This document shows, piece by piece, positions 1 to 64,000 of a stretch of DNA of 64,000 nt. How positions within the stretch are numbered: the first letter of the stretch is position 1; the number at the start of each line of letters is the position of its first letter. Source of the DNA: an uncultured Spirochaetales bacterium (GTDB taxonomy: Bacteria > Spirochaetota > Spirochaetia > Sphaerochaetales > Sphaerochaetaceae); NCBI GenBank assembly GCA_944392695.1, contig CALXXN010000002.1:1-64000 (forward strand), given 5' to 3'. The position numbers were made by a program, and so were the translations under genes. Under the pieces are notes generated by a model. That model saw nothing but the letters and a program-made list of their open reading frames with translations, did not search any database and was not told where the DNA came from.

Positions 1-258
1 TTATCCACGCCAGTAAACAGGTCACTTCCAAATGGCTGGTCACAGCGCACTTGGCTGCTGCGGGCATAGCCGCCATGCCCCACCACCAACAACACTTCTG
101 GAAACAAGTCAAGGATTATATCCGCCAGTAAACAGGTCACTTCCAAATGGCTGGTCACAGCGCACTTGGCTGCTGCGGGCATAGCCGCCATGACCCACAC
201 CGACAATACATCTGGAAACATGTCAAGGATTATATCCGCCAGTAAACAGGTCACATGC
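1..258. repeat. Tandem repeat, ~115-bp unit, two full copies and a partial third
   Basis: The block beginning cagtaaacaggtcacttcc occurs at 11 and again at 126, and its first 15 bases occur a third time at 240, giving periods of 115 and 114 bp. The copies are nearly identical over the first 70 bases and differ by a few substitutions in the rest of the unit. The unequal period breaks any shared reading frame, so the array looks non-coding. I see no gene here. The array may continue to the left of the window. Confidence 0.8.
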
Positions 259-293
259 ACGAAGTGCCTGGCCGCACGGACCAGGCACTTCGT
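259..293 (-). terminator. 13-bp perfect hairpin downstream of the V-ATPase operon
   Basis: The arms acgaagtgcctgg (259-271) and ccaggcacttcgt (281-293) pair perfectly around a 9-base loop. The hairpin lies 20 bases beyond the stop of the last gene of the minus-strand operon. Neither side has a T run, so this may be an RNA-stabilising or Rho-associated end, not a classical intrinsic terminator. Confidence 0.45.
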
Positions 294-312
294 AATGAAT
301 GCAGTAGAAGAC

Positions 313-759
313 TCAGTCGAAGAAGAGCTGTGCTGTCTCATCAGGAGTCTTCGAAGCTGAAAGCAAACGCACGAAGACATCACTCGAACACAGTTTCGCG
401 ACCTGTGAGAGGAGCTGGATGTGCTCTCCTGGGTTGTCCTGGCTTGCCAGGAGGAGGAAGAAGATGTTCGTCTTCCCTTGTCCGCCGAAGTCGACAGGGA
501 TGCGGCTGATGCCGATTACGACAGCACCCTCCTTGATGAACGGGATCTTCGCATGGGGGATTGCGATACCACGCTCCATGGCGGTCGACGCCATGTCCTC
601 ACGGGCGCATACCGCCTTGATGACCTCTTCAAGCTGGCCATCCGTAAGGCCCTTCTCCCTGGCATAGAGGCTGCAGAGGTCGCGGATGATGTCATCCCTC
701 TTAGTGCTCGTCAGTGGGTTGATAACCAGCTTCCTATCAATTTTCTCCAAAAGACCCAT
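313..759 (-). CDS. PTS EIIA (fructose/nitrogen type) domain protein
   Basis: This is a 148-residue single-domain protein of the EIIA-Fru/PtsN family. Known members take a phosphate from HPr on a histidine and pass it to a sugar permease or, in PtsN-like regulators, use it to signal. The phospho-acceptor is clear: His69 in the motif GIAIPHAKIPF. No IIB or IIC domain is attached or nearby, which favours a regulatory role. It is the last gene of the V-ATPase operon; its ATG overlaps the stop of the upstream stress-protein gene (TGATG), with GAGGAG just before it. Its role with the ATPase is unknown; control of ion or energy balance is my inference. Confidence 0.88.
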   Translation of the reverse strand: MGLLEKIDRKLVINPLTSTKRDDIIRDLCSLYAREKGLTDGQLEEVIKAVCAREDMASTAMERGIAIPHAKIPFIKEGAVVIGISRIPVDFGGQGKTNIFFLLLASQDNPGEHIQLLSQVAKLCSSDVFVRLLSASKTPDETAQLFFD

Positions 760-1247
760 CAGATCATCTCCTCAAAGAGCTGCCAGAGCCTGTCATCGTC
801 ACGGCAGACAAGTACGGGACAGGTGGCTGTTCGCAACATCCTGTCGCTTTCGCTCGCAAGCTCCTCTCGTCTTGAGCGTATCGTGTTGACCGAGCCAAGG
901 ACAAGCAGGTCGACCTTCTTGTCCTTGATGTACCTGGACACCTCGTGGGAAGGCGAACCCTCGACAATGACACCTGTGACTGGTACATCCTTCTGCTCAG
1001 CGAGCTTCTTGATATGCCTTATATGGCGCTGGGCGTCCTTCTGCAGGTCCCCCATGTACTCAGCCTTCTCCTGGCTGACGAAGATGCCCGCCTTGACCAA
1101 GTCGCCCAGGGCCTTGGTGTTGACGCAGTAGAGCGCATGCAACTGGGCACCAGAACTCTTGGCCAGGAGGACGGCGTACATGGCCGCGCTCATCGAGGAC
1201 TCCGAGCCATCCAGATAGACCAATATCCTAGTGTATGGAGCTTCCAT
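759..1247 (-). CDS. Universal stress protein, UspA family
   Basis: A 162-residue single UspA domain (the start YTRILVYLDGSESS is typical). ATP-binding members carry G-x2-G-x9-G(S/T) near the C terminus. Here the region LGSVNTIRSRREELASESD keeps only the first glycine, so ATP binding is doubtful and this may be a non-nucleotide-binding member. I chose the ATG at 1247 because GAGGAGG lies 6 bases upstream; a TTG two codons earlier is possible. The start overlaps the 3' end of the V-ATPase subunit D gene, and the stop overlaps the next ATG, so it is translationally coupled within the ATPase operon. Confidence 0.85.
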   Translation of the reverse strand: MEAPYTRILVYLDGSESSMSAAMYAVLLAKSSGAQLHALYCVNTKALGDLVKAGIFVSQEKAEYMGDLQKDAQRHIRHIKKLAEQKDVPVTGVIVEGSPSHEVSRYIKDKKVDLLVLGSVNTIRSRREELASESDRMLRTATCPVLVCRDDDRLWQLFEEMI

Positions 1248-1875
1248 CTCCAACCTCCTCTCTTTCCATTCGGTCCTTGACGCTCTTCAACAGGACGAAA
1301 CTCTCCCTCTCGCCCTCCTCTATGCGCTGCGTCAGCTGATGGACCGTCTCCTCCTTGTCTGGTATGACCAGCTTCTCAAGTGCGTTGACCTTGCGGATCG
1401 TCTTCTTGACCTCGCGGCTGAGCCTCATTATGGAGACCTTGAGCTCAGCCAGCTGGCCCATCAGTGTCAAGGCCTCCCTGTACTTCTCAAGTGCGACCTC
1501 TGAAAGGACACTCGTACCTTCAGGGGAGAAGAACGGTCCTTCCCCGCTGTAGGTCGTGTGGACCTTGGGCAGCACGACACCCATGACACGCCTCTGGCCA
1601 AGCTCGATCTGGCTTGAAATACCGACTGCACCAGCAAGGTTGCCAAGTCGCAAACGGCCCATGTGCATGACTGCGTCCTGCAAGGCCCTCTGGGCATCAA
1701 TCAGGGCACGCTCGACCCTGTTCTGGCAGTCGACAGCCTGGTCCACCAGGGTCAGGAGCTCACTGACAAGGATGCCACGCTTCTGGTCAAGCAGCTCATA
1801 CCCCAGCCTGGCGAAGGACAATTCGTCCTTCACCTTCATAAGGTTGCTACGCGTGGGTGCGATCAGCGTCGCCAT
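1228..1875 (-). CDS. atpD: V-type ATP synthase subunit D (central stalk)
   Basis: The 215-residue protein begins MATLIAPTRSNLMKVKDEL, the typical N terminus of V/A-type subunit D (NtpD). This subunit is a long antiparallel coiled coil that forms the rotor shaft between the A3B3 head and the membrane ring. Length is normal for the family. GGAGG precedes the ATG. It follows subunit B by 10 bases and overlaps the stress-protein gene. Confidence 0.95.
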   Translation of the reverse strand: MATLIAPTRSNLMKVKDELSFARLGYELLDQKRGILVSELLTLVDQAVDCQNRVERALIDAQRALQDAVMHMGRLRLGNLAGAVGISSQIELGQRRVMGVVLPKVHTTYSGEGPFFSPEGTSVLSEVALEKYREALTLMGQLAELKVSIMRLSREVKKTIRKVNALEKLVIPDKEETVHQLTQRIEEGERESFVLLKSVKDRMEREEVGDGSSIH

Positions 1876-1885
1876 GGCCTACCTC

Positions 1886-3295
1886 CTAACCCTTGTAGTG
1901 CTCCTGGATCTCCTCGTCGGTCAACCTCTGCAGCTCCTCAGGCGGAAGGATTGAAAGAGCCTCCCAGGCCAGGTCGAGGGTCTCCTCGATCGAACGGTCC
2001 TCATCGAAGCGCTGGTTGAGGAAGCGGTTCTCAAAGAAGTCACCGAACTTCAGGTAAAGCTGGTCGACCTCTCCGAGCTCCTCCTCACCTATTACAGAGG
2101 CCAGGTTCTTGACATCCTGGACCTTGGAGTAGGATGCGTACAGCTGGTTTGACAGGTGCGGATGGTCCGCCCTGGTCATGCCCTCTCCGATTCCATCCTT
2201 CATCAACCTCGAAAGCGAAGGCAGCACCCCTACAGGAGGGTAGACGCCACGGCCGTTCAATGAGCGGTCGAAAACAATCTGGCCTTCGGTGATGTATCCT
2301 GTCAGGTCAGGAATCGGGTGGGAGATGTCGTCGTTAGGCATCGTCAGGATTGGCAGCTGGGTAATCGACCCAGGGCGGCCTGCGATCTTGCCTGAGCGCT
2401 CGTAAAGCTCTGCCAGGTTTGAATAAAGATAGCCAGGGTAGCCCTTGCGGGATGGGATCTCACCACGCATCGTGCCAATCTCACGCAGAGACTCACAATA
2501 GTTGGTCATGTCAGTCATGATCACCAGGACATGCTTGCCACAGTCGAAGGCAAGGTGCTCTGCCAATGTGAGGGCCGTTCGTGGCGTGATCGTCTTCTCA
2601 ATCGATGGCTCGTCCGCCAAAGAGAGGAAGAGCGCGACATTTGACAGGACACCTGTCTCCTCGAATGAATCGATGAAGTACTTGGCGACGTCATACTTGA
2701 CGCCCATGGCGGCGAAGACTATGGCGAAGTCGCCCTTGTCACCACGGACCTTGGCCTGACGGGCGATCTGAGCGGCAAGCTCGTTGTGCGGCAGACCGTT
2801 CCCGGAGAAGATGGGCAGTTTCTGACCCTGGATCAAGGTCATCATGCCATCGATGACGGACACACCTGTCTGGATGAAGTCACGAGGATATTCACGGCTC
2901 GTCGGGTTGATCGCGCTGCCATTGACATCACGTTCCTCCCTGCCCTGGGGGTCGCCTCCTCCATCACGCGGGCGGCCAAGGCCGTCCATGACACGGCCGA
3001 GCATCTGCTCGCTGACAGCGAGCGTCATAGGCTCGCCAAGGAAGTGCAACCTCGTGTCGGGCATGTTCAATCCATCGGTGCCATCAAAGACCTGGACACA
3101 GACGATATCATCAGAGGTGTCAAGGACCTGCCCAAGGCGGCGGCGACCGCCGGGTGTGATCACTTCGACCAGCTCGTTGTAACCGACTGGATGGGTGTTC
3201 CTGACATAGGCCAGTGAGCCATCGATCTTCGTCAGGCCCCTGTATTCACGTCCCTTCAGGAGCTCTCCACCAGCCCCTAGGATCTCATTCCTCAT
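1886..3295 (-). CDS. atpB: V-type ATP synthase subunit B
   Basis: A 469-residue non-catalytic subunit of the A3B3 head. It starts with a beta-barrel region ([25 protein letters not shown]) and has the B-subunit core [20 protein letters not shown], where the catalytic P-loop of subunit A is replaced by SGNGLPHNE. Length and motifs are normal. The gene overlaps the end of subunit A by 11 bases, and GGAGG lies at the start. Confidence 0.97.
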
Positions 3296-5063
3296 AAAGA
3301 CCTCCCAGCTGGAGCATGGAACGCTGCAGCTTGGCCTGCAGCCTCTCGACCTGGTCGACCTGGTCGTTGGCTATGTTGAAGCGCATGCGTGCCATGTCCT
3401 GGACGACGCCGAGGCGGCGTACCTTGACCATGGGCACACCCTTGGCGATGGCCTCGCTTCCCAGTTCCCAGTAGCTGATGATCAGGTCCATCATCGCGAC
3501 CTGTTTCTCAGGTGAGCAATAGCGGTCTATCTCATCAAAGGCGTTCTGCTGGAGGAAGGCGTTCTTGAAGAGCGAGCAGACCTCAAGGATGAAACTCTGG
3601 CTATCCGGCAGGGCGTCGGCTCCAACAAGCTTGACGATCTGCTGCAGCCTCGTCTCCTTCTGCAGGAGGTCGAGGATCTTCGTGCGGTTGCCGGACCAGC
3701 GGCCCTGGCTGCGCTCATCCCACCATGGGGCGAGATGTGTGGCATACTCCGAATAGGAGTCCAGCCAGCTGATCGCGGGGTAATGACGGGCGGATGCCAA
3801 TGAGCGGTCAAGACCCCAGAAACAACGGACGAAGCGCTTCGTATGCTGGGTGACTGGCTCGGAGAAGTCACCACCAGGAGGGCTTACAGCACCGATGACG
3901 GAGACAGAGCCTTCCTCGCCACAAAGCGTCCTGACATGACCCGCCCTTTCATAGAACTGGGCGATGCGTGTCGCGAGGTAGGCAGGGAAGCCTTCCTCGG
4001 CAGGCATCTCCTCCATGCGGCCGGAGAGCTCCCTGAGAGCCTCCGCCCAACGTGAGGTCGAGTCGGCCATGATCGCGACGTCATAACCCATGTCGCGGTA
4101 GTACTCAGCCATTGTGATACCAGTGTAGATGCTGGCCTCACGGGCACTGACAGGCATGTTCGAGGTGTTGGCGATCAGGATCGTGCGCTCCATCAGGCTC
4201 CGTCCAGTGCGGGGATCGGTAAGATGGGGGAACTCCCTGAGGACGTCTGTCATCTCGTTGCCACGTTCGCCACAGCCGATGTAGACGATGATATCAGCAT
4301 CACACCACTGGGCGATCGAGTGCTGTGTCATCGTCTTGCCAGTACCAAAACCACCTGGGATGGCGACCGTGCCACCCTTGGCAAGTGGGAAGAGCGAGTC
4401 GATGACGCGCAGTCCTGTAACGAGTGGCACATCAAGTGCCAGACGCTCCTTCACAGGGCGTGGGACACGGATCGGATGGCGCTGCACCATTGTCAGTGAG
4501 ACCTCACGTCCACCCTGGATCAGCTTTGCGACGACCTCTCCAACTGTGTACTGGCCCTCGGCGGCCGCCCATGAGAGCGTCCACTCACCTTCATAGGAAG
4601 AAGGGAGCATGATCTTGTGGACGATCCTGTCGGTCTCCTGGACAGTGCCGATGACCTGGCCTGCGCAAAGCGTGTCACCAACCTTGGCCACGGGCTTGTA
4701 GGGCCAGGTCTTGGACTCATCAACAGCAGAGGCCTCGATTCCACGGCCGATGAAGTCACCTGAGAGCTTCCTCAGCTCCTCAAGTGGACGCTGTATTCCA
4801 TCATATATGTTGCCGATCAGGCCAGGGGCCAATGTGACCGAGAGCGACATGCCTGAACCATAGACATTGTCGCCAGGGGCGATCATCGTGGCGTCCTCAT
4901 AGACCTGGACTGTGGCTGTGGTGCCGGAGAGTTTGACAACCTCGCCTACGATGCGGCCTTCGCCTACATGGACGAGTTCCATCATCGCGGCATCCGTGAC
5001 CCCCTTGACCTGGAGGACGGGGCCGTTAACCCTCTTGACCTGACCTATTATCCTATCTTGCAT
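3285..5063 (-). CDS. atpA: V-type ATP synthase subunit A (catalytic)
   Basis: The catalytic subunit, about 590 residues, carries the P-loop GGFGTGKT near residue 235 and the non-homologous insertion (residues ~110-190) typical of V/A-type A subunits. It hydrolyses or makes ATP coupled to ion movement. I prefer the ATG at 5063 (MQDRIIGQV), with AGGA placed properly upstream, over the ATG at 5069. The start overlaps the 3' end of subunit E, consistent with translational coupling. Confidence 0.96.
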
Positions 5064-5665
5064 GTGCATTCCTGTATGATTTTCCGGACACTGCGCGACT
5101 TGCGCACAAGGCGTACGGAGAGCCTGTTGTCGTAATAGACCTTGTCATCCAGAGATGAGAGGCGGACACCAAGCCCTGGGAGCGGGGCCTCGTCAGAAGG
5201 CGTCAGTACGACTTTGACGCCGCAACGCTCCTCAAGAAGGGCCTCGGCCTCCTTCAGCATCGACTCATCGATCCTGGTGGACAGGCAGGATGCCACCTTG
5301 GCCTCTGGCAATCCAAGGCCAAGTGCCGCCTCAGCAGTCCAGGCGATGAGCGTCTTCCTGGCATCTGGTCCCTTGAAGTAACGCTCAAAGGCCTCTCCCA
5401 GGGCAGCATCTACCGCCTGGTAGGCCTCATCAGAGCGTTTGAGCTCCTCAAGGCGCTGGAAGGAGCGTTCGGCGCTCTCCTCCTTCACGCGCACGGCCTC
5501 AAGGCGGACGGAGGCCTGGCGGCGTTCCTCCTCGACAGCCTTGGCAGCATTGTGCTGGGCCTCGGCAAGCAGCTCCTTGGCCTCCGCTTCAGCCTTCTCA
5601 ACCATCTTGTCAGCCTTCTGGCGTGATGTTGAGAGGATACCATCGAAGATCGGGCTCTCGCTCAT
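5048..5665 (-). CDS. atpE: V-type ATP synthase subunit E (peripheral stalk)
   Basis: A 205-residue protein with a long charged helix (about residues 10-80, rich in E, K, A and R) and a globular C-terminal part, as in V/A-type subunit E. With the G/H coiled-coil subunit it forms the peripheral stalk that holds the head static. The ATG overlaps the stop of subunit F (ATGA). Confidence 0.88.
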   Translation of the reverse strand: MSESPIFDGILSTSRQKADKMVEKAEAEAKELLAEAQHNAAKAVEEERRQASVRLEAVRVKEESAERSFQRLEELKRSDEAYQAVDAALGEAFERYFKGPDARKTLIAWTAEAALGLGLPEAKVASCLSTRIDESMLKEAEALLEERCGVKVVLTPSDEAPLPGLGVRLSSLDDKVYYDNRLSVRLVRKSRSVRKIIQECTCKIG

Positions 5666-5961
5666 AAAGACACTCCTATCGCCTCATTGACCAGGCTCCT
5701 GAGATCCCTTGAGAAGCTCTTGCCTGGATCAGGGATTTCGACGACGAGGGGGAAGGATTCGCTGAACAGGTACCTGTCCACCGTCTCACGTATGTACCCC
5801 GCCGCCGTCTCCGTTATGATGATGACTGCGTTCTCCTTGTCCTCAAGGGCCTTGTCCCAGGCGCTCTGGGCCTCGGCACGGTCATGGACGCCCTGCCCTG
5901 AGAGTCCGACAAGGGAGAAGCCGAGGACGGTGTCCTCGTCACCAATCACGTAATAGGTCAT
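5662..5961 (-). CDS. atpF: V-type ATP synthase subunit F
   Basis: At 99 residues it has the size and fold signature of V/A-type subunit F: MTYYVIGDEDTVLGFSLVG, then a Rossmann-like region with AVIIITETAA. It sits on subunit D in the central stalk and modulates rotation. GAGGACAGG precedes the ATG; the gene is 7 bases after subunit K. Confidence 0.9.
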   Translation of the reverse strand: MTYYVIGDEDTVLGFSLVGLSGQGVHDRAEAQSAWDKALEDKENAVIIITETAAGYIRETVDRYLFSESFPLVVEIPDPGKSFSRDLRSLVNEAIGVSL

Positions 5962-5968
5962 CCTGTCC

Positions 5969-6319
5969 TCAGGCGTTTGCCAGGATCATCAGCGCTGTGA
6001 TGAAGCCGAAGACGACAAGACCTTCAGCAAGTGCGATGAAGATCAGTGCGTTGGAGGCGATCTCAGGACGCTCGGAGATGGCACCCATGGCAGCGGAACC
6101 GACCTTCGAGATGGCCATGCCTGCACCAAGCGCGCCCATGCCGAATGCGATAGCGGCAGCGATACAGACCCAGGCTGTCGTGTACTGACCTGCGTCAGGG
6201 CCAACTGCCTCATCAGCGGCATACAGTGCCGGTGAGAAGACGAAGGCGCATCCCACCAGGAGCAGGATGGTGCACAGAAGCGAGAGACGGACCTTTCTTG
6301 TGAATGCGTAACTGGTCAT
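5969..6319 (-). CDS. atpK: V-type ATP synthase subunit K (membrane ring proteolipid)
   Basis: A 116-residue proteolipid. I chose the ATG at 6319 because GGAGG lies 5-8 bases upstream; an in-frame extension to 6394 would overlap subunit I. It has a leader-like hydrophobic segment (residues ~11-34) and then one hairpin: helix ~47-71, glycine-rich, and helix ~90-116 with the ion-binding Glu99 in ALAEGLVVFG. It is therefore a single-hairpin proteolipid, not the duplicated four-helix type of Enterococcus NtpK. Gly100 and Phe104 occupy positions that are Ser/Thr and Tyr in classic Na+ rings, which hints at proton use, but this is weak. Confidence 0.93.
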   Translation of the reverse strand: MTSYAFTRKVRLSLLCTILLLVGCAFVFSPALYAADEAVGPDAGQYTTAWVCIAAAIAFGMGALGAGMAISKVGSAAMGAISERPEIASNALIFIALAEGLVVFGFITALMILANA

Positions 6320-6347
6320 GATTGACCCTCCATTGATCGATTTATGT

Positions 6348-8324
6348 TCAGCTGCGGCTGCCATCAAGCCCGACGGGCTTGAAGGCGATGCCACGGCCTG
6401 TGAAGTACTTTGTGAAGAACTCGTAGTAGTTCAACCTGAGCGACTGTATGCCTGCGCTGAGCCCTTCAAGTGCGATGACAAGGACATTGCCAAGGACCAT
6501 GATCAGGATCTCAGCGATGATGTTGCCAGTCATCGAGGCCATGTCCTCGAAGGCTGTCATCAATGAGACGTGGGCGATGCCAAGTCCTGCCACACGCATG
6601 AATGAAAGCGTGTTGGACAGGAAGCTCGAGAAGATCTCCAGCACATTGACAAGACCATCCATGACCGTGTCCATGACGATCTTGCCCATCTTCTCCTCCT
6701 CTCCAAGGACGCGGTGACGCCAGATGGCGGTCACAGGGCCCTTGACGAAGAGCATCAGGACGCCGAAGCCAAGTCCTGCATAGAGCCATGGCCAGGGCGG
6801 GAAGTCCTGGTAGCCACTGTCGACGAAATAGTAGCAGGCCCTGATCCCCAGTGCGTAGATCAGGCCACCGACCAGGCCGTTCTTGTCAAAGACGAGCTCA
6901 AGCCAGCGTTTCTTACGCACAAGGTTGATCCAGTTCAGCACAAGGCCGGTGAAGATCACGATGATGCCGAAGGCGATCGTGATTCCAAGTATGTCGTAGA
7001 CATCCTGGACCAGGCCTTGGACAGCCCCACCATTGACGACAGCGTGGTAATTGAACCAGAGCGCCGGTATCCAGGAGTAGCCGAAGGTCGACCCGAAGAG
7101 GAGGCCGCCGAACATGCTGGCCGGTCCAAGAAACACCAACAGCGAGCAGAGGTAACGGCTTATCAAGCCATCCTTGGCCATTGGGTGTGTCTTGTAATAG
7201 TGCTTGCCGATAATGCCGATCAAGAGGAGGATGAGACCCTGCCCCAGGTCAGCGAACATCAAGGCGAACATCGCTATGTAAGCTACGGCTGTGAATGGTG
7301 TCGGGTTGATCGAACCATACTCCGGTGTGCCATAGTTGCTCACCATCCTCTCGAAGGGTGCGAGGATCCTGGCAGATGAGACGCTTGTCGGAATCTTGCT
7401 GCGTTCGACCTCGCTGTCCTCCGTCCATTCGATGATGCACTTGCCATGGCTGGCCTGGACGATCAGCTCCTCGACCCCTGGGGCTTTGGCCGATGGGACC
7501 CAGCCGGAGAAGACCGTCGTGCTCTTCGTATGTGAGAAGCAGCTTTCGACCTGTCCGCTGAGCTCATTGACACGCAGGCAGATCCACATCTTCTCGAGGC
7601 TGTCCTTCTTGGCCAGGATGCGCTCACGGACCTGTGCTGAAACAGCGTCAACTGCCGCCTGGAGCTCATCATGACGCTTTGCAAGCGCGGCCTTGGCGAC
7701 CTCACGGACCTCCTTCTGGCTGACAGGCTTCTCTGTCCAGGCGAAACGGTCGAAGACCTCATCGACCTTTGAAGAGTCCCTCTTCAGTGTCAAGGAGACA
7801 AGGGCGCCATGCCCGTCGTCAGCAAGTATGCCACCAAGAGGGGCCATGCGTGCCTTGAAGTCCTCAAGATGGGCCTTGTCGACAGTACCACAACGCAGGT
7901 CGAGGTAGTCCTCCTCCTTGTCCTTCACGTAAAGCGAGAGCTCGTCAATGGCAAGGAGCTTCTGGGAAAGCATCCTCTGCTCATCCCTGAGGTCTGACAA
8001 CGAGCTTGAGAGCTTGTCGAGACGACGGCGGAAATCATCGAGGTCGGCCGGACCAACATCATCGAGGTCCTTACGTCCTATCGCAGGCAGCAGCATGCCT
8101 GCCTGCTTCATCAGGTTCTCACAGCGCGAGCGCACATCGCTGAAGGCCGCCTGTGGGACGTCCTCCTTGTGGCTCGACAGCCTGGCCGCCTGGTCAGCCT
8201 GGAAGTCGGCGATATGGACGAACTCCATCACGCCCTCTTCCAGGAGGGCCTTGACGACAGCATCCACATAACCATCCAGGACGACGGCTGTGAGCATCTT
8301 CATCTTTTGTGTGAACAGGCTCAA
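6348..8324 (-). CDS. atpI: V-type ATP synthase subunit I (membrane stator, a-subunit like)
   Basis: The 658-residue protein has a soluble N-terminal half with coiled coils and a C-terminal half with about seven to eight membrane segments (for example MFALMFADLGQGLILLLIG and the late region SFLSNTLSFMRVAGLGIAH, which carries the conserved arginine). It forms the ion half-channels against the K ring. The start is a TTG overlapping the TGA of subunit C (TTGA), with GGAGGG at a good distance; the next ATG is seven codons in. Confidence 0.95.
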   Translation of the reverse strand: MSLFTQKMKMLTAVVLDGYVDAVVKALLEEGVMEFVHIADFQADQAARLSSHKEDVPQAAFSDVRSRCENLMKQAGMLLPAIGRKDLDDVGPADLDDFRRRLDKLSSSLSDLRDEQRMLSQKLLAIDELSLYVKDKEEDYLDLRCGTVDKAHLEDFKARMAPLGGILADDGHGALVSLTLKRDSSKVDEVFDRFAWTEKPVSQKEVREVAKAALAKRHDELQAAVDAVSAQVRERILAKKDSLEKMWICLRVNELSGQVESCFSHTKSTTVFSGWVPSAKAPGVEELIVQASHGKCIIEWTEDSEVERSKIPTSVSSARILAPFERMVSNYGTPEYGSINPTPFTAVAYIAMFALMFADLGQGLILLLIGIIGKHYYKTHPMAKDGLISRYLCSLLVFLGPASMFGGLLFGSTFGYSWIPALWFNYHAVVNGGAVQGLVQDVYDILGITIAFGIIVIFTGLVLNWINLVRKKRWLELVFDKNGLVGGLIYALGIRACYYFVDSGYQDFPPWPWLYAGLGFGVLMLFVKGPVTAIWRHRVLGEEEKMGKIVMDTVMDGLVNVLEIFSSFLSNTLSFMRVAGLGIAHVSLMTAFEDMASMTGNIIAEILIMVLGNVLVIALEGLSAGIQSLRLNYYEFFTKYFTGRGIAFKPVGLDGSRS

Positions 8325-9412
8325 TCCAGTTCCCTCCTGATCTCATCCTCACCCAGGTCATAGTACTTTGCCGAGAGCACTGACCTGATGGCCACATCCT
8401 GGCTCCTGCACAGTGAGAGGTAGCTGAGTGACGTACCTATTGTGAAGGGGTCTCCGACAAGGATCGAGGAGTATTCAGCCCTCCTCTTGTGTCCAAGCCA
8501 TGACTCGATCTGCAATGTACCATAGGCAAGTTCACCATGGGCCCCCTTCAATGTGCCGCGTTCATCCATCTCCTTCAAGAGGCCACCAACCTCAGGATAC
8601 TTGCGTTGGATGAGGGCACGGGCGGCAGTGAAGTCAAGGCCGTCCTGTCCTATTTTCCGTTCCAAGGTCTGGTAAAGCGAACCGTAAGGCAGGAGTATGG
8701 AGGCAAGCATGGCACCCTTGAGGCCATGGAGGTAGCCATAACGGATCAGGTTGAGGACGTTCTTCAAGTCGACGTCGACTTCCTGTATGCGTCTTGCGAC
8801 CTCCCTGTCCGGTCCATCGAGGTGGTCGATCGCTGAGAAAAGACGGCGGAACCAGAGCTTGTCCAAGCCCGTCTCCAAGGGGAAGAGCCCGCTGTTCACG
8901 ACCTCCTCCTCACCATGCTCATTGAACACCTCCTCATAAGGAGTGCCCTTGAAGGCCTTCAGCATGTCGCTGTAGGTCATGGCATTCAATATGCGCGTCC
9001 AATCGATGTCATGGACAATCTGGTCACGGCAGACATAGGCCGCACGGTAACTGAGCTGGTGGTGCATGACAGAGCCAGAGTACCAGAGGCGGACTGCGTT
9101 CTTGATGTTCTCAACCTCGCTCTTCTCGAGCAATGTGCTGATGAAGGCCGCAGGGGTGCCATCAAGCGCCTTGATGATCCCTCGGTGCTCATCGACCTCG
9201 TCCATGAAGATGCGCAACTCAAGCTGCTGCAGGTCACCAGTCCGCTGCCAGACCTGTGCCAGGTCATCGTGTGGCCCACCAGCCAGGACCGCCACGGCCT
9301 CATTGAGGTTCGGAGCCTTGATCATCGCGTCTATGACATCAGACGAAACCAAGAGGCCGATCCTGGCCCTGAGCTTCGCATTGATGTAGGAATAGCGGGA
9401 AACCCTATCCAT
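8321..9412 (-). CDS. atpC: V-type ATP synthase subunit C
   Basis: A 363-residue all-helical AC39/NtpC-type subunit that connects the central stalk to the membrane ring. The N terminus MDRVSRYSYINAKLRAR is typical. I chose the ATG at 9412 because AGGGGAAGTGG immediately precedes it; the frame stays open to 9442. It overlaps the 3' end of the G/H-like gene by 8 bases and the start of subunit I by 4. Confidence 0.9.
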   Translation of the reverse strand: MDRVSRYSYINAKLRARIGLLVSSDVIDAMIKAPNLNEAVAVLAGGPHDDLAQVWQRTGDLQQLELRIFMDEVDEHRGIIKALDGTPAAFISTLLEKSEVENIKNAVRLWYSGSVMHHQLSYRAAYVCRDQIVHDIDWTRILNAMTYSDMLKAFKGTPYEEVFNEHGEEEVVNSGLFPLETGLDKLWFRRLFSAIDHLDGPDREVARRIQEVDVDLKNVLNLIRYGYLHGLKGAMLASILLPYGSLYQTLERKIGQDGLDFTAARALIQRKYPEVGGLLKEMDERGTLKGAHGELAYGTLQIESWLGHKRRAEYSSILVGDPFTIGTSLSYLSLCRSQDVAIRSVLSAKYYDLGEDEIRRELD

Positions 9413-9746
9413 CCACTTCCCCTGGAAGGTCTGTCGAGACAATCAGTGATACGATGCGCCTCACAGCCTCATCCACCGAGGCCTTGTCGACAAGCGGAGA
9501 CCTGGAGGCAGACAGCCCCGCCCCCTTCTCCTCAAGGGCGCGCACACGCTCCTCCATGACACGGGTCGCATCTGCGACAAGGGCGTCGGAACGGCGGCGC
9601 TCCTCATCAACGGCCTTCTTGACGATGGCCGAAGCCTCTCCCTGGGCGTCAAGCACGATCTTCTGGGAGCGCTCTTCAGCCTCCTTGATGATGCTGTCAG
9701 CCTCATCCTCGACACTGAGGATCCTGTCTATCACTTCGCTTCTCAT
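9405..9746 (-). CDS. V-type ATP synthase G/H-like peripheral stalk subunit
   Basis: A short, highly charged protein (113 residues from the chosen ATG) that is almost entirely a predicted coiled coil (IIKEAEERSQKIVLDAQGEA and onward), as in the G/H subunits that pair with subunit E. It is the first gene of the operon, where this subunit is often found. The start is uncertain: ATG at 9746 has GGTGG upstream, but in-frame ATGs at 9767, 9764 and 9782 exist. Confidence 0.72.
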   Translation of the reverse strand: MRSEVIDRILSVEDEADSIIKEAEERSQKIVLDAQGEASAIVKKAVDEERRRSDALVADATRVMEERVRALEEKGAGLSASRSPLVDKASVDEAVRRIVSLIVSTDLPGEVDG

Positions 9747-9807
9747 CAAATCCACCGCACCCATCATCTTGCTTTGCCACATAGCGTGTCAAGCTGACGC
9801 AGGAAGA

Positions 9808-9833
9808 AGGCTTCCTCCATAGGAGGAAAGCCT
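9808..9833 (-). terminator. Hairpin at the end of the usher gene
   Basis: Aggcttcctcc (9808-9818) pairs with ggaggaaagcct (9822-9833) with one bulged base. It overlaps the usher stop codon and separates the usher from the ATPase operon. There is no T run, so termination is uncertain. Confidence 0.35.
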
Positions 9834-12800
9834 ACTGGATGGAGAAGTCGGCTGCGATTTCCTCTGCGCTCATCGGTGGGAAGAGCTCACTCCAGAAGGT
9901 GGCGGAATCCGTCATCCTGACAGGTGAGAGCTCAAGATGGCCTGAGTAGTCAAGGGCCCAGGCGGGGATGTCCTCGTCAAGCCTGGCCCCCTCGATGTCA
10001 TAGCTGTAGGTGACTATATCTGCATTGTCCGCGCTGAAATCAATCGTCCCATAGTCGAGCACCCGGATCTCATCACCTTCAAGCTCCCAGACTTCGAAGT
10101 GGACAGCATACCAGCGTCCCTGCCATTCGACATCGAAGACATACTCACCAGGGGCCGCACCCGAGATGATGAAGCGGCCTTCCTGGTCTGCGAAGAGGTA
10201 GAGGGCTGGATCCGCCACAAGGCTGACAGTGCCATCTTCCGCATATTCCAACCTGTAGACCGGTGACGAGAACGTATCCTGCACTTCTCCATCGATGGAG
10301 ACGATACCTGTGACAGTGTACTCCTGGGGGACAGTGATCCTTACAGCGAAACCAGTACGGTCACCTGTCTCAAGCTCATAGGGGAAGGTCTGGGTCTCTG
10401 AGAATTCATCATCAGGTGTCACATAGGTGACGATGTTGTTGCGCTGCCAGCTCCCAAGGGAGTTGTAGACAGCGGTGCCGAAGAAGGTGTCGACATCCTG
10501 TGGGGAACCCTGGTTGGACCGTGCGACCTGGATATGTGAGCCTCCCAGGCCACCCTGGGGCCTGATCAGGATGAAGTTGTCGCGCACAGAACGCGAAAGC
10601 CCGAACAGCCCGCCAGCGAAATAACTGGCAGTGCTCGCTGACACGGAAGCCGACATCCTGTCGTAACGGTCGTAGAAGGACGTACGGGCACTGAGCGAGT
10701 ACATGTCACCACTGTGGTACCAGCCTGCTGAGAGCGAGTGATCCGTGATATCACGGAAATCAAGTCCTGATATGTTGGCAGAGAAACTGTCACGGCTACC
10801 GGCGTTGAAACTCGCCGAGACACTTGAGGAACCAGAGAGGTTCGTCGTCCATGAAGCTCCTCCCCTGCCTCCGAAGGAGATGGTCGCGCTGATGTAGCCT
10901 GTCACTGACACTGGTCCCCTTTCGAGTGATGTGAAGCCCTGTGACAAGGTGATCCCACCAGAAAGGTTGAACCCACTCACGGGGGAGAAGCCAAGGCTGA
11001 GGCCTACCCTCCAATCAGGATTGAGGAAGTCATAGTCATCGACCGCCAGGTTCGTATTGAAGCTGTAGCGCAGGATGCCAAGGCTTCCTGAGAACGAGAG
11101 CCTCAAGGCCAGCTCATCACCGGCGAAGTTGTTGTAGACGCTGTTACCCCAGCTCAAGGACATCGAAAGTCCTCGGAAGGCCTTGGTGCTGACAGGGAAG
11201 CTGTGGTCAAGTCGGAAGAAGAGGTAGGGATCATCAGAGGTGACACCCGCCCTCCTCGCGCTGCGCTCGACCCTGGTCTCACCAGTGAAGGTCGTGACAC
11301 CAAGCTTGGAAGCACCCCTCAGTGAAAGTGACAGCTCGGCCCTTGGCCGCACAGTGCCATCCGATGAAGGAACCGTTCCTACAGAGAAATCACTCATCAG
11401 TGTCAATTCATCGGTGAGGCCTATGTCCTGGTACCAGCTCAAGACCATGTCGTTGAAGTGGTAGTCGTAGTAATAAGAGGGGCTGACACGCAGCAGCAAT
11501 CCCGTCGCACTGTCCTCATCTCCGACATCGACAGTGGTGCGTCCAAAGGTCAGCGAACCTCCGAAGAGCGTCTCACCCTTGGCCAGGAGCTGTGAGTCAT
11601 AGGCCATGTCGAAGTACTGGTGGGTCGAGATAGAGGCCAGGGACTGCCTGACAAAGGGGTCGCTCATGTCAGCATCCTCTGGAATCAGGCGGGTCGGGGT
11701 CACGATGATCTCGACTTCGTTGTAGCCGCTGTCGAAAACGAAGTCCTGGACCCTGTAGTTGCCTGGCTGAAGAGTGCGGGAGTAGATGAGCCTGCCATTA
11801 CGTATGACCTGCAGGAGGGATTCCTCGACGACAGTGATGTACTCGCGGTGGCTGTTGCCTACACGCTGGACATTGCCATAGCTGTAGTTCTTCTCGAACT
11901 GTATGCCGACAGGTGTGCCCGAATTCGACTGACCGAAACCATAGACATTGCCCCAGGACAGCCTGATGCCCTCCTCAGGGAAGTCGTAGAAGAAGCGGTA
12001 GTTGTTCCAATTGAAGAAGAAGGAACCGTTCCTGACACCAAGGTTGTAGTAGAAATCAAAACCAACTGGGCCGAATGTGAGGTAATTGGCCAGCGAGAGG
12101 CTGACGGAATAAGACCATACAGATGAGCTGAAGGCCCAGTCGAAGCTTGTGTAGAGGTTGTACTGGGTCCTCCAGGTGAAGAATGAAGGTTCAATCCTCT
12201 CAGCTCCAGAAAGGCTGAAGACGCGTCGGTTGAGGGAGGTCGTCGAGAGTGAGATCACACGCTCAGGCATGTCATCGACAGAGAAGGACATGTCAAGTGT
12301 GAACTCAACCTCGTCAAGTGTCACTGTGACGCCATTGTCTGAGAAGTGTGAGATCGGGATATACTCCTCCGATGTGTACCCGATCAACCTGGCATAGGCG
12401 TCCTCTGTCAGCAGGGTGCCAAGCAAGTCTGAAAGAGCCTCGCGTGGAAGGAAGCGTCCACCGTCCTGGAAAAGGACCTCGATGTAGCCGAGCTGCTCGC
12501 CATCGACCGAGAAGAGGAAGTAATAGAGCCCATCCTCATACTCAAGCGTGTCCTGTCCTTGCACGAAGAAGGAGGCGAAGAAGTCATCATCGTAGACAGG
12601 TGTGTCGCTGCCCTGGATGATCACATCCTCCTGTGTGGCCACAGCTCCTATGAAGACAGGAGGCTGCGGTACAGGCACGGCGTCAACCTCCGCCAAGCCT
12701 TCATCAAGCACCTCAGTGGTTGTCTCAGCCTCAGTGGTTGTCTCAGCCTCAGTGGTTGTCTCAGCCTCAGTGGTGGCTTCTGCCTCAGTGGTTGTTTCGA

Positions 12801-13215
12801 CTTCAGTGGTGGCATCAACTCCAGTGATGGCTTCGACTTCAGTGGCGGTCTCAGCTTCGGTGCTGGTTTCCGCTTCAGTGGCAACCACTGTACCAGCAGA
12901 GGCCACGGTCTCAACAGCAGGAGTTGTGCCTGGATCCTCAGGAACCAGTCCTGGAAGCTCCCCTGATGCCTCTGCCTCATCCGTTTGAGGGACATCCACT
13001 GCGACATCAGGATCATATACTGAGGAGGTATCCCTATCATCTATTGACATGGGGAGGTCCTGTCCCCCAGCGGCAAGCTCCACCGGCGTGGAAGGCACGG
13101 CAGCGGCGTCATGGCGGAACAGATACCAGGTGAAGAAGGCAAGGAAAGACAGGAAGACCATGACCAGCAAGGTCATCAGTCCAACCCGGAGGAAGCGCTC
13201 TCGGCTCTTCTTCAT
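9832..13215 (-). CDS. FimD/PapC-like outer membrane usher with anchored low-complexity N-terminal extension
   Basis: The 1127-residue protein has the order: a basic, strongly hydrophobic N-terminal segment (9-32); a ~150-residue acidic, Thr/Glu-rich linker with TEAETT repeats (~110-165); an usher N-terminal domain (FLPREALSDLLGTLL to the MSFSVDDMPERVISL strand); a long beta-barrel rich in alternating Ser/Tyr/Phe; a plug-like region (NYRVQDFVFDSGYNEVEI); and C-terminal usher domains (FILIRPQGGLGGSHIQV). Ushers normally secrete and assemble chaperone-bound pilins across the outer membrane. Classical ushers are about 800-850 residues with a cleaved signal, so the extension is odd. A PapD-like chaperone is just upstream; no pilin gene is visible. 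Confidence 0.82.
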   Translation of the reverse strand: MKKSRERFLRVGLMTLLVMVFLSFLAFFTWYLFRHDAAAVPSTPVELAAGGQDLPMSIDDRDTSSVYDPDVAVDVPQTDEAEASGELPGLVPEDPGTTPAVETVASAGTVVATEAETSTEAETATEVEAITGVDATTEVETTTEAEATTEAETTTEAETTTEAETTTEVLDEGLAEVDAVPVPQPPVFIGAVATQEDVIIQGSDTPVYDDDFFASFFVQGQDTLEYEDGLYYFLFSVDGEQLGYIEVLFQDGGRFLPREALSDLLGTLLTEDAYARLIGYTSEEYIPISHFSDNGVTVTLDEVEFTLDMSFSVDDMPERVISLSTTSLNRRVFSLSGAERIEPSFFTWRTQYNLYTSFDWAFSSSVWSYSVSLSLANYLTFGPVGFDFYYNLGVRNGSFFFNWNNYRFFYDFPEEGIRLSWGNVYGFGQSNSGTPVGIQFEKNYSYGNVQRVGNSHREYITVVEESLLQVIRNGRLIYSRTLQPGNYRVQDFVFDSGYNEVEIIVTPTRLIPEDADMSDPFVRQSLASISTHQYFDMAYDSQLLAKGETLFGGSLTFGRTTVDVGDEDSATGLLLRVSPSYYYDYHFNDMVLSWYQDIGLTDELTLMSDFSVGTVPSSDGTVRPRAELSLSLRGASKLGVTTFTGETRVERSARRAGVTSDDPYLFFRLDHSFPVSTKAFRGLSMSLSWGNSVYNNFAGDELALRLSFSGSLGILRYSFNTNLAVDDYDFLNPDWRVGLSLGFSPVSGFNLSGGITLSQGFTSLERGPVSVTGYISATISFGGRGGASWTTNLSGSSSVSASFNAGSRDSFSANISGLDFRDITDHSLSAGWYHSGDMYSLSARTSFYDRYDRMSASVSASTASYFAGGLFGLSRSVRDNFILIRPQGGLGGSHIQVARSNQGSPQDVDTFFGTAVYNSLGSWQRNNIVTYVTPDDEFSETQTFPYELETGDRTGFAVRITVPQEYTVTGIVSIDGEVQDTFSSPVYRLEYAEDGTVSLVADPALYLFADQEGRFIISGAAPGEYVFDVEWQGRWYAVHFEVWELEGDEIRVLDYGTIDFSADNADIVTYSYDIEGARLDEDIPAWALDYSGHLELSPVRMTDSATFWSELFPPMSAEEIAADFSIQ
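12712..12880 (-). repeat. 18-bp in-frame tandem repeats in the usher gene
   Basis: Units of 18 bases (plus-strand form gtggttgtctcagcctca) recur about four times nearly perfectly and more loosely on either side, encoding the six-residue repeat TEAETT. Because the unit is a multiple of three, copy-number change would alter linker length without breaking the frame. Confidence 0.8.
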
Positions 13216-13266
13216 GAAATCCCCCTCAACTCATCTGTTTTACAGTCTTCCCTCTCAAGAAGGGGC

Positions 13267-14016
13267 TCACTGGTTGCGTATATCGAAATCGTAGCTGAGC
13301 GAGGCCCTGTAAGAGGAACCTCCCTCGAGACCTTCAGGGAAGGGTATGGACTTGGTCCAAGTGGCTCCTGCGAGTATGTTGGAGCCGGAGATCCCTGGAA
13401 GGGCATCTGAGCCAGAAAGCGTGACAGTGTTGCCAGAGGCGTCCTGGAGCGTCAGCTGTGCATCATAGAGGATCTGGTGGACATTCCCATTATTCGTCAG
13501 CGTGATGGCAAGGGACCCGTCCCCATTGTCCACGACACCTGCCACGGCCACGTTCTCCCTGATTTCAGATGGGAGCACATAGGCGGAGGAACGGAAGACA
13601 TAGAGGAAGTTGAACATGCTTCCAGAGGAAGATGTCCTGCCTTGGGAATAAGGAATCTGCTCGGCGACGATCCTGAATGAAAGCTCCTGAGGCAGTGTCC
13701 TGGGTCCACGGTACTGGACACGGACGATCTGTGAGCTCTGGGGCTGGATCAAGATGCGTGATGGCTGGATGTTGAAGTATCGTGAAGCGTCAGAATTGAC
13801 CTCGTTCCCCTCAGCATCCTGGGTGCGGACCAAGGCGCTGACAACGACTGCGATTATGTCATCGCTGTCATTGGTGATTGTGAAAGTCTTCGTCGCATCC
13901 GGGCCTGACACATCAAAGTTCTGAACCAAGGGCTCGAACTGGAAGGCGAAGAGCGGGCTGCAACATGCTGCCAGAAGCAGGATCAATGATCCGAGGAAGT
14001 TAAGCTTATGTCTCAT
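13267..14016 (-). CDS. PapD-like periplasmic pilus chaperone
   Basis: A 249-residue secreted protein with a signal peptide (MRHKLNFLGSLILLLAACCS) and two immunoglobulin-like domains. The first matches pili assembly chaperones: a strand with alternating hydrophobics, then YFNIQPSRILIQPQSSQIVRVQYR, where chaperones carry the P-x-x-x-x-(I/L)-x-P and subunit-binding basic residues. The start at 14016 is set by GGGG just upstream. It lies 51 bases before the usher and has its own promoter, so chaperone and usher probably form a two-gene operon. The client subunit is not in the window. Confidence 0.85.
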   Translation of the reverse strand: MRHKLNFLGSLILLLAACCSPLFAFQFEPLVQNFDVSGPDATKTFTITNDSDDIIAVVVSALVRTQDAEGNEVNSDASRYFNIQPSRILIQPQSSQIVRVQYRGPRTLPQELSFRIVAEQIPYSQGRTSSSGSMFNFLYVFRSSAYVLPSEIRENVAVAGVVDNGDGSLAITLTNNGNVHQILYDAQLTLQDASGNTVTLSGSDALPGISGSNILAGATWTKSIPFPEGLEGGSSYRASLSYDFDIRNQ

Positions 14017-14041
14017 GAGGACCCCTTTTTGTCTGGATGAC

Positions 14042-14070
14042 ATTATAATCTGGCGGATTGCGATTTGCAA
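14042..14070 (-). promoter_or_regulatory. Sigma-70 type promoter of the chaperone-usher operon
   Basis: On the minus strand: -35 TTGCAA (14065-14070), 17-base spacer, -10 TATAAT (14042-14047). The predicted start is about 20 bases before the chaperone ATG. Confidence 0.7.
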
Positions 14071-14164
14071 GAAGGACCTGCATACTGTCATGACCCAGAC
14101 ATCTATTGCTACTGAAATGAGATGCATCAGGGAAGTCCGTTCAAGGCGCCCCTAGATGCGATGA

Positions 14165-14191
14165 AAGCCGCACCCTCTTGTGATGCGGCTT
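14165..14191 (-). terminator. Hairpin downstream of tRNA-Pro
   Basis: Aagccgca and tgcggctt pair around a 11-base loop, 14 bases past the 3' end of the tRNA; a short T tract (CTTTC) follows on the minus strand. Confidence 0.5.
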
Positions 14192-14204
14192 CCTGACTCA
14201 GATA

Positions 14205-14278
14205 TCGGGCTGGCCGGATTTGAACCGGCGACCCCAAGTCCCCCAGACTTGTACGCTAAACCCCTGCGCTACAGCCCG
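14205..14278 (-). tRNA. tRNA-Pro (anticodon GGG)
   Basis: The minus strand folds as a complete cloverleaf: acceptor CGGGCTG/CAGCCCG with C1 and discriminator A as usual for proline, D arm GCGC/GCGT, anticodon stem CAAGT/ACTTG with loop CTGGGGG (anticodon GGG), and T arm GCCGG-TTCAAAT-CCGGC. It is 74 nt; CCA is not encoded. Confidence 0.95.
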
Positions 14279-14290
14279 AGTCACTCAGGC

Positions 14291-14319
14291 ACTCTACACT
14301 TTTGCACACTCTTTGTAAA
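14291..14319 (-). promoter_or_regulatory. Promoter of tRNA-Pro
   Basis: Minus strand: -35 TTTACA (14314-14319), 17-base spacer, -10 TAGAGT (14291-14296), ending about 12 bases before the tRNA 5' end. Confidence 0.65.
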
Positions 14320-14349
14320 GCACCCTCTTCATGATTTCCCACCCTGGCA

Positions 14350-15264
14350 GTGACCACGGCCTGTGGACGCATGACGCCACCTCACGCTAAGATCCGGACT
14401 GTGATAGGAAAAGACAGCCCCCTGCTCTCCGTGGAGGGTCTTACAGTGAGCTTCCCTGGACAGTCGGAAGTCGTCCATGGGATATCATTCAGCCTGCCCT
14501 CCTCCAGTGTCCTCGGTCTCACAGGCCCTTCAGGTTGCGGCAAGAGCGTCAGCATGCTCGCCCTGCTGGGGCTGCTTGATGAGGCAAGGGTGTCTGGGAA
14601 GGCCATCTTCAGGACAGAGGGTATGCAAACCGACCTCCTGGGGCTCGATGAAAAAGGACTCAGGTCCATCAGGGGGCGGCGGATCAGCTACATGCCAGGA
14701 GATGCACTGTCCGCATTGAACCCCTTCGAGACAGTGTCATGGCAGCTTTCCCGGGCGCTCAAGGCCCATGGTTGGAAGCCAGGGCGCAAGGAGTTGATGG
14801 ACAAGATCCATATGCTGCTCTCCAGGACAGCCCTGCCAGGAAGCATCCTTGACAGGCTGCCGTCCGACCTCTCAGGTGGCCAAAGGCAGCGTGTACTGCT
14901 TGCCATGGCCCTCGCCCAAGACCCTGTGCTGCTCATCGCAGACGAACCGACAGCATCCCTCGATGTCACAAGCCAGGCCCAGGTCATGGAGCTTTTCAAG
15001 ACGCTCGTTGCAGATGATGGCCTCTCAATAATCCTTATAACACATGAGCTGGGTCCCCTCGCAGGTATTGCCGACCATGTGCTCGTGATGGATGAAGGAC
15101 ACATCGTCGAGGAAGGGAGCACAGACGAGGTCTTCCTCTCGCCCAGCTCCGCCAGTGGCAGGTTGATGCTTGAAAGGGCCTGGGAGATCTGTACATGGGA
15201 TGGCAGACCTGTCCAGTGTCCAATTAGCAAAGGGTCACTACACGATGACGCACCAATCCATTAA
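14350..15264 (+). CDS. ABC transporter ATP-binding protein, oligopeptide/nickel (Dpp/Opp) type, orphan
   Basis: About 304 residues with a complete nucleotide-binding domain: Walker A GPSGCGKS, signature LSGGQRQR, Walker B LLIADEP, and the switch ILITHE. The sequence between Walker A and the signature (RISYMPGDALSALNPFETV) resembles OppD/DppD/NikD subunits. It would energise import of a peptide or metal complex, but no permease, second ATPase or binding protein adjoins it and the usual C-terminal OppD extension is absent, so the substrate cannot be assigned. The start is uncertain: GTG 14350, ATG 14371 or GTG 14401 are in frame, none with a good ribosome-binding site. Confidence 0.85.
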   Translation: MTTACGRMTPPHAKIRTVIGKDSPLLSVEGLTVSFPGQSEVVHGISFSLPSSSVLGLTGPSGCGKSVSMLALLGLLDEARVSGKAIFRTEGMQTDLLGLDEKGLRSIRGRRISYMPGDALSALNPFETVSWQLSRALKAHGWKPGRKELMDKIHMLLSRTALPGSILDRLPSDLSGGQRQRVLLAMALAQDPVLLIADEPTASLDVTSQAQVMELFKTLVADDGLSIILITHELGPLAGIADHVLVMDEGHIVEEGSTDEVFLSPSSASGRLMLERAWEICTWDGRPVQCPISKGSLHDDAPIH

Positions 15265-15314
15265 CATTTATGTCACATGCGTGTGCGAGCATGCGGGTGG
15301 AGGTCTTCAACTCT

Positions 15315-17072
15315 ATGTCAAAGGGAAAACTTACAGCACTCATACTGTGCCTCATATTGGCAATGCCTCTTGAAGCCGCATCCCGCGGAAGCGAATTCAT
15401 CGACCTGGACTCAGGCTTCTACGAAGATTTCGACACACTTGCCTCATCCCTTGGCATGGTCGTCAGCAGGACGCGCCCCTACACAAAGGCTGAAGCACTG
15501 CCCTATCTGGAGGAGATGGGCAGGCGCCCCATGGACCAGGGACAGCATGTGCTCTATGAACACCTTGTAGAAGAAGTGGACCTGCAATCAGGTGATGGCG
15601 TGTTCTCATTCAACTTCTCAGGCACACTCAACCCACAGGCCTATGCACATTCCGACCGCTCATTCAGTGACCAGGCCATAGAATACACCAGGGATCCTGA
15701 AAGTGGTGAGCTCATCGTCGCACAAGGGAGCTACAGCTACAGCCCATTCAACCTCTATTCATCCTGGCCCGGGATGGAGGTCAAGGACTTCGTCGATATC
15801 GACCTGGCGATCAATGTCATGGACAACATCACGCTCTTCTTCCAGCTGCCGGTCACTAATGTGCGACATACGAAGACCGCCTTCGGCTCGCGGTATTTCA
15901 TGACGAACATCCCGATGCTGGCCAATCCACTGAGTTTCCAGTACGAGGACTTCAACATGAACTTCCCATACAGGGCCCACCTCTCCGCTGGGGATTCCTG
16001 GTGGTCCTTGCTGATCGGACGCGACAAGTTCGACTACGGTGGAGGCATCTCTGGCAACCTGGCAGTCGACAAACACCTCGAATACCACAACGCACTCTCG
16101 CTCTCCTTCTTCTCAAAGACCTTCAAGTACACCTTCTTCCTCTCCTTCCTGCCACATCCAAGCCAGTACATCGTCCTTGATGACAGCACTGACAGCAGCT
16201 ATGGCTACGACCTGGCCTACGACCAGGGCCAGGACGCCTTCACAGGGACCAAGGTCTATGTCTCGCACCGTTTCGAATGGACGAGCAGGACGCAGAAGAG
16301 CCGCATCGCGCTCAGCGAGAGCGTCATGTACCAGGATGACGGAGGACTAGACTTCCAGTTCCTCAACCCCATGCTCTTCCTGCACAACCTCTACACGGCA
16401 GGCAATGCGAACTCATTGCTCTCACTTGAGTGGGAGTACGCCTTCACAGAAGGAGTGGTCCAGAACATCTCACTGCTGATTGATGACTTGAACGTACCAG
16501 GAGAGAAAGAGAGCGACGGGGACAACACCAAGCCATCCGCCCTTGGCTTCCAGTACAACATCAGGACCTCGCATCCTGTCGGGCCTGGCATCATCACCTC
16601 ATCCGCCGAGGTGACGCTGACGACAGACAGCCTCTACCTCTACCTGAGGGAGGATGCTGGCAAAGACATTCCCGACACATACCCTATAGACTTCACGGCT
16701 GCGATCCGCAACATGAGGACGGGCACCGGGGTCTACGATGTGACCTTCCTGGGCTATCCCTATGGAGGTGGTGTCATCAACGCCCTTGTCGGACTCGGCT
16801 GGCATGTGCCTGGTGCTTACTCCCTCGAGTGGAGCTTCAACTACATCATGAGGCGGAACATCACACCCTTCACCAGGATCCGGGGTTCCCAAGCTGGAGA
16901 CAATCCCGTGATGCATTCCTTCATCACGACGCTCAGTGCCGATTGGCATATCACAAAGGATTTGACGCTCTCACCCTCCCTCACCTACATCCATGTGCTC
17001 AACTATGCCCATGCGCCTGGTGACAAGCGTGGGGATGTCCAGCTGGCGGTTGGTGCCAGCTACAGCTTCTGA
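15315..17072 (+). CDS. Putative outer membrane beta-barrel protein
   Basis: A 585-residue secreted protein from the ATG at 15315, with signal peptide MSKGKLTALILCLILAMPLEA. The mature part has many alternating aromatic strands and ends in GASYSF; a C-terminal aromatic residue is the usual barrel-insertion signal. General resemblance is to Wzi-like capsule/outer-membrane barrels of spirochaetes and Bacteroidota, but I do not assign a family. GGAGG lies 11 bases before the chosen start; the frame is open from 15270. The gene converges on and overlaps the acetyltransferase gene by 13 bases. Confidence 0.75.
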   Translation: MSKGKLTALILCLILAMPLEAASRGSEFIDLDSGFYEDFDTLASSLGMVVSRTRPYTKAEALPYLEEMGRRPMDQGQHVLYEHLVEEVDLQSGDGVFSFNFSGTLNPQAYAHSDRSFSDQAIEYTRDPESGELIVAQGSYSYSPFNLYSSWPGMEVKDFVDIDLAINVMDNITLFFQLPVTNVRHTKTAFGSRYFMTNIPMLANPLSFQYEDFNMNFPYRAHLSAGDSWWSLLIGRDKFDYGGGISGNLAVDKHLEYHNALSLSFFSKTFKYTFFLSFLPHPSQYIVLDDSTDSSYGYDLAYDQGQDAFTGTKVYVSHRFEWTSRTQKSRIALSESVMYQDDGGLDFQFLNPMLFLHNLYTAGNANSLLSLEWEYAFTEGVVQNISLLIDDLNVPGEKESDGDNTKPSALGFQYNIRTSHPVGPGIITSSAEVTLTTDSLYLYLREDAGKDIPDTYPIDFTAAIRNMRTGTGVYDVTFLGYPYGGGVINALVGLGWHVPGAYSLEWSFNYIMRRNITPFTRIRGSQAGDNPVMHSFITTLSADWHITKDLTLSPSLTYIHVLNYAHAPGDKRGDVQLAVGASYSF

Positions 17073-17641
17073 GCATTCCAGGAGAGGCAGTAGAAGGCCT
17101 TCTCCTCATCTATTTTGCGTACATGCTCAAGCTTGAAGCCAAGGTGCTGGTAGCGTCCAGCCTTCGAAGCGCTGTCGGTCTCCAGCCTGAGGGGAAGGGC
17201 ACGTTCCATTGAGATGGCCTTCAACTCATCTGTGGCCCTGCGCATCCAGCCCTGCCCTTGGAAGGCTGGTGGTACGACCAGCATCTCCAGTTGCAGGCAG
17301 GGGCCGCTTGGCAGGAGCTGGTCCTTGGACAACTTCAACATCACTTTCTTCAACTTCCACAGTCCGATGCTCTTGATGACATTGCCCACATAAGAGAAGA
17401 GTATACGCAAAGGAGGCTTCTGCCTGGACTCATGGAAGGCGAGGTAGGCTTCCCCTGACTTGAAGACCCAGCCTGAGCGTAGCATCAGTTTGATGTTCCC
17501 TTCGAAAAAGGCCTGTTGGACATCAGGGCCGCCCAAGAGGCTGTAAGGGCCCTCCCCTGCCTTGTCAACAAAGGCTGAGGCCAGTTCCCTGATGAGAGGC
17601 TCATCCATCACATCCACTCTTTCCATGAGAGTGATTATCAA
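17060..17641 (-). CDS. GNAT family N-acetyltransferase
   Basis: A 193-residue protein with the acetyl-CoA binding motif A in the region LVVPPAFQGQGWMRRATDE (Q/R-x-x-G-x-G/A type) and a C-terminal beta-strand pair (RYQHLGFKLEHV) typical of the family. It transfers an acetyl group to an amine; the substrate is unknown. Some ATG alternatives at the N terminus (17626, 17608) are possible. Confidence 0.82.
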   Translation of the reverse strand: MIITLMERVDVMDEPLIRELASAFVDKAGEGPYSLLGGPDVQQAFFEGNIKLMLRSGWVFKSGEAYLAFHESRQKPPLRILFSYVGNVIKSIGLWKLKKVMLKLSKDQLLPSGPCLQLEMLVVPPAFQGQGWMRRATDELKAISMERALPLRLETDSASKAGRYQHLGFKLEHVRKIDEEKAFYCLSWNAQKL

Positions 17642-17685
17642 GGGGGATGGAGACGTAGTCCAGATGGACGTGTTAACATCAAAGC

Positions 17686-17808
17686 ATGCTGGGAGTAAGG
17701 AAAGGCGGGGTGCTGCTCCTCCCTCATCGTGTTGAGTGGGAGGCTGAGGCCCGGGATTGCATCAAGACGCTTGAAGCCGTCCTTGGCAGCACTGCCATAT
17801 CAAGTGAC
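17686..17808 (+). pseudogene. GrpB/UPF0157 family protein, 5' fragment (split by tnpB)
   Basis: About 38 codons (MLGVRKGGVLLLPHRVEWEA... LEAVLGSTAIS) match the start of GrpB-family proteins, which begin with a V-x-(L/V)-x-P-H/Y-x-x-x-W block and lead to an LG...I...HIGST motif. The match ends just before the stop codon of the tnpB on the other strand. The corresponding C-terminal part resumes at about 19062, with roughly 90 middle codons missing. GrpB proteins are nucleotidyltransferase-fold proteins of unclear function. Confidence 0.6.
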
Positions 17809-19059
17809 CTACTCTCCACCCTGCCTCACATTGCTGTGAGCCTGGGGATGGAGCTTCTTCCCGCTCAAGACGCCTGATGGCGCCAGTATCAGCGAGCTAT
17901 CCCCGCTAGCCCAGCGGTTCAGGATGTCTTTACCCTCATCCAGCAGGTTCTTACAACTGTTCTTGTCCCTGTCGTGATGTGTGCCACATGACTGGCATGT
18001 CCATTCACGGTCAGAAAGCTCCAGGTCGTGATTGACCTCATGGCACACTGAGCATCGCTTGCTCGAAGGGAAGAACCTGTCGACCTTCACAAGTATCTTC
18101 CCTCTGTCATTCAGCTTGTAGGTGAGCATGTTCCTCAGTTGTCCATAACCGTTGTCGTATACGGCCTTCCCGAAGTTGAGGGACTGCGACATGTGCTGCA
18201 GGTTGATGTCCTCCACAATGACGGCATCAAAGTCCCTGGCCACATCATGGGACAGCTTGTGCAGGAAGTCCTTCCTCCTGTTCCCCGCCTTCTCATGGAG
18301 CTTTCCGATCCTGTGCTTCTGCTCCCAGTAGTTGGCAGAGCCGTACTGCATCCGTGAGAGCTTCCCCTGCTCCTTCGCAATCCCCTCCTCGAGGTTGCGG
18401 TACCAGCAGATGGTGTCTTTCGAGATGTCGTTCCCACCAGATGCGGAGACGACAAGAGAGGGCATCGAATAGTCGAAGGCTTCGACCTTCTCGAATTCCT
18501 TCTTCATCCCTATCGGTTCCATCTCCACATCAAAAGTGAGCGATATGAAGAACTTGCCGCTTGCCGTCTCCTTGACCGTTGCATGCTTCATCCTCCAGCC
18601 AGCCGGTATGTCCCGGTGGAGTATGATGCGCACAAACCCGAGCTTGGGCAGCTTGATATGGTTCTGCATATCCCCCTTGTGGATTATCTCGATGTTGTTG
18701 TTTATCCAGTTGGTGGTATATGAACGCTTGTCTTTTCCCTTTGCCCTGAATTATGGAACCTTTCCCTTTGGGAGGAGTTTCCTACATGCCTGGTTGAGGT
18801 TGAGCTGCGTGTTTATCAGGGCCATCGAATCGACTTCACAGAGGAATGGGTTGTCCTTCTTCAGATGTGCAGGAGTTGTATTGAGGAGCTTCCCCTTGTT
18901 CAGTGCCTCAAAGCTTATCCGCTCATCAAGAAGATGGTTCCAGACGAAGCGGCAGCAGCCGAAGGTCTTCCAGATGAGGATCTTCTGTCCATCATCGGGC
19001 TTGATCCTGAACTCCATGCACTTGGAGATGACGATGGCCTCAGCCTTTTCTTCCATCAT
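17809..19059 (-). pseudogene. tnpB: IS200/IS605-type TnpB with an in-frame TAA
   Basis: A TnpB (OrfB) RNA-guided nuclease gene read in one frame, interrupted by TAA at 18751-18753. Before the stop lies the N-terminal domain (MEFRIKPDDGQKILIWKTFGC, then LNLNQACRKLLPKGKVP); after it the same frame continues FRAKGKDKRSYTTNW and the whole catalytic half. RuvC residues are present: Asp in VEAFDYSM (~18473), Glu in DAVIVEDINL, Asp in HHDRDKNS, and a four-Cys zinc ribbon (CSVCH, CQSCG). The stop stands where TnpBs usually have Lys (P-K-F), so AAA to TAA is the simple explanation. Start is 19059 or 19017. No TnpA is present. Full length without the stop, about 400-416 residues, is normal. Confidence 0.85.
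17825..17840 (-). other. Small hairpin at the 3' end of tnpB (possible element-end/omega-RNA structure)
   Basis: The minus strand reads CTCACA-GCAA-TGTGAG, a perfect 6-bp stem with a tetraloop within the last codons of tnpB. In IS605-type elements the right end and the guide RNA scaffold overlap this position. Assignment is tentative. Confidence 0.3.
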
Positions 19060-19061
19060 GA

Positions 19062-19244
19062 CCCTCTCCCTGGGTGCGGATGTATTCCTCCAGGACCTTC
19101 CCCGGAAAGGCCAGGGAGTATGAGGAGGAGAAGCTGCGCCTTGCAAGGCTGTACAAGGATGACAGGAAGTCCTACACGGCATCCAAGGCCGGTATCATAG
19201 GCCGCCTGATACAGGAAGCACGGCGCTGGAAGTCCCAGGCATGA
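19062..19244 (+). pseudogene. GrpB/UPF0157 family protein, 3' fragment
   Basis: An open stretch in one frame, ending at TGA 19242-19244, encodes PSPWVRMYSSRTFPGKAREY, then EEEKLRLARLYKDDRKSYTA, then SKAGIIGRLIQEARRWKSQA. This fits the C-terminal end of GrpB-family proteins (the W-x-x-FRDYLR-x-P-x-x-A-x-EY ... DDRKSYTxxK ... EARxWK region). It is on the same strand as the 5' fragment at 17686 and is separated from it by the tnpB element, so the two look like halves of one gene that also lost its middle. Confidence 0.6.
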
Positions 19245-19282
19245 AGAAACCCTCCGTCCTTTCCAGGATAGAGGGCTTCTTG
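19245..19282. terminator. Bidirectional hairpin between the grpB remnant and nrdD
   Basis: Ccctc...gaggg arms with an inner tcct/agga stem lie between two convergent genes, with cttcttgtt on the plus side and a gtttc tract on the minus side. Confidence 0.5.
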
Positions 19283-19301
19283 TTAAAGGAGGCGGATGCT
19301 A

Positions 19302-21671
19302 TCAGCAGGCCTTCTCGATGTAGGACTTGACAGCAGCCAGGCCACTGATCACCTGGGCATCCTCACCATTGATGGCGACGAGGGTCGGAGCCTGCATGAT
19401 CTTGTAAGTCCTGGACAGGTCAGCCCTCTCCTCTGCATCAATCACCTCATAGGAGAGCCCTGCCTTGTCGAGGGCCGCCTTGGCGATCTTGCAGTTAGGG
19501 CAGGTCTTCGTCGTGAAGAGCAAGAGCCTGGAAGCCTCGGATGAAGACTTGGCCTCCTCCTTCGCATGGACATGTGAGCCATGGAAGTGGCTGGTCTCGA
19601 GCACATACTCCTTGCGCTCCTTGAACTCCTCGGCCTTGCCTGTGTTCCAGTTCTGGACAGGGCGGTAGTAACCGGTGATGCGTGAGTAGACCTCTGTCAC
19701 CTTGCCGCACTCCGGGCACTTGTAGACTTCCCCTGCGATGTAGCCATGGTCAGGACAGACCGAATAGGTCGGGCTGAGCGTGTAATATGGCATCTCGTAG
19801 TTCTCAGCAATCTTGCGGACGATCTCAGCCGCAGCCTGCCAGGTGGGCAGCTTCTCACCAAGGAAGACATGGAAGACTGTTCCCGAGGTGTAGAGCGTCT
19901 GCAGGCGGTCCTGGATGTCGAGCGCTGTGAAGATGTCATCAGTGTAGCCGACAGGCAGGTGCGAGGAGTTCGTGTAGTAAGGGGCATCAGCGTTGTCACT
20001 TGCCGTGATGATCGCAGGGAAGTCCTCGACATCATGCTTGGCGAAGCGGTAGGCAGTGCTCTCAGCAGGAGTCGCCTCAAGATTGTAGAGGTCACCATAC
20101 TGTTCCTGATAGTCAGACAACCTTGTACGCATGTGGTTGAGCACATCGACAGCGAAGTCCTGGGCCTCCTTGTGAGTCAGGTCGCACCTGAGCCAGTTGG
20201 CGTTCAGACAGGCTTCGTTCATACCAGTCAGGCCTATTGTCGAGAAGTGGTTGTCGAAGGAACCAAGGTAGTGCTTCGTATAAGGATAAAGTCCTTCGTT
20301 GAGGAGCTTCGTGATGACTTCCCTCTTCGTCTTCAGGCTGCGTGCGGCGACATCCATCAAATGGTCGAGGCGTGCATAGAAGTCAGCCTCGTCCTTGGAC
20401 TGGTAGGCCATGCGTGGAAGGTTCAGCGTGACGACACCAATCGAACCAGTCGACTCGCCGGATCCGAAGAAACCACCAGACTTCTTCCTCAGCTCCCTGA
20501 GGTCGAGGCGGAGGCGGCAGCACATCGAGCGCACATCGCTGGGCTCCATGTCGCTGTTGATGTAGTTGGAGAAATACGGTGTGCCGTACTTGGCCGTCAT
20601 CTCGAACAGGAGCTTGTTGTTCTCAGTCTCAGACCAGTCGAAGTCCTTGGTGATCGAATAGGTCGGGATGGGGTACTGGAAACCACGGCCGTTGGCATCG
20701 CCTTCGATCATCACCTCGATGAAGGCCCTGTTGACCATGTCCATCTCCTTCTTGCACTCACCATATGTGAAATCGACTTCCTTGCCACCGACAATCGCCT
20801 TCTGGTCCTTGAGGTCGGCAGGGACGGTCCAGTCGAGTGTGATGTTCGTGAAGGGAGCCTGGGTGCCCCAGCGCGAGGGTGTGTTGACACCATAGACAAA
20901 GCTCTGGATGCACTGCTTGACCTCGCTGTAGCTGAGGTTCTCATTCTTCACGAAGGGTGCGAGATAGGTGTCGAAGGAGCTGAAGGCCTGTGCGCCAGCC
21001 CACTCGTTCTGCATGATGCCTAGGAAGTTGACCATCTGGTTGCACAGTGTGGACAGGTGCTTGGCTGGAGCTGAAGTGATCTTGCCCGTGACACCACCAA
21101 GCCCCTGCTGGATAAGCTGCTTGATCGACCAACCGGCACAGTAGCCTGAAAGCATGGAGAGGTCGTGCAGGTGGATGTCGCAGTTGCGGTGGGCATTGGC
21201 GATCTCGCTGTCATAGACCTCGCTGAGCCAGTAGTTGGCTGTGATCGCGCCGCTGTTTGAGAGGATCAGGCCACCAATCGAGTAGTTGACGGTGCTGTTC
21301 TCCTTGACGCGCCAGTCATAGGCCTTGAGGTATTTGTCGACAGTCTCCTTGTAATCGAGGACAGTCGAGCGCATGGCACGCATCTTCTCCCTCTGCTTGC
21401 GGTAGAGGATGTAGGCCTTGGCGACATCGCCATAGCCGGCTCCGGAGAGGACAGACTCGACGCTGTCCTGGATGTCCTCGACCTGGATGCGGCCATCCTT
21501 GATTTTCTTCTCATAATCGCTCGTGACGCGCAGCGCCAGAAGGTCGATGATGTCGTTGTTATACTGTTTGCCGCAGGCTTCAAATGCCTTGTTGATGGCA
21601 GCTGAGATCTTCTTGATGTCGAAAGGGACGACCTGTCCGTCCCGCTTGACCACTTCGTACATTCTCTGCAT
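19302..21671 (-). CDS. nrdD: Anaerobic (class III) ribonucleoside-triphosphate reductase with fused C-terminal glutaredoxin-like domain
   Basis: The 789-residue glycyl-radical enzyme reduces NTPs to dNTPs under anoxia. Order: an ATP cone (residues ~4-95, VVKRDGQVVPFDIKKI), the catalytic barrel with the Cys pair in RSMCCRLRLDL, a zinc site (CPDHGY ... CPECG), the glycyl radical loop RITGYY (Gly667), and a thioredoxin-fold domain from ~712 with the redox pair Cys724-Pro-Asn-Cys727. NrdD subtypes that use thioredoxin/glutaredoxin instead of formate as reductant are known, and the fusion suggests this one is self-supplied. Two nearby start codons (21671, 21662) both follow AAGGAG. It lies downstream of nrdG on the same strand. 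Confidence 0.96.
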   Translation of the reverse strand: MQRMYEVVKRDGQVVPFDIKKISAAINKAFEACGKQYNNDIIDLLALRVTSDYEKKIKDGRIQVEDIQDSVESVLSGAGYGDVAKAYILYRKQREKMRAMRSTVLDYKETVDKYLKAYDWRVKENSTVNYSIGGLILSNSGAITANYWLSEVYDSEIANAHRNCDIHLHDLSMLSGYCAGWSIKQLIQQGLGGVTGKITSAPAKHLSTLCNQMVNFLGIMQNEWAGAQAFSSFDTYLAPFVKNENLSYSEVKQCIQSFVYGVNTPSRWGTQAPFTNITLDWTVPADLKDQKAIVGGKEVDFTYGECKKEMDMVNRAFIEVMIEGDANGRGFQYPIPTYSITKDFDWSETENNKLLFEMTAKYGTPYFSNYINSDMEPSDVRSMCCRLRLDLRELRKKSGGFFGSGESTGSIGVVTLNLPRMAYQSKDEADFYARLDHLMDVAARSLKTKREVITKLLNEGLYPYTKHYLGSFDNHFSTIGLTGMNEACLNANWLRCDLTHKEAQDFAVDVLNHMRTRLSDYQEQYGDLYNLEATPAESTAYRFAKHDVEDFPAIITASDNADAPYYTNSSHLPVGYTDDIFTALDIQDRLQTLYTSGTVFHVFLGEKLPTWQAAAEIVRKIAENYEMPYYTLSPTYSVCPDHGYIAGEVYKCPECGKVTEVYSRITGYYRPVQNWNTGKAEEFKERKEYVLETSHFHGSHVHAKEEAKSSSEASRLLLFTTKTCPNCKIAKAALDKAGLSYEVIDAEERADLSRTYKIMQAPTLVAINGEDAQVISGLAAVKSYIEKAC

Positions 21672-21695
21672 TTCTCCTTGGTTGATACAAGAGGC

Positions 21696-21724
21696 AATCT
21701 AACACAGAAAATGGAGGGGCGCAA
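21696..21724 (-). promoter_or_regulatory. Probable nrdD promoter
   Basis: Minus strand: -35 TTGCGC (21719-21724), 17-base spacer, -10 TAGATT (21696-21701). It sits between the NrdR boxes and the nrdD start. Confidence 0.5.
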
Positions 21725-21732
21725 GAGCAAAA

Positions 21733-21779
21733 ACACAATTTATTGAGTGGTTGTTTTGCAACCACACTATATATAGTGT
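21733..21779 (-). promoter_or_regulatory. Tandem NrdR boxes upstream of nrdD
   Basis: ACACTATATATAGTGT at 21764-21779 is a perfect 16-bp palindrome matching the NrdR-box consensus. A second, weaker copy, acacaatttattgagt, is at 21733-21748. Their spacing is 31 bp, the three-helical-turn arrangement known for NrdR box pairs. NrdR represses ribonucleotide reductase genes in response to dATP/ATP. The upstream box overlaps the last base of the nrdG stop codon. Confidence 0.88.
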
Positions 21780-22477
21780 TACTTCATATCTCTTAACTGC
21801 GCATCCGCGATATAGGTCCTTACTAGTTCCAAATAAGAAACCATATCGTCCCTGGAGGGGGCCTCGAGACCTTGGCTGATCGTATCACCCGAGGGGACAA
21901 AGCTTTGCAGGAAATAGCGGCGGCAAGGTGCGATCCATGTGCAGATATGCTCGAAATGTTCCTTGTAGTGGAGCCCCTTCACCACTGTCGTCCGGAACTC
22001 ATAGTCCACCACCCCGCCCTTCAGGAAGTCCACGCTCTCCTCTATCGGCAGAAGATCAAATGACGGCACCCCGATCGTCTGGGCGTAGTGCTCCTTGTCA
22101 TTCTTGATGTCCATGGCGACATAGTCGACAAGGCCCTTTGAGACCAGGCGCTCAAGGACCGCAGGACGTGAACCGTTCGTATCCAGCTTCACGCGATAGC
22201 CAAGCGCCTTTATTTCAGCGATAATGTCATCAAGGCCGTTGTGGATTGTCGGCTCACCTCCTGTGATCACGACACCATCCAGCATGTTCCTCCTCTTGCG
22301 GAGGAAGTCCATGACCTCAGCCATGTCGAGCACAGGCTGGCTGCCGGGGTCGAGGACCAGGGATGCGTTATGGCAGAAGGGACAACGGAAATCACACTGG
22401 CCTGTGAACAGTATGGCTGACATGCACCCTGGATAATCCACAAGGGAGAGCTTGTTTAGACCATGGAAACACAACAT
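21779..22477 (-). CDS. nrdG: Anaerobic ribonucleotide reductase activating protein (radical SAM)
   Basis: A 232-residue radical-SAM activase that installs the glycyl radical on NrdD. The cluster motif is C28-x3-C32-x2-C35 (CDFRCPFCHN), followed by GGEPT in the SAM-binding region. The start MLCFHGLNKLSLVDYPG is typical; the upstream open frame is antisense to the next gene. nrdG precedes nrdD by 107 bases holding the NrdR boxes, so nrdD can be transcribed separately from nrdG. At ~232 residues it is longer than E. coli NrdG (~154) and of the longer NrdG2-like size. Confidence 0.92.
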   Translation of the reverse strand: MLCFHGLNKLSLVDYPGCMSAILFTGQCDFRCPFCHNASLVLDPGSQPVLDMAEVMDFLRKRRNMLDGVVITGGEPTIHNGLDDIIAEIKALGYRVKLDTNGSRPAVLERLVSKGLVDYVAMDIKNDKEHYAQTIGVPSFDLLPIEESVDFLKGGVVDYEFRTTVVKGLHYKEHFEHICTWIAPCRRYFLQSFVPSGDTISQGLEAPSRDDMVSYLELVRTYIADAQLRDMK

Positions 22478-23768
22478 GGCCAGAAGTGTAGCCCTCCGGG
22501 GAGCATCCTTCAAGGCCACACGGGAGGACCACTTGGACGACCTGAAACAGCAACTGACACTCATGGAAGAGGCACGGATACGCCGGGAAGCGGCTGATGC
22601 CCTCTTCAAGGCCCTTGGCCCTGGCCACAAGGCCACGAAAGAGGCCCGGCTCGCCCTGGCCAAGGCCATAGTCGATGCCCAGGACGTGGAGCATTACAAC
22701 GAGGCCATAGGAATCATCAATGAATCCCTGGATGACAGGGGCACGGCCCTGGAATCAGGCAATGAGCTGGAGCTTTCGAAGGCCATAGGAGCGGACAAGG
22801 CCTGCCTGGCCATCGCCCTCTATGGGACATTGCTCTCGTTATCTGGAGACCACAAACAGCTTGTGGACTTCATCGACATGGTTGATGAGTCCGGCATGCT
22901 TGCCAGCATGAGGGATGAGGAGGCGGAGTCTGTCGACTGGTGGAAGGATCTGTCTGAGATGAGGATCGACTCACTCTTCGAGCTTGGGCAGGATGATGAC
23001 GCCCTTGACAACTTGTGGGCCTATACCGACCAGATGAACGCCATATACCCACCGACCTCTGATGAGTTCATCAACCATGCACTTGATGTGCTTGATTTCA
23101 TCAGTGGCAGGGAACTCGATGCCGAGGCTGTCGCTGATGACTTCGACGTACACGTGCTCAGCCCAATCGAGGCCGGTCTCGATGAAGACAGCAGGATGCT
23201 CGCATCAGAGGTCTTCGATGAGGTGCCTGAGCAGTTCAAGAAGGAGATGCAGCTGATGCACTCCTACAACGAGCTTACCCGCGAGGAGCTGGTGCTGAAC
23301 ATGCACTACGTACTCCGCCTCCCCCTTGATGAAGGCACGGTGGACGACATCCTGGCAGGCTTCAACGAGGCGAAGTCCTTCTTCGATGAGTACAGGGAGG
23401 ATGGGGGCCTGCCCGCCCTTGGGGACAAGACCCAGGAGGTCCTTGACAGCAAGCTCAACGACCTGGCTGACGCCATCGACAAGCTGGCAGATGCTTACTA
23501 CAAGTGTCCTGCCACCCTCACCGATGACGAGGTGGGTGTGGTCCTGGATGCGCTCGAGCCTGTCATGGACAAGTTCGAGGACTTCAACGAATTGCGTGCC
23601 GAAGCCATCTCTATCCTGACAAATATCCTGCGCTCCTACATGAACGCATGCGATGAGGACGGCTGGGATGAAGGAGATGATGAGGAAGCCTGGGATGAGG
23701 ATGAGGACGATGATGACTTCATCCAGGCCGATGAGGATGATGATTCCTGGGATGATGACGGAAAATAA
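22476..23768 (+). CDS. Acidic helical protein of unknown function with Asp/Glu-rich tail
   Basis: I do not recognise a named family. The protein is about 430 residues, almost wholly helical, with TPR-like amphipathic pairs (for example DKACLAIALYGTLLSLSGDH) and a C-terminal tail after ~395 of nearly pure Asp/Glu (WDEGDDEEAWDEDEDDDD). No signal peptide or membrane segment is seen, so it is probably cytoplasmic. The start is uncertain: ATG at 22476 overlaps the nrdG start on the other strand; a TTG at 22533 has GGGAGG 5 bases upstream and leaves room for divergent promoters. A strong terminator follows. Confidence 0.7.
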   Translation: MARSVALRGASFKATREDHLDDLKQQLTLMEEARIRREAADALFKALGPGHKATKEARLALAKAIVDAQDVEHYNEAIGIINESLDDRGTALESGNELELSKAIGADKACLAIALYGTLLSLSGDHKQLVDFIDMVDESGMLASMRDEEAESVDWWKDLSEMRIDSLFELGQDDDALDNLWAYTDQMNAIYPPTSDEFINHALDVLDFISGRELDAEAVADDFDVHVLSPIEAGLDEDSRMLASEVFDEVPEQFKKEMQLMHSYNELTREELVLNMHYVLRLPLDEGTVDDILAGFNEAKSFFDEYREDGGLPALGDKTQEVLDSKLNDLADAIDKLADAYYKCPATLTDDEVGVVLDALEPVMDKFEDFNELRAEAISILTNILRSYMNACDEDGWDEGDDEEAWDEDEDDDDFIQADEDDDSWDDDGK

Positions 23769-23790
23769 GACTACTGTCATTTGACAAGCA

Positions 23791-23826
23791 GGAGGGCCTT
23801 GGCAGCAGCCAGGCCCTCCTCTTTAA
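23791..23826 (+). terminator. Intrinsic terminator
   Basis: Ggagggcc-t-tggc pairs with gcca-ggccctcc around agca, followed by tctttaat. It lies between two convergent genes and may serve both. Confidence 0.75.
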
Positions 23827-23848
23827 TCTTCTTATCTTGGTAATGTCT

Positions 23849-24238
23849 TCAGGCTTCAGACAGCCCGTCGACCAGTTCCTGCGGCATGCGCACAGGGCGC
23901 TTGGTCTTCAAGTCGATCCAACCCGCCTTGACATGCATGTCTGCCACGATGTGGCCTTCGATGCTGAGCACCTGGTGGAAGATGATGAAGACCTTGGCAA
24001 GCTGTTCGACCGTGGTCGTGACAGTGACCAGGTCATCCAGCTGGGCTGGATGCTTGTAGTCGATCGTGATCGACTTGACGACAAAGCCACAGCCATCCTT
24101 CAGCAGGAGGCCTCCCATCTCACGGGCGAGTTCGCTCCTGGCATGCTCTGCGAAGTCCAGGTAACGGGCATGGTAGACGATGCCCTCGGCATCAGTGTCT
24201 GAGAAATAGACACGCTGCTGATATGTGAAGGTCCTCAT
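23849..24238 (-). CDS. Acyl-CoA thioesterase, YbgC/4-hydroxybenzoyl-CoA thioesterase family
   Basis: A 129-residue hotdog-fold protein. The family signature is clear at the start: RVYFSDTDAEGIVYHARYLDF, with the catalytic Asp in SDTDAEG. Such enzymes hydrolyse short acyl-CoA or acyl-carrier thioesters; in proteobacteria YbgC belongs to the Tol-Pal locus, but no tol genes are here. It overlaps the end of topB by 4 bases (ATGA), so the two are co-translated. Confidence 0.88.
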   Translation of the reverse strand: MRTFTYQQRVYFSDTDAEGIVYHARYLDFAEHARSELAREMGGLLLKDGCGFVVKSITIDYKHPAQLDDLVTVTTTVEQLAKVFIIFHQVLSIEGHIVADMHVKAGWIDLKTKRPVRMPQELVDGLSEA

Positions 24239-26487
24239 TTCCTCTTGCCCCTCCTCTCTTCATCACGCTTCCTCCTCTCCTCGCTCTGGCGGAAGAAGTC
24301 GGCGAAGGTCCCACCTGAGAAGTCATCCTGACGTGGGCGTGAGGCCTCATGGCGGTTGTCACTGGCAAAGCGTTTCTCATTACGAGGTGTCCTGTGCGAG
24401 AGCTTGCTCTCCTTGACCACCTCATAGCTGATGTCATAGGCCTTGGGCAGCTTTGGTGCGCTCTTCTTGAGGACGACACGGACCTTGCCATCCGCACCCA
24501 CGACGCTCTTGGAACGCGAGGTGGCGGCAGCGCCTGTCTCGATTGGAGTGCGCACCTCCTTCTCCTCATAGGAACAGCTGAGACGCTGGCATATGTGATG
24601 TATGCTGCCATCCTTGGCCATGACACGCATCATCGGGCCATGGCACCAGGGGCACTCGCGCGCTCCCACGAGCTTCGGAGAGAAGACAAGGGATGAACGT
24701 GAGACCTCGTCCACCAGGTCGCGGGCCATCTTCTTGATGTCGCGGATGAAGGCATCTGGATCCTCAGCGCCACGGCTGATCGCCTCGAGACGGCCTTCCC
24801 AACGCCCTGTCAGCTCAGGAGAAGCCAGGACGGCAGGGGCGAGGCGCACGACCTCACGGCCCTTTGGAGTCGGAACGAGGTGACGGCCATCACGTTCGAC
24901 ATAGTTGTTGGCGATCAGCTTCTCGATGATGTCGGCGCGTGTGGCAGGAGTGCCCAGTCCACTTGTCAGGTTGCCCTTGAGTTCGATGTCATCAACGAAG
25001 CGCCCCGCATGCTCCATGGCTGCCAGCAGGCTGGCCTCTGTATAGCGTTCGGGAGGGGTTGTCGCACTCTGGCGCACCCTGATGCCCTCGACCTTGACAG
25101 CATCGCCTTCCTTGAGGCGCAGCAGGAGTGAATCGCCATCACCCTCGTCCACCACTGCGGCGGCAGAGCGCGTGTTGAGGGCGATGGAGACCGAGCGGAA
25201 GCCCTGGGTGATGGGCTGGCTGAGGCGTGTCTTGAAGAGCCTGCCATCGACATCAATCGTGACAGTCGTCGTCTTGTAGCGGTAGCTCGGGGAGAGGACC
25301 TCGAGGAAGCGCATGGCGATCAGGCGGAAAAGCTTGGCCTCGTCTGCTGAGAGCGCCCCCATGTCGACCTTCTGCTCGGTCGGGATGATGGCATGGTGGT
25401 CTGATACCAGCTCGTCCCTGACAAAGCGGTCGGCCTCGTAAGTGCAACCATTGGCCAGGTACTCATCACTGACAAGGGAGAACTCCGTATCATGGAGGGC
25501 CCGGAGCCTGTCAGGGAGTGTGGCGACGATGTCGGACGAGATATAGCGGCTGTCAGTACGGGGATAGGTGACGATCTTGTGGACCTCGTAGAGGCGCTGC
25601 AAGGTATCCAGCGTCTCCTTGGCGGAGAAGCCAAGCATCAGGTTCGCATCCCTCTGCAGCTCTGTCAGGTCATAGGCGAGAGGAGCCTTCTCCTCCTTCT
25701 CCTCTGTCACAATGGAACTGACAACACCATCACGACCGATGAAGGAGTCTTCGAACTCCTTCTTGAGGGCCTCGTCCTGGAAACGGACAGAGCCCTCCTC
25801 TGGATAGTAGCTGGCTGAGAAGAGGCCGAAGTCGGCCCTGGCTGTATAGTAGAAGCTGCCAAGGAAGGCCTCGATCTCATCCTCCCGCTTGGTCATCAGG
25901 GCCAGTGTCGGCGTCTGGACGCGGCCAGCAGAGAGCTTGGCATCATGGTGGCAGGTCAGGGCACGGGTGACATTCATGCCGACATACCAGTCAGCGGCGC
26001 TGCGGCATTCGGCGGCATGGAAGAGGTTGTCGTAGTCTGATGCGGGACGCAGCGATGCGAAGCCATCACGGATCGCCTTCTCGGTCTGGCTGCTGATCCA
26101 CAGCCTCTCGGCAGGTCCCTCGTAAGAGGCGAGTTTCAATATCCACCTGGCGACAAGCTCACCTTCACGTCCGGCATCGGTCGCAATGACGACAGATGAG
26201 ACATCAGGGCGCTTCAAGAGGGCCGCGATGTTGTCGAACTGCTCCTTGCTGTCCTCGATGACACGCTCCTCCAGCGTCTCAGGAATCATCGGCAGGTCCT
26301 TCATCGACCAGCGCTTCCAGCGCTCGCTGTAATGGGCGGGCTCGCAAAGTTCGACCAGGTGGCCCAAGGCCCAGGTCACGATATATCCATCACCCTCGAT
26401 CGAACCAGGACGGCGCTCGCGGGCACCAAGGGTGCGGGCGATCTCCCTGGCGACGGAGGGTTTCTCCGCGATTACGAGTTTCTTCAT
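24235..26487 (-). CDS. topB: DNA topoisomerase III (type IA)
   Basis: A 750-residue type IA topoisomerase. The Toprim domain starts the protein (MKKLVIAEKPSVAREIA; acidic motif TDAGREGE at 103-110), and the catalytic Tyr308 lies in TYPRTDSRYIS. After ~600 there is a single zinc-ribbon-like element (CPWCHGP ... CQRLSC) and a basic, Arg/Lys-rich tail. It relaxes or decatenates DNA via single-strand passage. The start at 26487 is chosen by homology; the frame is open to 26637 but that part has no family resemblance. Confidence 0.93.
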   Translation of the reverse strand: MKKLVIAEKPSVAREIARTLGARERRPGSIEGDGYIVTWALGHLVELCEPAHYSERWKRWSMKDLPMIPETLEERVIEDSKEQFDNIAALLKRPDVSSVVIATDAGREGELVARWILKLASYEGPAERLWISSQTEKAIRDGFASLRPASDYDNLFHAAECRSAADWYVGMNVTRALTCHHDAKLSAGRVQTPTLALMTKREDEIEAFLGSFYYTARADFGLFSASYYPEEGSVRFQDEALKKEFEDSFIGRDGVVSSIVTEEKEEKAPLAYDLTELQRDANLMLGFSAKETLDTLQRLYEVHKIVTYPRTDSRYISSDIVATLPDRLRALHDTEFSLVSDEYLANGCTYEADRFVRDELVSDHHAIIPTEQKVDMGALSADEAKLFRLIAMRFLEVLSPSYRYKTTTVTIDVDGRLFKTRLSQPITQGFRSVSIALNTRSAAAVVDEGDGDSLLLRLKEGDAVKVEGIRVRQSATTPPERYTEASLLAAMEHAGRFVDDIELKGNLTSGLGTPATRADIIEKLIANNYVERDGRHLVPTPKGREVVRLAPAVLASPELTGRWEGRLEAISRGAEDPDAFIRDIKKMARDLVDEVSRSSLVFSPKLVGARECPWCHGPMMRVMAKDGSIHHICQRLSCSYEEKEVRTPIETGAAATSRSKSVVGADGKVRVVLKKSAPKLPKAYDISYEVVKESKLSHRTPRNEKRFASDNRHEASRPRQDDFSGGTFADFFRQSEERRKRDEERRGKRK

Positions 26488-26599
26488 GGCCGCCGATTCT
26501 AACAGGTTGGAGTCTTTTGGAAAAGCCAATTTGTTAGCCTGATACAACTTCTTCTGAGCTGAAATGTCAGGAATGAGTCCTACCACTCCCCCTCTTTCC

Positions 26600-26629
26600 T
26601 TGACCGGAGGAAGCACAGGGAAGTATACT
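26600..26629 (+). promoter_or_regulatory. Promoter of the ferredoxin gene
   Basis: -35 TTGACC (26600-26605), 18-base spacer, -10 TATACT (26624-26629); expected start about 30 bases before the ATG. Confidence 0.7.
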
Positions 26630-26664
26630 TGGGCCATTCCAAAACCCTAAGAAGGAGCATTACC

Positions 26665-26832
26665 ATGGCTTACAAGATCACAGACACATGCGTCGCTTGC
26701 GGCACCTGCGCTGGCGAGTGCCCAGTCGGAGCTATCTCCGAAGGCGAGATCTACTCAATCGACGCTGACAAGTGCATCGATTGCGGAACCTGCTCGAGCG
26801 TCTGCCCGACTGGTGCCATCGAAGAGGCCTGA
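26665..26832 (+). CDS. 2[4Fe-4S] ferredoxin
   Basis: A 55-residue bacterial-type ferredoxin with two cluster motifs, [12 protein letters not shown] and [12 protein letters not shown], each C-x2-C-x2-C-x3-CP. It carries low-potential electrons in anaerobic metabolism. AAGGAG lies at a good distance from ATG 26665. It has its own promoter and a strong terminator, so it is a single-gene transcript, probably highly expressed. Confidence 0.95.
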
Positions 26833-26851
26833 ACGGCCTTCTGCAGATGAG

Positions 26852-26879
26852 GCTGTCTCCGCAAGGAGGCAGCTTTTTT
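26852..26879 (+). terminator. Intrinsic terminator of the ferredoxin gene
   Basis: Gctgtctcc-gcaa-ggaggcagc (one G-U pair) followed by a run of T. Confidence 0.9.
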
Positions 26880-26886
26880 GTACCCA

Positions 26887-27381
26887 ATGCTCACCTTCTC
26901 ACTGATCGCACTGCCCACACTCTACCTGGTCTTCATGAGTGACAGGCTGCCTACGGCAAGCAGCCATGTCCTCCTGTACCTCACACTCTCATCACTCCTG
27001 GGTCTTGTCATCGGCGACCTTGCTCCTGCCTGCATCATCGCATTGGCTGTGACAATACTCACCGCACTGGTCAGGAAGACCCGCCAGCTTGCAGGAAAGG
27101 CCCTGCCCATCCTGCTGCTGGCATCGTCTGTTTGTCATATCGGAATATCAAGATGGCTTGCCTTGGCCTGTGCCCTCCTCTGCATCCCAGCCTTCTTCAA
27201 CAAGACCTGGAGGAGATGGGCGGCAAGGGTGCAAGGAGCCGCACTGCTGTCTGTGCAAGTGTGCATAATGTACCACCTGGCGTTGCCAGTCGGAGTGTTG
27301 TCCACAGTGACGCTCTCCTTGGTCGGACACCTGCTCGAACCCGTCAAGGAGAGATTGCAAGCTCCTGCCGAGGAAGGCTAG
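26887..27381 (+). CDS. Small polytopic membrane protein of unknown function
   Basis: About 164 residues with roughly five hydrophobic segments (for example LTFSLIALPTLYLVFM, LYLTLSSLLGLVIGDL, ACIIALAVTILTALV). No family is recognised. The arrangement resembles YhhN/TMEM86-type proteins only in general character. The ATG is 8 bases past the T run of the ferredoxin terminator and has no ribosome-binding site, so the start is doubtful. It ends 10 bases before xseA and is probably co-transcribed with it. Confidence 0.6.
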   Translation: MLTFSLIALPTLYLVFMSDRLPTASSHVLLYLTLSSLLGLVIGDLAPACIIALAVTILTALVRKTRQLAGKALPILLLASSVCHIGISRWLALACALLCIPAFFNKTWRRWAARVQGAALLSVQVCIMYHLALPVGVLSTVTLSLVGHLLEPVKERLQAPAEEG

Positions 27382-27391
27382 AATCCTCTCC

Positions 27392-28795
27392 ATGGATGGA
27401 CTGGAGATGGAAGGCGCCCTCTCGAAGAACGCCTTCAGCGTCAGTGAGATCACAAGCCTGATCCGGGGGATACTCAGGGAAGGCTTCCATAGTTTGTCAG
27501 TACGCGGTGAAGTGTCCGGCTTCAGGACGGCAACCAGTGGACACTGGTACTTCACGCTCAAGGACGAGAAGGCCCAGCTGTCAGTCGTCATGTTCCGAAG
27601 CGCCAATGCCATACTGCCATTCAGGCCTGCTGACGGGGATGTCGTCGAGGTCACTGGGGATATCGACGTATATGAAGCGCGTGGAACCTACCAGCTGATC
27701 GCCCACACGATGAGGCAGGGCGGGCTTGGTGAGATCCTGGCACGCTTGCAGAAGAGGAAGGAATACTACCAGTCGCTTGGCTGGTTCGACGCCGAGGGCA
27801 AGCCGCAGCTGCCCAGGTTGCCGGGCAACATTGGAATCGTCACAGCCCCCACGGGAGCCGCCATACGCGACATGCTGGACACGACAGCCCGCCGCGCCCC
27901 CTGGGTGGATATCAGCATCTACCCCACCCTCGTACAAGGCGCCGAAGCCCCAGCGGCCATAGCCGCCGCCATCGCCCAGGCTGATGAGCTGGGACTGTGC
28001 GATGTCCTGATCGTCGGGCGTGGAGGTGGCAGCATGGAGGATCTCCTGCCCTTCAGCGACGACATGGTCGTCAAGGCCATACATGAGTGTTCCATACCTG
28101 TCGTCTCAGCGGTCGGCCATGAAGTCGACTGGGCACTCTCGGACTACGTCGCCTCACGTCGCGCGATAACCCCGACAGATGCCGCCATGATAGTCACAGA
28201 AGGCTGGTTCCAGGTACGTCAGGCCCTGCCCCAGCTGATGGAGGACGCACGTCAGGCCCTGCTGCGCCGCGAGGAGCGCTCCCGGGCCGCCCTGCCGGGA
28301 CAGGGCATCCTCAAGGCCCTTATGCTCTCGCACCTATCCAAGGTCAGCCCCTACAGCAGGGATGCCGCAGAGGGCATCATGCGGCGCCGCCTGGACAGTG
28401 CGACGCTGCGTCTGTCCTACGCCTTCGAAGGTGCTTCCGAGGCCATGGGACGCAAGGCGGAGGATGCAGGGACGGAGATCTCCCGATTGATGGATGAGGC
28501 CACAAGGCACATGCAACAGGTACTGATGGAAAAAGCCACCAAGCTGCAAGGCCGGGACAGGGACCTGCTTATGAGGCAGCGCCTGAGCTCCTATGAGAAG
28601 CGCCTCGCCGCACTCTCGGCCTCGCTCGAGGCCCTGGATCCAGGTGCCGTGCTCTCACGTGGTTATGCAATCGTGAGTGATGTTGATGGACATGTCGTCA
28701 AGGATGCCGGCAAGCTGGCACCTGGCGCTGAAGTGGATATAAGACTTGCACAGGGCAGCCTGGCTGCCAAGGTCATAGGAGGAAGGAATAAATGA
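27392..28795 (+). CDS. xseA: Exodeoxyribonuclease VII large subunit
   Basis: A 467-residue protein: an OB-fold single-strand-DNA binding domain (SLSVRGEVSGFRTATSGHWYF), the catalytic core with the family motif VLIVGRGGGSMEDL and SAVGHEVDW, and a long C-terminal coiled coil. With several XseB subunits it degrades single-stranded DNA to oligonucleotides. The stop overlaps the xseB ATG. Confidence 0.95.
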   Translation: MDGLEMEGALSKNAFSVSEITSLIRGILREGFHSLSVRGEVSGFRTATSGHWYFTLKDEKAQLSVVMFRSANAILPFRPADGDVVEVTGDIDVYEARGTYQLIAHTMRQGGLGEILARLQKRKEYYQSLGWFDAEGKPQLPRLPGNIGIVTAPTGAAIRDMLDTTARRAPWVDISIYPTLVQGAEAPAAIAAAIAQADELGLCDVLIVGRGGGSMEDLLPFSDDMVVKAIHECSIPVVSAVGHEVDWALSDYVASRRAITPTDAAMIVTEGWFQVRQALPQLMEDARQALLRREERSRAALPGQGILKALMLSHLSKVSPYSRDAAEGIMRRRLDSATLRLSYAFEGASEAMGRKAEDAGTEISRLMDEATRHMQQVLMEKATKLQGRDRDLLMRQRLSSYEKRLAALSASLEALDPGAVLSRGYAIVSDVDGHVVKDAGKLAPGAEVDIRLAQGSLAAKVIGGRNK

Positions 28796-28989
28796 GTTTT
28801 GAAAGCGAACTCAAGCATCTCGAGGAGCTGACAGCCAAGCTCAAGAGCGAGGACACGGGTCTCGAGGAGAGCCTGAAGCTCTATGAGGAGGCGAGCGCCC
28901 TGGAGAAGAAGCTCACCAAGACGCTCGATGAGGTCAGGAGGCGCGTGGAGAGCGTCTCCGCAGATGGCTCTGTCGAGGAGATCGACTGA
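28792..28989 (+). CDS. xseB: Exodeoxyribonuclease VII small subunit
   Basis: A 65-residue two-helix protein with the family pattern FESELKHLEELTAKLKSEDT ... LEESLKLYEEA. Overlaps xseA by 4 bases (ATGA), the usual arrangement. GGAGG is in the xseA 3' end. Confidence 0.93.
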   Translation: MSFESELKHLEELTAKLKSEDTGLEESLKLYEEASALEKKLTKTLDEVRRRVESVSADGSVEEID

Positions 28990-28990
28990 T

Positions 28991-29686
28991 TCAAAGCGTG
29001 ATCGTCACATAGGATCCATCACTTGGATCCGTGAAGCTGATTCCAACCGCTTCAAGGCCGAAGCTCTGGCTTTCGGGTCCTCCGTAACGTGTATCACCAA
29101 GGAGGGGATGTCCGGACCAGGCGAGATGCGCCCTGACCTGGTGGCGGAAGCCACGGGTCAGCGTGCAGATGACACTCTCAGGGCTCTCGGCCTCTGTCTG
29201 TGTAGTGTAAAGCGTGGGAGACGTGTTCTTCGCCTTCGGATCCAGGGTGGGCCTCACCGAGGCACCTTTTGGGCCGTAGGAGCGGAAGTAGGAATTGATC
29301 AGCCCACACTCGTTCACAACATCATGATATGGATACTCTGGAAAACCCTCAGGCAGTCTTGCAGGCCCAGGAGGGAAGATGGCCCTGTACTGTTTGACGA
29401 TTCCATCCCGCTTCTGCTCTGCTGAAAGCAGGTCATAAGCCTCCTGGTCCAAGGCGAAGAGGACCAGGCCCCGTGTCGGGGTGTCCAGGCGGTGGACCAG
29501 CCCCCCTTCCCTTACAAGACGCCCCTGGGGGACCATCACGCGGGGTTCCTCAAGACGGAGCACATTGACAAGACAGGGCTCCTCTGGATCGTCACTCAGT
29601 GGCGCACAGGGAAGCCCTGATGGCTTGTCGACAACGAGCACGCGCTCGTTCGACCATATGGTCCTAATCGCGGTCTGCCGCGGCAT
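28991..29686 (-). CDS. RluA family pseudouridine synthase
   Basis: A 231-residue enzyme with the RluA catalytic motif GGLVHRLDTPTRGL (catalytic Asp in HRLD) and a typical C-terminal RGFRHQVRAHLAW. There is no S4 domain. It isomerises uridine in rRNA or tRNA; which site cannot be told. GAGGATTT precedes the ATG, which lies inside the 3' end of the Bax-inhibitor-1 gene (23-base overlap), so they share a transcript. Confidence 0.88.
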   Translation of the reverse strand: MPRQTAIRTIWSNERVLVVDKPSGLPCAPLSDDPEEPCLVNVLRLEEPRVMVPQGRLVREGGLVHRLDTPTRGLVLFALDQEAYDLLSAEQKRDGIVKQYRAIFPPGPARLPEGFPEYPYHDVVNECGLINSYFRSYGPKGASVRPTLDPKAKNTSPTLYTTQTEAESPESVICTLTRGFRHQVRAHLAWSGHPLLGDTRYGGPESQSFGLEAVGISFTDPSDGSYVTITL

Positions 29687-30377
29687 AAATCCTCAGGATG
29701 TAGAGGAAGATGTTCAGGAAGTCGAGGTAGAGGTCAAGGGCACCGATGATGCCGAGTTTGATGTGCTCCTCCTTCGTCATCTCCGCACCATACTCCCTGT
29801 TCATGGCGACGATGCGCTTGGTGTCCCAGGCGGTGAGGCCTGTGAAGACCACGACTCCGACAACCGAGATGATCATGTCAAGAACCGTCGATCCTATGAA
29901 GAGGTTGACCAGTCCTGCGATGATCAGGCCCCACAGCCCCATGACCAGGTAGCTGGACCAGGAGGTCATGTCACGCTTTGAGACCGTGGCGTAGACACTC
30001 ATTCCAACGAACATCAGCGCTGTCGTCAGGAAGGCCTTCCAGATCACGGCATCAGTGTATGCCAGGAAGATTGATGAAAGGCTGAGGCCCATCAGGGCTG
30101 AATAGCCAAGGAAGGTCAGCGTCGCCGCCCCTGTCGAGAAGCGCTCGACACGGCTGGAGAGTATGAAGACCAGGGCGAACTGCGCAACCAGGAGCAGGAT
30201 GCTTCCTGCTGGATTGAGCAGTACGAGGCGTATGACCGTCTCGCTTGTCGATGCGGCGAAAGCCACAAGGGCTGTCACCAAGAGGCCAAGTGACATATGG
30301 AGGTAGACATTGCGCAGCAGCGTGTTCTCCCTCTTCTGTGTATTGGCCAGTACTCTTATGTTCGTGTTCTCTGTCAT
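29664..30377 (-). CDS. Bax inhibitor-1/YccA family membrane protein
   Basis: A 237-residue protein with seven hydrophobic segments and the BI-1 C-terminal features (VFTGLTAWDTKRI, then LGIIGALDLYLDFLNIFLYIL). Known members are pH-sensitive calcium leak channels or interact with FtsH. GAGGAA precedes the ATG. Confidence 0.9.
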   Translation of the reverse strand: MTENTNIRVLANTQKRENTLLRNVYLHMSLGLLVTALVAFAASTSETVIRLVLLNPAGSILLLVAQFALVFILSSRVERFSTGAATLTFLGYSALMGLSLSSIFLAYTDAVIWKAFLTTALMFVGMSVYATVSKRDMTSWSSYLVMGLWGLIIAGLVNLFIGSTVLDMIISVVGVVVFTGLTAWDTKRIVAMNREYGAEMTKEEHIKLGIIGALDLYLDFLNIFLYILRIYAAADRD

Positions 30378-30404
30378 AAGCTTTCCTCGTGATCACTCCC
30401 CTTA

Positions 30405-30432
30405 AAGATAGCTGATTGTCAAATCAAGTCAA
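30405..30432 (-). promoter_or_regulatory. Promoter of the Bax-inhibitor-1/pseudouridine synthase pair
   Basis: Minus strand: -35 TTGACT (30427-30432), 16-base spacer, -10 TATCTT (30405-30410). Confidence 0.6.
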
Positions 30433-30505
30433 CACATTGGTACGTTCTGATGCATTAAACAACCTCATAACAGGCTCACACCCCTGTTCTAGCGGCTCCA
30501 CAAGC

Positions 30506-32479
30506 CTACAAGACAAACCCGATCCTGCGCTCTTCCTTCTTCCTTTCAGGTTCTAAAAAATCATCTGCGAGCAGGGTCTTGATCTCATCAATGCCGGGTG
30601 ATGGTTGATGGATGAGCCTTGATGCCTGACGCAGCCTCGCCTGCTCAAAGAGATTCCTCGCAAAACGGCCGTTACCGAAACCAGGTTCCTGGGAGGCATG
30701 CTCGAAAATACGCCTCAACTTAGGCTCTGCCGCATCATCAAGCACCATCTTGGATTCAGAGACGAAGAGGCGGAGGATGTCCATGAGTTCATCCACTGTG
30801 TAATCCTTGAAATGCACATGGAAGCTGATGCGGCTCCTCAGTCCTGGGTTCTTCGCAAGGAAACGCTCCATCTCATCCGGGTAGCCTGCGAATATGACGA
30901 CAACAGAATCGCGATGGTTCTCCATCTCCTGGACAATCGTGTTTATGGCTTCATCACCATAAAGCCCATTCCTCTCTTCGACAAGGGAATAAGCCTCGTC
31001 GATGAAGAGCACCCCGCCATCAGCCTTCTCGAAGAACTCCTTCACAAGAGGTGCCGTACCACCAAGGTACTTGCTCACGATGTCCTTGCGCCCTACCTCG
31101 ACAAACTTTCCCTTTGGAAGGATTCCATTCTCCTTCATGATGGCGGCATAAAGGCGGGCGCATGTCGTCTTAGCCGTACCTGGATTCCCTGTGAAGACCA
31201 TGTGCCTTGTCATACCATCCAATTTGACACCTGCCTTTTCATAGAGCACTTCCGCCTTGGCATAGTCGACAGCCTCAAGGATCACACGGCGCACTTCATC
31301 AAGGCCAATCATCTTTGACAGCTTCTCATAAGCGCTGCCCCCGGCATCCTTGGCTTCCAAGGGCAGCTGGCATGGCAGATCCGCATAAGATGTGAAGACA
31401 TCCTTGCATAGATGCCGCATATACCAGGAAGAGTAAAGATCCCGGACCTCACCCATTGAATAGGCAGATGCATTAATGACGCTTTCAAGAGAAGATTCCA
31501 TTACGAGACCATCCTCCGCGCCTAGTCGTCTCACATAGGCCAGGGCCTCATCCCTCAGCAGGGCCTTCTCCTTGAGTTCGACGAAGGTGATACCATCCAA
31601 AAGGGAGTGCAGGTACTTCCATCCCCGCTCTGACTTCCTGGAGTACTCGATGATGAAAAGAATCTTCCTCTGCTTCTCCTTGATCAAAGGTGCGAAGTGG
31701 CCAAGAGTACCATCAGAATCAGACAGGTAATCGGAACCAGGCCCACTTCTCGGGAGCTTCAGCACGACAGCACCAAAGCTTTGCCTGTCAATGAACCCTG
31801 CCAAGTCTCCTGCATCCAGGTATGTCATGTCTTCAGGGCACACTTCCCACACCCTGGCAAGGAGCAGGCGTTTCTTCACAAGCAGGCTTGAAATCAAGAG
31901 ATTCCTGACCTCACTGCGTTCGACTGTATCTTCAATGTTTATCACATAGTGGACAGGATTACCCATGAATGTGTCGACCGGGCAGTCATAAATCCTGCCA
32001 AGCTCTTCCACCAGGCCTTGCACGTTGGGGAAAGATGCTACTTGCCTGATGGCCGCATCCTTGTCAGGAGGGCCCTCCTTCAAGAGGCTTTCCTTGATGT
32101 CGCTTCTGTAGAACTGGCAACGGGAGAGACCTTTGGTGAAAGGATCCTGTGCCTTGTTAGCCCAAGGATCCGCATCCTCCACAAGTTCGAAGTACTCTCC
32201 AAGTGTGATTTCCGTCACAGTCGAGAGATCGTATTGTATCCCAAAACCTTTGGACAACAGGACTACCACATACTCAGGCATGAGTGAGAGATCGTTGACC
32301 TCTAGACAGCAATGCAATCGATTTGGCCTCAGGACAGAAAGAAGTGTGAGGAAGGCCCTCTCACCCAAGTCATGATTGACAGACAGGAGCACACCAGGGG
32401 TTTTCTCCTTGACCTCCTTCTTGGATAAGCCCTTTTTGTCATGCCCCTTGGGGGCGGTGTTGAATTGGTAGTATCGCAT
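30506..32479 (-). CDS. CbxX/CfxQ (SpoVK)-type AAA ATPase
   Basis: A 657-residue protein. The C-terminal third is a complete CbxX-type AAA domain: Walker A GNPGTAKT (431-438), Walker B LFIDEA (491-496), then FAGYPDEMERFLAKNPGLRSR with the arginine finger. The N-terminal ~400 residues have no clear family match; the stretch ~215-330 looks like a degenerate second ATPase fold without a P-loop. The best-known members are Rubisco activases and sporulation SpoVK; this one is neither by context. It is divergent from a WYL regulator and toxin-like gene, suggesting a stress or defence chaperone. GGAGGATTTAC precedes the ATG. Confidence 0.85.
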   Translation of the reverse strand: MRYYQFNTAPKGHDKKGLSKKEVKEKTPGVLLSVNHDLGERAFLTLLSVLRPNRLHCCLEVNDLSLMPEYVVVLLSKGFGIQYDLSTVTEITLGEYFELVEDADPWANKAQDPFTKGLSRCQFYRSDIKESLLKEGPPDKDAAIRQVASFPNVQGLVEELGRIYDCPVDTFMGNPVHYVINIEDTVERSEVRNLLISSLLVKKRLLLARVWEVCPEDMTYLDAGDLAGFIDRQSFGAVVLKLPRSGPGSDYLSDSDGTLGHFAPLIKEKQRKILFIIEYSRKSERGWKYLHSLLDGITFVELKEKALLRDEALAYVRRLGAEDGLVMESSLESVINASAYSMGEVRDLYSSWYMRHLCKDVFTSYADLPCQLPLEAKDAGGSAYEKLSKMIGLDEVRRVILEAVDYAKAEVLYEKAGVKLDGMTRHMVFTGNPGTAKTTCARLYAAIMKENGILPKGKFVEVGRKDIVSKYLGGTAPLVKEFFEKADGGVLFIDEAYSLVEERNGLYGDEAINTIVQEMENHRDSVVVIFAGYPDEMERFLAKNPGLRSRISFHVHFKDYTVDELMDILRLFVSESKMVLDDAAEPKLRRIFEHASQEPGFGNGRFARNLFEQARLRQASRLIHQPSPGIDEIKTLLADDFLEPERKKEERRIGFVL

Positions 32480-32501
32480 GTAAATCCTCCATCACAGGAG
32501 C

Positions 32502-32512
32502 CATGCTATAAT
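32502..32512 (+). promoter_or_regulatory. Extended -10 promoter of the WYL-Doc pair
   Basis: Tgctataat is an extended -10 (TGn-TATAAT at 32507-32512); no good -35 is seen. It lies in the 70-base gap between two divergent genes and overlaps the likely promoter of the AAA gene. Confidence 0.5.
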
Positions 32513-32549
32513 CCAGGACTGAAGATTCTGTTCATAGGAAACCAACAAA

Positions 32550-33635
32550 ATGAAGGACTATTTGGACGAATACATCATAGCCACACGACTCATACACCGT
32601 CCACAGGGAGCGAGCATCGAGGAGCTCTCAAAGGCGCTGGACAAGACGCCACGAGCGGTCTTCACCATACTCAACCAGCTGGACTCGATGATGTTCCCCA
32701 TCTACGACAGCCCGGATCCAGACAATCCGAAGAAGAAACGCTATCACTCAGAAGGCACCTTTGCGGAATACCTCCCCTCACTCAGCTTCAGCGAAGAGGA
32801 GAAGGCTGTATTCAACTACCTTGTCAACTCATCGGAGAACATCCCCGCCATGCAAGTCGAGGCACGGCGACTGCTCAACAAGATCCGGCTGATGGCGGCT
32901 GAACGAGGTGCCTTGATCGAGAATGGCAATAGGAAGCCTGTCTCCATCATCAGTGCAAGGGCCCAGGTTAAGGCAGTCGACGGGCTGAAGCTTACCCGCA
33001 TAACAGGGGAAATCCTTGATGCCATCAGGGAAAAGAAGTGGGTGACATTTAGATACAAGGGCGTCATGAGTGACACAGCATATAGCTATCAGGTCTTCCC
33101 CATCGTCATCTTCACACACAAGGGTGACTGTTATCTCTACATAAGGAACAAACGTGGCAAACTAAAGGTCCTGGCCCTTGAGAGGATCCTGTATATTGAA
33201 AACACATACCTTGACACCATCCCCACAGGCGATGAAGACATCTACAAGCTTCTTGACGACCCCTTTGGATTCATGTCAGACATGGAGGAGACCGAGGTCG
33301 TCCTGGTGGTTGATGCCGACCAGGCACCCTTTGAAAAGGCGATGAACTGGCCTGGGTCGGTCAAGCTCACCGACAACGCAGATGGAAGCCTGACCATCAG
33401 GGCAAGGACCCACTCCTGTTTCGACCTGATGCGCTGGATCCTCGCCCGCACCCCACATATCAAGATCATATCACCTGACTGGATCCGTGAAGATGCCATA
33501 CAGGCGATGAGGTATGGTATCGAGGCGAACACTTTTCCAGAAGCAATGGACACCGGCAATCCAGAAGACATCGTGGACGTCGCTGGACATATACTCGAAG
33601 AACACCTGGAAGCCTTCAAGGAGCTTGCTAGATGA
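32550..33635 (+). CDS. WYL-domain transcriptional regulator 1
   Basis: A 361-residue regulator: an N-terminal winged helix (IEELSKALDKTPRAVFTILNQLD), a WYL domain (~150-240; KKWVTFRYKG ... YSYQVFPIVIFTHKGDCYLYI) and a C-terminal WCX-like domain (SFDLMRWIL-type motif CFDLMRWILARTP). WYL domains sense ligands, and many such regulators control defence genes. Its stop overlaps the doc start (ATGA). It probably controls itself, doc and perhaps the divergent AAA gene. Confidence 0.88.
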   Translation: MKDYLDEYIIATRLIHRPQGASIEELSKALDKTPRAVFTILNQLDSMMFPIYDSPDPDNPKKKRYHSEGTFAEYLPSLSFSEEEKAVFNYLVNSSENIPAMQVEARRLLNKIRLMAAERGALIENGNRKPVSIISARAQVKAVDGLKLTRITGEILDAIREKKWVTFRYKGVMSDTAYSYQVFPIVIFTHKGDCYLYIRNKRGKLKVLALERILYIENTYLDTIPTGDEDIYKLLDDPFGFMSDMEETEVVLVVDADQAPFEKAMNWPGSVKLTDNADGSLTIRARTHSCFDLMRWILARTPHIKIISPDWIREDAIQAMRYGIEANTFPEAMDTGNPEDIVDVAGHILEEHLEAFKELAR

Positions 33636-34036
33636 TCCGTCCAAGTGAAGAACAAGTCATAGCGATCTACAAGTTATTGGTGGAAAAGACAGGCGGGACC
33701 TTTGGACTGAGGGACGAAGGGCTCCTTGACTCAGCCCTGAACTCAGCCTTCCAGACCTTTGGAGGAGAAGAACTCTATCCCACGCTAGAGGAGAAAGCCG
33801 CCCGCCTGGCCTGCTCCCTTGTCTCCAACCACGCCTTTGTCGATGGCAACAAGCGCATAGGTGTGCTTGTGATGCTGAGCTTCCTCTGCGTCAACGGAAT
33901 CGAGACAAGATGCACAGATGAAGAACTCATCAAACTGGGCCTTGGGCTTGCCGCAGGAGAAGTATCCTACGATGAATTGCTGAGCTGGATCACAATCACG
34001 AAGGTTGAGCATCATACAGTGCAGCCATCGCCTTGA
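33632..34036 (+). CDS. Doc-type Fic-domain toxin
   Basis: A 134-residue protein with the Doc signature HAFVDGNKR (67-75), i.e. H-x-F-x-D/E-G-N-K-R. Doc from P1 phosphorylates EF-Tu and stops translation. The usual partner Phd is absent: the gene just upstream, co-translated by a 4-base overlap, is the WYL regulator. The catalytic motif appears intact. It converges with, and overlaps by 41 bases, the second WYL gene. Confidence 0.88.
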   Translation: MIRPSEEQVIAIYKLLVEKTGGTFGLRDEGLLDSALNSAFQTFGGEELYPTLEEKAARLACSLVSNHAFVDGNKRIGVLVMLSFLCVNGIETRCTDEELIKLGLGLAAGEVSYDELLSWITITKVEHHTVQPSP

Positions 34037-34973
34037 CATCTCCAGCTATTTCAGCCCTCAATGAAGCAGGTTCAATGACCTCGGCTGCCGTACCCAGTGA
34101 AAGCACCCATCGCTTCAACCAGTACCTGCCATGTGTCCTGACAGTGAAGAGCCATCCATCTCCGTCCTCTAAGATGCTGACGCTATCAGGCCAGGCCTTC
34201 TCCTTCTCATAACACCCCTGATCCCAATCAATCCGGACGACAGCAGTGAATGGCTCTTCCTCTCTCACTATTCCAAAAGGATCTGAAAATATTGGCTCAA
34301 TGTCGATTTCTGGCTCTGGCCTTTTCTTGTCAGGAACCTGCAAGGGCTTGAGCATGCTCTCTATACGTGGCACGGAAATCGTATAACAACGAGAGCCATC
34401 CTTATTCATGACAAAGCAATAGACACCACCACTGAACATGAAGCACTTCAGAGGCCATACCAAACGCTTTTCACCATTGTACTTGATATACAGGCTCCGC
34501 TTCTTATCCTGTGCTTGAAGCAACTTGAGCAAGTTATCCGCATTCTTCATGGCGAAATAAGAACCACTTCCTATCGGTTTGACAGTCATGGCACCTATTA
34601 GTGACTGAAGCCTCGAAATGAAGTCATCGCCTGCTGCACCAACAAGTGGTGACAGGTTGCCAAGGCTTTCCAACATGAACGAGAGAAGAAGCCTGTCGTC
34701 ATCAGAGAGGACATTCTGGATGAACCGGCGCCGGAACCTATCCCATGATCCACTGTCGATACGATGTACGACCTCCCTGTTCGACACTCCCCGTCGCTCA
34801 TCCGACTCTGATACCAAGAGATCAAAGTGTTTTCCCAGGTTCTGGAAGTCTGCGTACACGCTGGATCGTGAAGTGTAAACATCCTCATACTTCCTGATGA
34901 TTTCATTGACCGTGGCACCCTGCCCGGATGCGAGACAGGATGCCAAGTCCAGCAAGTGAAGGAAATCAGTCAT
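33996..34973 (-). CDS. WYL-domain transcriptional regulator 2
   Basis: A 325-residue regulator with an N-terminal helix-turn-helix (ATVNEIIRKYEDVYTSRSSVYADFQNL), a central WYL-like region (KRSLYIKYNGEKRLVWPLKCFMFSGGVYCFVM) and a C-terminal WCX-like part (HGRYWLKRWVLSLG). It is the last gene of the DUF262 operon and overlaps the 77-residue gene by 4 bases, so it is made together with the system it probably regulates. Confidence 0.82.
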   Translation of the reverse strand: MTDFLHLLDLASCLASGQGATVNEIIRKYEDVYTSRSSVYADFQNLGKHFDLLVSESDERRGVSNREVVHRIDSGSWDRFRRRFIQNVLSDDDRLLLSFMLESLGNLSPLVGAAGDDFISRLQSLIGAMTVKPIGSGSYFAMKNADNLLKLLQAQDKKRSLYIKYNGEKRLVWPLKCFMFSGGVYCFVMNKDGSRCYTISVPRIESMLKPLQVPDKKRPEPEIDIEPIFSDPFGIVREEEPFTAVVRIDWDQGCYEKEKAWPDSVSILEDGDGWLFTVRTHGRYWLKRWVLSLGTAAEVIEPASLRAEIAGDVKAMAALYDAQPS

Positions 34974-35203
34974 CTAGACCTCAGATGGAAGCTCTGCCCT
35001 GTCTTGGAATAGAAGAGGCCCTTCTCGCATCTGGCAAGAATCTCATCACTTCCATCCATGAGTTCTTGGAAATCACCCATCGATGAATTGGCAATACCCC
35101 AGATATGCCAAGACAGCCCCTTGTTCGTCGAATACTGCAGCTCCCGGGGTTTGGCAGGATTGATACGGTACAACCTGCCCTTGTAATTCAACATCGTAGC
35201 CAT
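34970..35203 (-). CDS. 77-residue mini-protein with Asp-box-like motifs
   Basis: Not recognised as a named family. Two short motifs of BNR/Asp-box type (S-x-D/N-x-G-x-x-W/F) are visible: LQYSTNKGLSWHI (23-35) and LFYSKTGQSFHL (63-74). Such motifs normally mark turns in beta-propellers, so this may be a single small beta-sheet module. It has GGAGG 7-8 bases before its ATG, inside the end of the upstream DUF262 gene, and overlaps the WYL gene by 4 bases. Being locked in the operon, it is likely a part of the system (partner or sensor); this is inference. Confidence 0.75.
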   Translation of the reverse strand: MATMLNYKGRLYRINPAKPRELQYSTNKGLSWHIWGIANSSMGDFQELMDGSDEILARCEKGLFYSKTGQSFHLRSR

Positions 35204-35206
35204 AAA

Positions 35207-37492
35207 TCACTCCTCCTTGTTGATTCCGCTCTTCGAACTAATCAGGGCATCGAGCATTTGAGTCACTTTTCCGATATCCTTCAGTTCTCCGTCCTGGTCA
35301 TAGATGGAGCGTATTGGGAGGTCATCATTTGGTATGATTTCATTCCTAGCATAGAAAATAGTTCCATATGAATCCATCACGAATACATCATTCTTGTAGG
35401 TGAATTCGAGCTTATCATTCGTCCAGCTTTGTGCTACTGCTATCAAATGGTTATTACCAAGCTTGCCTGGCTGATAGTAATTTCCCGTACCCTGGTCGAG
35501 CGTTTCACCAGATTCATCTCCAACAACCCTGTAATAAGACTCCGACAACCTGATACCAGAATCCAAAGCACTACAGAAGAACTTGTTGATTAGTGACTTA
35601 TGGCTATTCCCAGCCTCATCATCTATCCACTCAGTGTCCCAATACACACAAACAGACCAAGGGCGATTAAAGACGTAAGCATTTGACTTTGGATTTACAT
35701 AGAAGTTGGAACAGCCATTCTGCATCATCCATCTAATGAACCAAGCATTCTCCTTCGATAGCAAAGACGCTTTAAAGCTGCGAATCCTTGCATTACATTC
35801 TGCACATTCCTTGATTGAATCAAAATCATTTGACAGTAGCCCGACAGTTATATCTTCATAGCCATTACGCCATTCATCGACTTCGTCATATAACATTCCT
35901 CTGAAAATCCGATTTCGCCAATTCTCCTTGCTTGTGTCAAAGTAGAGCTCGTCCTGAGCCCATGGCGTCAACTTGATATAAGCCCTGACAATTGACTCGC
36001 AGTACTCATTCTTCACTCCATCCTTGTCAAACCAAGTGGAGAAGTTTTTCAAGCGGGTACGGAAATCCTTCCATCCCCTACCGCCTTTGTAGAGGAATGA
36101 GATGCAACCATCGGCGAATGCTGTGCTTTCAGCTATGATGATGTCAGCCTTGTAATCTGGATGCGTGTCAATCCACTCAGCCTTCTCGCACTCTTCCCTG
36201 TATTGTCCTCCAAGTGATTTGATATCATTACAACCAGCAAGTTTACTTAAAAAATCATCTGTTTCGTACAACTCATGTATATAGATATTGCGGACCACGT
36301 CTTCTTCTTTACACTTCTCTGTGGTATTCCAGAGGAGGTTCGCATACACCCTGACATGGTCTTTCAAAGCGGCAGATTCCAGTTTTGAAGCTGTAAGCAG
36401 GTACAAGAAGAAAAGCATCCTGTGCTTCCTATTAAAATCCTGCGTTATAAACGCTTTAAAGACCCCCTCTTCATGTTTCCATCCTTTCTCTGCCCTCACA
36501 TAATCAGGTAGACTCTCATAAAACCCGGTGAAGACAGAACCATCTCTAATTAAGTCAAGGACAGCCCTAAACTCATCCTTGTGTTTCTCCTTGTACGCAA
36601 GATAGCGATCCTTGGAAATAACTGAGTCGTTTATGAAATCAGGCCTGCCATTATCATCATCCAAGATACTGAAGCCTTCAAACATGATGTTGACGATATA
36701 CATCACGAGCTTCTCGCACTGTGCAAGATTACGGCTCTCTTTGAAGTGTTCATCGAAGATACAAGAGATGCATTCATCAAAGACGTATGCAGAATCCGCA
36801 TCATCAGAGAAGAAACTGGCTTTGAACAGTTCTGCAGGAGTGAGCTGCCGCCCCCTGGCGTTCATCTTCCAAAAGATGGAGTCTGGAAGCTTGTGTTCTT
36901 TTCCATCGACAACTTGGAATGTGATGTTATCAAGCCGATTTCTGACTTCTTCGCTCATAGGCAACTCGCCAAGTTTGGATTCAATCTTCCTATAAGCCCT
37001 GAGCATAGCTGATGCTGTTGGATCTGTGCTTATATCGGCCATAAGGTCGAGCCACCTGTCCCAGTCATCATTCTTGTCAGCACCGGGCTCATGAAAACCA
37101 TCCTTAAGGAGTCCTGCAATGAGCGTGGAGGCAATAGACATTGTCTCGTAATTGAATTTGAGTAGGAAAGAATTCTCGTCATCCTTACATCCTTGATAAC
37201 AGAACACATGGAAAAGGAAGAGGGTTGTCAATCGTTGCTGTCCATCTATGGGACGTAAGATCCTGTTACCATTCACATTCCTGACATCCCCATACACATA
37301 ATCCATCGACAAGCTTCCGTTCTCACTTGTCAGCACGTTGCTGATTTCATTTATAAACAAATCAAGCACATGGCTGTCCCTAGGATTCGCCCTCCCCTGG
37401 GCATAGTCCCTTTGGTACACAGGTACGACAAAATCATACTCGGATAAAAGCCGCTTCAATGTATATTCATTTATGTTCCTTGGTTCACACAT
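35207..37492 (-). CDS. DUF262 protein without a nuclease domain (GmrS-like)
   Basis: A 761-residue protein with an N-terminal DUF262 domain: VPVYQRDYAQGR (24-34) and the ParB/Srx-like motif DGQQRLTTL (83-91), later KMNARGRQLTPAELFKA. DUF262 binds/hydrolyses NTP in GmrSD-type modification-dependent restriction. The C-terminal ~450 residues have no recognisable DUF1524 HNH motif and resemble nothing I can name. It starts 1 base after the stop of the DUF262-DUF1524 gene (TGAGATG) and ends 3 bases before the mini-protein. Base composition is markedly AT-richer than the window as a whole, suggesting transfer. Confidence 0.82.
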   Translation of the reverse strand: MCEPRNINEYTLKRLLSEYDFVVPVYQRDYAQGRANPRDSHVLDLFINEISNVLTSENGSLSMDYVYGDVRNVNGNRILRPIDGQQRLTTLFLFHVFCYQGCKDDENSFLLKFNYETMSIASTLIAGLLKDGFHEPGADKNDDWDRWLDLMADISTDPTASAMLRAYRKIESKLGELPMSEEVRNRLDNITFQVVDGKEHKLPDSIFWKMNARGRQLTPAELFKASFFSDDADSAYVFDECISCIFDEHFKESRNLAQCEKLVMYIVNIMFEGFSILDDDNGRPDFINDSVISKDRYLAYKEKHKDEFRAVLDLIRDGSVFTGFYESLPDYVRAEKGWKHEEGVFKAFITQDFNRKHRMLFFLYLLTASKLESAALKDHVRVYANLLWNTTEKCKEEDVVRNIYIHELYETDDFLSKLAGCNDIKSLGGQYREECEKAEWIDTHPDYKADIIIAESTAFADGCISFLYKGGRGWKDFRTRLKNFSTWFDKDGVKNEYCESIVRAYIKLTPWAQDELYFDTSKENWRNRIFRGMLYDEVDEWRNGYEDITVGLLSNDFDSIKECAECNARIRSFKASLLSKENAWFIRWMMQNGCSNFYVNPKSNAYVFNRPWSVCVYWDTEWIDDEAGNSHKSLINKFFCSALDSGIRLSESYYRVVGDESGETLDQGTGNYYQPGKLGNNHLIAVAQSWTNDKLEFTYKNDVFVMDSYGTIFYARNEIIPNDDLPIRSIYDQDGELKDIGKVTQMLDALISSKSGINKEE

Positions 37493-37493
37493 C

Positions 37494-39224
37494 TCACTTC
37501 TCCTCTATTGCGTTCTTGATATCTTCCAAATACTCATCTGCCATTTCCAATGTCCACACAGGGGCATCGGCTTCAGCATATGACTCTTGTCCTGCTGTAG
37601 GGATTGCAAATACAATCGCTGACACTTCAGGAATCATGTCTCCTTTCAGGAAGGCACTAGTGACCATGCGTTTCTTCACTTGGAAGGGACTGTTGCTGAT
37701 GCTCCTGTTCACTGAAGCAGGGAGCAGGCAGAGGTTCTTTATCGAGGTGAAACGCCAACTATCAGCACTGTCGTCTACATTGCTTCCAGAAGGCATCTCA
37801 TAAGTCCATCCAATCCCATTGCCAAGGGAGGATTCATCTTCTGTCGGGGGATATATCTTGGCACCGCTTTCAAAAGCCCAGATGAAGGCTTCCCATTCTT
37901 CTAGCTGATTGTACTTGACTTGAGGAGACTTATCTTCGAATTCATCACAGAAAGACTCAAAATCATTCAGGAATTCACTAACCTCGTTACGGCCATCATT
38001 TCCATGCCTTTTCTTCAGGACAGCACAGAACTTTTTCAATGTGTCAACATCCTTTATTTCAGCCCTTGCGTGTATATGCTCAAGATCGAAGTCTGTTTTC
38101 CGATATCTGTTGTAGTCGAACCTGACACAATGCTCGTTGCTCTTTACTGCATTGTGGAACAGGAGGATCGTCTTTATTTCGCTGTTGTTTTTCCCGTACA
38201 CCAGCTTTTCAATATCTCCTATTCCATTGACTACATTGGATGCGAGGCTTTGCAAGCTATCAAGTCCTTTGAAAAGCTTTGAACAAAGCGGAACAGGACC
38301 TTCATGATAGGGACAGCAGGAAATGAAGCCATAGAAGTTGTACAGGGTGACATCCTCGTATACCTGCTTCATACTCCTCATCAGTGTTTCCAATGCGGTA
38401 AGCAAATCAACGGCATCCCTGTCCTTCAGGCTTCTGAAAACGAAAATCGGATCCTTCTCGTACTCAGATTTAAGCGACTTCGCATCAACAAAGCCCTTTC
38501 CTGCCGCCTCGACCTCAAGCAGGAAATCCATCCTTGTCGAAAAATAGCGCTCGCACTTGTCCGTGTCGTCATGGCTGAAGAAGTAGAAGAAGTCATCGTC
38601 TTGCAACATGGCTTCCATGCGGGCCCAGCTTTCTACGAAGCGGTTCACATCAGAGGAATCAAGGACATCAGGCTCTGTCAGATAGTAGGCTCTTAGGATT
38701 TCAGCAGATGACAGAGGGATTCTGCCAACATTGAGACGTTCGAAGACTCTTTCACCGTCTTCGTCCGCGTCCAATGTACATACGATGAAGAAAGAGGCAT
38801 TGAGCTTATCACTGAAGGAGGATTTGCCTTGAGTGAATGGACCCGACCGAATTGCCTCCCACGCTTGTTCCAGATAGTACTTATCAATGGAATTGCGCTT
38901 GTTGATAGCCGAATCCCCTACATCGGTGAGGGATGTGATTATCAAGTTGTCAGAGGCCGAATTCAGCTCCTTCCAAATCAAGGACAATGTGGTCAGACGC
39001 TGCTGCCCATCGACAATCGATACTTTTCCCTCATTCTCTTGAAGAACAATTGGTTGCAGGCAATATCCGTTGTCCTTATCGCTTTCATTAATATCATCGA
39101 GCAAAGCCTCGATTTCACGATTTGTCCATCTGTATCCCCGCTGATAGTAAGGGATGTCAAAGCCTGTCTTAGCATATTGCTCGAACAATTCTTTGACGCT
39201 TTTCACTTCTGTTTTCACACACAT
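37494..39224 (-). CDS. DUF262-DUF1524 protein, GmrSD-type restriction nuclease
   Basis: A 576-residue protein with both halves of a GmrSD-type enzyme. N-terminal DUF262: IPYYQRGYRW (24-33) and VDGQQRLTTL (71-80), then FERLNVGRIPLSSAEIL. C-terminal DUF1524 (His-Me finger/HNH-like): DFDLEHIHAR (378-387) and NLCLLPASVNRSISNSPF (497-514) with K518. GmrSD enzymes cut DNA with modified bases (type IV restriction). The canonical EHI-x-P is EHIHA here. It is the first gene of a four-gene operon; AAGGTGG precedes the ATG. AT-rich relative to neighbours. Confidence 0.88.
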   Translation of the reverse strand: MCVKTEVKSVKELFEQYAKTGFDIPYYQRGYRWTNREIEALLDDINESDKDNGYCLQPIVLQENEGKVSIVDGQQRLTTLSLIWKELNSASDNLIITSLTDVGDSAINKRNSIDKYYLEQAWEAIRSGPFTQGKSSFSDKLNASFFIVCTLDADEDGERVFERLNVGRIPLSSAEILRAYYLTEPDVLDSSDVNRFVESWARMEAMLQDDDFFYFFSHDDTDKCERYFSTRMDFLLEVEAAGKGFVDAKSLKSEYEKDPIFVFRSLKDRDAVDLLTALETLMRSMKQVYEDVTLYNFYGFISCCPYHEGPVPLCSKLFKGLDSLQSLASNVVNGIGDIEKLVYGKNNSEIKTILLFHNAVKSNEHCVRFDYNRYRKTDFDLEHIHARAEIKDVDTLKKFCAVLKKRHGNDGRNEVSEFLNDFESFCDEFEDKSPQVKYNQLEEWEAFIWAFESGAKIYPPTEDESSLGNGIGWTYEMPSGSNVDDSADSWRFTSIKNLCLLPASVNRSISNSPFQVKKRMVTSAFLKGDMIPEVSAIVFAIPTAGQESYAEADAPVWTLEMADEYLEDIKNAIEEK

Positions 39225-39267
39225 CCACCTTCTTCCGTGCTTGATACTTGCAATCTAACATGACATG

Positions 39268-39285
39268 TGTCCAGAAAGCTGGACA
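39268..39285. promoter_or_regulatory. Inverted repeat in the divergent control region
   Basis: TGTCCAG-AAAG-CTGGACA is a perfect 7-bp inverted repeat between the divergent DUF262 operon and the FtsK-like gene. It is a candidate operator, for example for a WYL regulator. Confidence 0.5.
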
Positions 39286-39348
39286 GATAAAGCTTATCAT
39301 GAAAAACAAAGGAAGCAAGATTTCACGCAACAAACATGGAGGAGGTAT

Positions 39349-39873
39349 ATGGAAAACTTGGAAACATTGCTTACTGATGCAATCACAGCAGACAGGGGTA
39401 AGAACATCCTTATAACAGGAAATGAGGTCGAGGACAGGTTTGCGCTTCGAGACATCGTCTGGGGTCATGTTCGCAAAATCGACTATGGCAAGCCTTCTTT
39501 GAACATGTTATTCGAGAGTGTTGAAGACTTTGTACCAGAAGTGCAGGAACTACTGGATGCCAGGGAGGATCATCCTGTTGTCACACTCGATGACCTTGCT
39601 GCCAACCTCGACTTATTTGATGGTGTCAATGGGGAACGGGAAGTGATCAGGCTCCTCGATGCAGAGGACATCACAGTCATCGCTGTGACAAGGCACGCAT
39701 CTGCGGAAACACTCACAGATTTGCTGATGGAACGTTTTGATGTGGTACTCACTTCAAGACTGACATCTGATCTCAACAGCAGGATTGTATTAGGCAGATC
39801 TGGAGCTGAAAGCCTTGATAAAGGCACTGTGCTTCTCAAAGACTACAATGGAATCAGAAAGGCAAGGATCTGA
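39349..39873 (+). CDS. Degenerate stand-alone FtsK/SpoIIIE-like motor domain
   Basis: A 174-residue protein whose pattern follows the FtsK/HerA beta-domain: NILITGNEVEDRF where motors have a P-loop (the GSGKS is lost), VVTLDDLAANLDL at the Walker B/Asp-Glu position, ITVIAVTRHAS like the ATQRPS sensor, and SRIVLGRSGAESLDKGTVLL like the C-terminal SRTILGxxGAExLLGxGDML. It is thus probably a pseudo-ATPase. GGAGGAGGT sits at the ATG. It is divergent from the DUF262 operon. Function unknown; the family assignment is from pattern only. Confidence 0.6.
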   Translation: MENLETLLTDAITADRGKNILITGNEVEDRFALRDIVWGHVRKIDYGKPSLNMLFESVEDFVPEVQELLDAREDHPVVTLDDLAANLDLFDGVNGEREVIRLLDAEDITVIAVTRHASAETLTDLLMERFDVVLTSRLTSDLNSRIVLGRSGAESLDKGTVLLKDYNGIRKARI

Positions 39874-39947
39874 AACACTACAGGGCCTGCCCTCCAAAAC
39901 CACATACATGCTTGCCTCATCATCAAGCGTCGCACTATCTTTCCTCC

Positions 39948-40430
39948 ATGCTTGAAATCGTATCGGGGTATGACAGGCTTGATGATGTGAGATCGCTCTT
40001 CAAGGAGTACACGGCGATGCTCGTGGACACGGATCCATCCTTCCAAATCTATCTGGACATACAACACTATGATGAGGAAAAAGAGGATCCGACGGTCAAA
40101 TACGCCCTCCTCGATGGAAGGTTGCACCTGGCGCTCTGGGATGGGGAGGTGGCTGGCTGCATCGCACTTCGAAAGCTCTCTGACGATAAAGCTGAGTTGA
40201 AACGCCTGTATGTCCGTCCCTCATTCCGTGGTCATCACATAGCCAATGAGCTTTCAAAGAGGATCCTCTTTGAAGCAAAGGAGATTGGCTACAAGGAAAT
40301 CTACCTTGACACCCTCCCGGAGTTACAGGGTGCGGTCCAGCTTTACAGGAAGCTTGGTTTCATCGATACGGAGTGCTACAACGACTCCCCTATCGACAAG
40401 ACACTCTTCATGAAGAAGACGCTTTACTGA
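39948..40430 (+). CDS. GNAT family N-acetyltransferase
   Basis: About 160 residues with a clean GNAT motif A: LKRLYVRPSFRGHHIANEL (R-x-x-x-x-A variant), then IYLDTLPELQGAVQLYRKLGF. It acetylates an unknown amine. The ATG at 39948 has no evident ribosome-binding site; the frame is open to 39912. Confidence 0.82.
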   Translation: MLEIVSGYDRLDDVRSLFKEYTAMLVDTDPSFQIYLDIQHYDEEKEDPTVKYALLDGRLHLALWDGEVAGCIALRKLSDDKAELKRLYVRPSFRGHHIANELSKRILFEAKEIGYKEIYLDTLPELQGAVQLYRKLGFIDTECYNDSPIDKTLFMKKTLY

Positions 40431-40480
40431 TTGAAGATGTCTTGTGGACAGCGCGGCGAGGGAAGGATTATCATTGCCCC

Positions 40481-41149
40481 ATGCGCAAAGCCCTGATTCC
40501 CTGCCTTGTATTGATTGTCCTGATGGCCTCCTGCCAGAGCAGCCAGACAGGTGGCGCCGACGGCATTCCTGATTCCAGGGCGAGGATGATCCTCGTCCAG
40601 GCGGAGCGCAATGCCTTGATCTGGACAGAGGTCAATGCCTTCGCAGACATGTCGTCCTTCCCAATACCAGCATCCTGGGACAACTACATCGAGGACCTGC
40701 CACAGGTCAGGGCCTTGAGGGATGAATACATGCAGGAACTCTCCGCAGTACTCACACTGGCGCTCCCTTCTGTGACAGACCGGATGATGGAGGAATTGGA
40801 TTCAATGGACCTCTCTGATGTCCATGGCTATATCGATGCAGGACTCTCCAGCCTCACTGACGAACTCAGGGCGGCCAACGAATCATGGACACGTGGCCTG
40901 TTCGCAGGGTACCTCGCTGGGCATGGAGAGGCACTGGACAAGGTCTTCTCCCGTCTTGAGATGGAAGCCGGGATCTGGCAGAAGAACCTGGACAACCTCA
41001 GCCTGGTCGGACAGGGGCGTCAGCTCGAACCACCTGAGGAGGTCACTGATGCCCAGATCGCGACCTGGGCGGCCGACCTCTACTTCGACCAGCTCGCCGA
41101 GCATGAGGTCATGGAACGCCGCATACTGCTGGCACAGGAGGAAGGCTGA
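40481..41149 (+). CDS. Predicted lipoprotein of unknown function
   Basis: A 222-residue protein with a lipoprotein signal MRKALIPCLVLIVLMASC; the lipobox LMASC gives Cys18 as the lipidated residue. The mature part is helical and acidic with no family I recognise. Its stop overlaps the rarA start (TGATG), so it is co-translated with a DNA-maintenance ATPase, an unexpected pairing. Confidence 0.78.
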   Translation: MRKALIPCLVLIVLMASCQSSQTGGADGIPDSRARMILVQAERNALIWTEVNAFADMSSFPIPASWDNYIEDLPQVRALRDEYMQELSAVLTLALPSVTDRMMEELDSMDLSDVHGYIDAGLSSLTDELRAANESWTRGLFAGYLAGHGEALDKVFSRLEMEAGIWQKNLDNLSLVGQGRQLEPPEEVTDAQIATWAADLYFDQLAEHEVMERRILLAQEEG

Positions 41150-43401
41150 TGGATGAGGACCTCTTCGAATCTTCAATCGACAGGCTCTCGAACGAACCCC
41201 TGGCCTCACGCATGAGGCCCCGTACGATAGATGAATACATCGGCCAGGAACACATCATCGGCAAAGGCCGCCTGCTACGCCGTGCGATCCAGGCGGACCT
41301 CTTGAGCAGTGCGATCTTCTACGGTCCACCGGGGACGGGCAAGACGACCCTGGCCAGGGTCATCGCCAACACGACCAAGAGCCACTTCTCAACCCTCAAC
41401 GCCGTGCTCTCAGGAGTCAAGGAACTGCGCTATGAGATCGACGCGGCCCGTGACAGGCTCAAGCTCTATGGCCGCAAGACCATACTCTTCGTCGATGAGG
41501 TCCACCGCTGGAACAAGAGCCAGCAGGACGCCCTCCTCCCCTGGGTGGAGAATGGCACTGTCATCTTGATTGGTGCGACAACGGAGAACCCCTACTTCGA
41601 GGTCAACGCCGCCTTGGTGTCACGCAGCAGGATCTTCCAGCTCACACCACTGAGTGATGATGAGATGCGCCGTGTCGCTGAACAAGCCCTCTGTGACAAG
41701 GAACGAGGCTATGGACGCTACGATGTGCGCTTCGATGAAGGAGCCTTGGAACACCTTGTCTCTGTCGCTGCTGGTGATGCCCGTAGCCTTTTGAACGCCC
41801 TGCAACTGGCTGTTGAGACAACTCCAGACAACTTCCCACCTCCAGATGGCCAGGTCATCAGGATCACGATGGAGGTCGCGGAGGAGTCGATCCAACGCCG
41901 TGCCGTGCTTTATGACAAGGAAGGTGATTACCACTTCGACGTGATCAGTGCCTTCATCAAGTCCCTCCGCGGCAGCGATCCAGATGCAGCCCTGTACTGG
42001 CTTGCACGCATGGTGGCGGCAGGAGAGGACCCCCGCTTCATCTTCCGCAGGATGCTGATCCTCGCCTGCGAGGATGTCGGACTGGCGGACCCTTCTGCGA
42101 TTGGCGTCGTTGAAGCCTGCGCCGAGGCCTTCGACCGGATAGGACTGCCTGAAGGACGTTTCCACCTGACCCAGGCCGCGCTCTACCTGGCGACCTGCCC
42201 CAAGAGCAACTCATCCCTCGCATTCTTCGACGCCCTCTCCGATGTCGAGAAGGAACGCGATGGTGAGGTGCCGAACCATTTGAAGGACCCTTCGAGGGAT
42301 GGCAAGGACCTTGGCCATGGCAAGGGCTACCTCTACCCCCACTCCTACCGCGACCACTTCGTCGCACAGCAATACCTGCCAGCGGCCTTGCAGGGCAAGA
42401 TGTACTACCGTCCTTCCGACCAAGGGTACGAGGCCCGGATCAAGGAGACCGTCGAACGCCGCAGGGAAGCCCAGTTGGAAGCCGCCACATCCCCCTTCAT
42501 AGAGAACCTGAGCTTCTCACCCTCTGACAAGGCTGCCGACAAGTGGCTGAAGCGTGCGGTCTCGAACGGGTCCAGGTTGCTGCTGGAAATCAGGGACAGG
42601 CTCTTCCAAGACCTCCTGATCAGGCGTAGCGACAACATACTCGTACTCAACGCATCCCATGGCCTCCTGGTCTGGGAAGCGGCCAGGCGCAATCCAGAGG
42701 GGCTTGTCACCGCTCAGGTCAGGACAGAGGAGGACAAGGCCTATATTGACCACTACAGTGGGACCTTGGATGAGTTGAGGCGTCCACTTGTCATCTGCGG
42801 TCCCGCAGGCAAGGTCACCTCCTCTCTTGAGGATGGACTGTACTTCGAGCTGATCATAGGGCGCAATGTCTTCACAAGGCTTGGCGGCGAGGAAGCGCTT
42901 GCCGCATCCCTGGCCGCCCGCCTGGCCCCTGGCGGGGTCCTGAGGCTCTGCGAGGGCATAGCATCCGAGGGCCCCAGGTTGTCTGGTTTTGTGACAGACC
43001 CCGGGCTCAAGAAGGTACTTGAAGAAGCCGAGGAGCAGATCTTCCATGGTGATGAGGGACGCTCCTGGGGCTTTGACGATCTCAAGCCCTTCTTCAGCAA
43101 GCACTTCAAACATGTCAGCATCGAGCCCATGCATAAGAGCGAGGAACGTGTCCTCGATGGGAACAAGCTGTCACGCTGGCTGCAGCAGAGCTACCTTCCC
43201 GCCCTGGATGGCAAGGGTGTCGATGGGGCTTCTCTTGAGAAGGCGGTGCTTGCTGAGCTAGAAGATAGGACAGTCAGCTGGACACACAGCCTCGCGCTCA
43301 TCGAAGCGCGGCAGGAGGCCCCTGCACAGGAAGAGGGCATAGAGGACGATGGGAGCTGGGCGGAAGTGCTCAGGAAGACAGGATCGGCCATGGGCCGCTG
43401 A
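41149..43401 (+). CDS. rarA: RarA/MgsA replication-recombination ATPase with C-terminal extra domain
   Basis: A 750-residue protein. Residues 1-~430 are a normal RarA: Walker A GPPGTGKT (59-66), DEVH (116-119), [11 protein letters not shown], and the MgsA C-terminal part ([13 protein letters not shown] ... [18 protein letters not shown]). Residues ~440-750 add a Rossmann-like, methyltransferase-resembling domain ([34 protein letters not shown]). RarA acts at stalled forks. Fusions of RarA to an unknown domain are known, mainly in cyanobacteria. GGAGGAAGG precedes the ATG. Confidence 0.92.
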
Positions 43402-43407
43402 GGAATC

Positions 43408-44148
43408 ATGGAAAGCCAGAACATATTCGATGATGAGGTCTTCTTCGAAGGCTACAGGGAACTCCGTGAGGGGGCGAACTTCAACGACCTGCTTGAGCAG
43501 CCCGCGATGGATGCGCTCCTTGACGATGTAAGTGGGTTGCGGATCCTTGACATAGGCTGCGGCTATGGACGCAACTGCGCATCCTTCGCAAAGAATGCAA
43601 GATCAGTTGTCGGAATCGATATCTCCAGGAAGATGTTGAACGTGGCTGAGAAGGAGAACAGCGCCTCCAACATACGTTACATCCAGATGGACATGGCGGA
43701 CCTCTCGTCACTTGAGGGGCCATTCGACTTGATCTACAGTTCCCTCGCCTTCCATTACGCGCTCGACTTCGGACGTCTGATGAAGGACTGCCATGACCTC
43801 CTGGTGCCAGGTGGCACCCTCCTGTTCAGCCAGGAGCACCCGATCACCACAGCGGCGAAGTACACACAGACACGTTATGTTAAAGATGACGAAGGCCGTG
43901 TCAGCTTCAAGATCTCGGACTACCAGGACGAGGGGGAGCGTCATGTGCGGTGGTTCGTCGATGATGTCATACACCAACATCGCAAATTATCCACTATAAT
44001 AAGCGTGATGGCGAAGTCAGGTTTCGAAATCACTGACTGCGTGGAACCCTGCCCGACGAAGCGGGCGGTCAAGGAGCTGCCACGCCTCAGGAACGACCTG
44101 GTCAAACCATCGTTCCTGATCATGAAGGCAAGAAGGAAGGAGGATTGA
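43408..44148 (+). CDS. Class I SAM-dependent methyltransferase
   Basis: A 246-residue methyltransferase: motif I ILDIGCGYGRN (~46-56), VVGIDISRKML (motif II), then FDLIYSSLAFHY and LLVPGGTLLFSQEHP. The substrate is unknown; the type resembles small-molecule methyltransferases. It follows rarA by 6 bases with GAGGAA, so it is in the same operon. Confidence 0.87.
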   Translation: MESQNIFDDEVFFEGYRELREGANFNDLLEQPAMDALLDDVSGLRILDIGCGYGRNCASFAKNARSVVGIDISRKMLNVAEKENSASNIRYIQMDMADLSSLEGPFDLIYSSLAFHYALDFGRLMKDCHDLLVPGGTLLFSQEHPITTAAKYTQTRYVKDDEGRVSFKISDYQDEGERHVRWFVDDVIHQHRKLSTIISVMAKSGFEITDCVEPCPTKRAVKELPRLRNDLVKPSFLIMKARRKED

Positions 44149-44155
44149 AGGAATC

Positions 44156-45016
44156 ATGTTGATCACACTTGAGAAAGCTGGCGTGAAGATGGTCATAAGC
44201 ACGCTTGGAGCGGAGCCCCAGTCACTTGTGAAGGATGGCATCGAGTACATATGGCAGGGAGACAAGGAGTATTGGTTCCGCCGCGCACCATTGCTCTTCC
44301 CGATGTCAGGTCCGACCAAGGACGACATGATCGAGGCCAAGGGCAGGATGTACAAGATGCCGAACAACGGTTTCGCCCGTGACACGGAGTTCATCGGAGA
44401 GAAGCTGACTGACGACATCGCACAGTTCACACTCACCGACAGTGAGAAGACCCGGAGTGAGAACTACCCTTACAAGTTCACCCTGCGTGTCACCTACACC
44501 CTCCACGATGATGGCTACACGGCACGCGCCGAAGTCGAGGCAGGAGAAGACCTCTACTACACCTTCGCCTGGCATCCAGCCTTCAGCCTCGACATCAATG
44601 GCAAGGGCACCGACCTTGAGACCTACAGCCTCTCCTTCGAGCAGGAGGAGCGCCTCGACCGCCTCTATCAGTCGGGTGGCAGCTATGTCAGGGAGAAGGA
44701 CTTCCTCGTCGGCGACTCGATAGACCTCAAGAGGGCTGAGACCGACAAGGGTCCGATGGTCTTCCGCGGCATCAAGTCAAGGGAGGTCACCCTCACCTCC
44801 TCTGAAGGCGGACATGGCGTCACCGCCCATCTTGGCGACATGACGACCTTCGTTGTCTGGACTGTCGGTGGCAAGAAGGGGCAGTTCCTCTGCCTCGAGC
44901 CCATGGTGTCCTTCGGCTTCGCCGACCGCCCCCTCGCCATCGAGGAGATGGAGGAGACCCGCTTCCTGAAAGAGGGTCAGACAGAGGTCTGGGAGAACAC
45001 GTTCAACATCTTCTGA
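44156..45016 (+). CDS. Aldose 1-epimerase family protein (LacX-like)
   Basis: A 286-residue beta-sandwich protein. It shows the family landmarks: LGAEPQSLVKDG near the start, RRAPLLFPMSG, NGFARDTEF, and the catalytic-type FAWHPAFSL and C-terminal CLEPMVSFGFADR. Members interconvert alpha and beta anomers of sugars or sugar phosphates. It is 7 bases downstream of the methyltransferase and is followed by a terminator. Confidence 0.88.
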   Translation: MLITLEKAGVKMVISTLGAEPQSLVKDGIEYIWQGDKEYWFRRAPLLFPMSGPTKDDMIEAKGRMYKMPNNGFARDTEFIGEKLTDDIAQFTLTDSEKTRSENYPYKFTLRVTYTLHDDGYTARAEVEAGEDLYYTFAWHPAFSLDINGKGTDLETYSLSFEQEERLDRLYQSGGSYVREKDFLVGDSIDLKRAETDKGPMVFRGIKSREVTLTSSEGGHGVTAHLGDMTTFVVWTVGGKKGQFLCLEPMVSFGFADRPLAIEEMEETRFLKEGQTEVWENTFNIF

Positions 45017-45038
45017 CATACAAGACGATCGTACGACA

Positions 45039-45065
45039 AGGCGGCCAGGGAGACCTGGCCGTCTT
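45039..45065 (+). terminator. Intrinsic terminator after the aldose epimerase
   Basis: Ggccagg-gaga-cctggcc with flanking pairs, followed by gtcttcatttt. Confidence 0.75.
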
Positions 45066-45084
45066 CATTTTCTTCGCACCAGCC

Positions 45085-45112
45085 TTGACATCATGCTTCA
45101 CAGTGATATCAT
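45085..45112 (+). promoter_or_regulatory. Promoter of the SPFH-RHH operon
   Basis: -35 TTGACA (45085-45090), 16-base spacer, -10 TATCAT (45107-45112). Confidence 0.65.
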
Positions 45113-45122
45113 GATGATATCA
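45104..45122. promoter_or_regulatory. Tandem palindromic operator, TGATATCA x2
   Basis: Two copies of the 8-bp palindrome TGATATCA, at 45104-45111 and 45115-45122, are spaced 11 bp (one helical turn) and overlap the -10 element. Such arrays are typical of ribbon-helix-helix repressors, and one is encoded in this operon. Confidence 0.65.
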
Positions 45123-45153
45123 TCAAGAAGCAAGCAAAGGAGGCTTTCAAACG

Positions 45154-46143
45154 ATGAACAACATCACAGAGAAGAGGATCAATCCACAAAAGGGTGTCGC
45201 CGCCCTTGTGCTCATAACCCTGGCCTTGGCCGCAGCCATAGCAGGAATCGTGATCGTATCGGTACTCTATGAAGGTGAGTGGATTACTGATGTCGTATTC
45301 GGGACCATGCTCACTATCCTGATCCTGCTGTGCTGTGTGATCCCCTGCCTTTATGCAGGGCTCAAGCTCGTCGGCCCTAACGAGGCCATGGTGCTCTCGC
45401 TCTTCGGACGTTATGTCGGGACGATCTACGACGAGGGCTTGCACTTCGTTAATCCGTTCTGCCAGGCTGTCTACCCGAAAGACAGTGATGGGGAGGAGAA
45501 GAACATTCCACTTTCATCACTGAAGATCGAGCTCGGGAAGAACGCACCCCGCCGCAGGGTCTCCACGAAGTTGATGACCTTCGTCAACGGCAACCAGAAG
45601 GTCAATGACAAGCTTGGCAACCCGATCGACATCAGTGCTGTCGTGATCTGGAAGGTCATGGATGCGACCAAGGCCGTCCTTGATGTGGACAACTACAGCG
45701 CCTTCCTGTCCAACCAGACAGACAGCATCGTACGCGACATCGCCCGCCTCTACCCCTATGACGACATGGACGATGTTGATGATGAGATGACACTGCGTGG
45801 TTCTTCGGAGAAGATCGCCGAGGAGATGAAATCCGAACTGCAGAAGCGTGTCGCACCCGCTGGTATCGTGATCGAGGATGTCAGGATCAACCAGCTCGCC
45901 TACGCCCCTGAGATCGCATCCGCCATGCTGCAGAGGCAGCAGGCCACTGCGGTTATCGCGGCCCGCTCGAAGATCGTCGAGGGTGCTGTCGGCATGGTCG
46001 AGATGGCACTCAAGAGGATCGAGGCTGATGGCATGGTCGAGCTCGATGATGAGCGCAAGGCCCAGATGGTCGGCAACCTCATGGTCGTGCTCTGTGGCAA
46101 CAGGGAAGTCAACCCGATAGTCAACACAGGATCCATCTACTGA
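45154..46143 (+). CDS. SPFH/Band 7 (stomatin-like) membrane protein
   Basis: A 329-residue protein with two N-terminal membrane segments (~14-38 and ~47-72), then an SPFH domain from [20 protein letters not shown] to the coiled region [21 protein letters not shown]. Members form large membrane rings that organise microdomains and quality control. There is no adjacent NfeD or FtsH. Its stop overlaps the ATG of an RHH regulator. Confidence 0.9.
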
Positions 46144-46322
46144 TGCAGGACAAGGCACGAAAACAGATTCCACTCAGGGTGTCGGCCAAGCTCTACGATG
46201 AGCTGAGCCGCTGGGCGGAGGATGAGTTCCGCTCCCTGAACGGCCAGATCGAGTACATCCTGACCGAGGCTGTAAGGAAGCGCGGCCGCCACAAGGACAG
46301 CCCTGAAGCCCAGGATGAATGA
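46143..46322 (+). CDS. Arc-like ribbon-helix-helix DNA-binding protein
   Basis: A 59-residue protein: KQIPLRVSAKLYDELSRWAE (the beta strand IPLRVS and first helix) followed by FRSLNGQIEYILTEAVRKR (second helix). This is the Arc/MetJ/CopG fold. It starts within the TGA of the SPFH gene (TGATG). The operon promoter carries two TGATATCA palindromes one turn apart, so autoregulation is likely (inference). Confidence 0.85.
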   Translation: MQDKARKQIPLRVSAKLYDELSRWAEDEFRSLNGQIEYILTEAVRKRGRHKDSPEAQDE

Positions 46323-46328
46323 CCCACA

Positions 46329-46383
46329 GGCATCCACCTCCCCTCTTTTCCAAGGCAGGGGCTGGTGGGTGCCCTGTCTTGTC
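46329..46383 (+). terminator. Long hairpin terminator after the SPFH-RHH operon
   Basis: Ggcatccacc (46329-46338) pairs with ggtgggtgcc (46364-46373), with an inner cccct/agggg stem; ctgtctt follows. Confidence 0.65.
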
Positions 46384-46470
46384 ATCTTGCCAGAGATGGC
46401 ATTCTTCTTGGAAACAGGCTACCATCACTAGCAGCAGGGGGTGGAGCGTATCCCGTCCAGGAGAGTCACA

Positions 46471-47730
46471 ATGAAGGTGTATTTTCTCAAACACAAGGAC
46501 AACATCGCAGCAGAAATATTGTTCAATGAAGTGACAGGTGGATTGGAAAGCGTCATTTCAGTGGTGGATGAAAAGGCCCTGCCAATTTGTTCCCAGGATG
46601 GTCACACGGAAAACCTTGAAGCCTGGTGGTACAACAGGGCCGTGCCCCGCTCCAGGAGCGATATCAGGAAACTGCTTGACAGGGAACATGTCCAGACAAG
46701 CCAGAGCCTGCTGTTGAACAACCTTGGCCTGAGCATGACAGATGCGTTCTGGGTATGTCCTGCAGGACATGAGATCAAATGGGAGGAGGTATCGTTCCAT
46801 CTGAACCCCCCTGCCTCTGGAGACCAGGAGATGGTACAAGGCTTCCAAGGCACATGGTGGTCCGCACAATTCACTCCAGCCGCCTCGACAGGTGGAGAGC
46901 TCAGGAAGAACTGGACATTCACCAATGGCAGGTTCGAACTGCTGAAAGGGAACCTGTCTGCCTACTATTTCCAACAGTCCCTCAATGAAGTCATTGCAAG
47001 CAAGGTCCATGAGGCACAGGGCTATGGCAACTACGTTCCGTACCACCTCGTCAGGTTCAAGGATGGCTCGATGGGATGTGCCTGCCCCTGTTTCACAAAC
47101 GAACATGTCGAACTGGTCCCTGCCTGGGAAATCTTCGCAAAACACCGTGGGGAAGCGCATGAAGGTTCCATGCTTGATGCCTATGTCTCCTATGCAGAGG
47201 CGGAGGGTTTTGACAGGCAAAGTGTCCGGAACCATATCGACTACATGTTCACAACAGATTTCCTATTGTCGAATACGGACAGGCATTCAAGCAATCATGG
47301 GCTCTTGAGGAACAGTGACAGCCTGGAGGCGATCGGGCCTGCCCCGGTATTCGACACAGGTAACAGCATGTTCCACCTTGGTGGAGGGATAAGCAGTTTC
47401 CATGACCTGTTCCACCTCAGGGTATCGAGCCTATACGATACTGAGGATGAAATCATGGACAATGTAAGGAATCCATCCCTTGTGGACATCTCCAAGCTCC
47501 CATCAAAGGAGGAGATCCTGTCAATCTTGAAGAAAGACCCCGTCGTCGCTCCTTCCGCAGAAAGGCTGTATTCCTATTTCGAATTCAAAGCTAATATCAT
47601 CCTAGCCAGGCAGCGTGGCCTGACCATGCGCCAGATCGAGGACCGTATCGCCTCTGCCATGGGGGATGATGAGGAGAGGACTGACATCAACAAGGCCTGG
47701 TCTGCTTTCTGGGGTTCATTAGAAGCATGA
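46471..47730 (+). CDS. HipA-like kinase without an adjacent HipB
   Basis: A 419-residue protein whose C-terminal half has HipA kinase-fold motifs: catalytic-loop NTDRHSSNHG (268-277; Asp270, His272, Asn275) and metal-binding VFDTG (Asp295). The region TGGELRKNW to FELLKG (140-160) is where HipA-type kinases bind ATP. HipA toxins phosphorylate glutamyl-tRNA synthetase and cause persistence; related stand-alone kinases also exist. No HipB-like helix-turn-helix gene is next to it. AGGAGA precedes ATG 46471. Confidence 0.75.
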   Translation: MKVYFLKHKDNIAAEILFNEVTGGLESVISVVDEKALPICSQDGHTENLEAWWYNRAVPRSRSDIRKLLDREHVQTSQSLLLNNLGLSMTDAFWVCPAGHEIKWEEVSFHLNPPASGDQEMVQGFQGTWWSAQFTPAASTGGELRKNWTFTNGRFELLKGNLSAYYFQQSLNEVIASKVHEAQGYGNYVPYHLVRFKDGSMGCACPCFTNEHVELVPAWEIFAKHRGEAHEGSMLDAYVSYAEAEGFDRQSVRNHIDYMFTTDFLLSNTDRHSSNHGLLRNSDSLEAIGPAPVFDTGNSMFHLGGGISSFHDLFHLRVSSLYDTEDEIMDNVRNPSLVDISKLPSKEEILSILKKDPVVAPSAERLYSYFEFKANIILARQRGLTMRQIEDRIASAMGDDEERTDINKAWSAFWGSLEA

Positions 47731-47774
47731 GGGAGCCCCTTCCCCATCACCTGTCTTTTGACTAGGATTCACAC

Positions 47775-48605
47775 ATGCAGGATTTTCAGAAGATGGTCGT
47801 CCTGATCGACGCCGACAACACACAGCTCAGCAAGATCGAGGATGTACTGCACGAAGTGTCCACCTATGGACGCATAGTTGTGAAGAAAGCCTATGGCAAC
47901 TTCACCAAGCCCAACCTCAAGAAGTGGGAGAACAAGATCAAGAGCCTCGCGATCAAGGCCTATCAGCAATACGACTACGTAGCCGGCAAGAACACGACAG
48001 ACATAGCCATCGTCATCGATGCGATGGACCTCCTCCATACGGGGATGTATGACGCGGTCGTGATTGTCTCAAGCGACAGCGACTTCACCCCGCTGGCGGT
48101 CAGGCTACGGGAGAACGGGACCTATGTCATCGGTGTTGGTGAGAAGAAGACCCCCGAGGCCTTCTGCAACGCCTGTGACAACTTCATCTACCTCGAGCTC
48201 CTGGGAGCTGAGGAGGCGAAACCCGCCCCTGCCCCCAAGGCGAAGACCTCGAAGCCCAGGACTCAGAAGGGCAAGGGCCAGAAGAACGCGGGAAGCAGCA
48301 CAGCAGAGCCCCAGGTGCAGGTTGAAGAGAAGGAGCCAGAGGCTTCCCGTGGTCCGGTCGATGCCGACATCAATGAGATCCATGCCCTCCTGCGCATCGC
48401 CTTCGAGCGATTCGATGAGGATGATGAGGGTTATGTCGATATCAGCAACGCCGGAGTCTATATCAAACGTGTCAAACCAGAGTTCGACCCGAAGTCCTAT
48501 GGCTATCCAAAGCTTTCGAAGCTGATCCGCGACTTCCCTTCCCTATACGACTTCAAGACCAACCCTGGTGGAGGCTTCTCCTACCGCTGCCGTCCAAGGG
48601 GCTGA
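47775..48605 (+). CDS. NYN domain RNase-like protein with OST-HTH/LOTUS domain
   Basis: A 276-residue protein. Residues 1-140 are a NYN (PIN-like) domain: VVLIDADN, NTTDIAIVIDAMDLL, VSSDSDFTPLAVRLRE, with the acidic residues expected for a metal-dependent RNase. A Pro/Ala/Lys-rich linker (~145-195) leads to a C-terminal OST-HTH/LOTUS domain (~200-270), an RNA-binding fold. It probably cleaves RNA; the target is unknown. The 3' end overlaps the convergent ABC-F gene by 53 bases. Confidence 0.87.
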   Translation: MQDFQKMVVLIDADNTQLSKIEDVLHEVSTYGRIVVKKAYGNFTKPNLKKWENKIKSLAIKAYQQYDYVAGKNTTDIAIVIDAMDLLHTGMYDAVVIVSSDSDFTPLAVRLRENGTYVIGVGEKKTPEAFCNACDNFIYLELLGAEEAKPAPAPKAKTSKPRTQKGKGQKNAGSSTAEPQVQVEEKEPEASRGPVDADINEIHALLRIAFERFDEDDEGYVDISNAGVYIKRVKPEFDPKSYGYPKLSKLIRDFPSLYDFKTNPGGGFSYRCRPRG

Positions 48606-50115
48606 GCAGGACCATCCCCTCATCCCCTTCACGCACTACGAGGAGTTCCCTATCACAAAGCCTCTGGCGGAAGAGCGCGTCATGGCTGACCAGGACCAGC
48701 GTGAGCCTTCCTGCCGCGAGGATCTCCTCAAGCGACATGATGGCTGTCAGGTCGAGGTGGTTCGTCGGCTCATCCAGGATCATCAAGGCAGGGTGCCTGC
48801 GTATGGCGAGCACGATATCAAGCTTGCGCAGTTCTCCTGGTGATGGGGCTGGCAGCCCATCTGCGAACGAAGTGGCATCACAGCCAAGTCGGAAGAGGTC
48901 TGACACGACACTCCCCCGCTCATCATCGTCCAAGGCCCTGAAGGCCTCGAGGAGGCGCCTGCTGTCATCAGCACCGTACTCCTGCTTTATATAAGCACAA
49001 CGTCCCCCTCCCCATCTAGACAAGGCCTCCTCCCAGACATGTCTGACAAGAAGGGTCTTGCCAGCGCCATTCACGCCTGTGATGGCGCTATGGCTCCCTG
49101 GAGGGAAGTCGATGGATGGGACCTTCAAGACATAGCCACCTGCCCTGAGCTCACAAGAAGCGACCGACAAGGCTGAATGCAGGCTTGCGAAGCTGGCGTC
49201 AGACAGCCCGCTCTTGCGCAGGCGCACAGTGGAGAGCGCATCCAGCTCGGCTTCCTTGCCCAGCCTCCTCGTCTCGATGGCCTTCATGCGCTGGGCGTCC
49301 TTCCTGTCCTTGCCCGTCAGCCTGGCAGCGTCTATGCGTCCAGCGGCATCATGGTCCTTTGGGTCGATATTCCGCTTGGAAAGCCTTGATGAGGAAGAGG
49401 CGACCTTGCCCTCAAGCTGGCGCTGGGAAGAGCCAAGCCTTCCTGCTTCCGCCTCCAAGGCCTGGCGCTGGGAAAGCAGGGACCTCTCCCGGGAATCCTT
49501 CTCCTCCCAGGCCTCCTGTACTGGCAGTGGTATGTCCAACACCGTGGCACTCATCCCAGCACCAAGCCTGGAGAAGATCAGGGTACGCTTCGACAGGCTC
49601 TCCAGGAAGGCCCTGTCATGGCTGATGATGAGGCCAACGCCATCATAGGAGCGCAGGGCCTCAAGCACCAAGGCCTTCGACTCCCCATCCAAGTGGTTGG
49701 TCGGCTCATCAAGCACAAGCACTGAAGGCTGACGGGAAAGTGCGAGGTAGACCTGGAGGCGCTTGCGCTCACCCCCTGAAAGCGTGTCGACACGCTCCAT
49801 CATCCCCTCCTCCAGGCCCAGGACCTGGCGTAGCCGGACAGAAGAGGACTCGTAGTCATACAGGTAGGCGTAATCATCGACCTCAAGTCCTTGGAAGAGC
49901 TGGGGGCAATAAGCGACAGGACCAGAGGCCGTGACCGAGCCGGAATCTGGTTCAAGCAAGCCTGCCGCGATCAAGGCGAGCGTGGTCTTGCCAGTCCCGT
50001 TGGAACCGGTGAGGGAGGTCCAGCCTTCATTGAAACTCAATGAAAGGTCCTCGAAGAGGGGCACGGTGGATGATGGGTATGAGAAATGGATGTGGGAAAG
50101 TGTGAGGAAAGACAT
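48553..50115 (-). CDS. ABC-F family ATPase
   Basis: A 520-residue protein with two ATPase domains and no membrane part. Domain 1: GSNGTGKT, signature LSGGERKR, LVLDEPTNHLD. A charged linker (~205-300) follows. Domain 2: GVNGAGKT, a degenerate signature PSPGELRK, and LMILDEPTNHLD. ABC-F proteins act on ribosomes, as translation factors or as antibiotic-resistance proteins; which applies is open. GGAGG precedes the ATG. Confidence 0.9.
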   Translation of the reverse strand: MSFLTLSHIHFSYPSSTVPLFEDLSLSFNEGWTSLTGSNGTGKTTLALIAAGLLEPDSGSVTASGPVAYCPQLFQGLEVDDYAYLYDYESSSVRLRQVLGLEEGMMERVDTLSGGERKRLQVYLALSRQPSVLVLDEPTNHLDGESKALVLEALRSYDGVGLIISHDRAFLESLSKRTLIFSRLGAGMSATVLDIPLPVQEAWEEKDSRERSLLSQRQALEAEAGRLGSSQRQLEGKVASSSSRLSKRNIDPKDHDAAGRIDAARLTGKDRKDAQRMKAIETRRLGKEAELDALSTVRLRKSGLSDASFASLHSALSVASCELRAGGYVLKVPSIDFPPGSHSAITGVNGAGKTLLVRHVWEEALSRWGGGRCAYIKQEYGADDSRRLLEAFRALDDDERGSVVSDLFRLGCDATSFADGLPAPSPGELRKLDIVLAIRRHPALMILDEPTNHLDLTAIMSLEEILAAGRLTLVLVSHDALFRQRLCDRELLVVREGDEGMVLLSPLDGSGRRSLHQGWS

Positions 50116-50210
50116 GCGTGGGGCCTCCAGGTCGAAGTTCTTCAGATGGTCTTCCTACGCATTACAATGGCTCTTTCCTCCAAAGCCAAGGCTAAACGTA
50201 AAACCCCCAC

Positions 50211-50240
50211 TTGCACAAGAGGGCCCTTTTGTGGCATAAA
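50211..50240 (+). promoter_or_regulatory. Promoter of tRNA-Gly
   Basis: -35 TTGCAC (50211-50216), 18-base spacer, -10 CATAAA (50235-50240), ending 14 bases before the tRNA. Confidence 0.5.
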
Positions 50241-50254
50241 CTGAGCCATCGATT

Positions 50255-50326
50255 GCGAAAGTAGCTCAGTGGTAGAGCTCCACCTTGCCAAGGTGGATGT
50301 CGCGGGTTCAAGTCCCGTCTTTCGCT
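50255..50326 (+). tRNA. tRNA-Gly (anticodon GCC)
   Basis: Complete cloverleaf: acceptor GCGAAAG/CTTTCGC, D arm GCTC/GAGC, anticodon stem CCACC/GGTGG with loop TTGCCAA (anticodon GCC), T arm CGGG-TTCAAGT-CCCG. Discriminator T; CCA not encoded. Confidence 0.96.
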
Positions 50327-50333
50327 TCAAAAG

Positions 50334-50370
50334 AACCCCGGATGACAGGTGTCAGCTGGGGTTTTCTCTT
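50334..50370 (+). terminator. Intrinsic terminator of tRNA-Gly
   Basis: Aacccc...ggggtt with an inner tgaca/tgtca stem, followed by ttttctcttt. Confidence 0.8.
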
Positions 50371-50395
50371 TGTCAGGGGGCATGGATGCTTTCCC

Positions 50396-50515
50396 ATGCC
50401 CCCTGTGGTATCGCTCACTTTATCAATCGTCGCCGCCATCCCTGTGACGCTCATCTTCATCTTCCTACAGCGATACCTCATCACCGGACTGACAAGCGGT
50501 GCTGTGAAGGAGTGA
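50396..50515 (+). pseudogene. 3' fragment of a MalG-type sugar ABC permease gene
   Basis: The last ~32 codons of this open stretch, LSIVAAIPVTLIFIFLQRYL then ITGLTSGAVKE, match the extreme C terminus of MalG-family carbohydrate permeases (FIFLQRYFVxGLTAGAVKG). Everything upstream of it is gone: tRNA-Gly and its terminator lie directly before. It still has its own downstream terminator. This is the scar of a lost transporter operon. Confidence 0.75.
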
Positions 50516-50534
50516 TTGGAACACAGCCAAACGT

Positions 50535-50563
50535 GGGGCCCAGACACAAGGGCCCCTTGCTTT
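50535..50563 (+). terminator. Intrinsic terminator after the permease remnant
   Basis: Ggggccc (50535-50541) pairs with gggcccc (50550-50556), followed by ttgcttt. Confidence 0.75.
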
Positions 50564-50744
50564 ACCCAGCCTCTGTCCAACACACACCAAAGCCACACAG
50601 AAACCCACCTGGCACACGGTGCACACCATCTTCTCCATTTTCATCACACTTTACTTCTCTAATACTTGCCAACATGCCAATCTTGTCCACACTCCCCATG
50701 CCTAATGTTGGCTCATCAACAAAGAAAACATGGAGGAACGCAAG

Positions 50745-51500
50745 ATGTTCAGGAAAACCATCACAATCATCGCAGTGGCCGCACTTGCCGCCACATCCCT
50801 TTTCGCAGCTGACACATATGAGAGTGGTCTCATGTACTATGCGAACGAATCAATCGATGCAAGTGACGAATATGTCGCCCAGTCAAGGGAGGCTACGATC
50901 GAGTTCACAGCAGTCGACGGTTCACCCTATGAGACAAAGAGCGCCAGTGCGACCTACGCACTTAAGAACTACGGCCGCAACATCCAGCGCTCGATCAGTG
51001 GAGAGAGCGAGGTCTTCGCCCTGCTCGACTCCATCTATGATGGCTATGTCATGACACCCTTCAACGATGCGGTCATCTCCTATGACTATGACCAGCTCGA
51101 CAACCAGGTTGTGGATGGCGTCGACTGCGAGGTATATGAGTTCGATGTCGCACTTGACTCCAACTCCTTCTTCGCAGGCAGCCGCCCTGACCAGGTCCTC
51201 GGCTACGACAACTCAGATGACGACTACGACGGGGATGTCGTAATGACCGTCTACCTCGATGCCACCTCCGGCCAGCTCATCCGCCAGGTCGCCACGATCA
51301 AGGTCGATTCCACGCTGAGCTACATCCAGACCACAGACTTCACTTCATTCGAGGCCGATGGCAATACGATCACAGTCCCCGCCACAGTGGTCACGGAAGG
51401 CCAGATCAAGACCGCCTCAGGTGCAGTGACCGATGTCACATCCTTCAAGGCGGCGGAGACCTTCTCTGGCTACGCTCTTGCTGATGGCTGGCACGATTGA
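50745..51500 (+). CDS. Secreted protein of unknown function
   Basis: A 251-residue protein with signal peptide MFRKTITIIAVAALAATSLFA, cleaved probably before ADTYESG. The mature part is beta-rich and acidic (DNSDDDYDGDVVMTVYLD), with a pattern like periplasmic LolA/YceI-type sheets, but I assign no family. GGAGG lies 8 bases before the ATG at 50745. It is monocistronic with a clear terminator. Confidence 0.78.
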   Translation: MFRKTITIIAVAALAATSLFAADTYESGLMYYANESIDASDEYVAQSREATIEFTAVDGSPYETKSASATYALKNYGRNIQRSISGESEVFALLDSIYDGYVMTPFNDAVISYDYDQLDNQVVDGVDCEVYEFDVALDSNSFFAGSRPDQVLGYDNSDDDYDGDVVMTVYLDATSGQLIRQVATIKVDSTLSYIQTTDFTSFEADGNTITVPATVVTEGQIKTASGAVTDVTSFKAAETFSGYALADGWHD

Positions 51501-51532
51501 CGCCAGGATCAGATACAATCCTTTCACCTACT

Positions 51533-51563
51533 GGGGAGCGGGCATGAGCCCCTCCCCTCTTTC
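51533..51563 (+). terminator. Intrinsic terminator
   Basis: Ggggag-c-gggc-atga-gccc-ctcccc followed by tcttt. Confidence 0.85.
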
Positions 51564-51669
51564 CATTAATTGCATGAACAAGGAAAAAGGCCTCACATCA
51601 CAGTGTCAAAACCACCCAGCGAAGACAATAATGAAGGAGTACCAAAGACCATGTTCACAACAGTACCTG

Positions 51670-51703
51670 AAAAAAAGCGGACCCTGTCAGTGGCAGGATC
51701 CGC
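51670..51703 (-). terminator. Intrinsic terminator on the minus strand
   Basis: Minus strand: AGCGGA(t)CCTG ... CAGG(g)TCCGCT, followed by a run of seven T. It overlaps the 3' end of the small gene 51687-51905. Confidence 0.85.
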
Positions 51704-51905
51704 TAGTGGCACGAGGTGAGCACGTGGAATTTCCGAACCCCCTATCCTCATCCTCATTCTCCTTGAGACACGCTTCCTCATAGCGTCTCAACAGCTCAAT
51801 GGCTGCGGATGAGAAGATTGAAGAAAAGCGTTCGATGATTTCCTCGTTGCTCATAGCCAAATCATCATATTGTCTTGTTTCAGTCGTTTCACACGTGTGT
51901 TTCAT
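51687..51905 (-). CDS. Small hypothetical protein
   Basis: A 72-residue open frame (an internal Met gives 55 residues) with one amphipathic helix (NEEIIERFSSIFSSAAIELL then RRYEEACLKENEDED). No family is recognised. It is supported mainly by position: its last codons form one arm of a strong minus-strand terminator, and no other gene would use that terminator except by read-through from the gene upstream. Confidence 0.45.
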   Translation of the reverse strand: MKHTCETTETRQYDDLAMSNEEIIERFSSIFSSAAIELLRRYEEACLKENEDEDRGFGNSTCSPRATSGSCH

Positions 51906-51944
51906 TGATATTTCAATAAAACCAATCTTTCTTTGGTATGATTT

Positions 51945-53267
51945 TTATTTTCGTCTTATCAGGCTATCACAAGGGGTAGTGAATTCAATGGCAGGGCTGA
52001 GGCTTGGTGAAAGCCCCATGGCCTCCGCTTCAGTCTTGAAGGCCTTGGCATAGGCATCTGAGGGAAAGCTCTGCTTGATATCCACCGTGATACGGCGTCC
52101 TGAATCAATCATGTTCGCACCAAGCCCCTTGGTTCCTGAGTTGTACAGGTGGATTGATTCCACCTTATCAGCGATCCCTCCAAGCCGGATCCGTCCGAGG
52201 TAACTCAGGATGAAGGTATCAAGGGCCATTCCTTCGAAGAAGCCCATCATCGACTGCTTCGCCTCATAGCCCTCGAGGCTGTCCAGCTTCTCAAAGAGCC
52301 CACGTATCATCCTGGCACTGTTGCGGCAACGTGCAGGAGAGCGCTGCTTGTCCATCAGGTCACGCCAGGATGAGACAACCTCCTCGACAGATGAATCCTT
52401 GTAGTATGGAAGGATAAGTGTTGAGACACAGTTCTTGAAGGTTTCATCACAGCCAAGTGCATGACGCATGTCAAAGGCCGTATCCGCCTTGACCGGCTTG
52501 TCAGCATCGGGATTAACACTGAGTATGGCTCGTGACATCAGGAGAGTGGCGAAGATGGCAGGCGTCGCATGGACCTCCTTCATCTTGGAAAGGAAGTCAT
52601 CACGCTCAAAGACAAGTTCGTAACGCCAGGAGGTACCGCCATGTTCCTCATCGCCTTCCACCAGGTGGTAGCCCTCCTTGGGCAAATCCAGCTCTTCCAC
52701 TTCCTCGACAGGTCCGAAGTCCTGGAAGAAGGGATCGTAAGCCAGCCCTTCTGGAAGCGGGTCACCTGGCAGGCATACACCATCCTCCGGCTCGCTGTAC
52801 TGCCTCCGTTCTTCGAAGTAGGTCCAAATCAGGGTCTCAGCGAATGGCATGATGCCTCGTCCATCACAGAGGGCATGGTGGAATAAGATGTAGATGCTCC
52901 TGTCCCAATACGTGATGTCGACAAGATGGTGTCCACAAGACAAGGAACCAAGACTCGCAAGACACTTGCTGTGCCGTGCTGTCATGGATACAGGGTTCTG
53001 CACTATGTAGAAGTCACCATCGACCTCCAAGGCCTTTGTGTCCACATAGGGGAAGCGGTTCAACGAGCTGTGCAATGCACGGTTCAAGGCATCTCCATGC
53101 ACCTTCTCGAAAAGACGGAACTCAAGGACCTCGCTCTCCACGCCACGCAGCTTGTACAGGTAGCTCTGACCCGCCCGGATCCTCTCATTACGGCCCCCTG
53201 GTACGGAACCAGAACTTGAAGCAAGCGTACGCCTGCAGCTACGTTCAAGTGCTTTCAAGATATTCAC
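51945..53267 (-). CDS. Condensation/acyltransferase-fold (HHxxxDG) protein
   Basis: A 440-residue protein of the CoA-dependent acyltransferase superfamily. The catalytic motif is FHHALCDGRG (HH-x3-DG), and a second typical region ends ILSYLGRIRLGG, where such enzymes have the DFGWG-like latch. Relatives include alcohol acyltransferases and condensation domains. It stands alone, so no product can be inferred. Confidence 0.75.
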   Translation of the reverse strand: MNILKALERSCRRTLASSSGSVPGGRNERIRAGQSYLYKLRGVESEVLEFRLFEKVHGDALNRALHSSLNRFPYVDTKALEVDGDFYIVQNPVSMTARHSKCLASLGSLSCGHHLVDITYWDRSIYILFHHALCDGRGIMPFAETLIWTYFEERRQYSEPEDGVCLPGDPLPEGLAYDPFFQDFGPVEEVEELDLPKEGYHLVEGDEEHGGTSWRYELVFERDDFLSKMKEVHATPAIFATLLMSRAILSVNPDADKPVKADTAFDMRHALGCDETFKNCVSTLILPYYKDSSVEEVVSSWRDLMDKQRSPARCRNSARMIRGLFEKLDSLEGYEAKQSMMGFFEGMALDTFILSYLGRIRLGGIADKVESIHLYNSGTKGLGANMIDSGRRITVDIKQSFPSDAYAKAFKTEAEAMGLSPSLSPAIEFTTPCDSLIRRK

Positions 53268-53812
53268 GATGACATCCTCCTGGAAAGGAAGATGCCCGAT
53301 AGCTGTTTCTTTTGTGTTTCAGCATGATGTCATATTTGACTCAGCAATACAGCATCAGGTTGCCTAGAAGATAGTATTCCGATAGGAATATTAGTTTATA
53401 TGATATGAATATCATAGCATTATAATGGTATTTTTACAGTAACTTTCCGATAAGACAAACCAGCTTCCAATTGAGGACATGTAGGACTCAGGACCATGTA
53501 TGCGCAAACTGGCATTCCACACAAGCTCTTACCCATCAATGACTGACATCTTCATCTGTGACATGAATCGTAATAATATGGTTATTAGCTTATTCGATAT
53601 GGTTTATAAAAAGTACACATAATAAAATTATTATATTTTATATGGTTTAAATATCATTATTCATGCTTTCTGCTATCTTACCGACTTGTTTCAACAATGG
53701 TAACTACTAAATCCTCATCAGTGATGATATATATCCAACTTCATTATCAAATGGGTATTACGTGTTTTGATTTCATTGCAATTGATTAATGGTGCTGGCT
53801 ACAATCATTTCC
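53268..53812. other. AT-rich intergenic stretch without a gene
   Basis: About 545 bases with no credible open frame on either strand. From about 53380 the sequence is strikingly AT-rich compared with the window. It holds several inverted repeats, among them TATTCC-gata-GGAATA (near 53375) and TATGATAT-ga-ATATCATA (53399-53416). Confidence 0.7.
53399..53416. promoter_or_regulatory. Palindrome in the AT-rich stretch
   Basis: TATGATAT-GA-ATATCATA, 8-bp perfect arms. Possibly an operator, but no regulator is adjacent. Confidence 0.35.
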
Positions 53813-54568
53813 ATGGCTTTCGATACACATTTCCACCTGCTCTCGATGGAAGAGAAAGGAATTGATACAGCATCACTGGAAGGGTTGTCCGGCATGGACA
53901 TCGGCTGTGAGCCTGGAGACATGGAAGAACGTCTTCCATTGATTGAAAAACACCCAGGGCTCTACTACTCAGTCGCCGCAGGCCCTTGGTGTGCCAAGGA
54001 CCATGCATCAGTCAGTGGCCTTGTCAACAGGATTGAAGCTGATATCAAGAGGTGGAAGCCCCACTTCATCGGAGAGATTGGTCTGGACTATTACTGGAAG
54101 TATGGGGAGGAAGGTGTCCAGGAGGAACTCTTCCGGGCACAGCTCGACCTTGCCAGGGAGACAGGCCTGCCTGTGTCAATCCACAACAGGGATGCGAATG
54201 AGGATACCGTACGCCTCCTTGAGGAAGCCGCTTTGCCACAGGCAGGGATCATCCATTGTTTCTCAGCGGATGAAGAGTCCCTCGAGGTCTTCCTGGGTCT
54301 TGGCTACAAGATCTCCTTCGCAGGGAACATCACCTACAAGGCGAATGAGGAGCTCAGGCGCCTGATGCTGCTGGTGCCAGATGACAGGCTGCTCCTTGAG
54401 ACAGACTCACCCTACCTCGCACCAGTCCCTATGAGGGGCAGGAAGAACACACCACTTAACATATCTTATACATATGAACATGTGGCTCAATTGAAGGGCA
54501 TGGCTGTCGAGGAATTAGAAAAGCTTGTCGAGGAGAACTTCAAAGCCATCCTTGGCGGGGCGCACTGA
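53813..54568 (+). CDS. TatD family metal-dependent hydrolase/DNase
   Basis: A 251-residue TIM-barrel metalloenzyme. Motifs in order: DTHFHL (metal-binding His6, His8), GEIGLDYY, SIHNRDA, IIHCFSA and TDSPYLAP. TatD proteins are 3'-5' DNases or D-aminoacyl-tRNA-editing-like hydrolases. The ATG at 53813 is chosen because the motif normally starts the protein; no clear ribosome-binding site. It overlaps the convergent gene by 54 bases. Confidence 0.9.
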   Translation: MAFDTHFHLLSMEEKGIDTASLEGLSGMDIGCEPGDMEERLPLIEKHPGLYYSVAAGPWCAKDHASVSGLVNRIEADIKRWKPHFIGEIGLDYYWKYGEEGVQEELFRAQLDLARETGLPVSIHNRDANEDTVRLLEEAALPQAGIIHCFSADEESLEVFLGLGYKISFAGNITYKANEELRRLMLLVPDDRLLLETDSPYLAPVPMRGRKNTPLNISYTYEHVAQLKGMAVEELEKLVEENFKAILGGAH

Positions 54569-55294
54569 CCAGGTCATGGCATAGGTCCCAGCCCCCTCAT
54601 CAAGGGCATTGACCAGCCCTGCGATGTCAGGAGCAACGACCATGACATCCTGCCCCTGTTCAAAAGTGTGCTCATAGATGCTGTCGACAAAAAGCGTCCT
54701 ATCACCTGCCGCCTCTACCAGGGGGATGCACTTGGCAGGGGAAAAGATGACAAGGCAGTCCACACCATCAAGCTGCGACAGGACCTGGGTGACGGATACG
54801 CTGTCGATCCTGGTGCTGTATGGAATCCTCCTGATACCATCAGGAACCAGGGAAGACAGGGCTTCCTCCTCGTAGTCATCCCTGTCATAGACGACTGCGG
54901 CATCGAGCCCCTCCTTCATGACGTGGTCATAGACAAGCGCCCACTTGTCCTCATTGTCCACCTCCGCATTGAGGGAAAGGAAGGACTTCTCATCAAGGCC
55001 ATAGCTTGCGCTGCGCCCCTCCAATGCAAGGCCATCCGATGATGCCTGCAGGGCGGCGGCTGGAGTGAGGACCTTGAGATCATGATGTCCCGTGTCAGGA
55101 TAGGTCGAGACATGCATGTCCACAGTGGAGAAGAAGCCCTGTGGAGCAAATGTGGTGAGCAGCTGGCGCTCACCTTCCATCATTATGAAGTCAACGTCAG
55201 GACGGCAGATGCGCCAAACGCCAAGGCCGGCGGTCAGGGCCACTGCGGCCACGGCTGACATGACAATGAGTCTCTTCTTCCTCATGCTGGCCAT
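54515..55294 (-). CDS. Membrane-anchored or secreted protein, periplasmic-binding-protein-like
   Basis: A ~259-residue protein with an N-terminal hydrophobic signal (RKKRLIVMSAVAAVALTAGL). The remainder has alternating alpha/beta units (AAVVYDRDDYEEEALSSLV; CLVIFSPAKCIPLVEAAG; DVMVVAPDIAGLVNALDEG) that look like a type I periplasmic binding-protein fold; this is weak. The start may be 55294 or 55285. It is divergent from the aldolase gene. Confidence 0.65.
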   Translation of the reverse strand: MASMRKKRLIVMSAVAAVALTAGLGVWRICRPDVDFIMMEGERQLLTTFAPQGFFSTVDMHVSTYPDTGHHDLKVLTPAAALQASSDGLALEGRSASYGLDEKSFLSLNAEVDNEDKWALVYDHVMKEGLDAAVVYDRDDYEEEALSSLVPDGIRRIPYSTRIDSVSVTQVLSQLDGVDCLVIFSPAKCIPLVEAAGDRTLFVDSIYEHTFEQGQDVMVVAPDIAGLVNALDEGAGTYAMTWSVRPAKDGFEVLLDKLF

Positions 55295-55330
55295 GCTACT
55301 TTGCCTGGCAGCCACAAGGCAAGGTCTGAA

Positions 55331-55359
55331 TTGACCAATACAGATCGGGTAAGTACAAT
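55331..55359 (+). promoter_or_regulatory. Promoter of the aldolase gene
   Basis: -35 TTGACC (55331-55336), 17-base spacer, -10 TACAAT (55354-55359); AGGAGG at 55379-55384 before the ATG. Confidence 0.75.
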
Positions 55360-55394
55360 AAGCGCGAAAAAAGAAATCAGGAGGATTTTTCCAA

Positions 55395-56393
55395 ATGACC
55401 AGCTACAAGGAACTCGGACTTGTCAACACCCGTGACATGTTCGCAAAAGCCATCAAGGGTGGCTATGCCATCCCTGCCTACAACTTCAACAACATGGAGC
55501 AGATGCAGGCGATCGTACAGGCCTGTGTCGCCACAAAGAGCCCTGTCATCCTTCAGGTCTCCCGTGGTGCCCGTGACTATGCCAACATCAACCTGCTGCG
55601 CAACATGGCCCGTGGCGTTGTGGAATACGCACATGAACTCGGTTGTGACATCCCAATCGTCCTCCACCTTGACCATGGTGACTCTTTCGAGACCTGTAAG
55701 GATTGCATCGACAACGGCTTCTCTTCTGTCATGATCGATGGCTCCAGCCTTCCTTATGAGAAGAACATCGAGGTCACACGCAAGGTCGTCGAATACGCAC
55801 ACCAGTTCGATGTCACAGTCGAAGGTGAGCTTGGCGTCCTGGCCGGCATCGAGGACGAGGTCTCCTCTGCAGTCAGCCATTACACCAGGCCTGAGGAAGT
55901 CGAGGACTTCGTCTCCAAGACCGGCGTCGACTCCCTTGCCATCTCGATTGGAACCTCCCATGGCGCCAACAAGTTCACACCGGAGCAGTGCACCAGGAAT
56001 GCTGATGGCATCCTGATCCCACCACCGCTCCGCTTCGACATCCTCAAGGAGATCGAGGTCCGCATCCCCGGCTTCCCAATCGTCCTGCATGGATCCTCTT
56101 CTGTCCCTCAGGAGTACGTGAAGATGATCAACGAGCATGGTGGCAAGCTGAAGGACAGCGTCGGCATCCCAGAGGAGCAGCTGCGTGAGGCCGCCAAGAG
56201 CGCCGTCTGCAAGATCAACATCGACTCCGATGGCCGCCTCGCCATGACTGGCACGATCCGCCGCATCTTCGACGAGAAGCCCGCTGAGTTCGATCCTCGC
56301 AAGTACCTTGGTCCTGCCCGCGACGCACTCAAGGAGATGTACATGCATAAGAACATCGAGGTCCTCGGCTCCGCCGGACACGCCCTCGACTGA
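55395..56393 (+). CDS. fba: Fructose-bisphosphate aldolase, class II
   Basis: A 332-residue zinc-dependent aldolase that cleaves fructose 1,6-bisphosphate to two triose phosphates in glycolysis. The zinc and catalytic motif VLHLDHGDS (His91, Asp93, His94) is clear, as are TVEGELGVLAGIED, ISIGTSHG and VLHGSSSVP. It has a strong promoter, a strong ribosome-binding site and its own terminator, as expected for a highly expressed gene. Confidence 0.95.
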   Translation: MTSYKELGLVNTRDMFAKAIKGGYAIPAYNFNNMEQMQAIVQACVATKSPVILQVSRGARDYANINLLRNMARGVVEYAHELGCDIPIVLHLDHGDSFETCKDCIDNGFSSVMIDGSSLPYEKNIEVTRKVVEYAHQFDVTVEGELGVLAGIEDEVSSAVSHYTRPEEVEDFVSKTGVDSLAISIGTSHGANKFTPEQCTRNADGILIPPPLRFDILKEIEVRIPGFPIVLHGSSSVPQEYVKMINEHGGKLKDSVGIPEEQLREAAKSAVCKINIDSDGRLAMTGTIRRIFDEKPAEFDPRKYLGPARDALKEMYMHKNIEVLGSAGHALD

Positions 56394-56411
56394 GCTTATT
56401 GCGGATGAAGG

Positions 56412-56444
56412 AAGGCTCCCAATCACTGACGGGAGCCTTCTTTC
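56412..56444 (+). terminator. Intrinsic terminator of fba
   Basis: Aaggctccc and gggagcctt with a 10-base loop, followed by ctttc. Confidence 0.8.
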
Positions 56445-56490
56445 GTCAAAAGAAGAATCAAAAAGACGCTTCCAAGGCCCTTGAGGGCTT

Positions 56491-56519
56491 TTGACAGCGC
56501 CAATGGCCTGTGTTATAGT
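56491..56519 (+). promoter_or_regulatory. Promoter of the infC-rpmI-rplT operon
   Basis: -35 TTGACA (56491-56496), 17-base spacer, -10 TATAGT (56514-56519); leader of about 70 bases before infC. Confidence 0.8.
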
Positions 56520-56596
56520 CCATGACTGTGGCATTGGCCACGGAAATCTTTATTTGGAAAGGAATGAAGGCCCCAGAGCGGGCAACGGGAGTGTAA

Positions 56597-57145
56597 TTGG
56601 CTACCAGGGATTTACGTGTCAACAGACAGATTCGTGCGCATGAGGTGCGCTTGATCGACGAGAACGGCGAACAGAAGGGCGTCATCAAGACCTTCGATGC
56701 CTTGCGCCTCGCAGAAGAGGCTGGACTTGACCTCGTGGAGGTCTCCCCGACAGCCAATCCACCCGTATGCAAGATCCTTGACTTCGGCAAGTACCGCTAC
56801 GAGATGGAGAAGAAGCAGCGGGAGGCGAAGAAGAACCAGACAGTTGTCAAGATCAAGGAGATCCGCATGCAGCCAAAGATCGATGGCAACGACCTCAAGA
56901 CCAAGAGCAAGTTCATCCAGGAGTTCCTGGAAGAAGGCAACAAGGTCAAGGTCTCCATCCGCTTCCGCGGCCGCGAGCTGGCCCATCCTGAGCTGGGCAA
57001 GGACGTGCTGGACCGCATACTTGCGATACTGAGCGAGAATAGTGTACAGTATAATCTTGATAGAGGGGCCTTCATGGAAGGCAGGATGATGAGCATGTTC
57101 CTCTCACCATCCAAATCTAAGAAACAGGGACCGTCAGGTTCTTGA
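56597..57145 (+). CDS. infC: Translation initiation factor IF-3
   Basis: A 182-residue IF-3: N-terminal domain (RVNRQIRAHEVRLIDENGEQ), lysine-rich linker and C-terminal domain (KEIRMQPKIDGNDLKTK). The only suitable start is TTG at 56597 (MATRDLRVN), with GGGAG upstream. Non-AUG starts are characteristic of infC and allow autoregulation, since IF-3 rejects poor start codons; AUU is the best-known case, TTG here is a variant. Confidence 0.96.
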   Translation: MATRDLRVNRQIRAHEVRLIDENGEQKGVIKTFDALRLAEEAGLDLVEVSPTANPPVCKILDFGKYRYEMEKKQREAKKNQTVVKIKEIRMQPKIDGNDLKTKSKFIQEFLEEGNKVKVSIRFRGRELAHPELGKDVLDRILAILSENSVQYNLDRGAFMEGRMMSMFLSPSKSKKQGPSGS

Positions 57146-57150
57146 AATAT

Positions 57151-57181
57151 CCGCAGCTTCAGGGGTTCTTGTTCCCTGCGG
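57151..57181 (+). promoter_or_regulatory. Hairpin between infC and rpmI
   Basis: Ccgcag and ctgcgg form the outer arms, with an inner ggg/ccc stem, just before the rpmI ribosome-binding site (aaggaaggg). Position suggests translational or L20-mediated control of rpmI-rplT; this is inference. Confidence 0.4.
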
Positions 57182-57203
57182 CGCGTAGCAAGGAAGGGTT
57201 GAA

Positions 57204-57401
57204 ATGCCTAAGATGAAAACAAGAAAGAGCGCTGCGAAGCGCTTCAGGGTAACCGGCACTGGCAAGGTGGCCTACAAGAAGATGGGCCTCCGCCACATCC
57301 TCACCAAGAAGTCGAGCAAGAGGAAGAGGGACCTCCGCCATGGTGGAATCCTCTCTGACGTTGAAGCGAAGCGTGCAAAGTCCATGCTTCCCTATGCTTG
57401 A
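57204..57401 (+). CDS. rpmI: 50S ribosomal protein L35
   Basis: A 65-residue basic protein with the L35 pattern [20 protein letters not shown] and [10 protein letters not shown]. It sits between infC and rplT as usual. Confidence 0.97.
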
Positions 57402-57419
57402 TTGAGGAGGAAGTGAGAA

Positions 57420-57776
57420 ATGCCAAGAGCAGTTGACGGTACCAAGCACAAGGACAGAAGGAAGAAGATCCTCAACCAGGCCAAGGGCTATTGGGGACGC
57501 AGGAGCACGAACTACCGCATCGCAAAGGACGCGGTTGCCAAGGCCGGCCAGTATGCCTACCGCGGCAGAAGGGAGCGCAAGAGGGACTTCAGGAAGCTCT
57601 GGATCGCACGTATCAGCGCAGCAGTCCAGGCCGAGGGTCTCAACTATTCCCAGTTCATGCATGGTCTGAAGCTCGCCAACATCGAGCTCAACAGGAAGGC
57701 CCTGTCTAACATGGCCATTGAGGACAAGGCCGCGTTCAGCGCCCTCGTCGCCCAGGTCAAGCAGGTCCTCGCATAA
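57420..57776 (+). CDS. rplT: 50S ribosomal protein L20
   Basis: The 118-residue L20 has the typical [17 protein letters not shown] and [20 protein letters not shown]. In many bacteria L20 also represses translation of its own operon. GAGGAAG precedes the ATG. Confidence 0.97.
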
Positions 57777-57801
57777 GACCCACTGCAAAAGGAGGTGGCG
57801 C

Positions 57802-58140
57802 ATGTCGTTGATTGAAAGCAGCAGGCTTCTTGAGGAAAGGGTCAAGAAGGCCATCGCCCTGATCAACAAGCTCAGGGATGACAACAGGGAACTTGGTGAA
57901 CGTCTCGCCTTGGTCAACAACCATAACGAGGAGCTCCAGGAGCTGTTGTCGAAGACAAGTGCCGATACTGCTGTCGTCGAGGCTGCGATCACCAGCGCCC
58001 TCGAGTCCCTCGATTCCCTCGACCTGGACGATCTCGGGGATTTCGGAACGCTCGACTCAGACGAGCTCGCTGCGGCCGAGAACTTCACGATCGACGGTTC
58101 TGGCGAAGACCTGGAGACCTTCGAGGACGACAACTTCTAA
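57802..58140 (+). CDS. ZapB-like coiled-coil protein
   Basis: A 112-residue acidic protein with an N-terminal coiled coil (LEERVKKAIALINKLRDDN then RELGERLALVNNHNEEL), similar to cell-division ZapB/septum coiled-coil proteins, and an Asp/Leu-rich C-terminal tail. AAAGGAGG precedes the ATG at 57802. It is 25 bases after rplT in the same operon. The ZapB link is a resemblance of type, not proven. Confidence 0.7.
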   Translation: MSLIESSRLLEERVKKAIALINKLRDDNRELGERLALVNNHNEELQELLSKTSADTAVVEAAITSALESLDSLDLDDLGDFGTLDSDELAAAENFTIDGSGEDLETFEDDNF

Positions 58141-58167
58141 GTCCACTTGGACCCAAAGGAAAAATGA

Positions 58168-58200
58168 AAGGCGCATGGCTCATGCTGTGCGCCTTCTTTT
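58168..58200 (+). terminator. Intrinsic terminator of the infC operon
   Basis: Aaggcgca and tgcgcctt arms, followed by cttttc. Confidence 0.8.
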
Positions 58201-58396
58201 CATCTTTTCCAACTGTACAAATACAGACCTCTTCCGTCTGGGTCCTCATCATCCCAGTAAGCCTTCATATCATCTGGTCACGGAAGATATCTCAAAACCA
58301 AGCGTTTTACACGCAAGGAGCTACATCAAGGCCTGTATGATGTCAGGGACTTGCTTGCATACTCAGGCTGACTCGACAACAGTTACCAGGCAAGAA

Positions 58397-59000
58397 TCAG
58401 AGCCAGGTCGTATCAATCCGGCGTCCATGGTCGTAGTATTCCTCATCATCAGGACCAATCTCCCTGACCACCCGGCAGGGATTGCCATAGGCAAGTGAGT
58501 GTGGAGGGATGTCCTTCGTGACGACCGAGCCTGCACCTATTACAGAGCCCTCGCCTATCGTGACACCAGGACAGATGATGGCATCTGCACCAACGAAGAC
58601 ATCGTCACATATCCGTACTTCCTTGTTGTACTGCGCCGCCCTCCTCCTCAGCGCGGCACTGAGCGGATGGGTCGCACTTGATATCGGGCCCAATCATCAC
58701 ATGGTCCCCAATCCAGACAGGCCCATCATCGACAATCGTAAGGTTGAAGTTCGCATAGACCCATCTGCTCACATGGACATGGGCGCCAGCCCAGTTCGCG
58801 TAGAAGGGGATTTCTATGTAAGAACCTTCACCGAAGGAGGCGAACATAGAGGAAAGCTGATTGAAACGCCCCTCTGAGTCGCTCCTGTCCATGGAGTTGT
58901 ACACATCCAGCTTGGCAAGGCATCTTGCCTGTTCATCCATGATCTCTTTTGCAGAGGGGTTGTAAATCAAACCCTCCGTCATAGCGTCGAATATCGTCAT
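58397..59000 (-). pseudogene. Maltose/galactoside O-acetyltransferase (hexapeptide repeat), frameshifted
   Basis: Two overlapping frames make one LacA/Maa-type acetyltransferase. The N-terminal frame (59000 to ~58690) gives MTEGLIYNPSAKEIMDEQARC... VWIGDHVMIGP; the C-terminal frame (~58690 to 58397) continues SSATHPLSAALRRR ... CPGVTIGEGSVIGAGSVVTK. The switch is at about 58685-58693, next to gggcccgatatc, and fits a one-base insertion or two-base deletion. The catalytic His in SATHP is on the downstream side. A sequencing error is possible. No other parts look decayed. Confidence 0.82.
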
Positions 59001-59384
59001 GGACTGAGTCTAACACAGCGACAGCTGTATCAGAATGCTATCTTCTTACAAGTAGGCTTTACATGAGGCCTCATCATGTGCTTTATTTTCCTCAAGGGCA
59101 GATGCGTAAGTCTCTTGGCTCAACTTCTACCTTACGGAGGCTGGCAATAGAAGGACCAAGTCGCTCCTACCTCCCAACGGTGTTTAAAGGAACGCGGAAT
59201 CCAGCTCAACCAGGCCTCCCCCTTGAACATATCAGGTTCAAGAGTACAGCATCTGCCCTGCTTTGTTTTAATCCCAGGTCCTGGATGGCCACATGGCATG
59301 GTCAATGTCTTTTGTGGTGCTGACGTGGACTTGGATGGAGCTCCTTTCCGCACACGCCTTTTTCAGTTATCATTCTTGGCACAT
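59001..59384. other. Intergenic stretch without a recognised gene
   Basis: About 384 bases with no credible gene. It contains a perfect 12-bp palindrome ATGAGGCCTCAT (59063-59074). A frame open from 59223 leads into the TPR gene but shows no ribosome-binding site or family resemblance before 59385. Confidence 0.6.
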
Positions 59385-60686
59385 ATGAGCAAGCTTGAAA
59401 GTGTCAAATTCATCACCCTGCCAAAGAGCATGGAAGACCAGATAACAGGATTCAAGATAGACAGCACCATCCCAATCCCAGTGCAGATGAAGGAAGGATC
59501 CAAGCACCTTGATCCAGAGGATGTGACCATTGAGTCGATTGTCGCAGGCATGCTTGTCACAATCGCTTACAAGGAGAAGGACAAGAACCTCGACTACTAC
59601 CGTTCCTTCGTACTGGCAGTGCAGCCAAATGCGATCGAGGAGTTGAACACAGCCGCGATCACCAAGGAGAAGCAGAAGGACTACCCCTTCGCAGAACAGC
59701 TCTTCCTTACTGTCTACCACATGCTCCCCCAGAGCGCCAGCTGCATCAACCTGGCGACCCTCTACTCATCCTGGGCCGTCCATGAGCGTGACGAGGGTGA
59801 TGAGAAGGCCGAGGAATTCTACCTATCGAAGTGCCTCAACACCTTGGAAGAGGGGCTTGAGCGCTTTGGTGAGAACGAGGACATCCTCGCAGAACTTGGC
59901 AGCTTCCACACCTATCTTGGCAACCTCGACATCGCAGAAGGCTACCTCAAGCGCTACATGGCTGTCGCTGAGGAAGGAGAGAGGAAGCAGAAGCTGAAGA
60001 AGATGCTCAAGGATGTCAGCTTCCGCATAGACAGCGACAATGAGATCAAGCAGGCTTATGACTTCATGATGCTTGATGAGGAGGACAAGGCGCTGGAGAC
60101 GATTGAAAGCTTCATCAAGAAGAACCCCAGGCTCTGGCATGGTCACTTCATCAAGGGCTGGGCGTTGCGCCGCCTGAAGCGTTACAAGGAAGCCGAGGAC
60201 GAGTTGCTGCGCTGCATCTCCTGCGGGGAGTCAAATGCCGACATCTACAACGAGCTCTCGATCTGCGCACTCGAGAAAGGTGACAAGGAGCTTGCCAAGA
60301 GTTATCTCGATGCTGCTGTCGACATGGATCCTGAGAACCTGACACTGGTCTCCAACCTCGCCTTCCTCCACCTCAGAGACGATGAGTTCGACGAGGCCAG
60401 GGAATGGATTGAGAAGTGCCGCAAGCTCGCCCCTGATGACAGCCAGGTACGCCAGATGATGAAGGAATACACAGACAAGACTGGCGAGCCTTTTGGAGAT
60501 GTGATCAATGAGGAATACGTCCACAAGCCTGACAAGGATGGCAAGCCCCAGCCTGACAAGGAGGACGATGAAGACGACGGCTATGCGGAAGAGCTGGCCG
60601 CACTCGAAGAGGACGATGATGAGGATGAAGGCTGTGGCTGTGGCTGTGGTCATGACCACCACCATCACGACCACGACCATGAGTGA
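59385..60686 (+). CDS. TPR protein with Cys/His-rich C-terminal tail
   Basis: A 433-residue cytoplasmic protein. After an N-terminal domain of unknown type come several tetratricopeptide repeats (about 125-370; for example RYKEAEDELLRCISCGESNA, DIYNELSICALEKGDKELAK). The C-terminal ~45 residues are acidic and end in GCGCGCGHDHHHHDHDHE: three Cys-Gly pairs then a run of His/Asp. Such tails bind nickel, zinc or cobalt in SlyD, HypB and similar metal-handling proteins. It is 9 bases upstream of tsaE. No ribosome-binding site is obvious at ATG 59385. Confidence 0.8.
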   Translation: MSKLESVKFITLPKSMEDQITGFKIDSTIPIPVQMKEGSKHLDPEDVTIESIVAGMLVTIAYKEKDKNLDYYRSFVLAVQPNAIEELNTAAITKEKQKDYPFAEQLFLTVYHMLPQSASCINLATLYSSWAVHERDEGDEKAEEFYLSKCLNTLEEGLERFGENEDILAELGSFHTYLGNLDIAEGYLKRYMAVAEEGERKQKLKKMLKDVSFRIDSDNEIKQAYDFMMLDEEDKALETIESFIKKNPRLWHGHFIKGWALRRLKRYKEAEDELLRCISCGESNADIYNELSICALEKGDKELAKSYLDAAVDMDPENLTLVSNLAFLHLRDDEFDEAREWIEKCRKLAPDDSQVRQMMKEYTDKTGEPFGDVINEEYVHKPDKDGKPQPDKEDDEDDGYAEELAALEEDDDEDEGCGCGCGHDHHHHDHDHE

Positions 60687-60695
60687 GGACTGGCG

Positions 60696-61121
60696 ATGAC
60701 TGTAGTATCAAGAAGTGAAGCTGAAACACAGGAAACAGGACGCTTGGTCGCATCAAAGGCCCATCCCGGCATGGTGGTGTCCCTCACGGGTTCGCTTGGC
60801 GCTGGCAAGACTGTATTCGCCAAGGGCTTCGCAAGGGCGCTGGGCATAGAAGAAGCCATAGTCTCACCTACCTTCACCCTGGTGCAGGAGTATGATGGTA
60901 CGATGAAACTCTACCACCTCGACCTCTACCGGCTCAGTGGTGAGGACGAGTTCGAATCCATGGGCGGCGAGGACTTCCTCTACAGCGATGGCGCCGCCTT
61001 GATCGAGTGGAGTGAGAAGATCGAGTCGATGCTCCCTGAAGACACGGTCCGCGTCGTCATAACAATCAACGAGGACCTCAGCCGGAGCATCTCTGTCACA
61101 GGAGGTCCCTTCGATGAGTGA
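60696..61121 (+). CDS. tsaE: tRNA threonylcarbamoyladenosine biosynthesis protein TsaE
   Basis: A 141-residue P-loop protein: GSLGAGKT (Walker A), SPTFTLVQEY and YHLDLYRL are the family motifs. TsaE is the ATPase that cycles the TsaBDE complex making t6A37 on ANN-decoding tRNAs. It overlaps tsaB by 8 bases. Confidence 0.95.
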   Translation: MTVVSRSEAETQETGRLVASKAHPGMVVSLTGSLGAGKTVFAKGFARALGIEEAIVSPTFTLVQEYDGTMKLYHLDLYRLSGEDEFESMGGEDFLYSDGAALIEWSEKIESMLPEDTVRVVITINEDLSRSISVTGGPFDE

Positions 61122-61818
61122 TGGAATCAACATACTTGCTGTCGACACCTCGACCTCGACACTTCATATCGCGCTATCAACACCAGCAGGCGATGAGGAA
61201 CGCATGGTGCGTGGAGGTTTCCAGCATTCTGAAGACCTGCTTGCTGAAATCATGGAGCTTCTGAAGAGGCGTGGGCTTTCAATCAACGACCTTGGACTGC
61301 TCGCCTGCACGAGGGGGCCTGGCTCCTTCACCTCGCTGCGCATAGCCATGTCAGAGCTCAAGGGCTTCTCCCTTGCCACAGGCGCCCCGCTTGTCAGCGT
61401 GCCCACATTGAAGTGCATAGCCTCAGCCTGGGCCCTGCCTGGAATCCCCACCCTCGCGGTCATTGATGCGAAGAAGCGCCGTTACTACCTCGGCCTCTAC
61501 AAGGATGGGGAGGCGCTCTGTGAAGACATCGATGGAAATGTGGAAGACATCAAGGAGACCCTGGCGGGCTTGGAAAGCCTGGCTGTCACAGGTCCTGACG
61601 CAGAGGCCTTCGCAGTGAAGCTTGAAGAGGCCCTGCCCCAGCTCAAGCTGTACATCGACCCACAGCCTTCAAGGCCTCTTGGGCTCTGCCTCGCAAGGCT
61701 TGCACAGGCCCAGTACGAAGCCATTGGAGCTGACGACATCGGCCAAGGTCCTCTTTACATCAGGCGCAGCGACGCCGAGGAGGCCCTGCTCGCCAAGAAG
61801 GCGGAAAAGGGGGAGTGA
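61114..61818 (+). CDS. tsaB: tRNA threonylcarbamoyladenosine biosynthesis protein TsaB
   Basis: A 234-residue ASKHA-fold protein starting NILAVDTSTSTLHIAL, with GPGSFTSLRIAMSELKGFSLA. It is the scaffold partner of TsaD and TsaE; TsaD is not in this window. Confidence 0.93.
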   Translation: MSDGINILAVDTSTSTLHIALSTPAGDEERMVRGGFQHSEDLLAEIMELLKRRGLSINDLGLLACTRGPGSFTSLRIAMSELKGFSLATGAPLVSVPTLKCIASAWALPGIPTLAVIDAKKRRYYLGLYKDGEALCEDIDGNVEDIKETLAGLESLAVTGPDAEAFAVKLEEALPQLKLYIDPQPSRPLGLCLARLAQAQYEAIGADDIGQGPLYIRRSDAEEALLAKKAEKGE

Positions 61819-62727
61819 ATGGAATACACGTGTGACATACTCGTCGTCGGTGGTGGTCCTGCAGGACTCAGCGCGGCCTCCTATGCCGCCAGGGCAGGCC
61901 ATGACACATTGCTGATCGATGCCGCCGCCCCTGGAGGGCAGCTGATGACAATCGACAGGATAGAGAACTACCCAGGTCGCGAAGACACATCAGGTTTCGA
62001 ACTGGCGGAGGAGATGGAGAAGCAGGCCAGGTCATTTGGTGTCCGGATCGAGTACCTCCAGGCCCTCTCGTTCAGCAAGGGAGGAGAAGGACGCTTCACC
62101 GCCAACACACCAGATGGGCCCATAAAGGCAAAGGCCATCATCCTCGCCATGGGTGCGGGGCACAGGCATCTCGATGTCCCGGGGGAGGCTGAGTACGAAG
62201 GCCATGGCGTCAGCTACTGTGCGACCTGCGACGGTCCCTTCTTCCGTGGCAAGGACATCGTCGTTGTCGGAGGTGGTGACACAGCATTGACTGATGCGGC
62301 ATACCTGGCCAAGATCTGCCGCAAGGTGCGCCTTGTCCACCGCAGGGTGGCCTTCAGGGCGCAGAAGGCCCTCCAGGACCGCATCGCCTCGATGGACAAC
62401 ATCGAAGTGGTCACCCCGCATACCATCCAGGAGATCCAGGGTGATGGGAATATCGTGAAGGCTGTCAAGCTTGATGATGGCAGCGTCCTTGAGACAGATG
62501 CCGTCTTCATCTTCACAGGCATCACACCGTCAAGTCAGGCCGCAGAAGGCTTCGTGGCCCTCGACAAGACAGGTTTCATCATCACCGACCACCACATGGC
62601 GACAGACGTCCCCGGAGTGTGGGCCTGCGGTGATATCAGGACGACACCCTTCCGCCAGGTCGTGACCGCGGCAGGAGACGGTGCGATCGCCGCCCATATG
62701 GCTGACGAATACATCTCTTCGCTTTGA
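61819..62727 (+). CDS. trxB: Thioredoxin reductase
   Basis: A 302-residue flavoprotein: FAD motif GGGPAGLSAA, redox-active C134-A-T-C137 in SYCATCDGPFF, NAD(P)H motif VVGGGDTA, and C-terminal ACGDIRTTPFRQV. It reduces thioredoxin (and could feed the NrdD glutaredoxin-like domain, an inference). Its ATG directly follows the tsaB stop. Confidence 0.95.
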   Translation: MEYTCDILVVGGGPAGLSAASYAARAGHDTLLIDAAAPGGQLMTIDRIENYPGREDTSGFELAEEMEKQARSFGVRIEYLQALSFSKGGEGRFTANTPDGPIKAKAIILAMGAGHRHLDVPGEAEYEGHGVSYCATCDGPFFRGKDIVVVGGGDTALTDAAYLAKICRKVRLVHRRVAFRAQKALQDRIASMDNIEVVTPHTIQEIQGDGNIVKAVKLDDGSVLETDAVFIFTGITPSSQAAEGFVALDKTGFIITDHHMATDVPGVWACGDIRTTPFRQVVTAAGDGAIAAHMADEYISSL

Positions 62728-62772
62728 GAGGCAGGGACAGGCTACACACAAGGCACACAAAACCGTTGAAAT

Positions 62773-62794
62773 AAGGCCCTCCGGGGCCTTTTTT
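62773..62794 (+). terminator. Intrinsic terminator of the tsaE-tsaB-trxB operon
   Basis: Aaggccc-tcc-ggggcctt followed by a run of T. Confidence 0.88.
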
Positions 62795-62796
62795 CC

Positions 62797-62825
62797 TTGA
62801 CTTGGCAACGCCCATGAGTTGTAAT
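62797..62825 (+). promoter_or_regulatory. Promoter of glgA
   Basis: -35 TTGACT (62797-62802), 17-base spacer, -10 TGTAAT (62820-62825). The expected start is at about 62832, adjacent to the ATG at 62833. Confidence 0.65.
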
Positions 62826-62832
62826 TAGCCAT

Positions 62833-64000
62833 ATGAACATCTTGATGCTGTCTTCTGAATCCGTCCCCTTCTCAAAGTCAGGGGGACTTGCGGATGTCGT
62901 AGGTGCGCTCTCGTCCGCATTGGCTTTGTCTGGCAACGAAGTCAGCATTTTCATGCCACTATATGGCTCGATAGACAGTTCCCTGTTCAAGGAAACCGCA
63001 TCCTTTGAAGTCCCCTTGCTCGCAGGTACCCAGACCGTGCATATAATGGAGGCCTGGGTGGGCAGGGTCCGCTACCTGGCCCTCGCCCACCCCTTCTTCA
63101 CGGAACGCAAGGGGATTTACGGGGACACCTCCTTCACGCCCTACCATGACAACTGTGTCCGCTACCTGCTCATGTGCAAAGCCGCAGTCAAATGGGCGGC
63201 CAGGGAGGATGTCGACATACTCCACTGCCATGATTGGACGGCCGGTCCTGCGACCTGGCTTGCAAAGCAGCGTGGCCTGCATCTGAAAAGCGTGTTCACC
63301 ATCCACAACCTCGCCTACATGGGCGAGTTTGCACGTTATGATGTGCTGCAGGCAGCCATCCCGGTGGAAGCCGACATGCTCATGGGTGACGGGCTCTCCA
63401 GGCGCTTCAACATGCTCAAGTGCGGCCTCCTGTATGCAGACTGGATAACCACGGTAAGCCCGACCTATGCACAGGAGATCCAGGGCGCAGCCCAGGGCTG
63501 TGGCATGGACTGGTTGCTCAGGCAGCGCTCGGACAGGCTGTCAGGGGTGATCAACGGAATCGACATGGATGAATGGGACCCATCAAAGGATGCCTTCTTC
63601 AATGAACATTTCTCGGCTGTGGACCTCTCTGGCAAGGCTGCGCTGAAAGCCCGGGTGCAGGAACTTTTCAAACTGCCTGTCGAAGCGGACACAGCGCTTG
63701 TCGCGATGATCAGCCGCCTGGCGGAGCAGAAGGGTTTCGACACCCTGCTTGCAGGTCGTTTCAGCACACTCGAGGCCCTGCTCACGCGCAACAAGTGCCA
63801 GTTCATCATACTGGGTACGGGAGACAAGCGTTACGAAGACAAGCTCAAGGAAATCGCATCAAGGCATGACAACATCAGTGTCAACATCGTCTTCTCCCAG
63901 GAACTCTCCCACCTTGTCGAAGGCGCTGCGGATTTCTTCCTGATGCCAAGCCACTACGAGCCCTGTGGACTCAACCAGATGTACTCACTGCGGTACGGCA
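62833..64000 (+). CDS. glgA: Glycogen synthase (ADP-glucose type), 5' part
   Basis: An open frame from ATG 62833 to the window edge (389 codons; the gene continues beyond). It is a GT5 glycogen synthase: K-S-G-G-L (15-19) is the ADP-glucose binding motif (usually KTGGL), followed by LHCHDWTAGPATWLA, FTIHNLAYMGEF, GVINGIDMDEWDPSKD and MPSHYEPCGLNQMYSLRYG. It transfers glucose from ADP-glucose to glycogen. No ribosome-binding site precedes the ATG and the promoter abuts it. Confidence 0.93.
   Translation, partial: MNILMLSSESVPFSKSGGLADVVGALSSALALSGNEVSIFMPLYGSIDSSLFKETASFEVPLLAGTQTVHIMEAWVGRVRYLALAHPFFTERKGIYGDTSFTPYHDNCVRYLLMCKAAVKWAAREDVDILHCHDWTAGPATWLAKQRGLHLKSVFTIHNLAYMGEFARYDVLQAAIPVEADMLMGDGLSRRFNMLKCGLLYADWITTVSPTYAQEIQGAAQGCGMDWLLRQRSDRLSGVINGIDMDEWDPSKDAFFNEHFSAVDLSGKAALKARVQELFKLPVEADTALVAMISRLAEQKGFDTLLAGRFSTLEALLTRNKCQFIILGTGDKRYEDKLKEIASRHDNISVNIVFSQELSHLVEGAADFFLMPSHYEPCGLNQMYSLRYG

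Follow-up and report, generated by a model that had tools for sequence, protein, structure and literature searches.

What does a chaperone-usher pair assemble when no pilin gene lies beside it, and what is the role of a long extension in front of its usher domain? Both questions are raised by a locus in the window, by which we mean the entire 64,000-nucleotide stretch analysed here, from an uncultured bacterium of the Sphaerochaetaceae. The initial annotation, made from sequence alone, described a two-gene locus with its own promoter and an usher bearing an uncleaved-looking hydrophobic segment and a linker that might join the inner and outer membranes. Our analysis points to a divergent chaperone-usher pathway of the Sphaerochaetaceae, with an usher that spans the inner and the outer membrane and works for subunit loci dispersed in the genome; we regard this as likely, with the spanning in vivo remaining an inference.

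The two-gene description held, as both open reading frames (ORFs) are present on the minus strand (Table 1). The flanks were also as described: a tRNA on one side, the sole match of an Rfam scan around the locus, and on the other V-ATPase genes (5969-9782) that directly follow the usher on the same strand. Of the promoter attributed to the pair, we saw only a promoter-like consensus match. No pilin-like gene was found near the pair, which upholds the earlier description for the locus itself. The neighbourhood also encodes a large beta-rich, outer-membrane-like protein (15270-17072) without a Pfam or NCBIfam name; similar-looking beta-rich proteins stand by the chaperone-usher genes of two relatives (L033:12868-14799 and L042:12590-16056). 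An IS605 OrfB/Cas12f1-like TnpB protein is encoded at 17809-18669, and the ORF at 18751-19182 upstream of it may be the N-terminal part of TnpB, out of frame.

Table 1. Features of the chaperone-usher locus and of the subunit-type loci of the same genome (positions without a prefix are those of the window).
Feature	Position	Strand	Basis or remark
V-ATPase subunits C and I	downstream of usher		Pfam matches: C, PF01992, E 1e-36; I, PF01496, E 2.3e-35
Terminator-like hairpin	9811-9829	-	between usher and V-ATPase genes; consensus scan; not evidence of function
Usher gene	9832-13215	-	ORF list; 1127 aa, ATG start
Usher pore, plug and C-terminal domains (about residues 323-1127)	9835-12249	-	predicted: AF2, Foldseek, VIA
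Usher N-terminal domain (about residues 224-322)	12250-12546	-	predicted: AF2 and VIA alignment starting at 224
Disordered acidic linker, residues 35-223 (189 residues)	12547-13113	-	pLDDT below 50; sequence not conserved
Degenerate 18-bp tandem repeat coding for the TEAETT-type part of the linker	12711-12881	-	Tandem Repeats Finder
Putative uncleaved inner-membrane helix, residues 2-33	13117-13212	-	AF2 helix 2-32, block pLDDT 68/91/85
Chaperone gene (product: periplasmic PapD-like chaperone with Sec-type signal peptide)	13267-14016	-	ORF list; 249 aa counted from downstream ATG; PapD_N match
Promoter-like TTGCAA-17-TATAAT	14042-14070	-	before chaperone; consensus scan, 10/12 matches; not evidence of function
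tRNA-Pro(ggg)	14204-14279		flanks the chaperone-usher pair on one side
Eight-gene array, contig 20	L052:8666-14593	same strand	signal-peptide proteins of about 185-235 residues
Four-gene cassette, contig 12	L069:6209-9557		tip-like ORF is the last gene; third gene resembles c14 (by eye)
Small signal-peptide ORF, contig 1	L070:9130-9510		behind four palindrome copies; possibly a further minor subunit
Palindrome sites, window genome	L069:9812; L052:11416; L052:11491; L052:13894; L070:8903-9136

The chaperone is recognised by PF00345 (PapD_N) with an E-value of 2.9e-7 and 31.0 bits against a cut-off of 23. It adjoins the usher on the upstream side in all 20 loci read in detail (L032-L051), and a QIVRVQYRGP stretch is conserved across the 20 aligned chaperones. 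Profile searches of the window genome returned a single usher and a single PapD_N gene; a full fimbrial operon with another chaperone and usher, which would have refuted the earlier reading, was not detected with the usher and PapD_N models. In some Sphaerochaeta loci a 192-residue gene lies upstream of the chaperone; we considered it as a pilin and rejected it, since its sequence looks like that of a TetR-type regulator.

The usher is far more divergent. Against PF00577 it scored 16.4 bits, below the cut-off of 27.1 (a threshold for sequence similarity rather than a functional criterion), leaving it without any Pfam match over cut-off; 6 of 21 relatives matched this family at E 0.01 or better. 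The usher has no NCBIfam name either, nor do the tip protein and the c14-like subunit described below. The usher profile likewise met only weak unrelated matches among the sequences of solved structures (best E 0.015), and a comparison of folds was therefore needed. An AlphaFold2 (AF2) model, built on an alignment of 46 ushers from the 56 full-length references listed, reached a mean pLDDT of 78.8 and gave, in order, a helix, a disordered linker and a confident usher after residue 223. Foldseek ranked FimD and PapC first (3rfz_E, FimD, E 1.3e-30). VIA-align 2 placed residues 224-1067 of the model on FimD 9bog (Z 20.8, 701 residues, rmsd 7.3) and scored Z 21.5 against 9fw9 (625 residues, rmsd 7.4). 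The structural prediction thus shows a complete usher fold, with an N-terminal domain, a large plugged beta-barrel and C-terminal domains. Because the alignment with the solved structure starts at residue 224, the extension occupies the place of the signal peptide in an ordinary usher. Just ahead of the N-terminal domain, F216 is invariant in the 46 aligned ushers.

The model also bore out the hydrophobic segment and the acidic character of the linker; its length, first put at about 150 residues, is closer to 190 disordered residues. The scored part of the linker carries a net charge of -39 in 174 residues, 23.6% of them D+E. We then asked how widely the extension occurs. A profile search found the usher in 104 of 139 Sphaerochaetaceae genomes, the members without it including G001, G004, G006 and G076, and a scan of named genomes returned 172 stretches, of which 68 loci were kept, 67 with spirochaete titles. 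One locus labelled Candidatus Phocaeicola (L106) carries a spirochaete-type operon and is probably a binning error. The usher N-terminal domain was present in 75 distinct ORFs. A hydrophobic helix precedes it in 72 of them and the other three are cut at a contig edge, so that every one of the 72 complete relatives has the extension, one or more hydrophobic helices followed by a linker. Recurrence in every complete relative examined excludes a gene-calling accident. The linkers are 98-382 residues long (median 142.5), negatively charged in every case (median -29) and, pooled, contain 13.7% P, with a Glu-Pro repeat run in one relative (L007). They align poorly with one another: length and character are kept, and sequence is not.

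Hydrophobic helices were counted on the Kyte-Doolittle scale (window 19) with a cut-off of 1.6 in the survey of 75 ORFs or 1.9 in a stricter count; ORFs were taken from stop to stop, and start codons are therefore approximate. The stricter count gave a single helix for 47 of the 72 ushers and two to five helices for the other 25 (5 with two, 13 with three, 1 with four and 6 with five). This division coincides with two kinds of locus. In the linked kind, an operon downstream of the usher encodes signal-peptide proteins, namely c19, c14, a tip-like protein of about 420-580 residues, c12 and several c11 paralogues. The unlinked kind, to which the window belongs, has no subunit genes nearby; in a sample of 20 loci, 14 of the 16 unlinked ones, from several genera, have V-ATPase genes immediately after the usher and on its strand, as against none of the 4 linked loci. 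All 47 loci without linked subunits encode a single helix and all 23 with linked subunits encode two or more; two three-helix ushers ending at a contig edge were left out of this count. A maximum-likelihood tree places the ushers with linked subunits in a single clade (SH-aLRT 99) nested among the extended ushers, and sets ten conventional ushers of other Spirochaetia families apart from all of these (SH-aLRT 100). Several outgroup branches are long, and the internal order of the outgroup is unsure. These ten ushers (L149-L158; ORFs of 786-905 aa) have no extension and, by eye, a signal peptide near the usher domain. Replacement of the single helix by two to five in one well-supported clade, the same clade whose subunits are operon-linked, is thus shown by computation.

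The missing-pilin puzzle was solved by searching the rest of the genome, which encodes subunit-like genes at loci unlinked from the usher. A profile of 19 operon subunits matched contig 20 at E 4.1e-7 over nearly its full length, within an eight-gene array (Table 1). A tip profile built without the window genome found a 427-residue ORF on contig 12 at E 1e-76; a first tip profile, made from four linked-subunit rows, had missed this tip, and the broader one recovered it. Similar cassettes lie at unlinked places in other genomes of the window's genus. The tip family is present in 67 of the 139 genomes, 63 of which also have the usher, compared with 104 of 139 overall. This co-occurrence does not allow for common descent, and 13 of the searched genomes contributed rows to the tip profile. 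No tip-profile match was found in 41 of the 104 usher genomes. Most Sphaerochaeta-type genomes lack such a match and carry other arrays; the profile of one of these arrays matched every one of the 13 genomes tested from that genus, and it had no match in the usher-less G001, G004, G006 and G076, nor in the window genome.

Whether these proteins are pilins is less certain. We modelled one linked (operon) subunit with AF2 (pLDDT 84.9). Its residues from about 20 to 50 are predicted to be poorly ordered, which is compatible with a free donor strand, donor-strand exchange itself being inferred. The best structural matches of the model were mostly pilins, with CfaE at their head on a middling score (Z 7.4, rmsd 3.3, 118 residues), and Foldseek placed a plant lectin first (E 9.1e-4). 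The seven linked subunits of L042 matched no Pfam family at E 1, and the subunit profile had no match among the sequences of solved structures. A pilin-like fold of the linked subunit is supported by this one model, at middling similarity.

The dispersed loci of the window genome share a palindrome, ACTTATGNCATAAGT, which precedes all three subunit-type loci, and ACTTATGTCATAAGT stands ahead of the array genes and the four-gene cassette. Allowing up to one mismatch genome-wide, we obtained 11 strand-hits, corresponding to 8 distinct sites, all of them at these three loci (contigs 12, 20 and 1); a reversed control gave no sites in this genome. In the sister genomes G008, G013, G014 and G015 the palindrome lies 98-100 bases upstream of the chaperone, and it is also found near unlinked subunit genes of sister genomes (L053-L056, L058, L071). 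It precedes the chaperone at five operon-type loci (L042/L093, L101, L105, L111, L119). Pooled over 2.01 Mb of loci there were 33 matches, compared with a mean of 0.4 and a maximum of 4 for 199 permuted-arm palindromes. The pooled loci overlap (L004, L033 and L077, for example, are the same place), and the 33 are therefore not independent sites, and the permuted controls may repeat each other. The palindrome occurs within 400 bases of 14 of 104 chaperone rows, which are redundant. The window itself contains no site with up to two mismatches; the chaperone-usher promoter here is therefore unmarked, and co-regulation with the subunits rests on the sister species.

In the mechanism we propose, the usher would insert in the inner membrane through its uncleaved N-terminal helix, the leash, acidic and disordered over about 190 residues, would cross the periplasm, and the C-terminal part would form the plugged pore in the outer membrane. 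After export by the Sec route, pilin-like subunits would be carried by the chaperone to the N-terminal domain of the usher, located where the leash ends, and donor-strand exchange would build a fibre with the large tip protein at its end. Subunits would come from at least two unlinked loci, the four-gene tip cassette and the eight-gene array, with the one-gene locus as a third candidate, all grouped by the palindrome. That the helix stays uncleaved, that the chain is inserted in the two membranes simultaneously, that subunits assemble by donor strands and that the window usher uses these subunits are all inferences. A bolder reading, towards which we lean by a narrow margin, is that one polypeptide sits in the two membranes simultaneously, with a helical inner-membrane domain of one helix in most members and several in one clade, and works as a leashed hub for the secretion of pilin-like subunits from dispersed, co-regulated loci.

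The rival that survives best is a long cleaved signal peptide, with the linker left as a free periplasmic tail that perhaps binds chaperone-subunit complexes or peptidoglycan. Ordinary ushers have cleaved signals, and the window usher has A-A-A after its helix, one of only 4 among the 47 single-helix ushers with an A-x-A there (5 of 47 with another window). The predicted helix does not decide the matter, as AF2 models true signal peptides as helices too (residues 3-15 in the subunit model); only helix length is informative. In this respect the hydrophobic core of the single-helix ushers has a median of 23 residues, against 17 in the chaperones (signal picked in 19 of 20) and 17 in subunit-region ORFs (58 of 63). 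The scarcity of A-x-A also argues against cleavage, although it is a weak measure, being met by only 2 of 19 chaperones. A stronger argument comes from the 25 of 72 relatives with two to five helices, which a single N-terminal cleavage could not remove. We therefore consider this rival unlikely, and that the window helix stays uncleaved and the linker unclipped is the likelier case, inferred without experimental data and with the protein's own A-A-A counting against it. The cleaved signal that would have refuted the initial annotation is thus opposed by most of the evidence, without experiment, and its suggestion of a segment and linker joining the two membranes is supported, the spanning in vivo being inferred.

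Much less probable is that the main task of the usher is to tether the outer membrane to the inner one by its leash, with pilus assembly coming second, in cells whose wall synthesis is reduced. In favour, the PF00905 transpeptidase has one match in 18 of 22 family genomes and none in the other four (G006, G047, G049, G131), compared with 3-6 matches in eight other Spirochaetia genomes, and the linker is kept without sequence conservation. However, the usher-less G001, G004, G006 and G076 are equally transpeptidase-poor, and for this reason wall poverty is kept only as a rival explanation. A flexible linker of ~190 residues would also be long for bearing load, which is our inference, and pilin-like subunits co-occur with the usher. 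Finally, the idea that the inner-membrane domain powers or gates the usher, for example by ion-gradient coupling as in TonB and with the neighbouring V-ATPase involved, draws on the V-ATPase linkage at 14 of 16 unlinked-kind loci and on the multi-helix N-terminal domains of the linked-subunit clade, but is very unlikely given that no V-ATPase adjoins the 4 linked loci sampled, a terminator-like hairpin separates it from the usher in the window, 6 multi-helix N-terminal domains had no convincing Pfam match, and conserved linkage by itself shows no function.

The preferred reading, a leashed usher serving dispersed subunits, can be set against known systems. Like FimD and PapC of type 1 and P pili, the window usher has a predicted N-terminal domain, a plugged beta-barrel pore and C-terminal domains, with a PapD-like chaperone adjacent. 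Unlike them, it is only ~12-15% identical, remains below the Pfam cut-off, places a helix and a leash of ~190 residues before the N-terminal domain, and has unlinked subunits.

The many paralogous small pilin-like subunits and the larger tip candidate recall archaic chaperone-usher pili such as Csu and CupE, whose CsuE and CupE6 tips have two Ig-like folds (PMC10104325). CsuA/B was among the structural matches of the subunit model (Z 5.4), and the GxYxxxLxLxV-like C-terminal ends of the subunits resemble those of spore-coat-U pilins. In contrast to archaic systems, the usher is extended and the seven subunits have no Pfam family; nor do the aligned subunits show, by eye, an outstanding conserved cysteine pair, unlike CupE1-type pilins (PMC10104325). 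As the Pfam scan at E 1 did not place the seven linked L042 subunits in the spore-coat-U (SCPU) family, we do not file the system as archaic. The range of archaic systems given in PMC4654587 and PMC10104325 is Proteobacteria, Cyanobacteria and Deinococcus-Thermus. The conventional Spirochaetia ushers (L149-L158) belong to the same class as the window usher, match the usher profile mostly from about profile position 207 onward, and in most cases have neighbours with spore-coat-U-like C-termini; the window-type usher adds the leash that they lack.

The literature searched, mostly open-access, gave no description of an usher with an inner-membrane anchor or of a Sphaerochaeta usher. The nearest parallels for the leash lie outside the pathway. 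TonB, as inferred for the extended usher, has an N-terminal inner-membrane helix and a long linker to the outer membrane, and GspB is an inner-membrane protein reaching an outer-membrane pore (PMC9239104). No TonB C-terminal domain is present in the window usher by Pfam or NCBIfam matches, its C-terminal part being the usher. In TonB and GspB systems the pore is a separate protein, whereas the extended usher would hold helix, linker and pore in one chain. If this is true, a single polypeptide combines an alpha-helical inner-membrane anchor with an outer-membrane beta-barrel and has to be routed through both SecYEG insertion and BAM folding, offering a natural system for studying tethered-barrel delivery, limits on periplasm width and coupling of an usher to the inner membrane. 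It would also add to the chaperone-usher pathway an extended usher family in the Sphaerochaetaceae, scattered subunit cassettes and a testable operator.

Follow-up and report, generated by a model that had tools for sequence, protein, structure and literature searches.

Four consecutive minus-strand genes (33996-39224) in the window, by which we mean the whole 64,000-nucleotide stretch of spirochaete DNA that was analysed, encode two different DUF262 proteins, a very small protein with Asp-box repeats (the mini-protein) and a WYL-domain regulator. The two DUF262 proteins are called GrwA-like and GrwB-like here (Table 1), after the Vibrio system discussed below. The locus raises the question of whether the four genes make up a defence system that had not been described before, as the original prediction proposed, or a restriction system of a known type to which other genes have been joined, and of what the mini-protein might contribute in either case.

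Layout of the operon and its genomic setting

Successive genes are spaced by 1, 3 and -4 bases, where -4 denotes an ATGA-type overlap, and the ORF coordinates confirm the coupled arrangement that had been noted. The AT-richness was likewise borne out: the GC content is 0.44-0.50 across the 34-40 kb interval, whereas most of the window has 0.52-0.61. A putative ribosome-binding site, GGAAGAAGGTGG, can be read from the sequence ahead of the start of the 576-aa gene, and ~125 bases (39225-39348) are left for a promoter between this gene and the likelier start of a divergent gene. Promoter and terminator scans gave nothing better than shuffled sequence did.

The operon sits in a small inserted defence island of a gut spirochaete. 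The genes on either side of a ~10-kb block are direct neighbours of each other in 10 of 10 sister genomes from the same genus, so the block either was inserted here or has been lost in all of the others. Repeats marking the ends of the insertion were looked for around the block and none stood out. Besides the operon, the block contains an AAA gene, a WYL-Fic/DOC pair, a 202-aa ORF and an acetyltransferase gene. Comparison of the AAA protein with the defence ATPase IetA yielded weak matches only. The WYL-Fic/DOC pair is convergent with the WYL gene of the operon and overlaps its end, and short Fic/DOC-like genes of a similar kind occur near WYL genes in two of the other loci that were collected (L018 and L035; locus numbers are used here and in Table 1 to tell these apart).

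Table 1. Features of the window and of related loci (coordinates preceded by a locus number refer to that locus)
Feature	Coordinates	Strand	Remarks
Flanking gene	29664-30377		borders the inserted block
Inserted block, ~10 kb	30378-40372	.	ten sister genomes lack it at this position
AAA protein, 657 aa	30506-32479	-	CbbX/SpoVK-like AAA domain at C-terminus
Second WYL regulator with Fic/DOC death-on-curing gene	32550-34036	+	4-base overlap between the two genes
WYL/WCX-domain transcriptional regulator, 325 aa	33996-34973	-	start overlaps mini-protein stop by 4 bases
Asp-box mini-protein, 77 aa	34970-35203	-	two repeats; predicted two-blade beta-propeller piece
GrwB-like protein, 761 aa	35207-37492	-	DUF262 N-terminus, then long helical region, no nuclease domain
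GrwA-like protein, 576 aa	37494-39224	-	GmrSD_N N-terminus, helical linker, GmrSD_C His-Me nuclease C-terminus
Divergent ORF	39265-39873	+	likelier start 39349; no Pfam match; weak match to SspH C-terminal end
Flanking gene	40373-41149		borders the inserted block
Other low-GC dip	53001-54000		GC 0.427; outside the operon
GrwA-GrwB fusion, 1311 aa	L018 8251-12186		two DGQQR motifs and LDHIHA...GNLVLL nuclease residues kept
GrwA-GrwB fusion, 1350 aa	L065 12028-16080
GrwA-GrwB fusion, 1314 aa	L070 11485-15429
Putative membrane protein	L122 9202-10617		follows three-repeat mini-protein
Putative membrane protein	L125 9361-10677		follows three-repeat mini-protein
Putative membrane protein	L127 9206-10387		follows three-repeat mini-protein
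Putative membrane protein	L132 9231-10418		follows three-repeat mini-protein

The DUF262 pair and its known relatives

Two types of two-protein system with DUF262 domains have been described from Vibrio cholerae. GrwAB, reported in 2025 from the WASA lineage, is a two-gene type IV restriction system of the GmrSD family in which GrwA consists of DUF262 and DUF1524 and GrwB of DUF262 followed by domains of unknown function; both proteins are required, protection is abolished by mutation of DGQQR in either of them or of H431, N521 or N530 in GrwA, and the DNA-modifying enzyme DpdA is altered in escape phages (PMC12137116). Its sister type TgvAB, from VPI-2, likewise requires both of its DUF262 proteins, one of which carries a DUF1524 nuclease (PMC11411939); the gene order is reversed and the second protein is different (PMC11411939; review PMC12409362).

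The 576-aa protein of the window matches the Pfam family GmrSD_N at 2.8e-30 and GmrSD_C at 6.6e-4, the latter match (20 bits vs 23) lying below the curated cut-off. It carries the motifs QR (28-29), DGQQR (R76) and FxxxN (F161-N165) together with the nuclease residues H383, N497 and N506, and these last three, R76 and N165 are invariant in an alignment of 15 pairs. For the 761-aa protein, Pfam gives a GmrSD_N match (7e-21) and no match to a nuclease domain; its motifs are QR (27-28), DGQQR (R87) and FxxxN (F207-N211), and its family has conserved positions outside DUF262 at R381, N385, E433/E434, K437, E455 and G462. A search with a structure model of this protein, which is weak past ~residue 595 so that no fold is claimed for the end of the chain, found matches at E <= 0.001 to DndI and SspE only, both of which are GmrSD-family defence enzymes. 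A profile of the GrwB-like family, for which only spirochaete, Bacteroidota and Verrucomicrobiota pairs were used, matches SspE at 1.6e-15 and a DUF262 chain of 9jfl (the DndI entry) at 3.4e-20.

When set against the published description of GrwA and GrwB, the window pair agrees with it in gene order, in domain layout, in the presence of QR, DGQQR and FxxxN in both proteins and in the histidine and two asparagines of the nuclease. N497 and N506 are 9 residues apart, as are N521 and N530 of GrwA, and R76 and R87 of the window proteins are the counterparts of GrwA R81 and GrwB R86. The first gene has DUF262 followed by a DUF1524 nuclease, recognised by its invariant residues and the sub-threshold GmrSD_C match, and the second has DUF262 followed by a long region of unknown domains that includes no nuclease. 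The operon differs from grwAB in its additional WYL and mini-protein genes and in its host, which belongs to another phylum. Judging from architecture and motifs, the window pair is probably a GrwAB-type modification-dependent restriction complex, and we put the probability of this reading at about 0.78. The match makes the core of the operon one of a known kind, and the claim to an undescribed defence system does not extend to this core, since GrwAB (PMC12137116) and TgvAB (PMC11411939) are already on record as systems in which two DUF262 proteins are both needed.

Although TgvAB too is a DUF262/DUF262-DUF1524 pair that needs both proteins, a system of the TgvAB type is very improbable in the window: the nuclease-less tgvA comes first in that system whereas the nuclease gene comes first here, TgvA does not have the extended C-terminus of GrwB whereas the second window protein is long, and TgvAB, with a nuclease-less partner that is distinct outside DUF262, is nested in a type I restriction-modification locus, genes of which were not found in the 10-kb block by Pfam and PADLOC scans. 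The 576-aa protein also has the DUF262-DUF1524 architecture of GmrSD, BrxU, SspE and DndI, which differ in acting as single proteins. SspE and DndI work alongside phosphorothioate modification genes. A phosphorothioate-sensing system of their type was considered for the window and rejected, there being no sspABCD or dndABCDE among the scanned genes of the block and only the weak SspH match of the divergent ORF.

Most of the loci examined in relatives have a GrwA-like gene followed directly by a GrwB-like gene, the pair recurring in Spirochaetota and Bacteroidota, and of the 393 Spirochaetota genomes sampled, 35 have GrwB-like proteins. In three loci the two are fused into a single protein (Table 1). 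Such fusions of neighbouring genes are good evidence that the partners act together and, with the recurrence of the pair, they substantiate the earlier proposal that the nuclease-less DUF262 protein is a dedicated partner. The L065 and L070 fusions, in Prevotella and Parabacteroides, resemble one cassette. In sister species (L018, L019 and L026), ankyrin-repeat proteins are encoded between the WYL and the GrwAB-like genes or next to them; the window operon has none.

The mini-protein and its neighbours

Pfam matches of the 77-aa window copy to BNR/Asp-box and Reelin-B families are all sub-threshold, and a three-repeat relative passes the BNR cut-off. Members of the family (76-115 aa) have either two repeats (~76 aa) or three (~114 aa), and 37 sequences were aligned; the repeat signature is S-x-[DN]-x-G-x-x-W. 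The window copy is modelled with seven beta strands at a mean pLDDT of 87.7; the fold matches of this model are weak (best E 0.017) and nearly all to beta-propellers, including two-blade fragments of tachylectin-2, and profile matches are to Asp-box enzymes, reelin and sortilin. The repeat signature and the predicted blade fold are those of Asp-box/BNR beta-propellers (the GH74 enzyme 6p2l, sortilin, sialidases and the tachylectin-2 fragments), from which the mini-protein differs in having only two (or three) blades and no enzyme domain. Two blades alone cannot close a propeller, and self-assembly is therefore a reasonable guess. The mini-protein is no evident phage gene, since there were two fragmentary matches in viral contigs and none in phage records. 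Titles and abstracts of open-licence papers on GmrSD systems with WYL proteins, or on Asp-box proteins in defence, yielded no description of it.

The genomic surroundings of the family were surveyed in 78 loci (1.12 Mb), drawn from one-genome-per-species data with a profile of five copies and found by two short peptide patterns, which makes this an incomplete census. The loci belong mainly to Bacteroidota and Spirochaetota. A GrwAB-like pair or fusion is present in 19 of them, representing 15 groups at 60% identity, with weaker evidence for the second gene in one locus (L085), and 17 of the 19 lie on the strand of the mini-protein gene. This amounts to one pair per 59 kb, as against a background of roughly one GrwB per at least 100 Mb if genomes of 3-4 Mb are assumed. 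GmrSD_N is the commonest Pfam family among the immediate neighbours of the mini-protein (11/101), ahead of PDDEXK_4 and AAA, and the names assigned by PADLOC at these loci are DUF262 families and the candidate PDC-S26. The idea that the mini-protein is unrelated to DUF262, drawn from four spirochaete loci, was overturned by this larger set. In other phyla too, mini-proteins neighbour DUF262 pairs at a rate well in excess of background, and this, together with the recurrence and fusion of the DUF262 partner, upholds the prediction that the locus is more than a lone GmrSD.

Other genes recur in the survey as well. A DnaQ-type exonuclease gene (RNase_T) is present in 26 of the 78 loci; it recurs in the operons of L075, L076, L083, L095, L108, L112, L122 and L196 and adjoins the WYL gene in most of them. 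A putative membrane protein of ~390-470 aa is encoded directly after a three-repeat mini-protein in four loci (Table 1), and a Pfam scan of the L122 copy found no family above cut-off.

The association does not amount to dependence. Among 395 genomes from the class of one Bacteroidota member, GrwB-like proteins were found in 10 and the mini-protein in 2, both tallies including the centre genome of the sample, which was chosen for having both genes and is the only one with a mini-protein near GrwB. In Spirochaetota, a mini-protein lies near only two of ~40 GrwB loci, both in the genus of the window. GrwAB evidently does not need the mini-protein, as it is missing from nearly all GrwAB loci in both samples. 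Since most GrwAB pairs are without a mini-protein and most mini-proteins are without GrwAB, we regard the mini-protein as an accessory that WYL-associated defence operons may have or lack. Instead of the fixed four-gene unit of the original prediction, one finds a recurring set of parts, and the positions of the mini-protein and WYL genes vary from one locus to another.

Possible roles of the accessory genes

The 325-aa regulator matches WCX (2.3e-20, Pfam) and WYL (1.7e-24, PADLOC), and no helix-turn-helix was detected in it by Pfam. Within the genus, related proteins are encoded next to GrwAB-like genes (L018, 55%; L026, 38%), and a further relative is encoded with a mini-protein and without DUF262 (L035, 53%). 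In being a WYL/WCX protein beside a defence operon it resembles BrxR and CapW (PMC9122601, PMC9122588), from which it differs in that its gene is the last one, downstream of the effectors; by its domain, it is a candidate regulator.

We tentatively suggest, at rather less than even odds, that the two- and three-repeat mini-proteins might be a new family of self-assembling propeller readers or adaptors for GrwAB and for other effectors of WYL-associated operons, the closed propeller consisting of three copies of a two-blade protein or two copies of a three-blade one. By analogy with propeller lectins, which recognise glycans, the mini-protein might possibly recognise a sugar on hypermodified phage DNA.

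It is also possible, if doubtful, that the mini-protein and the WYL protein form a regulatory cassette mounted on varying effectors, in which the mini-protein would tune the activity or expression of the regulator and take no part in DNA recognition. WYL genes are present in 36 of the 78 loci (within 5 kb in 32) and in 12 of the 19 loci with a GrwAB-like pair; in L035, where DUF262 genes are missing, the two genes overlap by 4 bases, and on the Chryseobacterium plasmid NZ_CP033935, where the order is exonuclease, GrwA, GrwB, two AAA pieces, mini-protein and WYL (the gene order of the window plus an insert), they are 30 bases apart. Such a cassette is harder to reconcile with the 42 loci that have no WYL gene within the stretch and with L018 and L019, in which WYL lies beside GrwAB without a mini-protein.

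We think it unlikely that the genes were brought together by the clustering of unrelated genes in defence islands and that the mini-protein is a passenger. The block does contain Fic/DOC, AAA and second WYL genes, and other mini-protein genes lie in unrelated places, among housekeeping genes (L225, L226 and L227); in L036 and L037 the gene follows restriction-modification genes. Clustering of this kind could explain part of the co-location, though it does not readily explain how closely the genes are spaced on one strand. The 15 GrwA groups and the strand agreement of 17 of the 19 pairs also speak against a passenger.

Still harder to credit is an integral, required subunit that would make the operon a distinct three-component system. 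Such a subunit would fit the tight packing of the mini-protein gene in the window (3 bases from one neighbour, -4 from the other), its position 20-40 bases before GrwA in L080, L108, L110 and L115 and the excess over background, but most GrwAB-like pairs do without it, and in other loci the gene stands next to PD-(D/E)XK nucleases, AAA proteins, restriction-modification genes or no related gene at all.

The explanation that we favour joins the anatomy, motifs, recurrence, fusions, co-location and insertion, which were observed directly, to a mechanism modelled on that of the characterised relatives. The GrwA-like and GrwB-like proteins would act as a complex whose two DUF262 domains bind and hydrolyse nucleotide and help to sense modified bases in incoming phage DNA, which the His-Me nuclease at the C-terminus of the GrwA-like protein would then cut. 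The GrwB-like protein would supply the second DUF262 domain along with a large helical region, its role being that of a partner or sensor and not of a nuclease. The likeliest, though tentative, role of the WYL protein would be to control operon expression on sensing a nucleic-acid ligand. Just as tentatively, the mini-protein would be an accessory reader, adaptor or tuner that most likely assembles from three two-blade copies into a closed beta-propeller and modulates the neighbouring effector or aids its recognition.

The literature leaves open what the second DUF262 protein is needed for in two-protein GmrSD systems and by what means modified DNA is recognised by GmrSD enzymes (PMC11411939, PMC12137116, PMC12409362). 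The present analysis places the mini-protein family beside GrwAB-like pairs in several phyla and finds GrwB-like genes in ~9% of the sampled Spirochaetota genomes. The natural GrwA-GrwB fusions offer single-chain versions of the pair for study, and the recurring small partner is a candidate for recognition or control.
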